Below, piece by piece: positions 1 through 64,000 of a DNA stretch of 64,000 nt. This stretch comes from Marchantia polymorpha subsp. ruderalis (lineage: Eukaryota; Streptophyta; Marchantiopsida; Marchantiales; Marchantiaceae), in assembly GCA_037833965.1 (NCBI GenBank), contig AP031358.1, positions 1,372,001-1,436,000 on the forward strand, read 5' to 3'. Made by a program: the position numbers and the translations under genes. Under the pieces are notes generated by a model, which saw nothing but the letters and a program-made list of their open reading frames with translations, did no database searches and was not told where the DNA came from. How positions within the stretch are numbered: the first letter of the stretch is position 1; every line of letters starts with the position of its first letter.

Positions 1-219
1 CGACTAGCTACTGGGTATCCAATTTAACTTCCGGTGTCTCCACGCACGTACAAGGGCTCCACGAAAGTCAAATTAGGTTTGAGAAGCAAGTGGGGACGAG
101 CGCTAACATTAAATCACATAAGCGTTAGTGCTGGACCCCAGTTTCAACTCGACTTAATTTACCAACCGAAGTCTCCCCTCGCTTGAGAATATACTCTCCA
201 ATGTAATCTGATGTTTCGG

Positions 220-860
220 AGATTTACAAGTTTATGGGAATTTATACATCTGGTCGAAGTTAGTAGAAATTGGATTCGAAATCATATTCAATGGTTTGTA
301 ATTAAATATACCTTCAAGATTATTCATGAAACTTCGTGAGATATACAAGTTTCTAGGAGCTTGTACATCTACCTTCAAGTTTTTTCATGAAGCGTCGTGA
401 GATATACAAGTTTCTAGTAGCTTGTACATCTACTTGAAGTTAGTATGCGTTCAGTTGAAAATCAGAGCCAATGGTTTGTACCCAACTATGCATTCAATCA
501 ATATTGTCCATGTAGTGTGTCGTTTTGTGGGATATGCTTGCTTCTAGATGAAGTTAGTAGACGTTTGCTTATAAATCATCGCCAATGATATAAAGACAAG
601 AATACTTCGTGAATCTCCACGTAGTACGCAGTTTCGTAGGATCTACGGGCTTCTAGATGAACTTAGTACGTTCTCTTAAAAATCAGCGCCATAGTATGTA
701 GCCAAGTATATTTCGCAAATTTCATGTACTGTGCAATTTTGTGAGATACAGGTTTTAAGATGAAGTAAATAGACGGACGCTCAAAAAATAGCGTCAATGT
801 AATGTAGCCAAGTATACTTCTAGAATGTTCATGCACTGCGCAGTTTTCTAAGAACTTGGA
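220..860. repeat. Degenerate tandem repeat, unit roughly 110-130 bp
   Basis: About five diverged units follow each other. Recurring words are GAAGTTAGTAGACGTT, AATCAGCGCCAATGGT, TGTAGCCAAGTATACTTC, TTCATGTAGTGCGCAGTTT and GTGAGATATACAAGTTTCTAG. Near 315-430 part of one unit (from TTCATGAA through GATATACAAGTTTCTAG to GCTTGTACATCTAC) is itself doubled. No open frame is shared among units, so this reads as an old satellite-like or duplicated noncoding block. Bases 1-219 before it show nothing I can name. Confidence 0.7.
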
Positions 861-1241
861 TAGTTGTCTATGTTGCTGAATGCTGTCTTTTTCACCAGCT
901 AACATGGACACTTTAGTGTAGTGTGTACTACTTGACTATCATACAAATAAATCTCAAATCATATATCGCATCTTTGTACCGAATCATAGACGAACAGTCA
1001 ATCAATGAGCTTTGGAGAAAAATATAAGCGTTAAGAACCATCATAATATGTTGAGAGTCAACAACTATCTAACCATGAAATTTTAACTTGGCTGGTGTAA
1101 TCTATTCCTAGCTCTTACCTCTCTTTGACCCTCATAAATATTACTAATTGCAATTTGATAAATACGATCATCATTACTATCTTTGATTCTGATGAATGTT
1201 TTAAACTGACTTGTGGTCAATGTGAGTTTTAACCATACAGC
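861..1241. other. Intergenic stretch, nothing recognised
   Basis: AT-rich sequence between the tandem repeat and the left edge of the hAT element. I see no credible coding frame or RNA gene here. Confidence 0.5.
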
Positions 1242-1249
1242 ACTCCAAG
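1242..1249. repeat. Left target-site duplication of the hAT element
   Basis: ACTCCAAG lies immediately before the terminal CAGGG. The identical 8-mer follows the other end at 8904-8911. Eight-base target duplications are the hallmark of the hAT superfamily. Confidence 0.93.
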
Positions 1250-1294
1250 CAGGGTTTGACACGCATGGCTGAAAGCCATGCGTGTCAAAGCCTG
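1250..1294. repeat. Left terminal inverted repeat, folded in a 45-nt hairpin
   Basis: The left 12-bp terminal repeat is the outer part of a longer local palindrome. TTTGACACGCATGGCT (1255-1270) pairs perfectly with 1274-1289 across a 3-nt loop. After one G/G mismatch, CAGG at 1250-1253 pairs with CCTG at 1291-1294. The right end of the element lacks this hairpin. Confidence 0.85.
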
Positions 1295-1550
1295 AAAGCC
1301 ACCGAGTCACCCTTGGAATACGACACTTTTTGACTTGAATATTTTTTATTCCTCGGGGTCACCCGGATTTGTCCAAAATAAAATTCCGGGGGTCTTCAAA
1401 AGTATTTTATACATGCTGAATCTTTTTTAGTATTATCATAAATATTTGTGAGCAAATGAAATATGGATTTGAAAATCTCAAACTTTATTTTCAACTTGTG
1501 CCCATTCCCAACAACTCAAGGAATTTTTCACCCAGCTCAACACCACTAGG

Positions 1551-4163
1551 TTACTCAACTACAATTGCCTGCACTGGCTCTTCATCATCTTCTGATGAAT
1601 CAGCATCATCGAAAGCATGCTCATCTAGATTATCGTCCTCAACATCTTGATTAAGATCTACGCTGTCACCATCATCTGTGTTCCCATCATAATCAAGGGC
1701 ATTCACAGCTTGGAATAATGATGGCAACTTGAAGTTCTGAGGCTTATGATGATACAGTTCCTCTAGTTGTAAATAATCGAAATTCTCCAAAGACTTCGCC
1801 AAAGTCTTGGTCCGAATGAGTGCATCAATTGTTTTGATACGCAACCTATTTCTAAGCTTGGTTTTAATACTATTGTGCAAAGAAAAACCTCGTTCGGCAA
1901 TGGCACTATTGAGGGGGATGACTAGACAAAGATACACAAATTTAAGCATGTAGCCTAGCTCCAGCCCATGCTCATCATGAATGTTCCTCCAGACAAGAAG
2001 AAACTCTGCATGAGGATCCTTGGCTGCTAACCACAACAGGTGCTTCATCTTCGAAAACTCTTTGTTGACCTGAGACAATACGGACGCATCAATTGGGAAC
2101 AGCTGCTCTCTCTTTGTCCTGTTGCAAAAATGGCTCAACAGAATTTTGTAATCTGAGACACCAAATTTATCAAGCTCTAACTGCTTTAGGCTTCTATAAA
2201 ATGTAGGATCAAAAATTTTGAAGGCACTAAGCACATCTCCATCGGGAAAGCGTTCTAAAAGGTTTGCCTCAATTTCCTCCACCAGCACCTTGATGAACAC
2301 ATGAACGTGTTCCACACTGAAACCAGGATGACCTATCAAAGAAATTCTACAGCTCTCATTGACCTGTCAAATTAGACCCTTTGTGGTCCCATTCTCTTGA
2401 ACAGATTTTAAAAAACTGTTTCAATTTATCACCATCAACCCGATCCTCAGAGCCACATATATCCCTCAGAGCAAATAAACACATCTCAAGTCGACCAGGA
2501 ATTTTATGAGGTAGGTTGTTGTCTTGCTCAAAATATTTTCTAAACTCCTCTAAGGGTTTCAATACATCAGCAACATTATGCAGAAGGCAGATGAAAGTGA
2601 CATCAGTGACAGACTTAAGTAAATCTCCAACTTTCTCCCAACCCTTCTTGCCTGACTTTCTCTTCAAGAACAAAATCAGCGTTGCTAAATTCTCTTGTAA
2701 TGCTGCCACGCACTGAGCTCTGGAAAACCACCTAGTGGCATTGAATAATGGAAATTGTAGTTTGGATACACCTCGCCTCCTAGCAAAGCGTGTCCATTGC
2801 ATTTGACGAGATCCTGATTTGCTGAACAGATTATGCACCGCCTTCAGAACAACGTCCAACTCTTGAAGATCTTCCATTTCCTTGGCTGTGTCTCCAAGGG
2901 CAAGGGCAGTCTTGTGCGCTGCGCAATGGACACTCAAAAGATAACCCACAGTTTTTCGCAACTTTGCGCCCAACCCATTGTATCTACCAATTAGTGTGGA
3001 GTCACCGTCAGTACAAATAGCCGCCATCTTTGATATTGGGATATCAAAGACATTTAACACCGCACATAGCATCTGACACATCCCTTCGGCTGATTTATCA
3101 CCCAAACTAACGGCGCACAAGAACTCCGATCGTGGCATCCAAATATCACCATCCCAGTACCTATTTTATACAATTACCAACAAAACATGATTAATGATTC
3201 ATCAATATTGCCAACTACATTTTAACACAATTTTTTGCAATATTTCTTTGAATGAAGAGAGATCACCTGAGAAATATCAAACAGTGATCCTCGTTGCCGA
3301 TGTCGTTAGAATTGTCTAGTAAGACAGAATAGAAAGAACTAGAAGCTACCCTAGCCAACTGTGATGCTAGAAGGCTTTCACTGATCACCGAAAGGAATGA
3401 CCAAAAGTAACGCTTCTGGTTTTACTTCCGGTTAATGCATGGATGTCCCAACCAAGCAAGGTACCTGCATTGGCACACGGATGAAATTATATCCTTACAT
3501 ACTTCACTAGTCTTGAAAACCAACAATTTTGAATGAAAGTATAACCCACATGATGTAGTGCATGCATTGGAAGGATTTGCCTACTCACCCTAATAAAACA
3601 GCCCATTTTGAAATGAGCAAATTCTCTAAGACAACCAGAAGCGTTAGAGAAAACGCTGTGCAAAAATTTATTTGTTGCCGCTTGTGAATGAGACACAGCT
3701 ATTGCTCTGCTCTTCTTAAACCTGCCGCTTGTGAATGAGACACAGCTATTGCTCTGCTCTTCTTAACCCCTTGCCGTTGCTTTACTTTTGACGCAGCTGC
3801 CTTATGCTTTATCGATGAAGCATGATCGCTTACATAGCCTACATAAAAAACATTAGATCATATTCATATAAAAATTCATACATTATAATATTTATTGCAA
3901 AAAGCAAGTATGAGAAGATTTGGAAAAATATATATACTCACTTGCATCTTTGCAAACAGCGCCGGTCTTGGAGGCAAAGTTATTTGCGGCTTGTGATTCT
4001 GTGCATATAAAGCAGCTTATGAGGGGATGTCCATCTTCTTTCCTGCCTATCAATGTAGCTCATTCATATTTGTCCATCCAACTTTGCACTGTCAAATCAG
4101 AGGCAACATACTTCTTCTTCTTATTGAGAGTTGATGTTGTGGTCTGCTCGCTTGGTTTGTGGT
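1551..4163 (-). pseudogene. hAT transposase gene, multi-exon, broken
   Basis: This gene encoded the hAT transposase that cuts and reinserts the element. On the minus strand I read these exons: 4163-3942, 3838-about 3590, 3464-3267, 3160-2358 and, in a shifted frame, about 2355-1551. Introns have GT/AG ends; 3266-3161 gives the in-phase junction LIFLRYWDGD. The first exon carries a cysteine-pair zinc finger (HPLISCFICTES then VCKD), as in TTF/BED-type hAT proteins. Next is an RNase H-like core (SVLLDNSNDI, ICTDGDSTLIG, CAAHKTALAL). It ends with the hAT dimerisation block (NSAIAERGFSLHNSIKTKLR) and an acidic tail. Breaks are a TGA at 4062-4060 after WMDKYE, a 47-bp tandem duplication in exon two, a TAA at 3424-3422 and a frameshift near 2360. 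The closest family I know is the ZNF862-like hAT group. Confidence 0.88.
3676..3766. repeat. 47-bp tandem duplication inside a transposase exon
   Basis: The 44-base block starting TGCCGCTTGTGAATGAGACA occurs at 3676-3719 and again at 3723-3766, a period of 47 bp. As 47 is not a multiple of three, the second copy shifts the frame. Skipping one copy restores an uninterrupted reading from IAVSHSQAA to TNKFLHSVFS. The copies are identical, so the duplication is recent. Confidence 0.9.
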
Positions 4164-4255
4164 CTGCAAATAGAGTCAAGACTATGTTAATATATGTTTG
4201 GTTAAAAAAAATAACTATGTTGCAAGAAAAACAACTACCAACAGTATTTTCTTAC

Positions 4256-4851
4256 CAGTTGCAGCATAAATTTTGATAGCTGCATCTGCAACGCTGCAAT
4301 CAAAACACAACTGGGTTTGGCCAAGGTCAAGTTGGAATTGATTGGTGATATTTTCAGCAGCAAAAAGATGATGCACTGTCCCAACTGTACATCTCGCACA
4401 TTGCCGAACGGGTAACTCAGGAACTTGACATCCGTTAAAAGCTCGAGCCCAACTGCAAATAAGATGGCTACTGGTTGAAGCACCATCTGTGCTAGGCTTT
4501 GCAGATGCACTATCACCTGCAACAAGCAACAAGATAACATTCAATTCAACATTCATAAAAGTATTATATATAACAAAATTCAATTGAACAAGTCAAATCT
4601 CAACTACAGTCTACTACCTTGCACAAAGTTAGGCTGCTGTGTAGGTTTTGTCAACCCCAAACTTTGTGTCAACCGCTGCTGTACGCCAACAAACTTGCTA
4701 CGTTTCTTTGGTTGTTGTTGTATCAAACTCGATTGTTGTGGAGATATTGCTTTTCGAACAACGGCGGTAAACATCTGCAAGGAGGAGTTATCGATCGCTC
4801 GCCATGAAGGATTGGTTGTTTCATCCATATTGTCAACTGTATGAAAACTGC
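4256..4851 (-). pseudogene. Two exons linking the captured DCP1 exons to the transposase
   Basis: On the minus strand, exon 4851-4618 (acceptor GTGTGCAG, donor CAAG/GTAGTAG) reads through SFHTVDNMDETTNPSW to LTKPTQQPNFVQ. Exon 4516-4256 (acceptor TTGTTGCAG, donor ACTG/GTAAGA) reads GDSASAKPSTDGASTSS to IKIYAATG. Phases fit: exon 5245-5154 ends in phase 1 and splices in frame to 4851, this to 4516, and this to 4163 of the transposase. The residues are S/Q/P/T-rich, like the disordered middle of plant DCP1, so they may be more captured DCP1. They could equally be the native amino end of the transposase. I do not recognise a domain. Confidence 0.55.
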
Positions 4852-5153
4852 CTGCACACTAAGCAATCTGGACACAAATAGATCCATCGTAAAGGACTAT
4901 AAATTTATAGCCAAAGATGATCAAGAAGAGATAAAACTTGGAAGCACCAAAGAGACTCACCAAAGAATACTAACAAACCAGTGATTTCAACATTCTAAAA
5001 TGCAAGATTTCAAATCAAAGTACTGATGAAACGAAACAAATTTTTTCAAAATCATTGATAAACCTGACGCATTAATAATAGACGTAAAAAAATTTGAGGA
5101 AAAAAACCGGCCTCATTCGAGAAGAAAATGAGCACATGTAAAAGATTTTCTAC

Positions 5154-5988
5154 CGAATGCTATTTGTTGAGGTGGGGTTGAAGGCTCCAAAGGCCTATCT
5201 ACAAGAGCAGCTGTAGGAATTGCTTCGAGTCCTTGAAACTCAGAACTGCATGACAAATTTCAAAACGAATAAACCTTAATTAAGTTAAACCAGAACTCCT
5301 CTCTTGGCAGTATTAGTATACTATATACTATACTTCTAGCCAATACACTATTCTCGGGCATATTCCTGCATAAATCTATCTTCAAAAATACAAAGGTTCG
5401 TGAACGAATATTACTCAGCACACATATAAGAGAAGCATCCAAGATCCAGATCTACATAGCTCGGAGCACATCACTGCCATATCAAGCCAAAATATCAATT
5501 TAGAAAACAACATGTACTACAAAAATCAATGCCTACCACGTTGAATGCTTGTTAAGAAAGTTGCGATAGAAAATAACCGCGCGAAAAGTGTATAATTTAG
5601 GCTTCGGCGGTATTTTTGAGAAGGCATTTAGGATCCTACACAAGAAGTGCATAACATTAATCAGCATAGCATTCAAAGTCTTGAACAAGACATCCCCATA
5701 GAAGACACTGCAGTCAACAAAGATTTTCTTTGTCGTCAGGCGGACATTTGCATTGATTAGTATACTTCGACTTATGACTGTAAACATGACCGCACCATTT
5801 GTGTGAAGGTGGATGAGCATAAGAAGTAGAGAAATGACACATAGAGAAGAGCTTTGCAACTTCTTCACACTACCTTGAGTTGTAAAACCAGATGCCATTC
5901 ACTTCTTGGGTGACATTCCGGTACGGCAAATATGGAACTTGCACTTCGTACTCAAAGTCACCAAGAAAATCTTCAACAAGATTTTCTG
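5154..5988 (-). pseudogene. DCP1: Captured DCP1 (mRNA-decapping enzyme subunit 1) exons inside the hAT
   Basis: DCP1 is the EVH1-fold activator of the DCP2 decapping enzyme in cytoplasmic P-bodies. Three minus-strand blocks match plant DCP1 in order. Exon 5988-about 5843 reads ENLVEDFLGDFEYEVQVPYL, then the core PYRNVTQEVNGIWFYNSR, then CEEVAKLF. Exon 5635-5578 reads RILNAFSKIPPKPK. Exon 5245-5154 reads SEFQGLEAIPTAALVDRPLE. Acceptors CTGCTAG, TTGTGTAG and GTCATGCAG precede the blocks, so introns were captured with them, meaning genomic rather than cDNA capture. The amino-terminal EVH1 strands and the carboxy-terminal trimerisation helix were not found. One glutamate codon after FYNSR is a TAG and the first donor is weak, so this is a fragment and not a working DCP1 gene. 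Identification is from remembered family sequence. Confidence 0.86.
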
Positions 5989-7672
5989 CTAGCAGCTTAC
6001 AAAACATCAGTGGACAAGTGGCGAATGGCTATGCATAGTTGAACATGTCAGCTATAATTTCATATGTATGAAACGGCAAGGAAGTTACCTGGAAGGGATT
6101 TGGAATTAAAAATAAAAAAAAATCTGATATTCAAAGCACCTTTGACGTTCCAACGGTTCCAACATGCCCTGTCAACACAAAGAATGTGTTATCAAAAATT
6201 GATATAAAAAACGCAAGGAAGTTGCGCAAAATTCTCTTTGCTTGAGTTACTCTAATTTTGAAATTTCAAATTAAGGGTTTTGATGGGGCAACACAGACTT
6301 CCGAAATACGACGAAAGAAGAAAGAAAACTTGGAAAGTAAGGACGAATATATCATATGTTGCAGGAACAAGCCGGCGTTGAAGAAGCTTAGCCACCAACT
6401 TCCACAAAAAATGGAATCACAACTTCAATCAAAGGTTAGCCACCAACTCTCTGCAGTCAAATATTGTACAAGAGAAACTAGTCAGAGGAGTCGGTAATAC
6501 AATAATCATTCGATTGATTCCGACTTGAAAACTAAAACTAAGAGAGTAAATCATAATATAGAACACATGCAGCTGGTTACGTTTTAGTTTCTGACAAAAA
6601 GCATGACAGTCGGGCTCGTGGACCCAGAGTGTGCATGGAATGACTAATGCAAGCAGTTACTGCGTTCAGAAAAACAATGTACAGAATTATATTGAGACGG
6701 GAACTTTATTTGCTGGTAATAGAGTTTAGAACATACGTGACTTGTAGCACCAAATGTAAAGCTCTGTTCGAATTCGCGGCTAGAGGATTTGAATTGAAGC
6801 TAGGAGTCAGGCATCAATGAGATGTAAGGACGTGAAACGCTACAGATATGTCAAATACCTGGAGTGGAATAACAGGTTGGACTTGAAAATGTAAATCTTC
6901 TGCGAAATAATCCACCCTAAACCACATCAGTCTTTTCAAAGAAGACAAAGTTGTCAACGTATGATACACATTAATCTACCTTTACAATGAGAGGATTGCT
7001 CGGCACTGAGCAGGCTGTACAATCTTGAATCACCACTCGACACCTCATGAAACGATCTTCAGTTCCTACACAGCGTCTCGTACACAGGGAGAGTGCGTAC
7101 GGTTGTGTAAGTCAAAGTGTACTCCCATCCAGCTCATCTAAGTCCATACACTTTTGCAACAAGAGAACATTTATCTTGACTCCTTACATGTCTGCCTAAC
7201 AGTGACATTTCAAATTTCGTTCGGTGTAGTGCACAGAGAAATAACGAAACAGTTTACATTTGAATAAAATATAAGTATTATGCAAACAAAGTAGAAAACA
7301 GTGAAAGTACTTCTGATGGATCAATACAGAGGTGATTGCACAATCCGGCGATCCCAGTTGACAGCCTTTGTTTGAGCAGACTTGGCCTTTCAGCTTGAAC
7401 ACGAAAGGCTATTCGAAGACATTGATGATTACGCATTTTGTCTCGTAAACGTTTTTTAACCTGGACAATTTGTATTCGCTTGATTTTGGATTTGCTCCAA
7501 AATATTCTCACCCACTTGTTTTCACATTTCGAAAACGGATTTCTAAATGAGAAAGAAATTATGAACAATCTATTACTCTCAAGCTAAAGTCAAGGAACAT
7601 ATTGTTTAAGAGTTTAGGGGGCATTGTCCTCTGCAGCAGTTTTTCGCAGCAGTTTATACGATCAGTGGAAGG

Positions 7673-7726
7673 ACAGTAGCCTCAACGGTGGTTAGGCTGA
7701 CAGTAGCCTCAACGGTGGTCAGACTG
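7673..7726. repeat. Two-copy 27-bp tandem repeat
   Basis: ACAGTAGCCTCAACGGTGGT begins both copies, 7673-7699 and 7700-7726. They differ only near their ends (TAGGCTG versus CAGACTG). Confidence 0.85.
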
Positions 7727-7740
7727 ACAGCTAACTATCG

Positions 7741-7944
7741 GTGTCGCCAGACAGAATCGTCGAAATCAGAGAACCCATAGGCTTCGTGATGCACGGTTTC
7801 TGCAGAGTATTAGGTCAACGAGAGGTAGCCATTTCCAGCATGTTCCACGTTCCTGAGACTGGATACAATCTACTAATCTGGATACAATCGAGTGAGAAAA
7901 TCCGAATGTGCACAGGACTTGGAAAAGAAAGCCCTGTGCTGTAA
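7741..7944 (+). mobile_element. Possible Ty1/copia polyprotein scrap inside the hAT
   Basis: A short open stretch contains MFHVPETGYNLL, which resembles the segment just after the protease domain in copia elements (typically a VLHVP..G.NLLS motif). The rest is not convincing. If real, it is a small remnant of an LTR retrotransposon carried within the hAT element, with no repeats of its own. Confidence 0.3.
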
Positions 7945-8590
7945 TTTACTCTGAAATTTAGTGAAGTACATTCGAGAGACATGACCAAAACTGAGAGGAC
8001 CCAGGTCCTTGACCAAGTCACAAGCCCTACGTCTACAAAGCTCTTTTTGTTCTGACAGTTGTCCTCCGTACTTCTTTCTTTGGCCCTGGAACCGAAGTAC
8101 TAGGGCCACTAGTGCCTACGATCCATTGGTACCCATCCATGTGTGTCATGTACGAAGTGAAGAGCTTGGATCACTGAACTGCAGATAATATATGGTCCAA
8201 GATCTCATCTGCTGGGCGAGTTGAGAAAACAATCAAAGAGGTGAATAGGTACCTGAAAAATGTACATTGGAGTCACAGTGATCGTATCCATAGATGTATG
8301 TCGTTCATATGTTTTTGGTGCACATGCCGAACAAGCTGCGACCCGAGAAAAGTTACACGGTGGGTCCCTCCGAAGTATGTGCCCCTGCTGCATCTGCACG
8401 CTCAAGATTTCGTATCTATAGATTGTATCCGTATGCATCAAGAGGTGGGTCCCTCCGAAGTCTGTCACCTCTTACACTCTCTATGCCCCGGCCTCACTCC
8501 CTCGCTCCCGACCAGCGAAAGCAGCACCAAAAATGTAAGAAGCGCACGCAAGCAGGAAAAAAAATTCTTCCCTCTCGTCTCGCTCCCTGC

Positions 8591-8684
8591 CTCTCACCGC
8601 AGCGCTGGGCTATTCGGCTGCCCCAAGAAGTCCCTACCTCTCACCGCATCGCTAGGCTATTCGGCTGTCCCAAGAAGTCTGTGC
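8591..8684. repeat. Two-copy 47-bp tandem repeat
   Basis: CTCTCACCGCAGCGCTGGGC begins the first copy (8591-8637) and CTCTCACCGCATCGCTAGGC the second (8638-8684). Both continue TATTCGGCTG then CCAAGAAGTC. The copies show a few substitutions, so this is older than the 47-bp duplication at 3676. Confidence 0.85.
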
Positions 8685-8891
8685 TACTTTTGCTATGGGT
8701 TTCCACGCAGTACGCCGGTAAAATAATTTTTTTTAGGGTAAAACCTGGGGTCTCCTCGGGTTTACTCTAAAAAGACTCCGGGTGTAACCCCGAGTCTTTT
8801 TAGGGGGTCAGCCGGTTCCTTCCGGTTGTCCCCCTGTTTCTCCTCCTGTCTCGGAAATGATCGGGCTATTCCCGGGGGAATCCCGGGGGAA

Positions 8892-8903
8892 TGTCAAACC
8901 CTG
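8892..8903. repeat. Right terminal inverted repeat of the hAT
   Basis: TGTCAAACCCTG is the exact reverse complement of the left end at 1250-1261. Similarity stops at the thirteenth base. Confidence 0.93.
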
Positions 8904-8911
8904 ACTCCAAG
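8904..8911. repeat. Right target-site duplication of the hAT
   Basis: ACTCCAAG is identical to 1242-1249. Confidence 0.93.
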
Positions 8912-9539
8912 TCTCCCCAGTTCATCATACTTTGAGATTCTCGCCGATGTGCAGATGTGGCACACGATGTGAGTTCATATGAATGAGTCGGTGACTTCTA
9001 AACACATTGACACCGGTTGACGGTCTTCATCTGCAGGCCTGCACTTTGCTTCTGTGTGACATAAGGTTTGACACAAAGCAAAATTAATTTTAAGAACTCT
9101 CACAACTAATAAAAAGAAGTTCATCACATTGCGCACATACGTAGATTCGTAATACAAGAGATACACTTTTCAAGATTTTCTCCACCTGTAAAAAGTGAAA
9201 GGTGAAGCGAGGGCAGCAAAGCGAAAGTGAGGAGGAATTTAGCCTTCTAATCTGCAGAAATCAGTCGCATGCATGTGCACTTCTGAGGTAATCTATGAGC
9301 TGATAGCACAGATGATCTTAGATCACTGGCCAGGTTACGATTGAAGAAGAACCCACAGCTGTCATTGCTAGAGCCACTCAACCTTCCCCTGCGTAGAAGC
9401 CCACTACTAAGAAATTGCTGCAGACTCCTGCTGCAGCGCAGGCCACTTCGGGAGTCGGGAGTGGCCTCCGCTGATAGAGTCAGCTTCCTTCGAAGCCCAC
9501 TCTATCAGCTGAAGTGGTGAAGGAGAATAGAACCCTCAA
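8912..9539. other. Spacer, nothing recognised except a small inverted repeat
   Basis: No gene is supported. GCTGATAGAGT (9470-9480) and ACTCTATCAGC (9499-9509) form an 11-bp perfect stem with an 18-nt loop just before the SERBP1-like fossil. Confidence 0.45.
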
Positions 9540-10430
9540 TCCGAGGAGGCAGTGGAACTGGCCTCCTATAGGGATATGACAATAATAGCGATGGAAGGTT
9601 TCAGCGCAAGAATCACGATGTGTTCTCTTGGGATCAGAAACTACAATGATAGCGGCAACAACCGAGAGTACAGCCATGGCCGTCAGGGAGAAAATCGCAT
9701 TGGTTATATTGCTCGTGGAGGAGTCGCCGTGATGTGTTCTCTTGTGATTGCAGAAACTACAATGATCGCGGCAACAACCGAGAGAACAGCCATGGCCATA
9801 AGGTAGAAAACTGAGGTGGTCATCGTTGAGGAGGTCCGTGAACTTGCCTCTGGAGGAGGTAAAGAAGTTCGTTGAGGACGCCGCAATGACGATCATCATA
9901 GTGGATCTGACCTTGGAAATGAGATGATCTGACATTGGAAATGAGATGAAGCAAGATGATTCTGGTCGAGCGAACTGGAAAGCTGATGGTGATTAGGATG
10001 TCATGCAAGAGTTCGTGGAAGTTGTTGCCAAAGAGTAGAAGAAATTTATTACTCCTGATGAAGAGAAGAAGGCTCAAGGTGAGAACCATGTTGATGCCTC
10101 AATCGTTGAGTATGGCAAGAAGAAAGAAGAAGAAGAGGAAGACAATAAGATGACTTTGGACTAGTATGAGAAGATTCTTGAGTAGAAGCGCAAAGCTCTT
10201 GCCGCAAGCAAAGTGAAAGAAAGTAAAGTAGAAGTTGACAAGGCTTTTGAGACCATGCAAATGGTCGACAAAAAGTCAACTCAAGAAGATGTATTTATTA
10301 AATTAAACGTCTACAAAGAGAAAAATAAGAAGAAGTAAAAGTAAAAGGAAGACCTAGAGAAGGGAGAGAAATAAAAAAAGCATGTGAGCATCAATGATTT
10401 ACTCAAGCTGGTCAAGGGAGAAAGATTTAG
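9540..10430 (+). pseudogene. Fossil SERBP1/Stm1-type RNA-binding protein gene (plant RGGA-like)
   Basis: The plant RGGA/SERBP1 family binds RNA and ribosomes through RGG-rich tails and a hyaluronan/mRNA-binding (HABP4/PAI-RBP1) domain. The most diagnostic stretch, about 10146-10410, reads MTLD-YEKILE-KRKALAAS, then FETMQMVDKKSTQEDVFIKL, then SINDLLK, all in one frame. This parallels the family pattern of MTLDEYEK, a Lys/Arg-rich helix, a KKS...IFIKL strand and SINEFLKP. Upstream, RNYNDRGNNREYSHG-like words recur twice about 110 bp apart, suggesting the duplicated RGG region. GNEMKQDDSGRANW resembles the family GRG.....GRGNW block. No intron is visible in the conserved part, so it may be a retrocopy. 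Several in-frame stops and at least one frame change make it dead. It runs directly into copia sequence on the same strand. Confidence 0.72.
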
Positions 10431-11882
10431 CTCTGAAAATAGCGGAGCTCTAAAAATAGCGAACCTTGTCAAGGTTGACGGGAAGGAACTTGCAATACTC
10501 TTTGCACGAGCATGTGCGATCGGCAACGATGAAAGCCTGACTCTACTGATGACAATGATCATGCCACAAGTAGTTGATGTGTCAGATTCCACGATGCGCG
10601 AGATGACGCCAACGACACTAGTGACCGACATCAACAAACAAAAGTTGCTTGTCGTTATGCATGTGAATCTCGCCAAGGACATGCAATCCGACGACACTTG
10701 ATTCTTGGAATTGGCGCTAGCAACCACATCACAAGACACAAGACTGTTTTTGTCGAGCTCAACACCAACATTATTAGACTAGTAAACTTTGGGAACTGAT
10801 TGGTGGTGAACATAAAAGGGACGCATCACAATTTTGTTTGTTTGTCGGAACGGTGAAGACCCCACACTTATTGATATTTACTACATTTTCTAGTTGTGTA
10901 ACATCATCGTAAGCATCAAACAGCTAGACGAGAACAGTTGTCAGATCTTCATCAAGCATGATGATCTTCGACTTTGAGATTGACAGCCACATTTGCTCGC
11001 CAAAGACCAGCCAGCACGAAACAAATTGTACGTTGTCACGTTTGACGTTGTTCAGCCGGTGTGCTTCGCTGGCCGCTTTGGCAACGACGTTTGGAGATGG
11101 TACTAGCGATACGGACACCTAATGTTTTACGCTCTCCGGAAATTGGCAAGTTAAGATATGGTGCGCGGTTTATCGTAGATCAAACACGTCGATTAGTTGT
11201 GCGATAGTTGTTTCATCGGAAAGCAAAGATGCGCATCGTTTTTCCAAGTAGCAAAACAATGTGCAGACAAGCTCTTGGCATGTCCGCACAAATCTTTGTG
11301 CAAACTGATCGCGCCACAAACATCAGATCATCAATGCTACTTCCTTTCCCTTGTAGATGACATGAGCTGCTTTAGGTGGCTTACACTCCTTATCAAGAAG
11401 GATGATATTGCGATAAGACGTTTCAAAGCCAAGATCGATATGCAGAAAGAGCACAAGTTTTTTCTTCTCCGCACAGATCGCGGTGGAGAGTTTACCGCGT
11501 TGACTTTTGCAGCATATTGTGCCAACGAGAGCATTGAGCGATAATTGACTTCTCCTTACTCACCGTAGTAGAACAGAATCATGGAGCTGCTCAATCAGAC
11601 TATTGTCTAGACGGCAATGAGCTTCATGAAGGCGAAGGATGTGTTAGCAAGATTTTAAGAGCAGACGATGAACACTACAGTCTATCTTTTTAACTGTTCG
11701 CTGACTAAGAGCGTCAACACCATGACACCCTACGAGATGTGGCACGGCTAAAAGCATGATATTAGTCATCTTCATGTGTTTGGTTGTGTTCCGCACGTGA
11801 AGTTGATGAAATCGCACCTGGCGAAACTCGATGATTGTTGTAACATCAATGATGTTCCTTGACTACAAGAGAAGATTGATGG

Positions 11883-11890
11883 CATATTGC
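11883..11890. repeat. Left target-site duplication of the second hAT
   Basis: CATATTGC precedes the terminal CAGG. Its partner CATATCGC at 14409-14416 matches at 7 of 8 bases. Confidence 0.75.
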
Positions 11891-14408
11891 CAGGCCAATT
11901 TAATATATCGCAAAATTGTTAATATACTACAATGTGATATATTAGTTGCACATTATAGAGATATATTAAGAAACGTGGATACTGCGTTTGGAAGCTCAGC
12001 TGTTGCATTCTGCGCCATTGTGTTGTGGTTTTCGTCGTCTGTGACGGTTGTAATGACTTCAAAGTTAGCTTACTCTTGGAAACAATCTTATGCTGATGAA
12101 TCTTGTTGAAAGTTGTCAGCATCAATGAGCAGAATCGACAGGTTGATATTGCTGTCTGCCGGTTTTGTCAAACTTTGGGTCGTGAGGTTGATGCCGTTGT
12201 TCGCAAACTAGCTAAGACGAAAGTGTTTCAATCTTTTAAGAAAGACGCTTTCAACAGCAACATCCAAAGCAGTGGGCGAAATACATTCAGGTCAAGAATG
12301 AGAAAGAATCAAATCCGGATGCATTCAATGCTTTCTTTGAGCAATCTAAGCTTAGAGCGTTCTTCTTCAAGAAATCTGAGGTCAATGGTGTTGTGTCCTA
12401 TTCCATCGACAAGAATATCGCTGAAATCATAATTTGAGATATGCTTTTTGACGAAAACAAATTGGTCTCAGGCGATATTGCGATGAAAGCATTCGAGCTG
12501 GTGACAAACGAGTCTGGAGAAATCATTTTCTACACTGTTCATATCAAGAACAAGCCCCAGTTTAACCATGTGCTTGAGTCTTTAAGCGCTGGTCTCAGTT
12601 TTTGCCAGATATCAAAAGTTGTTCAAAACGATTGAGAGAATCTTGCCCCAGCAGCAAAAATGAGGTGTATTTCTCTTGGTGAAGCCTCAAACTTCACGCG
12701 TTTGGCTTGTGCAATAATTGTAGGCAATGGCAGAGATAATGCGATCATGCTGGATTTTTTCTATTGGAGCGGACGAATTCAACGACGAAGGTGGAGATCC
12801 GCATCTTGATTTGAAAAATCCGTTTTCCTCCCGTTGTTGGATATGATGGCAAAGCCAAAATTCAACACGGCCTTCATCTCTTAGCGATTCTTTTGTTCAC
12901 TAAAGCCCACATTGGGCAGATTTATGCCGATATTGTGATTAAGATGTTGGATGCACTTTCTTCATATTGAAGAATAAAGTTGATTGGTTCATCTACTGAC
13001 GGAGCTGGAAATATGACAGGCCATACCAATGGTTTCTCGACACTTCTTCTCAATCAATCTCTGTGCAGTGATGCATTTTACGTATTTGGTGTCTTGCCCA
13101 CTAGCTTGACCTTGTGATCAAAGAGTCAATCGACGTCATGGCTGAAATTGAACGATTCGTGTTTATGAATATCCTCATCGAAGTTATCGCATATCTTCGA
13201 CGTCAAATGAAACTCATTTGTGAGATGGGATCCAAATGCGTTTATTATATCAATGTCCGCTGGACGTTCCTTGCTAAGGTGCTGAAGTGGCTATTGGCGA
13301 ACCAGATTCAAGTCTCCACCTATATGCAAGAGGAAAGTTTTGCTCATTCTTCATCTCCTGTCTGGTATGTATTATGATATTCCTCAACGAGTTAACATCA
13401 TCATTACTTCAACAGTTTATTGAATCTGGCGTTTGATTTTCAAGTAGTTAGTTGCAAAGGTCGTACACGTCTTTTTGAAGAGTGTTGTTATTACTTTCTA
13501 CGCTCAGCAAATGACTAATGCGCATTTGTCTCGGCAAATGAGCAATTTGGAAAGGCTTTGTGAGGAGTTAAAATCAAATTGTGGAGTAGTTGTTGACGAC
13601 GGTGTTGCTGAGTTTGAAGGTACAATAATTATCTCGTCCCTAACTGAACTCCAGATGGGTGCTTTTATAGATAACTTTGACATAATCAAGGACAACATTT
13701 GATCCATAGATGTATTGGCGATGTACAAGTTTGAATCATTGGAGATGGCCAACGCTTTTGATCGTTATTCGAGCAATCGCTGTGATCTATCTCAATTCAT
13801 TGAACGACATGATGAAGATCAAGACCGCAAGTAACTGCTATAATCAAGAGTTCAACTCGGTGCCTGCAAGTTCTCCGATGGATTTGATTGCAGTTTTTGC
13901 CATAGCTTTTGTTCGAATTGTTTGAAAGCACAAGCCTCAAGTATTGAATACGTTCAATGAGTCAAAAATGGTGTCGATTACAAATCAACACAAAGAGTTG
14001 GTGTCATCTGTAGCACGCGAACCAACTTCAGGCAACGTTGGAGAAAGTCGCCAAGAAATCCTTTAATCAAGCTTGGGATCCTATTGGCCATCGCTTCGAA
14101 TCCCTGCGTTGATTTGCTTCAGGTCTCACCTCTGTTACGCCAACAACGAGCCGTGACTTCTCCTTCATGAACTATCTCAAAGATGAGTACAATTGAAACT
14201 TGTCGAACTATTCTCTTGAAGTAGTCATGTTTGCACGTCAGCTCAAGCAGCTCGATTAACTGATAGGCTGCATCTACGACTAGATGTAATACACTTCATC
14301 TTTGTAGGTTTTATGACTTGCGATATAATAGATATATTAAGTGCTCTATTTTGCGATACATTATTTAATATATCACAATAACGCAAAGCGATACATTATA
14401 TCTCCCTG
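11891..14408 (+). mobile_element. Second hAT-like DNA transposon, 2518 bp, nested in the copia fossil
   Basis: The left end is CAGGCCAATTTAATATATCG. The right end, read inward, is CAGGGAGATATAATGTATCG, so the terminal repeats match at most of the first 20 positions. AT-rich subterminal words such as TATCGCAAAAT and GTGATATATTA occur at both ends. The element sits in the integrase carboxy-terminal region of the copia fossil and is flanked by an 8-bp duplication with one mismatch. It carries a decayed transposase gene on the plus strand. The imperfect target duplication and decayed terminal repeats make it clearly older than the hAT at 1250-8903. It belongs to a different hAT branch, with a BED-like finger and a typical hAT tail. 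Confidence 0.8.
12127..14259 (+). pseudogene. Decayed hAT transposase gene of the nested element
   Basis: Three diagnostic blocks appear in order. First is a BED-like zinc finger (VCRFCQTLGREVDAVVRK at about 12158, continuing in another frame as QHPKQWAKYIQVK). Then comes a long open part, DMLFDENKLVSGDIAMKAFE (12438 on). The RNase H core has GSSTDGAGNMTGHTNGFST near 12990-13050, followed by remnants of the usual R.WC..H.LDL motif. Last is the dimerisation tail FNQAWDPIGHRFESLR, SRDFSFMNYLKDEYN and LEVVMFARQLKQLD, ending in TAA near 14259. Several stops and at least three frame changes interrupt it. No introns are evident. The start codon is uncertain because the upstream reading (INEQNRQVDIA) is open. 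Confidence 0.78.
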
Positions 14409-14416
14409 CATATCGC
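14409..14416. repeat. Right target-site duplication of the second hAT
   Basis: CATATCGC, one base different from CATATTGC at 11883-11890. Confidence 0.75.
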
Positions 14417-15316
14417 GTCTACGATCCCATCCGAGATAGCGTTCACGTCACTAGCGACGTGCTGTTTGACAAAAACACACAGTGGAACCGGAAGGATCAA
14501 GAAGGTGATGATGAAACTATTCCGGATGAGCGACTTGGGATTGCTCAGCTTTTATCTTGCCATTGAGGTGAAACATGACTTCAATGGAATCTCCTTGAAC
14601 TAGGTCGCATATGCCAGCAAGATCCTTCAAAATAGTGGCATGGAGGTATGCAACTCTTGCCTTGTACCTATGTAACCACAATTCAAACTCAGCAAGATGA
14701 GCATTGCACTTACAATGAACGCAATGGAATACTTATAATAATAGTCGGATTATATATATATCGATAATAATAGTCGGAAGTCTTCGATGTCTTGTGCACA
14801 CACTGCTTGACATCGCGTACGCGATGGCGTAAATGAGTTGTTTCATGAAGGTTTCTATTCATCGAGAATCCAGCCGTCGTGAAACACATCCTTTGGTATA
14901 TTGCCGGAACACGGCATTATGGTTGCCGGTACGCGAGGAAGAACACCAACATTACGCTCCTTGGATATAGCGATAGCAACATTGATATTCGCAAGAGCAC
15001 CAACGGCATGCTATTCTTACTCGACAAGAGCGTTGTGAGTTGGCCGTCGCAAAACTAGAATGTTGTTGTGATTTCAAAGCCACTTGGTTTTGTTAAATTT
15101 CAAGAGTTTATGAGCCAAGATGGATGTTGTCCATCTTAAGTTTAGGGAATGATTTGTTAGATAAATTATGGCAGGTAGTTATTTTGATTTTTTTCTGTAT
15201 ACACTACTCTGTAGGCATGGAGTTCCGTCTGTGCCACGTATATAGTTCGATCCGTACATTGTATTTAACCCTCCCACGCTGCGGTTATTTTCTGTGTTTT
15301 TTTGTCTAATATACAA

Positions 15317-17943
15317 CGTTAGTATTATCAGTGCAGATGTGGTGAGGCAAGGTGCTGGTTACTTGGAATACTTCGTGGCGGCAGCTCACTCGACCGCCCG
15401 TGTGAAACTTCGCTCGTGCAACTTCAGTCGGTGTTAATTTCGGCCAGGGGTTTTAATCTAGATGATGGCGGGTAGTTTCGTTAGTTGGATGTTGAAACGA
15501 GAGAAGGAGAACGAGAGAGTTTAGTTTGGACAGCAAGTCAGAACTGTCACAACGCGGGTGTCAGTTTCGGGAGTGACACTTAGTGACAGTCACAACGCGA
15601 GTGTTAGTTACGGGAGGCAGGAGGCTAAGAAAACTCCGAAGGCTTCAAAAGAACAGACACTAAAACAACTCCTAATGTATTCGAAGAGCCGAGCAGCAAG
15701 CCGGCCAGTTGAGAAAGAAATTCCAGCAGCTCTGACAACTTCGTGGGATACGACACCGTTGTGATTAACATGCACGTACATGCTCAAGAGGAACTAGCTA
15801 AATGCGATGAGGCCTTAACGAGAATTCACACATGGCGGAGGACTGTAAAGAAAGTGAGGGAAGTTGTAACCTCCATTGTCACATGGCGGAGAACGAACGA
15901 GACAAGAGCTGTATTGGGACAGGCTGAAAATGAAGTGAGGAGAAGGATGTGGCACAAGAACCACCGGAGAAGAGTGAAAGGAGGTTTTCTAGTTCAGACT
16001 AAGAGGTGATAGAGTTTGTACCTTTAGCTACACGTCTTGATACTCGGAATGAACGAGAAGATGTGACAGAGACTGGAAATCTTAAAAAGGCTTCACAGCT
16101 GAAGTTTGTGTCTTTTATCAACATTTGACTCAATTGGAAATTTTGAGAATAGAGTAACACAAATCACAGAGTACTCTATCGTTTAGTATATGGTCATGAA
16201 TGATTGAAAACAACTATATCATGCATTGGTGATATCATAAAGAGAATTTTGCTTAATCAGACACCTTGCTTTGGCCCGCCACTGCGACTACAGTCTTGAA
16301 GATGTAACATTCTCTTAAAGACGGGATATTCTTGGGCTTTGATTGCTCGAATCGTTCTGAAATTCAGTGCATGCGTGTGCAGAACTCCGTTGCTGAAAGT
16401 TGTTGCGGTTTCTCCCACGACTATAATGGTGACGAACAAAGGAATCCGAAGGGCCCAGTACCTGCAGCTTCATAGACATGGACACCAACTACCCTTGGAC
16501 AAAGGACCAGCACGGAGATTCGCCCGAGTTCTACATCTGCCCCTGTACAGCACAATCCGTCTCGAGCTCTTGGGGACCTGAAGGGTATGCACGGTGATGT
16601 GAATTGGGAACGTGATAAGTGTTCCAATGGTGCTCCATCCAATGTGCATGTTGGAGGCATGGAAAATAAATTAGTTCCATGAGCAATTAATTGAAAATAT
16701 TCCAGATTCATTAAGTTACCAACTCAAATTCCTGATAAATGTAGTGATAAAGTGAAACTGGCAATCTAATCCAACTGGTTCTATCCTTGAGTCACTTTTG
16801 TTGCAAGACTGGACCAGTTCAGTTCCTGTGATGTGTGTGAATTGTTCTAGAATAATGCTTTGGCTCTAAATATCTACATGTATTAATTGTTCGTATTTCG
16901 GTACCCTTTTTGAAACCTTTGGAACATAAATTGGCTCCCCATATCTTTACATATCTTAACATATCTTTCTCCTTCAGCTGACCAATATGCTCAATCATAC
17001 GTCTACTCTTGTTATTGATTCTTGGAATAAAGGATTGAAAATTTGAAGTCAGTTCATTAATATTTAGCCTTCAAAATCAATGTAGTAATAAATCTCACCG
17101 TGATTTTTTTTCTTCTGAATTAAATAGTCTAAACCGAACAAATTATAATCATGATATATCAAATTAGGACTTAGTGATCTCTCCTTACTGACTTAAACCG
17201 GTCACTCAGCTCACTCTATTAGGATTTTAATGTCAGGATGTCAGGATCTGAGCAAGGTATGATTTGTGCTGTGAGCAGAACTGTGCGGAAAGAGAATCAG
17301 TGCTGCAACTTACATGTGATGCAGAGGGAAACCAAAGTCTCCTGATTGCTAATGAACCTAGTACTCGTTCTATGCAGGAACAGAGTAAGAAGACCACGCA
17401 CTTCGATAGCAAGTCGAATATGACATCCGAGACTTCTATTATCCAGATTGAAGAGTGATCCGCCTTCGATATTTTGATACCTCTTTATCTGATGAACTAT
17501 TAAGAAAACACTGCGTATTGTGAATAAGATCTTCTTCACTTCAAGTCTTGAACTAGACAAATATGTGGTCGGTCACCAAGGGACATGAAATCAACCATGC
17601 GAAGGTTTGATATGGCCGTGTTGACACACAGGGAGACATGACGTTTCAATCTGAACCGGAATAATTTATGACAAGACGTTCGAGAAGTTCATGGCTCTTA
17701 ATTATTCAGCCTAACTGTTGAGAAATTAAGAGCCCTGAAGTGCAATGAAATTCTGTAGGAAATTGTGCTGAGGTATAAACTCTCCACTGAGCTCTAGTAA
17801 ATCCGGAGATGATATACTCCAGATGCGCAGCCTCAGACTGTACGAGCTTGAAATGTCAGCAGCCATCAACATTAAATTCTCGGTGGAAGGTGTAGACTGA
17901 GGGTGCTGAATTTGCACAATTCCACCGACTGGAAGTACTGGGT
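15317..17943. other. Spacer between the copia fossil and gene A
   Basis: At 15549-15617 a short unit, TCACAACGCG(G/A)GTGT(C/T)AGTT, is repeated twice about 45 bp apart. Plus-strand open stretches at 15558-15764, 15743-16009 and 17264-17458 have no recognisable domain, start context or partner. CACATGGCGGAG is repeated near 15829 and 15880. I cannot support a gene here. Confidence 0.4.
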
Positions 17944-18956
17944 CAAATAGGTTCCATTATTGGCAACTGCAGCCCTCCGGGCTTGAAATGTTACACCTGA
18001 ACTTGAAAATCTGTGGCAGGCCGGTCGCAACTGCCAATCCGAGTTGCTACCATACTGATATATACCGCACGACACTGACTCTCGCCAAATGGATTCCTTT
18101 GAATCAAAAGGCATCGTCTCGCCCGACACCTCGCATCCCATAAATTACAAGGGCACGACCACTCCCCACTACTCGACGCAGCACTCGACGAATTTCGCCT
18201 GAGCGAAAACGGAAAGGATCCGGATGTTGGGGAAAATTGACAAAACTGGATCCTTTCCGGGCTGCAACTCGAACACTGACTTCTCGGCGCTCGCCGAAAA
18301 GCTCCACAATTTTGCACATCGTAGCGGGAAGGAATTGGATTCGACTGCCGGACGGACAGCTTGGGACTGAAGCAGTTTGTCAGTACGTGTACTCTCGGGC
18401 TTATAAGCTCGCCGTGAGCTGAATGTGCTGCGCCTTCTGCAGCTTTCGCTTTCGCATGCACGAGGACCTCCGCCCCGATTCGGGTCCCCTCTGAAGTTCC
18501 TCGATCACCATTGCTCGGAGCGTTGTTGAAGATTTCTCTTCCGCATGATTCCTGTTAAACCGCTCTGGGATGTGTCGTCGATGAGCAGCCCGCTTGACTG
18601 AAAATTCGACACATTTCCTACGCCTGAGTCTTAACCACCTAAAGCTCGTTCGCCCTGTTCTTCTACTGTGGTCCTAACTCGCATCCAGTACTTTCTGGCA
18701 GTAGGGTCCCGATTCAATGGTCTCTGATCTATCCGCGAACATTCTATAAACATATATTACACAGCTGCCTGCACGCATCAGGTTCATAAGCTAGCTGAAA
18801 TCTGTAAAGGGAGTCGCTAATCTCTAATCGCTACTCTCATCCGACCCCAACTGAAGGGTCCTACTACATCTACATCTCGTGTCTCCACATCTCGCGTCTG
18901 GATTGTATTATACAGTTTATTGTGAGAGCTGCTGTCCTGCCCATCGGCTTCTACGA
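17944..18956 (-). other. Probable long 3' untranslated region of gene A
   Basis: About 1 kb after the stop of gene A is alignable with the same region after gene B, but reading frames are not conserved between the two, so it is better explained as a transcribed 3' region than as further exons. A 3' splice-like TTACAGATTTCAG near 18805 could allow an intron in it. Confidence 0.5.
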
Positions 18957-19533
18957 CTAATCGTGATGGTGAAGGACGCAAGCGAAGCAGATGTGAGATT
19001 TGGAAGACAGTGAGCCTTCGCCTGCTAGAGAACGAACGCACTGAGGAGAGAGCTGTGGCTGTTGAGGCGCGTGAGGTCTCTGCTTCGGAGACAACACATT
19101 GCTTCGTGGAGAAGGGCACTCCTCGACAGCTGACCCTCTCAGAATTCCTCTATCCTGAATCTGTGGCAGAAGACTAGAGAGTTAGTGACCGCCAGGTGTA
19201 AATTTTGGATCAGTGCCAAGAAGTTGTAGCAAGTTTTCTTCAAAAAAGCTTTCCAAATTGAAGTAACTAACAGACGAAAGCTTGACCGACAGTGGTGGCA
19301 AGAGAAGGAAACATTTGGTTCCAGAGAATTGCCAACTCTGTTCCTAATTGATGTCGAAATGTGAATCAAATCTCATCGAGAGAGCTCACCAGATTCAGAA
19401 GTGAATTCCATCTTGACGCTTGTCTTTCAGGATCCGACACATTGACGTTCGTTCTCCACGTCGAGTTCGTCGATGAGGAGGACGACGACGACGACATGTT
19501 CACAGTAGCCCTGGAGTACCAATCGAGTTCCAT
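18957..19533 (-). CDS. Gene A: conserved 115-aa protein of unknown function, two coding exons
   Basis: Coding exon 1 is 19533-19390 (48 codons, MELDWYSRATV to SRWNSLLNL, donor CTG/GTGAGC). Coding exon 2 is 19160-18957 (acceptor TTCTGCCACAG, 67 residues, ending SSKSHICFACVLHHHD then TAG). The intron falls between codons. The best evidence that it is real is gene B at 34982. There the start, the intron position and phase and the exon 2 length (67 residues) are identical, and about three-quarters of exon 2 residues are the same, with most differences in the Pro/Ser/Gln-rich middle. No signal peptide or membrane segment is visible. Exon 1 holds a serine run, and the end has C-x2-C and three histidines that could bind metal or be acylated. 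A leader exon ends upstream of an acceptor at 19585 (ATCACAG). I do not recognise the family. Confidence 0.72.
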
Positions 19534-20450
19534 GTCTACGGACTGATGGATTCCCTTCGTAAAAGAAAGCTTACAAAAGAATGCCTGTGATAACTAAGTT
19601 TCTGCTCCTGACTTACAGCCCTTCTATGAAGTGATCGAGAAATCGGATCACTCGAAGCTGGAGGAGGGTGTGTGGTCGACAAATTGAGGAGGTCTATAAT
19701 TTTCTGAAGGAAAGGATCACTTCACGAAGTCCTGCTCTCACACTTGTCTGAATTGCGCATCCGAAAAAAGTGCTATGAAACCAGTTGGTCTCCCCTAGAG
19801 AACAGGTGTCTCACAATGCGGGTTACACTTTCCTATCCAGGTGTATAGTAAAGTCCAAAGTTCCACCGCGAGCGCAAAATTACAGACGATGTCTACGGTC
19901 GCGCAGTATTGAAGCAACTGACTGCACTTTCAACTATACTCTTGCCCTCGTTGGCCTCTGCACATTTCTCAAATCCTATACAGCGAAAGCTCCCGGTACT
20001 CCTGCTCCAACACCCGACCCCAACAAGCCAGCCGCTCGAATTCACCACTTCTTGTTGCAGGTCCAGTGGAAAAGAAGAGCTCTTTCTTTCCTTTCTGCCT
20101 TGTCCCTCTCGATGAATGGCTCTGGCTCTGGCAGGCTGGCTGGCTGCTGTTGTTGTTGTTCTTGTTGTTAGGGCTGTGGAGACCGACTTACTTCTTGCTC
20201 CCAGCCCGCCCCTGCTCTCCTTTTTACCAATCCCGAATGCTCCCCTCCTTCGACGCCCCTTCCCTCCAAGAATCTATCTCCCTCGCCTCCCGCTCATGCA
20301 AATTCCCCAAAACCCGAAGAACCTCGCGTCGCGAAGTTCTTGATTCCCCGCAATTGCGCGATCGCCGCATCCTGTCGTCATCAGCAGCAGCCTGCAAATG
20401 CTCCACCTCAGTCGCCAGTCTCGTCCTGTCTCTGGTCCCGGCATCGGCAT
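19534..20450 (-). promoter_or_regulatory. Leader and promoter region of gene A
   Basis: An acceptor (ATCACAG at 19591-19585) lies 52 bp before the start codon, so the leader is spliced. Further upstream the minus strand is GC-rich and full of GAGG, AGCAGC and GCCAGCCAGCC words near 20100-20400. It is homologous to the leader of gene B, where the same words occur at 34160-34520. No TATA box is obvious. Confidence 0.5.
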
Positions 20451-20848
20451 GGGCTCCACTTGCTCAACCCAGTCAAAAACGAAGGATCGAATGCAAGCAG
20501 CAATTGGAGGCCGACGTCCAGCAATCATCACTCTCCGTCCTCTCCGTCCTTCGGCCCCGAGTGGACCAAGCGCACATGGCCACATTGGAAAATGTTTTCC
20601 GCGTTCTGTCATACAGTCAGCCGTTGACTGGTTTAATCTTAACCACCGAAATCACTTGCTTAAGTTCGGATTGGGAATCTTGATGCAGGATCAAAATGAC
20701 GACTCACGACGAAGAACTCAAGATACTTTTCCTAAATCCAGAAATTTTAGAATCTGCTTAAATTTTATGATTAAGATATTTCGCAAAGAGCAGTTTCGAG
20801 TAAAGAGAGAAATCCAAAGGATTGGCACTTCTTGTTCCCCGTTAGCAT

Positions 20849-21126
20849 CGACAGCGGAGCGAAGTCCGACTCAGCGTCTTCAACTGAGCAAGATGTTTCG
20901 GGCAAGAAGCCAGCGGAAGTGGCGAGCAACGAGACGACGTGTGGCCTAGTTTAATCATACAAATTCAAATTTCATCATCAAATTCTGTTTTCACAATCTT
21001 GCTCAGAAGAAACCTGCACCCGGAGCTTCTAGAGGGATTAAATTCGCCTCCTCGGAAGAAAAGTTCGTCTTCCAGTCAAAGACGAGAGCTCCTCAAGAAA
21101 GCAGTCCACATGCAATCATTTGATTC
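20849..21126 (+). other. Two exon-like blocks, product unknown
   Basis: After an acceptor-like GTTCCCCGTTAG the plus strand reads IDSGAKSDSASSTEQDVSGK and on to KKPAEVASNETT. About 70 bp later, after CTTGCTCAG, it reads KKPAPGASRGIKFASSEEKF and on to VFQSKTRAPQESSPHA. Both have the look of a disordered protein region, and the gap could be a short intron, but the phases I tried do not join. This may be a gene fragment. Confidence 0.22.
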
Positions 21127-24100
21127 CCACAAAAGTACCCAGAATCATGATCCTGAATTTCCTGCCATTCATGGGGGTCGTCATATGTCGACGAGAGGGG
21201 AGTCGGGAGTGAAAGGACTCCACGGCCCAGGAGTAAACACGTGAGACACACCATGGCGCGCCTGAGCGTGGAGGTTCTTGTTCGGGATTTTGTGAGAAAG
21301 CCATGCTCCTCTTGTTGCGAATTCGGACAGAAGGAGACTGTGGAGGTCCCACTGTGCTTGCAAACAGTCAGATCTTGTGGATTGCAGGCGTACGTGTTTC
21401 ATGTAAAATTTGGCATCCACGCGCAGCAGCGAATATTTTATGGGTTCTGCTCGCAGACGACGCTGCGACTGTTCTAACAGACCGCGGCACAGGATATGAG
21501 TTGCGTACAGAAACAGAGTCTCCGCCGCGACCCTACCATTTGACGAGCTACTGCGCTCTTTTGGCCGCTTTGGATGGGCTCTCACGGAGACACGAGGCGG
21601 ATTCTGTCACGCTTTATGTCATCCTCGTCCCGCTGCTCTTCTCTACGTATTCACCGCGTCTCGAATCTTTCTCATGAATGAACGAATCTAAAGAAACCTC
21701 GAAAGGCAAATTGATCACGTTTCCTCGGAATCTTACGTTCATGGCTGATTTCATTGCACGTCAAGCTAGCTACCATACTTGGAGCTGCAAAGTTCTAGTC
21801 ACTGGGTCTGCGATCGATAGTATGGAAATTTCAGAATTCAACTGTCGGAATTCATCAGTTTTTCATTTCAGTTTTTCATCTGATTGCAACTACAATTTTG
21901 AGAAAATAGAACGAGGAATGACATGTAAATATATAGCTCGGCTCGGATCGGCTTGGCTCGGCACGGCTGGTGTTATCACTGCGCGTTCATAGTTGTCGGT
22001 TGTTATTTACAGACCCAAGAGCATTGCTTAGCCATTCCTTGCGATGATCTGGAGGTAGGTCTGCGACGGGAAAATTCCCCACGATTTCATGAAGCTAACA
22101 TGTCCGATCCGACTGAAACTTCGTCGACACATCTCGGAGAATGACATCAGAAGCAAATGCGTAGATGTGATTTAGAACTTATCGGCATGCAAAGCGAACC
22201 TCGTTATATGCACGGACGTCCAGAGCCCGAAATTCTATACCCGACGACTGCTGAAGTCACAGCGAAGACTGCGTAGGAGATGAAATTTTGGTTAGATGAT
22301 ATCGAATTTCGATTCTTCAGCTCTCGATTAGACAAACTTGAAAACAGATTTAGCTGAGTACCCTTGGAGATCGCAAGGACATGCGATGCACAATGAGTGC
22401 ATGTGCCCTGGCAAGACAGGGCCCATGCACTCCTGTAGAGATAAATTGAGCATGAGAGTCAGCAGATAATACTTTGCTGCACCACGACGAAAATGTGGCA
22501 CTTGGATTCAGAATGGAGAAGATCTAGACTGTGCGTTTCAGGTCCAGTGGCTCATAAATCACCCGACCATGTACAGATGCTGTTCAGAGGGTGGACAGTG
22601 CTGAATCATTTGCAGCTCGTACACTGACGAGCCAATTGGAGGGGTTTTCTGGCACCAGTCATCAAGTGACCATCGATCCCCAAGTCAATTCTCTCCACAC
22701 AGAGTATTGTAGAATATAAACCTCCGTCAGGTTCATCGAAAGATATAAAACTAACTGCAGACGGTGGACGTAGAACTTGATGTTCAGAACGGATCCACAA
22801 GTGCATACGTACACTCCGCAATTACCATTAGCTGCTCCTGTGACTGCACTCCTATCCCTTGCAATCAGCGGAGGCTTTTTCGAGCCTACCTGATGCGGCC
22901 TCGAACATCAGCAGCAGCCTGCTCATGGAGGGCCAGTCTGATGATCCGGCCATGTAATTCGGAACACGATCCGCAGGGCTCAGGGTACATGTTCGACACG
23001 GAGGGCATGCAGAGAGCATTGCGCATACACGTGGGGTGCTGCAACACATTATGAGTGTGAAGTGGATAACCATGGCGACAGGCCGCCAAGTGGATCATGT
23101 TGGGGGTTTGCCATCGCTTTGGCATCGGCCCTTGCCATAGGAGCAGGGCAGGAGCAGGAGCACAAACGCTGAGGCCTACGGGGCGCTCGCTACACAATGC
23201 AGCACCGCGAGCGAGGGCTCGGTCACTTGGTGCCATGCATGGCGCTCGGAGATTAAACCCTCCAATGTCGACTGAGACGAGTCCACATGGCCGGGCCACC
23301 TTAGAGCACCCTTTCCACAACTTTCTGCGGATGGAGGGCTTCGAGCTCTCACCTTTCGAAAGATGGCGAGAGATGAGAGACGGGATCCAACAACTATTCT
23401 TATCGACGTGACATGCCGTGGAGATGGTGAATCGGATTCAGATCAGCAGGATCGCTTCATGAAGAGGGCTTGGTCCAAATAGATCTTCCTTCCCTATATC
23501 TACTTTCATTGTCCCAAACTCTCGTTCTGGGAGAAATCTAACCACCTCCGGTACTAGTCTAACGAGTTTGAGTAAGATGTATTTTTTATAAAGAATATCT
23601 TTCGGAACTTGTAGGAACATAGTGGTAGAATATCTTCTAATCTGTTGAAAACTGTAAGTTCACGCTCTCTTCTGTCTTGCATATACCCCAAATTAATCAC
23701 AGGTACATTCTATTTAGATAGTATGTAACAAAGTGTGAATAAATTACAATAAATCTTGTCGAAAAATCTGTTAAATGTGCTTAACAGGGTAATCTTATAT
23801 GAATCTTGTAACATTGTTTATTGTGGGTTTATTTTCTCACCACGAGTAGAGGTGAGGCCGATTCGGCCACACTAATCTTAGCTCCTCGTTAATCTGTAGT
23901 GCTGTTAAAGGAATTTATTTTGTCATTTATTATGGGGTTAATCAACTGCCCTTCAGAACCCAACGTCACAATAACTGAATTCGTGTCTTGATCTGCAATG
24001 ACAGTGATCTCTTTCATCACACCATACACCACAAGATAATATGTGGCATAAGACTTAACACTTTGAATCTACAGACGGAAGAGACGTCCAGTCAAAGAAA

Positions 24101-25300
24101 CGATCCTGGTTTCCAAGTTAAGAAAGTATCCGATAACTGTTTGGGCAGCCTGTTAGGAAAACATTGGGAAAAATTGTCGGATATTGAGGATGTGAATCTT
24201 ATCGTTAGAAGGATGCACAACTGGAAGTTAACCTTCATGCAGAGAAGAATACAGACAGAGAATGGAAGCCAATGAGAACTCATTGTAGTACCACAGCTAG
24301 TCCGTGACAAACCTGGCGATTAGAGCTAGTACAGATTACGATCCTCGGTAGGTTGGCATGAATGTTGAAAAGCTTAACGAAATCTGGGTGGAAGTTAATA
24401 TCAAGTTATCACGGGGAGCTTTGCGTAACTGTGCAGCTCGAGGTTACTAGTCAAGTCTAAGGACCTTAAAACAGATGCACTATGAGCATCTACCACCGTT
24501 CACTGGCTAAGTCCAAAACTGTCGCATTCCCCCTGCAGGACTTCAACCTCATCCAATTGACAACATCCAGTCCTACCGTCTAAGTTCCTTGTTAGATTTT
24601 AAGGCACGATGTAGTTTCACCGCATCCAGGTTCCAGATGCACCTATCGCTGCGATAGTTGTTTGATTTTCAGGCCTGTATGGAGATCAATCTTGGCTCCA
24701 AATATAGCGGCAAAATTTAGGAGGGAGTGGGTCTACTCTTATGTATGTAAGAGAATCGATCACCCATGTGAACAACTTTTTTAAGCTGGCTCCCAAACTG
24801 CACATTCTTAGTCTAAGGGCTCTTTTGCCAGTGGAGATTCTCATATTTTTGTTCATTCTACAAGAAAAGCTACATCAGCAGATGCTGCTGAAGAACTGAG
24901 ATGGTAAAACAATTCGCCCGTTTATAAAAGCACTTATACCTTGTACTAAAAACCTCGTAAGCATTCATTTCATCCACTGTAGGAGATTAACTTCTCGTTC
25001 CCCTTGAATCTAGCGATAACTGATGGTCCAAAATCCACCAAAACTTATTTGATTCTGAGATTTGAATTCGCCAAAATTATAATAATCTCGCATAGTATAA
25101 TAGCGAATTAAGTTTCTCACCAACACATCAGCGCAAAACCCCTGCAGAGATCGGAAACCATGACGTATGTCATCTCAAAGTGGAAAGAGACCGAAAAGGG
25201 TTGACAATACAAGTTTCATCCCAGCAACTGGTCTCCCTTGCGGTGTATGTTTTGCCCATCGAGAAGGTCAAGTCGTCAGAATTGACCATCGTATTGAATA
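21127..25300. other. Gene-poor spacer, left part
   Basis: I see several overlapping open stretches (21303-21677 plus, 22886-23320 minus, 23097-23411 plus) that compete in different frames in GC-rich sequence and match nothing I know. There is a hairpin at 22395-22432. The rest is AT-rich with no supported gene or RNA gene. Confidence 0.4.
22395..22432. repeat. Compact hairpin, 16-bp stem
   Basis: GAGTGCATGTGCCCTG (22395-22410) pairs with CAGGGCCCATGCACTC (22417-22432) with one mismatch, across a 6-nt loop. Confidence 0.8.
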
Positions 25301-25380
25301 GCTCTTCCACGAAGTTTACATCAGTCAAAGGATGAGGAAGAGCTCTTTTACAAAGTTCACATCAGTCAAAGGATGAGGCA
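25301..25380. repeat. Two-copy tandem repeat, 41-bp period
   Basis: GCTCTT followed by AAGTT(T/C)ACATCAGTCAAAGGATGAGG occurs at 25301 and again at 25342, with a few differences. Confidence 0.8.
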
Positions 25381-28300
25381 GTGCGGCAGAACAAGTCCTT
25401 GGCTACGGTCATTGCATAAAAGTGGTGAGTAAGGTCAGTCCAACGCTGCTGCCTCGGTCGCCCCTGCTTTCTACGCAACAATTGATGTTGATGTTGATCT
25501 TGATCTTGATTGTCCTGTCAAAGAACGGCTCTGCTTCAGCGTGTAGCCCCTCTACGTCTACCACATCATGAAAAAGCTTCATGCTTAATGTCCAAGCCTT
25601 TTAGTATCAACCAAGTGTTTCCATTATCGCTGTTTGTTTTCACCACTCAGGCTTTGAATCAAAGATACTTATATGACCACAGTTATCGAACAGGGGAGGC
25701 TACATGGCTACGGCGTAGAAATCACATACAAGAAAAAATCGACTGATTTTGACTGCACTGATGTCTATGATTTTTAAGTGTTGACCTAATCTCAAGGAGA
25801 CCACGATAAATGTTGCAACAGGTGGAAGTGATTCACAAACAGAAGTCAATGAGCTGAAACCTAGAGCAAATCCCAGTGTTCATGCTTAGTGAAGGAAGAG
25901 ATACATGACAACAGTGTGGGTAAGTTTCCATCGCTGGTTAGTTATAATTCACCAACTCCGAACGTCCGCCGAGGCGCTGTTTGGCACTTGCACACAACAG
26001 AGACTTGCCAAAAGGAGGCTGGTGACCTACCTAAAGCTGCATCGATGGAAGGATTTCATGATTTCAGAAGACGCCAAATTTGAGAACTAAACTGGGGATG
26101 CAAACAGGGAGGAGTATTCTGACAAGAAGCAGAAATTCCAAGAGTTGTTCTATAGACTACTTGATAAGTCACGCAAGTCATACACAACCTTCATATCGCA
26201 CCAAAAAGTTGTTACCAGCATTTGTCACGAATCCAGCTAAATTTCAACGTTGATAGTCTTTTGCTCTATGATGACGTTCAGAATTAACCACAAAATTTTG
26301 ATCGATTTTTTTTTCAAAATTACTACACATGAATATATTCATGTGAATGTGAAAATAATTCATGCATGTACCAAGTTACTGAAAAAAAATAATTATCGAG
26401 AAATTTAAAGTTTCAAGGGGTACATACTTTTCCCTGGCTAAAGATCTTAAGATTTCGAAATTTGATCTAGAATGCAAAAATTAATTATTCAACACCTTAA
26501 AATTGATCTTTTTTCGTTGTAATGGTTGATAGTCTCAAATGTGGTAATTTAAGAATATTTTTACAATCAACTAGTAAATTTTCTCAGAAACTTATTTTTC
26601 TTAGAATCATCAATTTCAGAAATAAATTCAGCTTTTTTCTTTCATACTACAAACTCATAACTGGAAGTGCACCTCATGATGTAGAGAACCTCTTCGTCAC
26701 ATACTTAAGAAGTATATTCTCTACTTTAGATGTAGAGGATTTGTCAGGCATTGAGTTTTCAGCCAACTAACAACCAGGTGAGATGGTGTCAAAACATGAA
26801 TGATTTTTATTTTTTTACTATAGGAGATAGACGAACAAAGGAAATGGAAGTGTTGATACTTAAAAGGTTCGAAGGCCTTGAGCATCATTTTCAAGCTCGG
26901 ATACCAAGCTTCGTCATTACCTCGCTAGTTGCGCAAACATGACATGGCTGGTCGCAAGAAGACAACAATCAATTACTGTATCGTGAGATCATGTTAGGCA
27001 CAGCACAAGAATCAGATTTTTGTTGTAGATTGATAGTCACTACAGATGAGAAGATTTGACTTGGGTTTAATTCTTGACTACCTCTTGCACACAAAAGACA
27101 TACTCTCAAAATAGTTACTAATTCAAATCTAAGAAGTTACTTGTGGTTACTTTGCATGACAATCGAAAAATACTATGCATGAGTTGTCGATGCCATCTGT
27201 ATGTCATGTCTCTTCAAACATTTAATCACTACTGATGAAGATACTAAATATGTAACTCAAAAGTCTGTACACGAACGTCTTTCCTTTACTTTTACACCAC
27301 TTTTCATATTCCACATTTACTCTCCAATGATACTGGAAGTAGAAGATGTAGTAGATGGCTGTTGAAAGACAACCTCATGTGCAGAAAACGTCAAGTACAT
27401 TCCCGTAATAGGCTTCATCATCTCTTTGCTCAAATTGTATCACAATTAGTTATATTACTAAGGTACCTAGTGATGACCATTACTTGCTCAACGAAAGAAA
27501 ATTCCCACGATTCCCAGTTAATACTCTATCTTTTATTCTTTAACATACCCATAAGGCCAAGGATGAGATCTTACACACTTCTTGCCCTAGCTTTTGCTTT
27601 ATGCAAGGAGCTTATGAATGGTCATGTAGTCACAGAAATGACCGCATACGTAATGCTTCATCACTCCATAATCTATTTTATTCTCAAAAAGCACACCCAA
27701 AAAATTCATTTGTGACCAACAAATCTAATTGCACCATCCTAACCGTTTGGTTTGGTTTCATCTATTGCTTTCTCCGGGTCTTACCATATTCTTTTCTAAA
27801 TTCCTTTAGTTTTTGTCTTCAATACTCACGGTGGTCCAGAAGTTAAAGTTATGGAATTCTTAAAATGCCTTTATATACTTCCGAGAGCTTGCTATACGCT
27901 GACTTATAAATGGAGGTTCGAGAATATTTTGCCCATGCCCGTTGTACGGACATGTATTACGTCATCTTCCTTATCCACACCACGTCCAGAATGCAGCTAA
28001 AAACCGTGCACATAGCAATGTGAATTATAATGCTAAAATATATACCTTCTCAATTGCTCTTTTTTCAAGGTAGCGAGTAGGCCTACATCATGTTTGCCAG
28101 CGAAGAAATCCATTATTGATGTGCACCAAGCCGTCCTCCATATAGTACATGTGAATGTACTCCAAATAACCCACGCTTGTGTCCTATTCTCTCCTCAAAA
28201 TGCTTGCACCGACATGTTCTAGCTCGCCCTATAGGATCTAAGAAGTCAGCATGACATTGAGTCTAGATTTTATAGTGGGGCCTCATTCATTAAATTTTTA

Positions 28301-31300
28301 GGACTTCATAAATGATCCATGAACTACAACGAGGTCGGAAACCCATCAGAGGGTACGCATCAACTCCCACGAATTGGTCAAAAATCCTCAAGACGGCCAC
28401 CCAAGCTACGGGCCTATGAAATGTGGTTCTATATATAGTATAATTGTGACCTAAACTAACAGAAATTCTTACGTATATAAATTGTGCAACCAATTTGCTT
28501 GCAAATCTACTTGACGTTTATTAAATTATGTGTAGATAGCTTTTCACCGAAAGAAAAAAAACATCGAGTATCAAATTCTGCGTAGGAAGCTTCTTGAGTT
28601 CGCCCTTCCACTGAAAAAAATAAAATGCAGAATTTGAAGGCTCCACACATTGAGAAGACTTCTAAGACACACAACGTCGTCTTGCCTTTCAAGGTACATG
28701 GTGACAAGAACAGTGCAAAAAAATCTCATCCGAACACGAAATATTTGTCGTGTGGAAATTCTCGGGCAACTAAAAGGAAGCGGATTCCCACGTCGAGGTC
28801 TTGGCAAATATCCGTGCACGTGTTCATTTCGAAGCAGGCATTTTATCAAACCTACGTGCTCGTAACCACGCCATGAGTTACCGTCGTGCATCGTGCATCT
28901 GTCTGCATGCCAAGGCCTTGAAGACAAACCTAACGGATTTGACAGTCCTCTTTTCATTCTTCAACCCTTCTTCTTTGAATATATTTTCTATTGATAATCG
29001 TCATCTCCACTTTCTAATTATCCATACTCCGTTCCAATCTGCAAGGAATTCTGCACAGTCAGGGCGTGGGAGAAATCAGTGGGTGTCCCCGAAGACCCAC
29101 GTAGAATGGCGTAGAGGGTCACCGAAGCTTTGCTCTACATGCATGAGAAAGGAAGAGGAAAAAGGAGAGCCCTAACAATCATTTGAAGGTCTTAAGCCTC
29201 GAATAGAATGGCCATGAGGTCTAGACTTCAGTAGGTCGGCAAAATTAGGCAAGCATTCAACTTATCACAGTCAAATGAGAGGAAGATTCTGTTCACAAGA
29301 CGGGAGCCGAGCTGCCGAGGAAAGGACGTATATACCAAGTCAAAGATGATGTACTCAGCGTACGATGACTGGCCACGACAGTCCAATCATTCATTCGATT
29401 CTGTTGCAGACCACTCCAGGATGATGTATCGAGTCCAAACTTCTCGGCTCACCATGTTCGCCTTCGTAATCTACTGCGTTGCTTCGTTTGACTCGGCACT
29501 TGCAAATCTTCCATCTCGGGACCTCGAAATCTAGAGCATGAGCTTCGAGGCAAACCACGTACCGCCTCACTGGGAAGTTTCCAGGTCAAATGGAAGATTC
29601 CGTAATCGGAGACCTTCCCCACTAGGCTTCTACGACTTTCCTTCTAGAGGCGGAACTAAAACGAGAAATTCGTGAAGCCGTGATCCTGTTACGGCGTGTC
29701 AAACTGGGACGATCAAATCGGCAGCACCCAGTTCTCAAAAAGCGGGCAGTTCAGGTTTGGAGACTTCGCTTCAATTAGAAGCTTTTTTCCGAGGCTGTAA
29801 ATTACCCGGGAAACACAAATTACATGTCTGAGAATACTACTTATCTGTGCAGTTTACTCCCTTACACAGCTACGGTCCTGAATGATGGATAAGTAATTAG
29901 AGCAACTCATTTTTCGTTGTTTTTGGTAATGGTCGATTCGGAAATAAGAAGACTTTCGAAGATAACCTTGATTGGGCTTCTAGAAAACCACAAAGACCGT
30001 AGCCAATCCGATCTTCATAATCTTCACCTCTCTCGACAACATAGAGAGTATTACCAAGAAAGAGAGAATTGGTGATCGTTTACCTTTATTTTGAAAATCC
30101 GTCTCATATCCCCATCCAAAAAATAGTTGCATTCAAAAAACTTTCAATTAATGCATATTTAAGATACTACTTAACCGTTTCTGTTTGTCCATCATTCTTT
30201 TACATGTGTGACATTCTCTAAATCAAGTTTTCAAGCAAGTATTTTTAATGTCAAATAGTATCTATATCATTGTCAAATTTAAACCAAACATTTTCCTAAA
30301 ATATAAGAAGCCAAGCTCAATGTTTACATCATCTACAATGCATTACTTCTATTTTTTGTTTCTTCTTATATTGATAAGATTATCAAATCTCAACATCACT
30401 TCTCGGTTCTTATCTATTTTTCTCAAAATTGACTTGATATTTTTCTTTTTTATCGAGATTATTTTCAATTACAGTTTCTTTTCAAATTTGCATCATATAT
30501 TAAAGCCAGTGAAGATTCACAACATGTAGAAATCTACTGGTATAATCATGTACATTTTGACTTTATCGCACTGTTTTTAAATTCAGTATGCTGAGCTCGT
30601 GTAGATAAATATGATGGTGTAAGTTTCTGTACATGATAATTTACCTCTTGAGCTATCAATTGCATGAAAACTTCCTTGACATCTTGTTGCATTTTATTAG
30701 ATTAACCATTCTGGTAAGAATATTTAATTTATAAAATTATTTATTTATTATGAAAATTTCCTTTAGAACAATTTTAAATTAGCTTTGTTTAATTCATACC
30801 AACTTCTCTTCATTGTGCTACTTGCCGTCTTCATCAACAAATTATTTGTGTTTACCCCTATCCTTTTTCAATTAAGGAAAATTTGATTTTCCAAGTTATT
30901 GTGGTTGAGTTATTTTATCCTTGTAAATACAATCAACTCTGGTTAAGATTCAATGCAGAACTTTTTTTAAGATCTCACTACCAACCTTCATGTTCTTTTC
31001 AAACCTTTTTACTAAACCTAAGAGAGACACCTTTTTATGATATCAGTACATTCTTCAGCCGTCAACTGCTATAAAAAGCACACATCCTACTAGAGGTCTA
31101 TAGGTCTTGATGTATAGCAGTACTAAAAGTATTCCAAACTTGGGCTGTGACCGTGATGACTCTAGACATTTTGGAAAGCATTGGACCTTCAAACATGAAC
31201 AATCGAGTCGCAACAGCAAACTGAACTTCCTTTCTTTGTGTGTAGTCAGCTCTGGGGAAAACTTTGACCATGGTAACGCAGATCTAGCACGGCACACCGC

Positions 31301-34109
31301 GTAGTGACACGTCCTTCAGTAGTCATAGATGCTGGTAAGAATATCAAAGTCAAAGACGGAAAGTCCACTTTTCTAGCAAAGGCTCTTTCCTCCTTTTTTT
31401 TCTCAATGACCAATTTCTAAATATCCTTGGAAGCGAGGCTACCCCAGAGCCAGAGAATAAAATCCCCCGCGATGTCTTCGCTCAATTTTGGGTTATGACT
31501 CGTGTGGAACATACCTGAAACCTATTGAGAAGATGTGTATTTATATTATGATCGTGTATTATTTGTTCCACAACGGAACCTTGATCCGTCAGATGTATTG
31601 CACTTCTAGGAAGTACATATCGGTTTTATTTTAGTTGGAATGATAGGTGTCCTTTCCAAACTTTGTCACGCCGAGAATTCAAGCCAACAAAAGAAGATCT
31701 GTCTATTTCTATTTCTATGCTGGACCGTTGTTGTTTCCACGAACTCGGGAATCCGGAAATACCAACATGCCCAGCAGTTGAATATCTCAGTGACAATTTT
31801 ACACACCTGCAAAAACTCCTCACGTTTTCTAAGGACAGCACGGACCGTTTTTCTTTGTCGTCGACAAGTTGACGGCCACCCTGACCCCAAAATAGCGCAG
31901 CCATATGCAGCGTCGTCATTCTCGTTCATAGATCACTTACTTCTTTGCCATAAGATATGCACTTTCTTGTTCCTATTTATACCCCGGGGTTTCAGCCGCT
32001 TCTGCTCCTACTTGAGTGTTCTACGCCATTCCATTCTTGTGAACATTCTCTTATGTTAAGACAAGGAGGAATGGCTCTACACAAGTTTGGAAGTTTCAAG
32101 TGAAGTGCTTGATGGAAAGTCGATGAGATGGCTTTGCGTGATTTCAAATTTCGGTTATTGACAAACTTTACCTTGCTGATGAAAGTAGAATCAGATGATG
32201 AGAAACTAGTCATATGAATCATATGTGGACTGAAAGTGATAACCAATTAATAAGACGCAGATCTCATTGCAATAAAATTGTTGATTACTGAAGTTGGAAA
32301 TTCTTCATGCATGGTGGAGCCAATATCCACAGGCTTGAGTTCTATGAGTAATGATCATCTTCATGAAGAGAGTGCGAGGAGATGCTACCATGAGTGATAC
32401 GTCATACTAGAAAGTATATGCAATATGTAACGTAGAGAATATGTTAATGTTTAATTTTTTGAGTAAATTATCACTTGTCTTGTAATAGGTTGTGTAATAT
32501 CTGAGTATCTCAAATATGTCACGATTGGGCTTTTCTACAAATACAAAGAATTTAACTAATGACAGTAAAAAGCTAACCAACTATGGTGATATTTCTATAT
32601 TATACTATTTCACCGCATTTTGACATCGTTGGATGAATGGACCGCTCACTCGCTTATAAGGCATGAAGCCGCGACGGCAAGCTACAACAATGGCGACATC
32701 TGGATACTTCTATAGTGACCGCGGCAATCGTCGCGCTGCTTCTTCCTTCCTTCGAGCCCTTGATAACGGCTGGCGAAATGATCGATGGATTCTTCGGAAA
32801 TCTGGAGTCCACGAAGAAAGGCAAGCGGAGTAAGCAATGCGAGTGAAGGGAGTGGACTGAGGGAAGGGTCCACCGCCATGATTACGGATTAAAGATGTCC
32901 ACAGTGCCTAAACAGCCCCAGCTAAACATGGTTGGAGCCGATGGAGTGGATAGGTGGACAACGGAAGAATGTCTAAATGGGTCTCGTCAACTTTTGCTAA
33001 TTCAGCACCGAGACAGATTGATACTGTTCTCTCAACGAGCACTGGTTGAGTTAGAGTGGCCTCCACCTCCAAAGATTGCCACCGCAATTAGCTAGGCATG
33101 ACCGAATATGGATAGCTTCACTGTCATGTGAATCGCCATCAATCTCCTCTATCCGAGCTATTGGCAGCGGCAATTGTTTTAAAAGGGCTTGACGTGGCTG
33201 CTCAAAACGCCCTCGCTTTGCAAAGGAGACTCCACCCGCCATTCACACGACACGTGTCTTCTCCACTGACGAGTTGCGCCTACCTTCCCAAACAAAGCCA
33301 TCGCAGTCGACAATTTTACCGAAGTTCAGAACATTAGTAGAAATGCGAACGGAATTACCAATCGCCACAAGAAAGGCATTAACATAACTGGAAATCAGGC
33401 GGGACGAACGAAATGAAATTTCATTTTGCATGTCGACATGTGCAGTACACGAGCACATTTACGGCTTTGATGGGCCTTCCCATTCGGTTTGTTATAATAC
33501 TTTGTACCGGAACGGAGATCGGCAATTTTTTATATCTACCTGTCAAGAGTAGGTAAGATCGCTCTATCTTGACAGGTAGGATTGTACTTCAGGTGCTGCT
33601 GCAGCACTACAGGTAAAGAGACAGACAAGCAGCAGCGGAAAAGATTACGAACCACCCCGGTTCGGTAATTCTTGTCACGGACAAGAAAACACGCTCTAAC
33701 CCTGCTTACGTGCAAACGTAATTGTATTGCTCCCAGTCAGCGTCTGTGAGTGGAGGTCAGGGCTAGAGTCTAGATCCGACCCTGCTGAGCATTCACTGGG
33801 GAAGTACAGCATCGTAAAGAGGGCAGCGACCAATGGTTCGGAGCTTTGACCTGACCGCGAGGTGGAGCTGCAGTGGAGACCGTGGAAGGGCGGGCAGCAG
33901 ATCGCGTGGGTGGGGGTGGGGGGTCCAGTCAACAGAGGAGCGGAGAAGGACAGGTGGACGGAGGAGGACGGAAGAGGACGGAGAAAGAGGGAATCGCCGC
34001 AAATATTCGTTCTTTGCTTGGCGACCGAGGGGAGGGTGGGGGGCGGACGGCGGCACCGGTGCCAAGACGGGTAACGTATCAGGAGCGTGGGCGGGTCGGT
34101 CCTGATGAC
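25381..34109. other. Gene-poor spacer, right part, between genes A and B
   Basis: Mostly AT-rich sequence. A plus-strand open stretch at 31663-31872 and others near 28600-28950, 32900-33340 and 33690-34100 show no domain, and several overlap in opposing frames. 30100-31000 is especially AT-rich and low in complexity. GC content rises from 33600 toward gene B. I see no supported gene, rRNA or tRNA. Confidence 0.4.
33536..33579. repeat. Perfect 13-bp inverted repeat
   Basis: CTACCTGTCAAGA (33536-33548) and TCTTGACAGGTAG (33567-33579) are exact reverse complements around an 18-nt loop that itself contains AAGATCGCTCTATCTT-like symmetry. It lies about 0.5 kb upstream of the leader of gene B. Confidence 0.85.
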
Positions 34110-34981
34110 AGGATGCCGCCCGCCACTGCGCAGTTCGGGGAATAAGAATTTCGGCCCGTTAGATTCTTCTTCAGGTGGCGCAGAAATTGCACGAGAGGGA
34201 GGTGAGGGAGATTCTTGGAGGAGGACGAAGGGATTGGAGATTGGTGAAAAGGGGAGGGTCGTTGGCTACCAGCAGCAGTCGGACTCCGGAGCCCCAACAC
34301 CAGCCAGCCAGCCAGCCAGCCTGCAATCCAGACAGGCAGGCAAGACGAGCCACTTCGGCCAGACAGGCATCGATCCAGAGCCTGGGCAGAAAAGAAATAG
34401 CACTCTGTCATAATTGGAGTTGCATCAAGAAGTAGTAAATAGAGGGCGGGCGTCTTGGTCGGCGGCTGGCTGGTTGGGGTCGCGTTTTTGGAGGTGCAGC
34501 AGCAGAAGCAGCAGCACCGGGGACAACACTCCAAGCGCCGTGCAGAATTTGACGACAGAGCTGATCGAGGGGACAACTGCTGAGCGGAGCAATTACGCTT
34601 CTTCGCTCTGGGAGCCTCGGGGCCCTCCGTCTTTCTTATTTGCGCTCGCGGTGTGAGGTTTACCTCCACTGCACGCTTGGACAGGATTAGTGTAGGCCGT
34701 AGTGAGAAAGCATATTTCACTTGTGGAGGAGATCTCGCTGCTTCTTGTGGCAATTTGTAGTGCGGAAAGCGCAATCCACAAGTGCGGAAGCAGGAAACCT
34801 GCGCGGTCGGCGGCTGAAGCAGCTCTCGTTCCAAGGATATCACAAACCTTCTCAATTTGTCGAGCTTACCTCCTCCGGCTTTCAGTAACCCGGGGTTCGA
34901 GTCGTCTGAGTGAGGCGCTGTCAGGCGAGAACTCTCGCTTCTTTTCTTGAAAACAGGCAGTTGGTCTGTTCAATCGTCGAC
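34110..34981 (+). promoter_or_regulatory. Leader and promoter region of gene B
   Basis: GC-rich and rich in GGAGG, CAGCAG and GCCAGCCAGCC words, matching the leader of gene A. A 3' splice site CTTGAAAACAG ends at 34956, 25 bp before the start codon, at a place equivalent to the acceptor in gene A. A plausible donor for the leader intron is GCTCGCG/GTGTGAGG near 34650. Confidence 0.5.
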
Positions 34982-35495
34982 ATGGAGCTCGACTGGTACT
35001 CCAGGGCCACCGTGAGCCCAACGTCTTCCCCATCGACCACCTCCAGATGGAGAACTAACGTCAATGTGGCGGACTTTGAAAAGCAAACATCCAGATGGTT
35101 TTCCCTTTTGAACCTGGTAAGCACTCTGGACAGACTTTCGCGATTTCTACAGTCTCCGAGATGTAGACTTTCAGACTCGAATCGGAGGAAGAAACATTGA
35201 AAGAAAGTCTTGTTAAGACTAGACAGCCTCTAGAGACGAGCGACGATGTTTACTGATGCTGGTCACTAATTCTCCTCTTCTCTCTTGACAGATGCAGGAT
35301 AGAGATTTTTTCCGAGGATCTGTTGTCGACGAGTGTCCTTCTCCACGGAGCAACATGTCCTCTCCCAAGCAGAGATCTCCCTCCCCGCCATCGACACAAC
35401 TCTCACCTCAGTGTGTTCGCTCGCTGACAGGGAAAGGTTCATTGTCGTCGAAGTCTCACGTCTGCTTCGCCTGCGTGCTTCATCACCATGACTAG
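34982..35495 (+). CDS. Gene B: conserved 112-aa protein of unknown function, two coding exons
   Basis: Coding exon 1 is 34982-35116 (45 codons, MELDWYSRATV to SRWFSLLNL, donor CTG/GTAAGC). Coding exon 2 is 35292-35495 (acceptor CTCTTGACAG, 67 residues, ending SSKSHVCFACVLHHHD then TAG). It is the paralogue of gene A. Shared blocks are MELDWYSRATV, WRTNVNV, QDR..., ECPSPRSN, SPKQR, LSPQCVRSL, and the last 18 residues with only I/V different. The linker in exon 1 is shorter by three residues and less serine-rich. No transmembrane segment or known domain is visible. The conserved end and intact frames in both copies suggest selection on the protein. Start choice: the first ATG after the leader acceptor, conserved in both genes. 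Function and partners are unknown. Confidence 0.75.
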
Positions 35496-36483
35496 GTGTG
35501 GAAGTCCACGGGGACGATGGCAGTGTGTATGAGTATGTATACTACGACAAGCGGGATTTTTGGACACGAGGTGTAATATAAGTAGGACATTTAAATTGGG
35601 ATCGGGTCAGAGGTGCCTTAGTGACTCCTTTACTGGGTTTTTTTTCCTTCTGATTTTCAGTTCAGCTTCCTTCTCAACCTGATGCGTGCAGGCAGCTGTG
35701 ATATATACGGTCTTAGAATTTTCGCGGTTACCATTGATTCAGGGGAACCTTCCTACCAGTAAACGTTGGATTCAAGTCAGGACCACAACAGAGGAACATC
35801 TCGAAGGAATCCTGGGGTGGTTCAGATGAGCTTATGAAATGTGTCGGATTCAGTCGAACGGTCTGTTGATCGAGGACACATCAAAGATATCCTTAGAGCG
35901 GTTTATCAAGAATCATGCTGAAGAGAAATCTTCAAAAACGCTCGAAGCAATGGTGACCGAAACTTCAAAGTCGGATTTGTTCTAGTGCGGAGGTCATATA
36001 GTTCAAGGTTGCAGAAGGCGCCGCACTGATCAACTACGTCAGTCTCATGCTGTCCGTCTGACAGTCAAGTTCAAAGTCTTCCTGCCACAGTGATATTTAG
36101 CGGGAGTTCTCGGAGAGCTCCGAAGAGTCAATGTCTGCGCTGCAGCCGGAGAGGATCCAGCTTCGCCAATCTATCTCATCATGTTTGATCCTTTCCATAT
36201 TATGCTCAAGCTAAAAGCGTTGAGTGCTGCATCGAGTGGTGAAAGCGACCCTCATGTTTCAAGGGTGTTAGACTGCCAACTGTGAGACAAGACGATGCGA
36301 GTCGTCGATGCTGCCTGTTAGCAAAGAAAGGAATTTACGGAGCAGTGATTGACTTGCATTTAGAGATATGATTAGCAACTCTGAGCAGGAGTTGCGCCCG
36401 GCCTGCCACATTGTTTCATGTGAAAGTGTAACATATCAGCCCGAAGGGTTGGAATTGCCAATAAATGGAACCATTTGTTACCT
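35496..36483 (+). other. Probable long 3' untranslated region of gene B
   Basis: Alignable with the region after the stop of gene A, but with no shared frame. One conserved segment (35838-35940) carries AAATGTGTCG, GAGCGGTTTA and CTGAAGAGAAATCTTCAA, matching 18575-18500 on the minus strand. Confidence 0.5.
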
Positions 36484-38699
36484 TTATCTCCGCTAGCTGT
36501 TTCCTTTGAAGTTGTAAAACACTGCATCTCGGAGCCTACAACGAAACATGACGAGTCTTATTGATATCTCATGTTGGAGTGTCACTTAAGCAATTGTTCA
36601 GATGGCTTATTGTACACATGCGGCATTTTCTCCATTTCACAGCAGGGACTTGCTACAATTGAACGTCTGATGGGCTCAGCCTTGTGAGTCGAGTCCGCGC
36701 GAGATCAGTTGCTCACGGGTATCTGATATCACCAATCTGGTCGGGCTTCTCAATAATTCTTGCCCTGTACCAAACAAGAACATCGGATCGCTCAGATCGT
36801 GCGCAGAATATAATCTCACCGAATTGTCTCTGTTTCTTTCCAGGATGAGGATGAGACGAGATGGAAGCGGCCAAGGTCCACCTCGATGGCCAATCTCTTC
36901 CCCATTTCTCGTATCGACGTTTGTTGCGTAGCGGAAGGGCCCCAGTCCCTCGAAGGACCCTGGCCTGCCCTCGAGCGACAAGTCGTTCCTGTACGGTGGA
37001 TATTTGTCCTTGTCTGGTTCTTGTAGAGTGGACTGTACACACTGTACCGTAGCGTCCATCCGCGGCTCTTCGCACGGACTGGTCCATGCGAACTTGGACC
37101 TCGGTCACAGGACTCAGGACAAGCGCCGATGCTGTTTCGCGGCAATTTGGACCCGTCCGCTCTCCCGGCGAAACGCAAGCCCAGTTGCCCTTTCCCGCCA
37201 AATCAGCTTGGTTTGCCGGGAAAGCCTCTGAGAGGGTCCACGGTCGACCATCCGTCAGCCTGAACGAACAAGTCGCAAGTCCGTAAATCATTCACGAAAA
37301 GGAACGGAGGCGGGGGGTTTCCAGTGTCCGGAGTGCGTGTGTCTGCTTGTCAGTGTGAGGTATGGTGTGGTGTGCTGTACTATGATTTGCATACCTTGCA
37401 CATGCGCCATGCCGTCTCGTGAATCGGGCCCACGGGCCAGGCATCGATCTCGGACGTCACGGAATTCTGCCCCACTCTGCCTTCCCGGGCATTGTACAAC
37501 CCAGAACGCTGCGGTGACGACAAGCAGCAGCAGCAGCAGGCTCGTCAGCTGAGATGCCTGCCTAGTCTACTTGAATGTCTACTGGCCTACCTTTTGTCAC
37601 GACGACACTTTTTCACGGCATGGCTCCGATTCACTGTCGGCGGACGCCTTCTCTCGGTGGCTTCGTCGCTAAAGTAAGTGGGCTGAGAGCTGAGGGGCTG
37701 CGGGGTGCGGCTCAATGAGAGGAGCTAGAGCTGCGTACTCTTTCTGTCCTACGACTGTTCCCATTGTGAGCTATGCAGCCATTCTGCTCCACGTTTCCTG
37801 TTCTCAAACATTCGTTGTGTTCTCTAGGAAAAGCTTTTCTGTGGGTGATGTATCCCAAGCTGGCAGTGATGAGGCCCAAATTTTACCAGTAGTAAACCTA
37901 TGTCGGTCTTAGACCACTCCTTGCAGCAGCAGCAGCAGCAGCAAGCTTTGCAACTTCAGTTTGTGAGTAGAGCTGGCAGAAACTCAAACCTCCCTCAAGA
38001 GGAAGGTAATAGTGCATCTGATCTTTGTCAAGTGAATGGATGAAAACTCTATGCAGTAAATTTTTCATCACACAATGTACTCCAGTGATCAGGCTTCCTG
38101 CTATCGTAAATCGGCCCCGTCACGCTGGGGCAGTGATACAGGATTTCCGAGGTGCTGGCGTTTGTCGCCGCCGAGGCGGATGGCGTAAACCGCAGGCGTC
38201 AGTTCATGTCAGGCTCTGGCAGGAGTCCCAGCAGGACTCCTGCTGGCAGGTAGAGCAGAGTCGTAGACGCTATCACTCATCGGAGCCTCGTCCGCATGGT
38301 GGTCAAAAGCGGTGGTCCTCATCATGGGTTTGGGGGGTCTTGGGACACCGCTGCAGTGTTGGTAGTGTTGGCTAGACTGGAGGAATGTCAGCATCGTACT
38401 CGTGTGAGTTTCGATACAGCTGGACTCATCTCGGTGGGTCGCTCTTAGGGACTGCATGTGCCGGTCAATTAATTATGAGTGGGTACCCTTTGGGGCTGTC
38501 GATCTTCAAACCAAGGGATGAGATAAACTCCTTCATAGTGGGATGCAGGCAGACTGTCGAGAATTGTGTGAGATGGGATATGATATGATGGTTCAAAGCT
38601 TGCTGATGAGATTCTGCAAGTCGCTAGTCAGATCCTTGTTCATGTGTAGGGTGATGAAAGATATCCCCATAGTTGAATGTGTGATTATTGCGAGCTGCC
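36484..38699. other. GC-rich spacer with CAG runs, no supported gene
   Basis: Between 36670 and 37300 at least five long open stretches overlap on both strands, as expected of GC-rich sequence, and none resembles a known protein. CAG/GCA runs occur at 37520-37540 and 37924-37942. At 38220-38245 GCAGGAGTCCCAGCAGGACTCCTGC is a short palindrome. The block has the composition of a plant 5' leader, but I cannot attach it to a coding exon. Confidence 0.4.
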
Positions 38700-41600
38700 C
38701 ATTCTCTTGAAATTTCTATTTACTATAACTTCAGATAAAATTTTTGAATTTTTTTCTCTCTAACTTCAGATAAAAATTTTGGAGATCGTACGATCATTAT
38801 GGAGATGATAGCCTAATAAATGAAACGTAACTTGCCTATAAAATTGAAAACCGCAGGCCAAGTAGATTATATTAAGCAAGTGGAAGATCCATTCATGACA
38901 TGAACGTTTCATTAGTGCATATATTATAATACGTGATACGATCAAAGTCAAATTGATTACAAACAACTCTTAAAAAAAGACTTTAATCCTCGATATAAGT
39001 TATAAAAGTAAATAAATTGAGGGTCTAACTTAGTGCATTCTATCTCAAAAACAAGCGAAATCTTTTGACAGAATTACATGTTAAAATAAATAAATGAACT
39101 TATATTTAAATGAAACTTCAAGTCGAGTATATGAAAGTATCAAGGAACAAATATTTCTAATCAGAATTCGTTTGCCAGGTGTACACAAAGTACCTTTTGA
39201 GCTCCTTTTAGCTTCTTCAAAAAAGCTTCATGTAGCTGCTTGACAACTGCTGCGTCTCTTGCAACATACTCACGTGTCACGTTGTTGTACTTCAACTCAT
39301 TCATTTGCCGGATGGCACACGCTCTCTAATGCACAACACCTTTCCCAAACCGGGCTTCTCTGTTAGTCCCTGTCTCTTATGTACTTCCTGATCCCAGCGA
39401 TTGAATTGATAACCCGATGAGACCACACTGATCTTCGCTAACCCTCAAGTACATTGCCTAGTACAATTCCTACGTATTCACTGGTATTGGGAACAAGTAA
39501 TCTTAATTTGCAACTTCCGGATTTCTGCTCTTAAAGAAGCAAAATAACAAGATTTCTTCGTGACTCACGAGGTGAGATCCCTGGTTAGCCAGACGAACAA
39601 TTATATCTGTTAGTGATGCTTGGCAATGGATCCAGCATCAAGATTCATAGTTCAGGTGTAGAGTCAAACTAAGACCTCCTTAGTGTTCAGTTTTTTAAGT
39701 TAAGGTGTAGATTAGCTAGTGCATAAACTTGGGAAAATTGAAGCATGATATAAGCTCAGCTTCTCTCTATCTATTTATAATATTAAGGTGATAACTTTGA
39801 TGTATTACGCGCATAATTTAGATTGAAAAAAGATAATTGTGATACTGTTAGTGTATAAATATGTTTTAAGTTGATGTTTGATTTAATAGTGATTTATGTA
39901 AGGATGAGATATATTATTTATATATGTATTTATGCATAAACAAGTTGAAATGGTGTGAAATATTTTCCAACTCAAATCTTTGATAATCATTTGTTTGAGA
40001 TCATTACTATTTTTTAGAATTAAATAATTAATATAATAATATTTTTTTCAAATAATAAGCCTTACAAAAATTTATATGAAAATGATTATGCATCAAATTG
40101 CATTGCGGCAAGATAAGAAAACTAAAATGAATTAGCAATTAAAGAAATCTAATATTTGCTCTAAATAATGAAAATATTATGTAGAACTAGCTTTGCATAA
40201 GTTGCATGAAAAAAAAATGTATGCTTACAATAAATAGAGGTGTAAAGATTTTTATTAGAAATGACATAAAGGAGATTTATTCAAAGAACCCAAATAACAA
40301 ACCAACTCATATACATGAAAAATGATGTTATTGATTAATTTCATTAGATAATGAAATATTCATTGCTTAAACTAAGTCCAAAAGTTAACTTAGTGGCAAG
40401 TTGATAATCAAAAATTTTCAAATTATTTATTAGTATGTTACCATCTCAACTCAATTTAGTAACAAAGAAATTTTTAAAAGACTTATATAGATCAGTGATA
40501 TATTATTATATGATATTGTTCATGACATTTAATCATACCTTCCAAGATTATCATTGTAACTTGTTTAAAAGTAAAAATAGAGAGTTACATTAAAAATTCT
40601 AAAGCAAATTTGCAGAGATTGTTGTATGAGCATTCATCTCATCAATGAAAGATTTAGATTTAGTATATTTTTTTGAGTGTCAATAAAAACTTGTTGAATG
40701 ATCAATGATGATTTCCAAACATGTACAAGCGGATGAAATCAAATCTTATTAATTCATGATGAGCTGTCAAAAGCAATCTAACATAAATATTTATGAGAGT
40801 TAGCTCGGATATCACATTCTCTATTTATCGTGGATATTGTATGTGATCTATCTTCAACGGTTCACACTAAGATCTATTAGAGCAGATGCAGACTATGTGG
40901 CGATTCTGATTCTTCTCTAGTTAGACTGGCTTGCACTTGCAGCATAGAAAAAACTCCAATTCAAGAAGAGTAGATGAGACTATTCCGACTTCTTCTCCTT
41001 ATTCATAATATCATTGCAAGAATTGGTTCATGTAGTTAGTTGAAAACAAAAACAAAGCTCCAATCTTTGATATAAGGAGCTGCAACTTCACATTTTAAAG
41101 TCACAAATCACCATCGTCAAATAGATCTAGCATCAAAATCAAAATATACTTCTTCTCTTCTATGAATGCAAAAGATTGTTGCCCTCCCTTATTCTCTTGC
41201 ACATTTTTTCTTCTATCCGAGCATGCTTTGTGATTTCGACGCCTGTCAAGCTGTTTGCGAGCCTAATATTGCAAATTGCTAGCCATTTGTGAGTCAAACA
41301 TTGCCTCTTCAGCGGCCAAAGTTTTTCCCCTACTTAATTGAGCTCCAAACCAAAAAACATGTCAGTGTTTTGAAACCTATTGTTGAAACTGTTAAATCTA
41401 AAAAACACATAGTCACATGCTCACATAGACGTAATGTACATTGGAGAGTCATCTACATCTCAGTATTTAATAAAAAATCCTTAAAATTTATCAGAAAGAG
41501 CTTTTGTGAACTTCCTTGTATAGTGAAGGTTGTAGAATTTACCTAAACCTTAACCCAGTTAACTTGATTTACCAAAAGACATGAATTAACTCCAAACATG

Positions 41601-42628
41601 TACATGAGTTAGATTTGGTATTGAAGAAGTTTATGATGCAATATATCTCAATCTTGATTAAGATCAACAATATTACAACCAATAAAGCTTGTCACATGAA
41701 CTTTGATTGACATCTTTCTTTTGTAATTTTTAAAATTGATTGATCATTCAATCTATTAGATTTTACTTGAATACTATATAATTCATTTTTGTATGTAAAT
41801 TTTATATTGTATGTGTTGTAGAAATAAAGCTGATTGAATCAAACAAAAATTTTTATCATAACTTTCAACAGCAAATATACATAGTGAATTAACAAGAGTA
41901 AACCCATCTAAATCTGCAAAAAAATATTTATATGAAAATTCTATATATTTTTTTTCCTCTAATGTTCAAACTATCTAGTAAAATCACAAAATATTAATTT
42001 GACAAATCAGATTATTGCAGTATAAAAAATATGTTCAAAAAAGTTTCTTAGAAAAAGTTGAGACTATTATGACTATTGATTGAAGTTCTATAAATTTACA
42101 ATCAATTGATAAACATGGTAAAAACTCTTCATCATTGTCATCAGCAAGATATTATTCAAAACTTGTTATATCACTTTGCCAACTTGCCTATAGAAAGCTC
42201 AAGCATCTTGATTTTAAGATTAATTTCACATATCATTCATCTTATAACAGGTTTTAAAATCAAACAAATCATTGTTAAAAGCATGTATGAACTCATTACT
42301 GATAATACATTTTGAAAACTTTTATGCAAGCACTTAATATGAAATCATATCATGAATATCTTCTTTTTTTTGGAATTTAAGATATTTTGCACTATTTATT
42401 TGAAGTGCACATATTTAGAACATTTTATTCCTGATGCATGATCATACCAAAAATGAATAACCTACCTATGATATTCAATTGTCATTTCAACATGCTTTGC
42501 ATTCATTTTCATACTAAGAGTAAATAATTTTGTGTTGAATTATGCTATTGCTTTGTGAATCTTGATTTCAATCATATATCAAGCATTTAGCATCTACTTC
42601 AATAACTAATTTCATATTAGTTTAGCTT
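38700..42628. other. AT-rich gene-poor block
   Basis: Very AT-rich with few open stretches and no recognisable element except the exon-like block at 39194-39325. Short near-duplicates such as TAACTTCAGATAAAA (38727 and 38762) occur. It ends abruptly at the poly-A side of the LINE near 42629. Confidence 0.5.
39194..39325 (-). other. Orphan exon-like block, 44 codons, product unknown
   Basis: On the minus strand an acceptor GTGCATTAG is followed by exactly 44 open codons and a donor CAAAAG/GTACTT, phase 0 at both sides. The reading starts RACAIRQMNELKYNNVTREY and continues VARDAAVVKQLHEAFLKKLK to GAQK. It is rich in charged and helical residues and looks like a real coding exon, unlike its AT-rich surroundings. 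I do not recognise the protein and see no neighbouring exon that clearly joins it. It may be a captured or stranded gene fragment. Confidence 0.4.
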
Positions 42629-44729
42629 CTTTTTCTTCTTCTTTTTTGAAACAAATGGTGAGATTCCATTGCAAAATGAGAGTTACACCATTGCAAAACT
42701 TGGACCTTAGTAGCAGGCCGGCGAGTAGCACTTCTTGGATTTTTTACACCTAATAGTACCTGAACTTAAAAACAACCTAAAAAACATCGGCAGCGATCCC
42801 CAAACTTTATGCCAGGGTTGAGTCCCATCATTGAAATCTTCTGCGCTTGGGGGATCGATGCTGCCACGTGATATTACCATCAACTTTCACACAGAATACC
42901 TCTGTAGGCCCCCACACTCTTGCAAACGAAAGTACCCGTCGTAATTGTCGAATTGCTTCCTCCGGAGGTCGTGAACTGGATTCACTGAGGAGCTGGTTGA
43001 TGAGCACGCTGCCAAGACATTTGTGCAATGTCAAGGATTTTGTCCCATATGATGTCGTCTAAACGAGCCTGCGTCCACCGATCATCAGAGAACACATGGG
43101 CATTTCGCCAAATCCAAACACACCAAATTATTACACCTTGCATCAGAGCCCATAGATCGGCCACATGCGAAAGATGATTCGGGAGAGGCAGCCCCAGGAG
43201 TTATTGAGCCCACTCCAGTCTGATCCACGGTAGTGCCCCTAAAGACATCCCTGCAGCATGGTACAACACGGAAATGACAAAGTCCCACGCAAATGAGGCA
43301 GCTTCATAGTCTTAAAAGCAATGTTTGAGCGACTCTAGAACACCTGCAGAGCAACATACACATTGAGCCGATGTGGGATTATGGCCGTGATGACGCCATT
43401 CGTTTACAGCGATGGCTTTATGAAGCAGGCTCCACATAAAACATGCTTTCTTACGTGGCCGGTCGTTTCTCCATATTTCTTCCCAGTTCGGGACGAACGT
43501 CGGGGGCACATGGGCCCGACCACTTCGCTGCAATTGGCAGGCTCAAGGAAAGCCTCGCGTTCCGCAAGTCTCTGCCTTTTTTGCGGTGTAGCTGAAAAAA
43601 CCTTCTCCCGGACGCCATTCCCATCTTCCAGGGTCGAAGGTGAGGCAATCAATCGGTGCAAGATACCTGAGTATGAGGACAGTCTTGGTGCGATGTCGGG
43701 GAGTAAGCACAATGATTCTAACTCTACGCAGTAACCCATGTAGTGGCCGGCCCTCAGGACCATGTGCGGGCTGAGCAATAAGGGCTTGGGAGTGCATGCT
43801 CACATGAAATACTCGGGTGGAGGCTGCTATGAGAATATCAATCGAGGATGATGAGACTAACGGTTGAAAGTCAATTGTAGCTTGGAAGCTGGGTGCCATT
43901 TGGGAAAATTCCCACCCTCCTTTGACTGCTGTGGCTTGATCGTGAGCAACTGGTGCCACACTGCAGGGATACAATTATGGTAGAGCTGAATCGTCCGACG
44001 TTCATCATCTCGCAACCCAAATTCTTGTTGTAGCATTTTCCATGACTTGGAGAGTGAGGTTTTTGGCTGCCACAAATCCCTCACACACTAGAGTCCAACT
44101 ACTGCTAGTTCCCACACTCGCGCTTCTGTGAATCCAAACGCAGCTCCAAGAAAATGAGTTGTCCACCAGAGTTGAGTGTTACCAACCTCCTCAAAGTTCC
44201 GTGGGTGTATTGCATAGACCTGCAGGCTTAGGGACCTCCATGCCTGCACGAGGCGGTTCCACACTCTCGAACCAGTAGTTGTAGAAAACTTGGCCAGTAG
44301 CGTCCAGTGAAGGCTTGGTGGCCAGCCTCGATTCCCAGGTGGTTGAACCTGTAGCAGACGATTACGAAGGAAAATCTGGAAGAAGGAGCTGCTCGGCTCC
44401 ATTGCCTTCACGATCCATTTCCCCATAAGGGCGATAAGGGACTCATTTGCGTCGACGATGCATAATCCCCCAACTTCCTTGCTTGCGCAGCAGTCGTTCC
44501 ACCTTACGGGATCTGGTGCGCACTTCAATACCCTTCCATAAAAAGTTTCAAAGTGTGGTGCCAATGGCTCGTAAAATCTTTTTGGAACCTCCGCAAAAAG
44601 TACCACAATGTAGAGAGTAGCACTGAGTTGATTATCACGGCCAAGGACAGATGTAATGAAGACCAGTGCGTTGGCTTCTTCAAAATCTTGCCCTGAGGCA
44701 TTGCCTTGTATTGAAACATTCATCTGCAT
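42629..44729 (-). mobile_element. LINE (plant non-LTR retrotransposon), 5'-truncated and broken
   Basis: Read on the minus strand, it begins inside the reverse-transcriptase carboxy region: RWNDCCASKEVGGLCIVDAN then IALMGKWIVKAMEP, the usual W..C..K..GGLGI.D.....A...KW pattern. It continues in several frames (44084-43857, 43778-43404) to a zf-RVT zinc-binding domain (WEEIWRNDRPRKKACFMWSL then CVCCSAGVLESLKHCF). The tail contains LMQGVIIWCVWIWRNAHVFS. A degenerate A-rich 3' end (GTTTCAAAAAAGAAGAAG) lies at 42649-42629. The 5' end at 44729 is a truncation, as the endonuclease and most of the reverse transcriptase are missing. At least five frame changes or stops show it is dead. Confidence 0.82.
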
Positions 44730-46146
44730 TTGTGTTATCCAAGAGTAATATTATTTTGAATTCGACACATGTTTATTGATATGTAATTCATTTGATAAGA
44801 TTATATTTATCTGATGTCATTAGAAATAACATATTTGATATAGAATATGGAAAACAGAAGTTTAGATGAAAGTTAATATATCTTGCAAGATAAGAATATA
44901 TCTGAACTCGATGATTCAGAGCTATCATGTAAAATATATGGTTCTAAAAGTTGCCCTCCCAACAACATTACTGTACGCAAAATTTTCAAAACATGTTTAC
45001 ATAGAATAAAGTTTCTTGATATTTTCAAGTATACACTGATTTTAAGATATCGCATTGTTATTACTTAGGAATTGAATTCATATCGATTTTCACTTCGATA
45101 TAGTTACGCAAGGTTATTTAAGCAATTATACTTCTTTATAACCTCACAAGTTTCATCATTACGTTACTTATTTATATATCTTTACCACTCTACTCCTAGA
45201 TAGACACCAATACCAAGAGCATTCAAGCAGACATCATTTGATATCGTCATATTACGATTGTTGTCATATTATATGTATTTGCTAATCTAAGAAATATTCT
45301 CGATTGAAAATAATACCAAAATGGCCCATCGGAGTATCTTATTCTCATGGACACTGTATCCTTCGACTACGTACACGATATAGTTTAGATCACACTGAAG
45401 CAATCTGAGCTTTTCCACCAATTGTGAAAATACAGGGGACGGATAGACATAGAGACGAGGTTGACTCACGATGCAAAAACAAGTATGCAAGTGGAGGAGA
45501 CACGAGACAAGAGGCACCGCGGATGGATGGAAATGAATTTTTCACCACCAAAATTCTCACTCTTATTTACAGCACATGATGAGACGTTAAATTGTGGCAG
45601 GCGGCAGCTTGTACTGAACTGTTATGAATCTAACCCCCGGAAGATTAGGGTCGAAATCTCCTGAATTCTCTATAGCCACAAATGGGCATTCTCTGAGGCC
45701 GGTGTGTCTTCTCCCTAGACCTTGCTTGCCCTGCCCAAATTGGACGGCATACTGTACTCCAGATCTGATAACTCTTCGACTAAATCTGCAGCCAACTTCA
45801 GCTCCAAGCTCCTTGGCGTACAGAATAGAAATAATCTTCAATACGCTACAACGGCAATCTAACTGAGTTTCAAGCATTAGCAGCATCTAGAGGCTCTACA
45901 TCTTGAAAAGTAATATGATAATGGCAAAAATCTTATGATTACACGTTCCTTGCTAGAGGAATCTTGACGAAGAGAATGGCCCACAGGTACGAGGTGAAGG
46001 GCCGTGTTGCACACTTGAACACGTCATCAGAGAGGAAGTTCGTAATCGTTTTCCAACTTGACCTGATGCAGGGACTAATTTTCAACACCCGAATAAGTTC
46101 TATGCCTTTATTTCCATTTTTAATTTATCGCTTCACATATTTCGTG
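44730..46146. other. AT-rich spacer downstream of the RING-CH gene
   Basis: No gene is supported. The part next to 46146 is presumably the 3' untranslated region of the RING-CH gene, but no clear polyadenylation site stands out. Confidence 0.4.
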
Positions 46147-49100
46147 TCACGTCGTAGCACCAACCGTCGATGCTCTTGTTGCGATCTGAGGGGCACCTTC
46201 TGTGTCCTGGCCAGCCGGTGCTCGCGGAGGTTCAGGCGAGGGCAAATTCGTACTCTGCAATATTCATAACAAAATGACTCAGTTACCAAGCCTGAAAGAG
46301 AACAATCTTGACGCATCTGACCATGGCTGGACATGGTTTAAAGTAACATATACTCAGAAACATGTAACTTTCATGTGACAGAAAAACATTCCCATCAATT
46401 TACACCTCTGCAACTGTTCAAGCCTGGACAGGAAGACGGACGAACCTGCAAAGTTGCAGTGTGAATGTTTATAGTCGTGCTTTGATCCGCAGCAAAGTCA
46501 TCCATATTTGATTCCTCCTCCATCCTACGAATGTTTCTTCTTATGACTCGCTCGTGCCAGCATTCCAGAACGAGTCTAGCAGCTGTGCCGAGCCCCAGCA
46601 CCACTAACACACCTGTAACACAAAAGACCACAAACCTCCACCATCAGGCCTCCTACACCCTACTTTGCGTCTAGAGCATTTCACATATACTTCCGAGTAC
46701 ACATATTATCGTCCATCACGATATCATTCAAAGTACAGATCCTGCGAAACGAGAAGCTTCGAGTTAACAATTGAGCTTTCTAGGATAAACAGCACGAAAA
46801 GCTTCTCATCCTTATCTACAATGAAGGACAAAAAAGCTTGGGCTTGGAAACTATCCAGACTAAATATTGCTCTGTTTATATGTATGAACAAACTAAATGT
46901 TGCTAATGATCTCATATGCCATATTCAGCTTGGGCTCTAACTTATAACATCATTCAAGCTAGTATGCATAACAGACAGATTTACGAATCTCGGCTTTTGA
47001 GCATGCAACGGTTACTAAAGAAAATAAAATATCAGAAAAGTCGATATCATACACATCATGTAAACCAGGAGAGTTTCAAACTTGACATCTGCATCAAAGG
47101 TGAACCGAAGCAAATCTACACTCCGTACCTGGCGTGCTTCACATGGAACACGCCAAACACGGAGAACAAATGAGTCATTAGGTGATTTGAACGCCTAGAG
47201 GTGGAACCCAAAAATGGAACATATACGATAGAGCGAAGGGAACTGACGAGGTCCACGTCCCTAGCTACACAAACCCAAAGAAAAAAAACTCGAAATTGCA
47301 AGGCCATGTCAGCCTTGGTGACATGAAGGAGCAATAGAAGTTCAGAAAGTACCAATGATAATATTAACAGGCAGAGCAGATGCTCCAAGGAAAATGGAGA
47401 TGAGGACATCAAACAACAGCCCCGCGATCAGGATCAGCAGCGCCGCCCAAAGAGGGTGAAACCGAGCCTAGCCAAAACAACAACACAACAGACCAACAGC
47501 GCAGATTCATTACGAGGAGCTCCGAAGAAAAGCCACTGTGCTCTAGAGCTTACCAAAAAGAAAGCCAATAGGCATGGCAGCATATCCAATTGAAGCTGAG
47601 TCGGTGACATCCACGAAGAGGTACGCCATGAAAGCAAATAAAAGCAGCCAGAGCAGCATAATAGTAGGATGCCGCCTTAAGGTCATAAGCAGCACAGGTC
47701 GTATAGGCAGCGGATTGAGACGTAGTGGCCCTACCCCTCCAGTTCGCCTCTGGGTTCCACCATTATTATAGTTTCCTCCTCCAACTCTCCAGACCCAAAA
47801 GTGAGGCTGCAATGGCCACTTGTACGACAATTCAGTTTCACTTATACAAACCTTCTTCTAAATATGCTTGCCATCAGCTTCTCAGAACCATTGACCTAAG
47901 TCTCACCAAGCTAACGAATGCACAAAAAGTTTCACTTGTCCTCTGTTACGCACACTCTATTTCCAAGATCTGAACATACGGAAGTCAGCAGTATCATTTC
48001 GATGATCAAAGCCAAAAACAGTTGCAGGCACTTCGAGTAGGGTCTTGGAAGAGGAACCCCACCCTTACCGTCGGCTGTGATGATGGAGCAGGAACGTTAG
48101 TCGCCACATGCCTGCAATACAACAGCAAACGTTATATGCATTCTTATACATTCAATTCCTCCAGGCGAAAGAATAAGATATTGTCATAGACTTCACGGAC
48201 TATTTCATCCCATTACCAACCGGGCAGAGATAAAAGAAAAAGCTACCAGTGATAATCACAGATGGCTTCACTCGAGTGATAAGATCACCTCGCAATTAAG
48301 AACTTCAGCGTACAAACTACCAAAAACTACTCAAAAGCTAAGCTTCAACCTAAAACACTGAAAGGAGATGAGAGAGAAGAACACGCACTGGCACACTTCG
48401 CATTTGTTTGTGCCCTTGTTTCCAAACCACTGTTCGATACATGATCGATGAGCTTTCGCTAGCTCCCCTCGACAATGACAGCCCAATTCCATTACAGGTT
48501 CGTCTGAATGTTGCTGACATATTCTGCATCAGATCGGACGAGGCACTGCTGAGCTGAAGACTAAATACCAGAAAACAATTATGTCGACGCACATACGATG
48601 AAGACAAACTTCATGGTGCACTCTGATTTATATCGTATAAGAGACAGCCGTCTAGCATTCCAATAATCACTGGATGAAGTATTAGAGAGAAGCACTCATG
48701 AACAGGGCCAAATGCTCTTCATCCACTACGTACAGAATTCTTTTTTGCTGTTCTGAATTTCATTAACTTATATTTTGTAATTATCTCGGGGCAGACGAAC
48801 TAAACTTCTCACGTTAGTACGTCAACGTTTTGACAGCTCATGCAATGACATCGAGTTGCCATCCACAATCTTCGTGTCTTTGACCTCTTCAGGGTGTTGA
48901 AGCAAACAAATCTGAATGAGAAATATAGAAGTTTTATAACTAGTCCAGTTAAAGATGATATGGAGATACTATTTTAGGAAAAATTGGACAAGTAGAATAT
49001 TAACAATTTCCATAAAAAGTTTTACTGTCAGAGGCGTGCCATGACAAGCTAAGAAGTTCAATTTTCCACAGATCTCGTTAATGTTCGGCGCTTGATAAGG

Positions 49101-52100
49101 AGATACGATAGGCCCTCATACACTTCACGTGAAGGGCAATGGAATTCTAAGATACATGACTTTTGAATGAATTTTGTGCCTACAAGTAGTATTGGCTTTG
49201 CCGTACAGGGAGAATTAGCACCGGAAGGGGCGATCGTCCTTACAATAAAAGAAAAACTAAACCTTTTGTTATTCTACTCACCAAGAACGGACTTGCAGTG
49301 CTATTATCAAAAGCCACATGAACTCTTTGCATAAGAAGATGAGGGCTTCATCAGTAAAATTAGGTTGGAACAAAATAACTGAAGGAATAAAAAGAACAAA
49401 GGCAAGCAACAAACAGAAGCTACAGAGGGCCATTAAAAAAATGTTCTCAAGGAGAACATTGAGAAGATGAGGGAGCTATGGTTCTACGTATTGCTCGTAC
49501 TTGTCGGACAGCATTTTGGTTCCAAAGTGTCCAACAAAAACAAAGTTCATAGCCCTTCAAACAAAATTCCAAAACTCCTCCTACAATATCTATCCTGGGT
49601 TACGTTTGTGACTCAATTCAAACGGCATCAAGAAATCGATTGCATTGGAAGAGAAAGATTTACCAACTAAAATATAGGTACTAACAAATTCAGCCAAAAA
49701 ATTTGTATTTAAAAACAGATCGTCTCAGCATACTACTACGCATCTTCTCCAACACTCTTTGGTTATTAGTGAGAGGTTCTACCAGACGGTTTGGTTCAAC
49801 CTCTCAGAAACAACGTAACGCTGCAAAGTAAAATATTAGTCGTAGTGATATGACAAGTGATCCCCTCCTCTTTGCAGTTACTTCTTAACTCTTCAAAAGT
49901 ACACTCCCGTCATTATCCATATATCCATATCCATATATATATAGTTGATATCTCACCTTGTGACCAGTCCTCAACTTGGGCTTACTTAACATTTGGATTT
50001 TATATCCAAAGTTTCAACTTGGGCTTAATTACCTTTTGGATAATATATCCAAAGGTCGTTACACTCTCCCAGAGAGAGAGAGCACAGCAAAATGGGGAAA
50101 GAAAAATAAAATAAAAAATTAACCAACAGGACGAGTCCTCCGCGCCTCTCACTCTTCACACCCCCGGACAATTTAGATGTACAGATGGCCTTGGACACAC
50201 ATCATTACTTTTCACCCATTATTGATAATCCTGATTATACAAATTCTCAAAATATTATACACTACCAATCGCGTAAGATGGATGTCTAGTTTCGTTGATT
50301 CCAGGTGAAATTTCCTACCACCAATGACTCAGATATTCATATATCAAAGTGATAGTTAATTCCAGGCTGTCAAGACAAAAAAATAAAATAGTTGATGGTC
50401 TAGCCAATTGACAAACTACTATGCCTCCCTTAGCAACAGGTACAATTCATGACCTTAAAAAAATAGACAAGAACATGTAAAGAGTTTACTACCAGTCATG
50501 ATCCATCCCATCACCTCTGTGATATCAAAGTTCTTGGCTTCAGTGTCCACTCAACTTACAATGGTACATTCAGCACTTAAAAATAAAATTAATGAATTTT
50601 GTATTCTTGGATTTCCGTTATGAGTGCTTCAATAAATATATCCACAGATATAGGGTGTGCTTAATTGCAAAGCTTAGCATTAGGAACTATAATAAAACCT
50701 ACTATTTATCCAGCCAAACCAGAAAGGCTTATGACAGATCCCAAGGACTAAGGATTTAAAAACCACAGCCTCAACTGAACAATTAAACTATCCCAAGATC
50801 TCAAGTGCATATCCTGAAAATCTAACAACTCAAAATAAAACCACAAAAACACATAAACAAAAGAATTTCTTGCCTCTTTTCATTTTCTATCCGAAAACGT
50901 TTATCATCTTTTTTCTTGTCCTAATCTCTCTTTGTCAAAAAGGTAATTTCAAATACTGGTGTACTCACAACTCTGATAAAATAAGAGCTACTATAAGATT
51001 AATATTGAATTTTTTCCTCACTTGATTATCAAAATATTTTTTTCTGTTCTTGTTCTCTTCTCAGTATGTTATGTACACATTTCAAGAAGTCTCAAAGTGG
51101 AGGCGGGTAAGGCTTAAATTGCCGTGAGAAATGAGACCGGGCTGAACGACCAATTATTGAGCATCACATTTCTATCATGCACCTCTGAAACATCATCGGT
51201 GTGGACAGAGGTTCATACGTTGGTGCCTGCAGAGGCCGGAGGTAGCACTGCAGTTTGCATCCAACGGATACAAATGCAGGCTCACATGCCCGGCCAGATT
51301 ATCCCAGGAAAGAGAAATCTACAATCGCTTACTACAGGCAAATATTGCGTAACGTAGCTATTGCGTAATGAACGGAACCAAGGTCGCTCCAGCCTAGAGG
51401 TGGAAAATGAAACGGATACTAACTGTTTTACTCCAATAGTTCTGAATGAATAAACAGATTGTACGGCCATAAGTTGAAATATCAGCCCTCGAAAGTACTG
51501 AGTGATAAAAATGCCACTGTGGACCGCACAAACACGGCGTAAGGAAGAAACTCTAGATAAATGAAAGTGGTTGTTTACGTTAGACAAGGGAAAATAGAAA
51601 GAAAGAACTGCCACAGCGCAATCTTACAGCTAATAATTCACTTACAAATATTTTTGTGAAGAGAAAAAATTCACAGCGAAAAAAATCTCTATTTACTCGG
51701 TCTTTTTAAAAAAACCAAAAAAGTTCTGAATCTGTTTCACACTAAATCCATATTCTTTCAAGTTCGTAGTGTATCAATTACTAAGCTTCGACACGAGTAT
51801 TTATATCCTTCATAGATTAACGACCAGGCATTTGTCCACAAACAAATTGACTCAACTGTTGAAAATTTTCCCTTATCTAATGGTTGTTCAAAATGACTCA
51901 ACCGTTGAAAGCGTATCTGTACTCATTCGAATTTTCCTCTCATATACAACGGCTCGGCTGAGAGTTAAGTAACAACAAGGAAAGAAGAACTTTGGGGAGT
52001 ACCGGGCAAAAGGAGGAAACTGAGGAGTCCTGAGGATTACATGATCAATATTCTAGAGGACTACATGATATTTCAGAGTAGTCCTCGTGAATACTGATAC

Positions 52101-55100
52101 TAGTTCGGAAAGTTCAATTTCGATCAAACCACCCGTTCATTAATATTTATAAAAACCCGCAGAAGCTGTTAGCCCAAAAATCCGCTGCTTCGGCTTTGAA
52201 TCAAGACTGCTGATGGTATTGAATCTAAAACACTCATTGAATCAGCAGTTTGAGCTCAGAAACAGTTTGAGTTTGATTTTTTGATGGAAGTAGCTCAGCC
52301 TACTGAATCATAGTTCACTGAGCTACTTCCATCAAAAAATGAACCCCATTTATACTCATGATAGAATATTCGGCGATGGTTTCCAATCTTTTTCTTCTGA
52401 TTGAGAGACGACCCCAATCGGAACAAGGGCTTCAAGCGCGTCCCAGACAAGGAACACCCTAGGGGAAATGTTCGTGAAAAGTACAGTGATGTGTAATGAC
52501 CCCATCCAGAGTAAGAACATTTAGGCACTATCACTTCAGGGAACCCTGAGAATATTATTCGTGTAAAGGAGAGGGATAAACCCATCCCGAGCGAGGACTT
52601 TCGGCACATCCAACCCAAGGATTTCCTTGGAATCATGCTCGTTTGCTTGAGAGGGATGACCCCATCCGGAAGAAGGTCTTCAGGCACATTCACACAGGAA
52701 ACGTACAGGGAATCATGTTCGTGTAATTGAGAGGGGTATCCCCATCCGGAACAAGGACATCATGCACATACCACGCAAGGAACACCCTGGGAGTAATATT
52801 CGTGCATTTGAGGGGGATGACCCCATCCAGAGCAAGAACTTCAGACACTACCCTTTCAAGGCACACCCCGGAAATAATATTGGTATGATTGGGAGGGATA
52901 ATTCATCCCGAGCGAGGACTTTTGGTATATCCCACACAAGGAACACACTGGGAATCAAGTTCGTGTCATTCAAAGGGATGTCTCCATCCGGTGCGAGGAC
53001 TTCAGGCACATGCCACACAAGGAGCACCCTGGGAGTACTATTCATATAATTGAGAGGGATGATCCCATCCGGAACAAGGACTTCAGGCACTAAAGATTTG
53101 AGGAACACCCTGGGAATAATATTCGTTTGAATTAGAGGGATGAACCCGTCCCGAACAAGGGCTTTAGGCACGTTCCACACAAGAACAACGTTAGAGTCGT
53201 GTTTGTGTGATTGAAAGGGTGACCCTATCCACAACAAGGACTTCAGGCACATCCCACACACGAAACACCCTGGGAGTACTGTTCGTGTAATCGAGAGGGA
53301 TGACCCCATCCCAAGCAGGAACTTCAGGCACTGCCCATTCAAGGAGCGCCCTGAGTACCCTTCTCGTGTGATTTGAGGGATGAACCCATCCCGAGCAGGG
53401 ACTTTTGGTATGTCCCACACAAGGAACAGCGGGGTTCATGTCCGTGTGATTGAAGGGATGACCCCATCCGGAACAAGGACTTCAGGAACATCCCACACAA
53501 GGAACAAAATGGGGATCATACTCGTATGATTGAGAGTGATGACCCCATTTGGTGCAAGGAATTCAGGCACGTCCCACACAAGAAACACACTGTGAATCAT
53601 GTTCGTGTGATTGGAAGGATGACAAAAAAGAGTAAGGACTTTAGGCACATCCCCACAAGGAACAACATGGGAGTCATGTTCGTGTGTATCAGAGGGGTGT
53701 CCCGATCCGGAACAAGGACTTCAGGCTCTTCCACACAGAACAACCTGGGAGTAATGTTCGTGCAATCGAGAGGGATGACCCCATCCAAAGCAGGAACTAT
53801 GGGCACTATCCATTCAAGGAACACCCTGGGAATAATAGTCGTGTGATTGAGAGGTATGAACCCATCCCGAGCAAGGACTTTCGGCACATCCCACACAAGG
53901 AACACAATGGGAATCATGTTCGTGTAATTGAGATGGGTGAACCTATCAGGAACAAGAACTTTAGGCACGCCCCAAACAAGGAGCCAAAAGGAACGCCCTC
54001 CAAATGGAGTTCAAAGATGACCGGGTTGATCTGGAATAAAATTTGAAAGGATAGATTCAAGGTCCAGCGGGGTTAGAAAAAGGTCTTACTTGTGGCTTAC
54101 TCGGTACTTGGTACCTGTCAGATATCTGAGATTGACAAACAATTTCCTGCCACTCAGGTTTCAGAGATGATGCCTCCATCTGCCATCGCTGTGAGACCAA
54201 GGACTATCTTCCTGCCTTTGCTAAGGCCTATACATGAGACAACCGATGTAGCAAGTCTCCCTTGCTTTCTCTGGTCCATACAGCATCCAGCAAAGTTCCG
54301 AGATACCGTTTTAAGTCACAAAGCCTGCAGCTACCTTCTCGTCTTAAATTTGGCACTCTATCTAGGCACTTCAACCAAGGTCACGCCCATACATAAAAAC
54401 ACTAAAACATAAAACACTAAAACATACGGAAGTGTGGAGGATATGAGGCAGCGTTAGACTAATCCCTGGTCAATATCAAGGTATCACTCCCTTTGCAACA
54501 CCACTCTTGGAATCGTGGTATGACTTACTTACGAATGTCCCACTTTACTTCGAGTGCCACCCTTCTATGAGGCGTCCCTAAGCCCATCCCTCCAGACGGT
54601 GTGACATGCTGTTTTCAGATCCAAGAAAATGTAAGGTATATTTACCCTCTGTCTTGCCAGATTATCCTGCTGGATGAAGGTATGATCAACAAAATTGTCC
54701 GGACCCAGCCTGTTTCCACAGATCACAACTTGTACTTTGGTATACTGTAACTTCCTGGTGTCCAAGCCAAGACAGGAACTATCCCGGCTACACTTGAAGT
54801 GTGACATCTTCATATGTATCTTTGTCCTCTCGTTCGTCTTTAGGACAGGTTATTTAAGACATTGATGCCTAGCCACTAGGGGAGGGGAATGACAAGTGCT
54901 CCCCAAATCTCAATATATATATAGTGACTGGTAAGCAGACCATTGTTAGTACTCAGAACACCTCCAATTCAGCAGGTTGATACGTAACTGAAACAACCCA
55001 TCACAATGTCTGGCTGGGAATGAGCGCTGGTACTCCTTGTCCCATTTTACTGTCTTCCTCAAGGGCATCCAGGGTGATGCAAGTACGTCCAAATGACTTT

Positions 55101-56788
55101 CACATTCTAGGTATAGCAATTAAAGGAGCTACTCAAGCGGTTAATGCGCTGGAAGAGGCGTAATTTGAACCTCACTGAGAGTTGTCAACTATATTTCTCC
55201 GACATTTCCTGGATTATTAACCAGGAATGACTTTCAATTACCTGCAATGGTCATTGCCAACCTGACATAACCGTGTGCATGTCCGACGAGTCCTACTAAT
55301 CTTATTCCTGAGCACTCCAACAGAAATCAATGAACAAATCCACGACGATGCATACTGCCCAGTTAGAGTCATTACAGCAAACCAAAAAGCTTGCACGATA
55401 TATTTAAGTGAAAAAGCTCTTAGGAATTAAAGAGCTGTAACACCTCTTCCATTTCTTCATAAAAAGTCTGTAATTGTTTACCATACCGAAGTGAAGGCCT
55501 TAATGCACATGTAAATACACAGCATATGCGATAGGTCTTGTATGGCACAGCCAGGATAAATGACCTGATCCGTACAATATCCGTACGGAACTAGGTAACC
55601 TGTGAAGCAATACGTAACTGGTTGCCAGGGTCAGGTGTTGATCCTTATGACCTTGATCACACACAGCTTGTCCTCGAAGTCCATCGGAAAGTCATTGCAG
55701 TTCTCTAAGCAGTATCTTGCATCCACAAGAGAAGTAGAGACTGTGCAAGCAGATTCATGGGTTCTCAAAAAGCTCACGGGCTTGTGTCTTACTGGCTGCT
55801 ACGAAGCACGAGGCCTCTAAACTAAAGCGGTGCTCTTATGAATTGCATCCGCGGGGACATCGGAGTGACTGAACTGATGATCGAAGGTAAGAGACTGTTA
55901 TTGCAACAACCAGTTGACCATCGAATTACAACTTGACAGGGTCAGCTGACTGCCGCATTTCCTTCTTCAGCCGCAACCAGTATTACAAATAATTGGAGAA
56001 CACAAACGTAGTTTACTTCGTTCTTCATGCTTAAATACGACGGCCGTTATCATGGTAGTATATATGTGTATGATGTTTCCGATGCAAGATCACAACCGTT
56101 CAGCTACGTGCATACTCAGTACAGCTCAACCAGAACTGTGATGGCACTCCAAAGCCGGAGAGACTAGAACATACCGGCAAAGGTCACCCGTCGCACTTTC
56201 AACGCTGAAATTGCTGGTGGTTCGGGGGATTGGGAATCCTTTGTAGCCATCCAATTCCTGTACTTTCACACTATCCTTAACTGGGACATCAATGACATGA
56301 CTATCTGTTTTCTTCGAGATGATAGCAGGCGCCTCGGCTGCATTTACCGTCGCCAAGGGAGGAATTGGACCTTGCGTTGATCCAACTTCTTCTGCAGCCA
56401 CAGATATGGGAATACCCTCTGCGGGGATAGGATCTAGTATATACCGAGTTTCATCGCTTCCTGCTACTTGAGAAGCACCCAAGCTCTCATTTACACGACT
56501 AGAATCCGCATCTACAACTTGAGGTCCTGTCTCCCCAGAGCGTTGATCCCTTGGCGATGACGGACCAGGGTCATGTACTTGCTGACTAGGCATTTTCTCA
56601 CCCCTATCTAAATCTATATCTACATTCCGGTCACTGAATCCAGCCCCGTTCTCCACGCATTCTATCTCCTGCGAGTTTTTAACATCACTGCGGTTCGTTA
56701 CACGCAGACCAGAGTCCTCGCTACTGGATGAAGGTTGCATTTCCTCCAAGTTTCCTCTTGCTAACCTTTCGGCCTCCGGTACTTCCAT
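46147..56788 (-). CDS. RING-CH (MARCH-type) membrane E3 ubiquitin ligase, seven coding exons
   Basis: The RINGv finger recruits an E2 and ubiquitinates partners at a membrane. Coding exons on the minus strand: 56788-56175, 48523-48389, 48111-48069, 47806-47554, 47467-47353, 46612-46446, 46254-46147 (TGA). The protein is about 477 aa. Residues 1-203 are acidic, Ser/Pro-rich and probably disordered. Residues 204-249 form a C4HC3 RING-CH: C204-R-I-C207, C220-H-C222, H230-R-S-C233, C246-E-V-C249. Then come VATNVPAPSSQP and hydrophobic segments: IMLLWLLLFAFMAYLFV (about 313-329), LWAALLILIAGLLFDVLI and ALPVNIIIGGVLVVLGLG. The tail is basic, then Pro/Ser-rich, ending TRASTVGATT. The start is the first ATG after a leader acceptor at 56817. 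All junctions fit GT-AG and phase except exon 4 to 5, which is off by one base. Confidence 0.88.
52276..52340. repeat. Perfect 23-bp stem hairpin
   Basis: Bases 52276-52298 (ending GATGGAAGTAGCTCAG) and 52318-52340 (starting CTGAGCTACTTCCATC) are exact reverse complements with a 19-nt loop. Flanking bases do not continue the stem. It lies in the RING-CH intron, about 60 bp to the left of the minisatellite. Confidence 0.92.
52400..53990. repeat. Minisatellite, about 20 units of 80-81 bp
   Basis: The phrase (A/G)ACCCCATCCGGAACAAGGA followed by CTTCAGGCAC, ATCCCACACAAGGAACACCC and TTCGTGTGATTGAGAGGGAT recurs every 80-81 bp. Anchors fall near 52412, 52501, 52582, 52661, 52741, 52822, 52902, 52983, 53064, 53145, 53224, 53304, 53385, 53463, 53545, 53620, 53702, 53780, 53858 and 53941. 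Units differ at many positions. The minus strand is largely open in 81-bp units, giving a 27-residue period such as VWDVPEVLVPDGVIPLNHT, with frame changes where units are 80 bp. Confidence 0.93.
54565..54813 (-). mobile_element. LINE reverse-transcriptase scrap
   Basis: The minus-strand open stretch contains IFLDLKTACHTVWRDGL, close to the reverse-transcriptase catalytic block (FLDLKKA(Y/F)DTVWR.GL), preceded by a hydrophobic/polar stretch of the right kind. No further domains can be followed on either side. It is a short, dead fragment in the RING-CH intron, of a different type from the LINE at 42.6-44.7 kb. Confidence 0.5.
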
Positions 56789-58718
56789 CACAAGACACTA
56801 GTTCCAATATTTACGCCTGCGAATCAACCGCAGTTCCCTTCATGTTGCATGTAAAGGAAACCGTCGGTTAGTTTCGAGTGGGTGGCAACTCGCTTCGAAA
56901 ATCATGAGCAGTAGAATACCAAGCAGTCCAACCCATCGATGTCCGAGGGATACACAGGAAAACCGTCCCTGCCTACGAGGCAACATCACAATCCATCTTC
57001 GGTGCAAGGATGTCTTCGAGAAACGAATCGCACCTGCACAGAGACAAGACAAGCCGCAGTTAGTACAGCGAGCAAATCTGGCTCCCGATCCGACCGTGAA
57101 TACCCGAGTCAGAAGTTAGGCAAGACATTCAACCAGTTCTGACATGCCGGGACCAAATTCGAGTCGACGAACGTACTCGTAATCTCATGACCACACGAAA
57201 ATCGTAAAATATTTCGCCTGAAACAGACGAGGGAGATTGCCCATCAGCTGCTCATGTGTATCAAACCTGAAGGGCATGCACGAGGGCCTGCCATACAAGA
57301 TAGCAACGCCAGGAGCCCTTGACTCTCAGGAACCGCAGGCTTGAGAATTGACAGGGCGAATATTACCCCGACGGCCCAATCTTCACGACAAAAATTAAAA
57401 ATATTCCATTTTGGACGGTACACTGTTCATGATGCATGGTTCATGTGAAGCGTTAAAAGGCAACACACGCCAAGAAGTGAGTTGACCAAAATTTCCGCGA
57501 AGAGACGAAAAATCCCTTCTATTCCGCTCAGGCTGAGTGAGAACCGGTGCGACATGGCAATATCGGAAGGCCCTATCAAATTTACCCGTCTTGTCCGTCG
57601 CTCAACAAGGTGTTGTAGAAACTTACTCGCTTCAATTACGTCCAGTGTCGCAATTCTATACGGCTGCAATCGTCGTCTTAGCGAAGTGTGTGAACAGTCA
57701 GTGACAACAAATCAAGCTCTGCCAGCCCTCTGCCTTTGAACACTGCAACTCGGCAGTGAAGCGCGCTGGAAAAAAACATCACATACGGCCGGATAGGAGA
57801 TGAGTAAGCAGTTCAGTCGTTAGTAGAGGGCTTCGTCTACAAGCTCTAACTCCTCAACGTAACATCTGTTCAAATTCGAGTGATCATGATCATGTAAAAT
57901 TTCCGAATTCCGTCAACTGGAAATTACCGGCTTGACAATTTCCTGACACGTAACGTAAAACTACCAGAATTCAGAAGCCAACAGGCACTAGAGTTACAGG
58001 CGTGCAGAAAACATATCACGATCAAGCAGGAACGGCGGGGTTGTCTAACCAACCTTGGCACGACAGACGAGGAAGTATCGACGAACACCGGGGGGGAGAA
58101 ACGATGCAGGAAGTTGGAGTGGCACAGCACAGACGAGCGGGAACTACGACCACGGTAATACACACTTCAGCCTCCGGACCGGCCTTCATATCCAAAATCA
58201 CAATCAACCACGGAGTCAACATGCGAGTTACGGCGAGACAGTCCCAACAGAATCCCCGAACAACAGATCCAATATCAAAATTGAAAACCTGGTACTCCAA
58301 ATTCGACACTCACACACCCAATCCTGACCAATTCACGAACCCAATCCCTTCCGAATCCCACACAAATCGCCCCCTCCCCTCCCTCCCCCAACATAACCAA
58401 CACCTCATTCAATCACGCCCCTCGACACCAACTCCACTCCATTCTCCCCCCACCCCATCCCAACTCCCACTCCCGATCCCATCCCCAATTCCAGACTCAC
58501 CCCTCACCCAAACCGACCCACCAACACACAGCAGAGCCCGCAAGCAGCACAGAGCCGCCTCCGAGCGACGGTCAAATTCGCCCTCTAATCACCACTTCCA
58601 AATCAACCAAAAAACACCGGATCTACGACCGCCAGCGTCCGGACGATCGCCACGTACAGCGTACGGTACGAGCAAAACAGACCATGATCGAGCACTCGCC
58701 ACTCGCTCACTCACTCAC
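56789..58718 (-). other. Leader intron and 5' untranslated start of the RING-CH gene
   Basis: On the minus strand an acceptor (TTGATTCGCAG, ending 56817) lies 28 bp before the ATG. A strong donor AGCGG/GTGAGTGAGTGAGC at 58719/58718 ends a GC-rich tract upstream. This suggests a 1.9-kb leader intron. The long plus-strand open stretch across 58002-58964 is Pro/Ser/Arg low-complexity on the opposite strand and is not taken as a gene. Confidence 0.55.
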
Positions 58719-58990
58719 CCGCTAATTCGCTCGCTCGCTTGGCGATGGCGCCGAGGCCCCGAGCAGTCAGTCGGTCATCAGTCAGTCGGAGCAGCAGCAG
58801 CAGCAGCAGCAGGATCAGGAGGAGGCGCACAGCTCCCAGCCAGGACCCGAGCAGAGGTCGGTCAGAGACGAGAGGCAGAAGGAGGAGGCGGGGAGGGCAG
58901 GGCAGGGAGGGGCAGGGGAAGGGCAGCAGCAGCAAATGCCGAGGACGGAGGTTTTACTCTTTAGAGCGCGGTCCGAGCCTGCGCGGCCTG
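58719..58990 (-). promoter_or_regulatory. GC-rich leader exon and probable transcription start of the RING-CH gene
   Basis: On the minus strand this tract is CT-rich with CTGCTGCTG runs and CCTGCCC/CTCCC words, then ends at a consensus donor. The composition matches the leaders of genes A and B. The exact start site cannot be fixed by eye. No clear TATA box is seen. Confidence 0.45.
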
Positions 58991-61372
58991 GCGGACAACT
59001 GAACGCGCCAGCGAGCCAGCGGGGAGCGGAACAGTGAGTGAGAATCGGCCGCGGAGCAGCGGAACAGTAATCGCAACGGGTAAGGCCGCTAAGCAGCGCG
59101 CTTAAGCAGTTAATGGGAGCTTAATTTCGAGTTAACGACCAGCCGGTATTCGTAACGACCCAGCTGTAAATTGAAAATCATTCAAAAATGACGTCGAGTC
59201 AAAACTGTGGCAAGAGTCAATCATGGCCACAGAGCTCCCTTCTTTTGCAAAGAACGCACGTGGCGTGTGGAGCCTAGAGACATGACGCATGACCTGTAGG
59301 CTTCACAACTAAGCAACGCCCTCTGCCACGGCCGCTGCCAGCAGCAGCGTCCGCCCGAGCTGAGCTGACACCCCACCTGGTGATGATTGGGCCGCTTCGG
59401 GCGAGGGGAGCTCCCCGCAGAGTCCTTCTGCGCTCGTTCTGGCGACGCTATGTGTCAGCCCCAGGGCCCCTGTGCATACCAAACCCAGGTCAATGTTTGT
59501 ATCAAATCTGTGGCCGGAAGCTGTGCGTCGCACCTCCCTTCTCTCGTCCCGGATCTTCCGGTTCTCCCGGTTCGTGCCACCAGCTCAATGCAGTGTCCTG
59601 CAGTGCTGTCCGAGCCCCGGGACCTCCTTCGCACTCTCACCAGCGCTCCCACCTTTTCTCAGGCCCCGCTGTGCCCCGAGTCAGTCCCCCACTGGTCTAG
59701 GCTCATCTGCGCTTCGTCGTATCGCATGTTCGCTGCAGTTCCAGGCGGATTGATGTTGGTGTCTTACTCTCGAAGTGTCCGAAGTCTTCACGCCGGGATT
59801 CTGACCTAGAAGAAGACAGGGTATCTCGTGATTGACAGGGTAATTGACCGTGGAGGTTTGTTGCTTTTCGGGAGTTTCATCAAATCTGCATACTGTGAGT
59901 GGTGGGTCGAGTGTGCATCATTGACATGGCACTACATCGTGCAAGGGAGTGAAGGTAGTCAGTGTTTCGCGTGTGTTTGTGTGCGGCAGAGGTGCTTAAA
60001 CCTCAACAATTACACAGAATTTTGACTTTCTTTAACCCCTTTGTGGTCAATTCTTCGCGACTATCTCCTGTCTTGATGCCCGCCTAGGAACAACATTAGA
60101 ACTGAGGAATGCAGTGGTGAGAAGTCGTTTCTACGTGGAGCGCACGGTAGAAAAAGGATCCTCTCGGCGGTCAATTTCATCGTTTGGAGTACAAACCACT
60201 GACGAGGGAGAGGATTTGATGCCTGACGTTGTGAGAAGCCCATTTTTCGTGAACTAAATCAACTGATTGTTTTTTGCGCACAATTGCAAAAGATCAGCAG
60301 GAATCATTACTCTCAAACCATGAAAAAATCCACGTTTCGGTATGAATACTCCTTTGTCACAGCCTCCAGTCAAGCTATCATTTGACTGGACCATGATCAC
60401 ACAATCTTATCATTCAAGTGTCCCGAATGAATTTTGACTGCAGCGGCACTCTCCTTCACTATCGAAGGGGTTGGTTTACGGTCTTGAAAAGAGAAGTTGG
60501 TCGTCTCGGTGCCAGAGCTGTACACTATGATGCTGGGAGGACTTGTGAGCTAAGAAAGAGTGCGGTATTCTTCACTGACTCCCTGGAATTGTCAACGAAG
60601 GGCGCAGTTACAGGAACTGGATCCTCGAGTCCATGACAGTGCATTCATAGGCTCACCCTGACACCCTTTACTTTCATTCTCTTGCACTAAGAATGATGAT
60701 ATTCCCATTGGCAGTATACGACAAGTTACCTACAAACGATCCCTCATCATGTCTGTCGCATCAACTAAAGCATCCACCGCAACGTGAGAATTTCAAATCG
60801 ACGTCTGCCGCTATACTCTGATAAACTGCCTGAAAGCTCGAGAGATATTAGGTCCAGCAGGTTCCTGACAGAGGCAAATGAAAGGCATAGCAACAAATGT
60901 GCGTGGGCGTGCGTGAGTGAGACGAAGGAAAACGACACAGGCCTTGGGAATGGAAAGGAAGGAGCTCAAGACCGATTCCCGGTCAAGGTCTGGAAAAGAG
61001 ACTCTGTCGCTCGACTTCATTCGACCTATAAAATCTTTCCACGGTAGGTGAGCCTTTCTCGAATAAAATGGCTTTATTAGAGGACTTGTGGAGGATGACA
61101 TCAACAAAAATCGGAGAAAGGTTGAGGAAGTCATATCGACTTGCCACCCATGTCGGCTAAGAGCGTAGAAAGCGTAGGTCGAGATCATTTGATCTGGTGA
61201 GAAAAGGAAGGAAGTATAAACAAAGCAAATCGAAAGTCTCTCCAAACTCAAGGTATCTTTTTTACCTACCCAGTTGACTGTAAATATGGATAATTCAACT
61301 GCATTTGTTAAAAAAATGGCCTCATATCATTAGAAGTCACATAGATACCAGATGCTGGGAAACTTGGTGGAT
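58991..61372. other. GC-rich to mixed spacer, no supported gene
   Basis: Open stretches at 59380-59809 (plus, two frames) and 60811-61251 (minus) have no domain and overlap others. The GC-rich part next to 59000 may belong to the promoter of the RING-CH gene. Confidence 0.4.
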
Positions 61373-61580
61373 CAGACTGGGAAAAAAATCACGAATGTCC
61401 AGTTAGCTGAGAACAAGTGGAAAACTCCATGAGTTTCAACATATGAAAGACATCAGACAGAAGCGGCAGTTGTGCTCAGACTGGGAAAAAAATCACGAAT
61501 GTCCAGTTAGCTGAGAACAAGTGGAAAACTCCATGAGTTTCAACATATAAAAGACATCAGACAGAAGCGGCAGTTGTGCT
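61373..61580. repeat. 104-bp tandem duplication
   Basis: CAGACTGGGAAAAAAATCAC begins both copies, 61373-61476 and 61477-61580. I find a single difference (CATATGAAAG versus CATATAAAAG), so the duplication is recent. Confidence 0.93.
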
Positions 61581-62085
61581 GTTGATTTACTGTTCCTTAC
61601 CATTACAAGGTATGACCTTCGCTGATCAGGCGTCGTTTAAGGAGTGGATGCTTGTGGTCACGTCCGTGTTCGAAGGTTTCTCTACTCCTATCCTGTCACC
61701 ATCTCATTGGATTCATCATAATCAAATATTGGATATAATTATCTAAATGTGGGAGACAGCAAGAATAGGAAAGCATCATGTTTTGAAATGTGTTCTAGTC
61801 CCCGCAGGCAAGAAGTAGTTATGCCATGGTCCTCTGGCAAGGCGCAACCTGGAGTCAAAAGTACATCAAATATAGTCGAGCTTACGCAACCCCTGTAGAC
61901 AAAACCCCAACCGGTAGCAGCCAAATTTTCTTCCCGATTGACTGGTTAAAACTTATATGTATAATATTGGGCAATCTCAACAGTTTGGAATATTTTGCTA
62001 AAATTTGACTTAGAGTCCTCGAAGTGACTTCAGATTATTGACTTTATTCGTATTATCGTTTACTAAGTATTTGCGAAAATCAACT

Positions 62086-62152
62086 ATTCGTCTTCAGTTA
62101 TACGGTATAACTGAAGACGAATCGTATTGGGGTATAACTTATACCCCAATAC
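62086..62152. repeat. Two adjacent perfect palindromes
   Basis: ATTCGTCTTCAGTTATAC (62086-62103) and its exact reverse complement (62105-62122) share a 1-base centre. One base further, GTATTGGGGTATAA (62124-62137) and its exact reverse complement (62139-62152) again share a 1-base centre. Confidence 0.93.
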
Positions 62153-64000
62153 ATGAGTATAGTTAGAGAAATGTTTATTCGTGTATACCATCACCCAGTT
62201 TACTTTTACTCCTCACGCAAGATGAAAAGATTCATGTATATGAGCGAACTAAATTTTTGACAATATCGGATGAAGAACACAAGAAGGTATTTAGATTTAT
62301 ATGAAAAAAATAATATGAATTAAAATTTATTCTCGTTTATGAATTATCATACAATAACAAGTATTTAATCATTACCAAAAAACGAGTGTGAATATATTTA
62401 TTTTTGTGTATATATATAAGCTCCAATTAAATCTCTGAAAAAATTCTGATGAAACGCAAATACACCTATTTGCGTTGATAAATACAAAAAATATAAAATT
62501 CATTAATAAAGAAAATAAACTAAAAAAATATTTTGTTTAAAAAAAATTTATATAATTTTAAATACATATAAAAACACTTTTAATATTTTTATATATGTTA
62601 ATATCAAGCAATTTCAATGCATACTGAATTATTTTTTAAAATAACAAAGTTGATCTATGATAAATATTTGATGAATTGATCAACAACATTTATTTGTAAC
62701 AAACAAATTTCTGTTTTTTTTTAACAATAAAATTATTTTTTGAAAATATATTTCAAAGAATAAAATTTGTTACTAAATTTCAGTAATTTGTGTGTATGTA
62801 TGTATGTATGTATGTGTGTGTCTAATGTATTTGAATATGTGAAAATAAAATGTTTTTTCCTCTAACAAATATTATCGTTTGAAAATGTTAATATTCAATA
62901 TGTAATTAAAGCAAGATTCAAATTAAATAAAATCCTTAAAACTTTCATAAATAAGATCAAACTTGCAAGTATGAAACATGTACATTACAGTTTGAAATTT
63001 AATTTTTATGTCAAAAAATATAATTATTTTGTTTAAAAAATCACCAAATTTTATCAAAAAGCACCAAAAATATAAAGACACACAAAAAAAACACATCTAT
63101 GAGAACATGCATATTCAACTCAACAAGTAACATGGTTTAACTCTAATTATTCTACAACATCGTAATAGTTTATTGACAAACTCATACAATACTCATGTGA
63201 TAAGCTAGATCTTATTGCCACTAGTAGTTAGAATTGAACTTAATACTAACATAAATCTTATGAAATAATCAATCGACAATGAACAAGACTTATGCTTAAT
63301 AATCGACCCACTTAATTCATATCAAGCAAACATTAATCTTCATGATCTATATAAATTCTAACACATATACATCTTTACACTAAAACTAACTTCAGTAAAA
63401 CCTGTGTAAATTAATATTGCCTAAATTAATAACCTGTGATAAATAATATGTGAGGTCTAGTCCCAAGTCGCACCCAATACATTTATTAATAAACCTCCAT
63501 AATTTAATAATTAATACAATACTAATAATTTGCCATAGTGGTTATCATAGTGGTTATAGAAGATATTCAAGATCAACTGTGGAGTACAAGTAATATAAAT
63601 CTTTCTTTGATTTACAGAAACGTTTTGCCTTTACTGTAGCCACTTGATCAAGTTTGGTTGCATGAGTGATGGATGGTTCTTCTTATGGTCACAAATAGCT
63701 ATCACAACCTTGTTGGTCATGTTCTTATTGGTGAATTTATTTGAAGACATTGTGTTGTGATTGTGGATTGTTGTTATCCCATGTGATTACCACGGTTTGC
63801 AAATGTTACAAATGACACGAACATAGAAATTTTCACTGATCCTTTCTTTAGTAATATCTTATATCGTTTAATACAAAACCTCAGATCCCCCGCAGTAATA
63901 AGTTAGACAAGTTTTATTGTAGTACTAAGTCTTATCCAAAATAACATAGAGTAAACATATACATAGTAAACAAAAATTGTTGTTAAAATCTAGTTGATAC
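62153..64000. other. AT-rich terminal block with a GTAT/GT microsatellite
   Basis: Extremely AT-rich. A (TATG)n/(TG)n microsatellite lies at about 62789-62822. No gene, RNA gene or terminal repeat was recognised up to the end of the window. Confidence 0.5.

Follow-up and report, generated by a model that had tools for sequence, protein, structure and literature searches.

The window, by which we mean the whole 64-kb stretch of DNA analysed, contains a hAT-superfamily element in which a decayed transposase gene lies beside three exons of the mRNA-decapping gene DCP1 (Table 1). The terminal inverted repeats match one another at 12 of 12 positions; those of hAT elements are short, with a CAGGG-type start. 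A scan of the window asked for end repeats exact over k bases, accompanied by an exact 8-bp duplication and lying 300-15,000 bp apart. At k = 5 there were 21 such pairs, with 13-27 in each of six shuffles, and at k = 6 there were eight; at k = 8, 10 and 12 the pair at 1250-8903 was the sole one in the window, and the six shuffles together gave one pair at k = 8. The first-pass annotation had bounded the element by perfect 12-bp inverted repeats and identical 8-bp duplications, and these are exact to the base.

Table 1. Features of the element and its flanks, in order along the window.
Feature	Position	Strand	Size	Basis or remark
Left target-site duplication, ACTCCAAG	1242-1249		8 bp	exact
Whole hAT element	1250-8903		7,654 bp	ends and duplication exact
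Left terminal inverted repeat, CAGGGTTTGACA	1250-1261	+	12 bp	exact
Left-end hairpin	1250-1294		21 bp	one mismatch, 3-nt loop
Left subterminal repeat, CTCGGGGTCACCCGGA	1352-1367	+		103 nt from the left end
Decayed hAT transposase gene with introns	1551-4828	-		exon limits judged by eye
NSAIAERGFS	1881-1910	-		in the stretch aligned to the Hermes C-terminal region
Transposase lesion, frame change	about 2369-2356
Transposase lesion, in-frame TAA	3424-3422	-
Transposase lesion, tandem duplication	3676-3769		47 bp	shifts the frame
Transposase lesion, in-frame TGA	4062-4060	-
DCP1 exon C, SEFQGLEAIPTAALVDRPLEP...	about 5245-5154	-		colinearity and comparison with Arabidopsis-type DCP1
DCP1 exon B, RILNAFSKIPPKPK	5637-5596	-		colinearity and comparison with Arabidopsis-type DCP1; weak alone
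DCP1 exon A, ENLVEDFLGDFEYEVQVPYLPYRN...	5986-5843	-		Pfam, DCP1 structures and comparison with Arabidopsis-type DCP1
Unassigned stretch between DCP1 and right end	5989-8700		~2.7 kb
Right-end hairpin	8767-8803		17 bp	holds the right subterminal repeat
Right subterminal repeat, CTCGGGGTTACACCCGGA	8777-8794	-		110 nt from the right end; polarity relative to the end as in the left copy
Right terminal inverted repeat, TGTCAAACCCTG	8892-8903	-	12 bp	exact
Right target-site duplication, ACTCCAAG	8904-8911		8 bp	exact

A subterminal repeat common to both ends is a modest argument that they belong to one family; 2 shuffled pairs in 500 scored as high as its 25, as did 10 of 487 random pairs from the window (~2%). 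The hairpin at the left end contains an inverted second copy of the terminal repeat at 1283-1294, with one mismatch; no other structure in the window combines 21-bp arms with no more than one mismatch and a loop of 3-5 nt. Degenerate internal copies of the ends, allowing up to three mismatches and counting the true ends, numbered three for the left form and six for the right, where 30 shuffles averaged 3.2 and 4.1, and we therefore recognise no trace of an earlier right end apart from the copy in the left hairpin.

The hAT transposase gene reported in the first-pass annotation is present on the minus strand, though its breaks had been passed over. It was recognised through a match of its C-terminal region to Hermes (E 0.0017 for the whole sequence and 0.014 for the best stretch; four of the five matches listed were to Hermes), which reveals the hAT C-terminal dimerisation region. 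The Pfam profile PF05699 stayed under its curated cut-off (E 0.088), as did zf-C17orf113 (E 0.028); three of the four transposase open reading frames had no match at all in the Pfam scan and PF05699 was not returned when the joined protein was compared with Pfam. Candidate motifs for the DDE catalytic residues are LLDNSND, TDGDSTL and AERGFS; the alignment to Hermes covers only AERGFS. A search for relatives of the open reading frame at 2356-3165 turned up 19 pattern matches among viral contigs and 71 among the genomes of bacteria and archaea, none of which was confirmed; these collections are not intended for plants. With the frames read by eye the gene is broken in at least three places, and the stops, the frame-shifting duplication and the frame change leave no functional transposase, so that the element is non-autonomous.

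The three DCP1 exons are colinear, retain their introns and lie on the same strand as the transposase gene. The best supported is exon A, which matches the Pfam DCP1 family PF06058 with an E-value of 1.3e-10 (41.7 bits, against a cut-off of 22.5) over profile positions 69-116 of 117, that is only the final part of the Dcp1-like EVH1 domain. In a comparison with known structures the two DCP1 entries, 2lyd (E 9.7e-9) and 4b6h (E 2.6e-8), ranked first and second among the eight matches listed; the remaining six are not DCP1 and are all weaker (a designed protein at 3.4e-5, mitoribosomal mL80 at 0.01-0.3, and others). The exons were also compared with an approximate Arabidopsis-type DCP1 sequence, in a default and a laxer run. 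Exon A was 77% identical over 48 residues (E 3.4e-19 and 3e-17 in the two runs) and exon C 62% over 26 (E 2.8e-4 and 0.002). Exon B, 64% identical over 14 residues, is not significant by itself because its E-values were 1.0 and 3.2. The peptides given for these exons in the first-pass annotation were found where it had placed them, introns included, and for exon A the Pfam and structure matches are independent of that approximate sequence.

The DCP1 piece spans only about residues 84-173, and with the Arabidopsis-type query neither residues 1-83 nor those beyond about 173 were found in the element. Exon A is interrupted by an in-frame TAG at 5872-5870 and the expected donor after exon B has no GT. 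The stop, the missing donor and the incompleteness of DCP1, like the breaks in the transposase gene, had been overlooked. Two further alignments were set aside. After the exons, this query scored best against proline-rich sequence around 58.3 kb (E 0.20 with default settings, 0.021 with laxer ones), which was considered as a second DCP1 but put down to low complexity. Under lax settings the first transposase exon also aligned with DCP1 residues 177-215 (E 2.7), and this was dismissed as chance.

Little could be assigned in the rest of the interior. Nine of the ten open reading frames of at least 70 aa between DCP1 and the right end were compared with Pfam, as was the open reading frame at 5533-5898, and no family scored above its cut-off; the sole weak row in this set was APC_r (E 0.11). 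Searches for tRNAs and Rfam families gave no matches.

DCP1 exons at 5154-5986 thus sit between the ends of one element, 1250-8903, as in Pack-TYPE or transduplicating hAT elements, and the remains of a transposase set it apart from a minimal Pack element. It would seem very likely that this is a hAT-superfamily DNA transposon, probably of a plant genome, holding a transduplicated internal fragment of DCP1, derived from genomic DNA, beside its transposase gene. The fragment is taken as genomic because its introns have been kept, and its entry was presumably by copying at the DNA level. The occasion may have been the repair of a break or an excision gap within the element, or two neighbouring ends may have been mobilised together with the DNA between them. 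The last insertion would either predate the breaks in the transposase gene or have used transposase supplied by another copy. The proposal in the first-pass annotation that a hAT had captured DCP1 agrees with the anatomy, namely the matching ends, the duplication, the transposase, the exons with introns and the subterminal repeat; a donor in the host's own DCP1 gene, transposition of the fragment itself and an effect on DCP1 transcripts are proposals. Judged from its sequence, the present element should not give rise to a working transposase or DCP1 protein, and its DCP1 fragment most likely decays as neutral cargo.

A special case of this explanation, not exclusive of it, is that the hAT inserted without DCP1 and that the piece was later copied into it where it stands, through gap filling or template switching, and has never transposed. 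We regard this as quite possible, if not the expected course of events. A transposition-independent route is described for single-copy animal Pack-TIRs in PMC8277862, a study in which 208 of the 370 Pack-TIRs are hAT. The single copy seen in our 64-kb window fits such a route, as does the contrast between perfect ends and duplication and a decayed interior, but the breakpoints were not located and so offer no direct evidence for it.

It is rather unlikely that the DCP1 fragment arrived on another mobile element, such as a Helitron or a MULE, nested in the hAT. The ~2.7 kb upstream of DCP1 that is unassigned would leave room for one, and a scan inside the element for perfect 10-bp terminal inverted repeats flanked by a duplication either 2-5 or 8-10 bp long, run without a shuffle control, gave nine rows. 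One of these, 3500-7968 (duplication CA), encloses all three exons, and two more, both 5492-6205 (AA or AAA, one pair counted twice), take in exons A and B and leave out exon C. However, the duplications were only of 2, 3 or 5 bp, and such short matches are expected in a scan of this kind; in the lone 5-bp row (5720-5973, CAACA) the right end and the duplication both fall within the conserved exon A. The interior of the hAT element yielded no long, highly identical inverted repeats, and the two weak Helitron-like 3' ends, each with a 6-bp stem on the minus strand, fall between exons A and B (5664) and inside the transposase gene (2285).

That the DCP1 exons are spliced to a transposase exon, giving a chimeric protein, or that a captured promoter is used, is very improbable. 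The two genes do share a strand, and exon C ends in a phase-1 GT donor for which an AG acceptor (TGTGCAG/GCAG) just 5' of the transposase ATG (4828) would keep the frame, an agreement judged by eye and expected by chance in 1 of 3 cases. Against this, the in-frame stop in exon A, the want of a GT 3' of exon B and the absence of the DCP1 5' end from the element all argue, and exon C lacks an ATG while the transposase has its own. It would be more far-fetched still to suppose that the element belongs to a DCP1-carrying family and that its RNAs, as transcripts or small RNAs, influence the host DCP1 gene, tying transposon copy number to the balance of mRNA decapping and RNA silencing. Hardly credible is the view that the two ends come from different elements with a duplication by chance, for although their sequences diverge past 12 bp and the hairpin with its second terminal repeat is absent at the right, the subterminal repeats match and the combination of end repeat and duplication is unique at k of 8 and above.

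The element we prefer to see here, a hAT holding a transduplicated DCP1 fragment, has several published counterparts. Hatvine-6, a grapevine hAT family, is described in PMC2528002 as having a transposase, terminal inverted repeats and a variable region that often matches host exons and introns; the present element resembles it in its transposase, its terminal inverted repeats and the exons and introns that it holds, but that family comprises several elements with differing cargo, while here one broken copy with a DCP1 fragment is seen. According to PMC8903248, the Pack-hATs of maize and rice likewise enclose gene fragments within hAT ends and 8-nt duplications, though Pack-TYPE elements are described there as non-autonomous and ours retains transposase remains. 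A copy of a housekeeping gene is also carried by the histone H3-bearing hAT of Pyrenophora and Pseudocercospora, which in the latter has 8-bp duplications and is about 9.5 kb long; as outlined in PMC6710886 an intronless transcript was captured and amplified in that case, whereas here introns are retained and one copy is seen. Animal Pack-TIRs, as given in PMC8277862, similarly hold duplicated host sequence within hAT ends (the host origin here being a candidate one), but they belong to animal genomes, have short consensus sequences (median 374 bp) and were often filled in place.

The first-pass annotation was right that capture is known for some hATs (PMC2528002, PMC8903248). Its suggestion that DCP1 makes the case new carries little weight, since PMC2528002 already describes hATs that have captured exons together with introns. 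We found no report in the open-licence papers searched that combines DCP1 or decapping with hAT capture. The element is ordinary in kind and its cargo gene alone is unusual; a single broken copy leaves the general view unchanged, and a family of such copies, if one exists, could reveal the breakpoints of capture. Set beside these systems, it adds another clear case in which a hAT, rather than a MULE, carries genomic exons and introns alongside its own transposase gene.

The termini of the hAT element, CAGGGTTTGACA and TGTCAAACCCTG, are exact inverses over 12 bp and an identical ACTCCAAG lies on both flanks, so the perfect inverted repeats and 8-bp duplications reported by the first-pass annotation are both exact. 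The whole window was scanned for exact end repeats of k bases combined with an exact 8-bp duplication at a spacing of 300-15,000 bp. At k=5 there were 21 pairs, no excess over six shuffles (13-27), and at k=6 eight pairs; the ends of the element were the sole pair at k=8, 10 and 12. Since six shuffles gave one pair in total at k=8, chance is a very unlikely explanation for 12-bp ends together with an 8-bp duplication. Both ends also share CTCGGGGT(TA)CACCCGGA, which lies 103 nt in from one terminus and 110 nt in from the other, in equal polarity. A score of 25, that of this repeat, was reached by 2 of 500 pairs after shuffling and by 10 of 487 pairs taken at random elsewhere in the window (500 drawn, 13 discarded as close together); the repeat supports two ends of one family, though not strongly by itself. 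Within the left-end hairpin the terminal repeat occurs a second time, inverted; near the right end no counterpart was found. This hairpin is the only site in the window with 21-bp arms, one mismatch or none and a loop of 3-5 nt; relaxing this to 16-bp arms and 3-10-nt loops gives four sites, including a right subterminal hairpin (8767-8803). Right of the element, a weak integrase-core match (PF00665, 11197-11544, E 0.0031, below cut-off) is perhaps an LTR-retrotransposon remnant.

Features of the element, in window coordinates
Feature	Position	Strand	Details and basis
hAT element	1250-8903		7,654 bp; exact inverted ends and 8-bp duplication
Left-end hairpin	1250-1294		45 nt, near-perfect; 21-bp arms, 1 mismatch, 3-nt loop
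DCP1 exon A	5986-5843	minus	Pfam and structure matches
Transposase gene pieces, multi-exon	4828-1551	minus	reading of frames; Hermes match at the C-terminal part
In-frame TGA, transposase gene	4062-4060	minus	reading of frames
47-bp tandem duplication, transposase gene	3676-3769		copies 98% alike; length not divisible by three
In-frame TAA, transposase gene	3424-3422		depends on chosen exon reading
Frame change, transposase gene	near 2369-2356		reading of frames

The DCP1 exons with introns claimed for the interior are present as three colinear exons (A, B and C) upstream of the transposase gene and on the same strand. Antisense or small-RNA effects on DCP1 transcripts are hypothetical; given this orientation, antisense would require a promoter on the opposite strand. 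The identity of exon A is secure from its matches to Pfam DCP1 (E 1.3e-10, profile positions 69-116 of 117) and to the DCP1 structures 2lyd (E 9.7e-9) and 4b6h (E 2.6e-8), the top two of eight rows. Compared with an Arabidopsis-type DCP1, it is 77% identical across 48 residues. Exon C reaches 62% across 26 (E 2.8e-4; 0.002 in a laxer run); exon B, with 64% across 14 (E 1.0; 3.2), is accepted for its position in the series alone. This similarity suggests that the host is a plant. With this query, residues 1-83 and those beyond ~173 were not found in the element, and the rest of the window gave no convincing match. An in-frame TAG (5872-5870), where the Arabidopsis-type protein has Glu, interrupts exon A, and GT is missing at the expected donor after exon B; a DCP1 protein should not be made from this fragment.

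A hAT transposase gene had likewise been placed between the ends, and it is there, though broken. Its C-terminal part matches Hermes in four of five rows (E 0.0017 for the whole sequence, 0.014 for the best stretch by itself), the alignment including the AERGFS-containing stretch. Dimer_Tnp_hAT on ORF 1551-2366 (E 0.088) and zf-C17orf113 on the joined protein (E 0.028), both below curated cut-offs, agree with a hAT transposase; the joined protein did not return Dimer_Tnp_hAT, and Pfam matched none of the other three ORFs. Exon limits and breaks are our own reading of the frames. A search with one transposase ORF (2356-3165) found no relatives in collections of viral contigs and of bacterial and archaeal genomes.

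The 2.7 kb that separate DCP1 from the right end are unassigned; for nine of the ten ORFs there, Pfam gave nothing above cut-off. Besides the duplication in the transposase gene, this part holds tandem duplications of 27 bp (7672-7725, 93%) and 47 bp (8584-8677, 91%) and a 22-bp duplication spaced by 85 (8359-8465, 95%). Elsewhere in the window are a diverged ~1.4-kb tandem array (52543-53982; 81-bp unit, 242-bp higher period) and a 104-bp unit present twice (61372-61580, 99% alike), probably a recent tandem duplication.

As its introns are kept, the DCP1 fragment has genomic DNA as its source. Most likely the hAT took up an internal piece of DCP1 as DNA, and this cargo decayed afterwards. Carriage by an element nested within the hAT is unlikely: one of nine rows in a scan for internal ends (3500-7968, duplication CA) spans all three exons, but the duplications are only 2, 3 or 5 bp long and the scan had no shuffle control. 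A DCP1-transposase chimera, possible on paper from a phase-compatible donor and acceptor found by eye, is highly improbable given the stop in exon A, the missing donor after exon B and the absent DCP1 5' end. For acquisition by the hAT itself, two published routes are re-mobilisation of neighbouring insertions (PMC8903248) and gap filling in place (PMC8277862).

The novelty proposed earlier may hold for the cargo, as no report of DCP1 carried in this way was found in the open-licence literature searched, but not for the kind. Gene-carrying hATs are already known: the Pack-hATs described from maize and rice (PMC8903248), hATs with histone H3 in fungi (PMC6710886), and grapevine Hatvine-6, which shares the anatomy of this element (PMC2528002).
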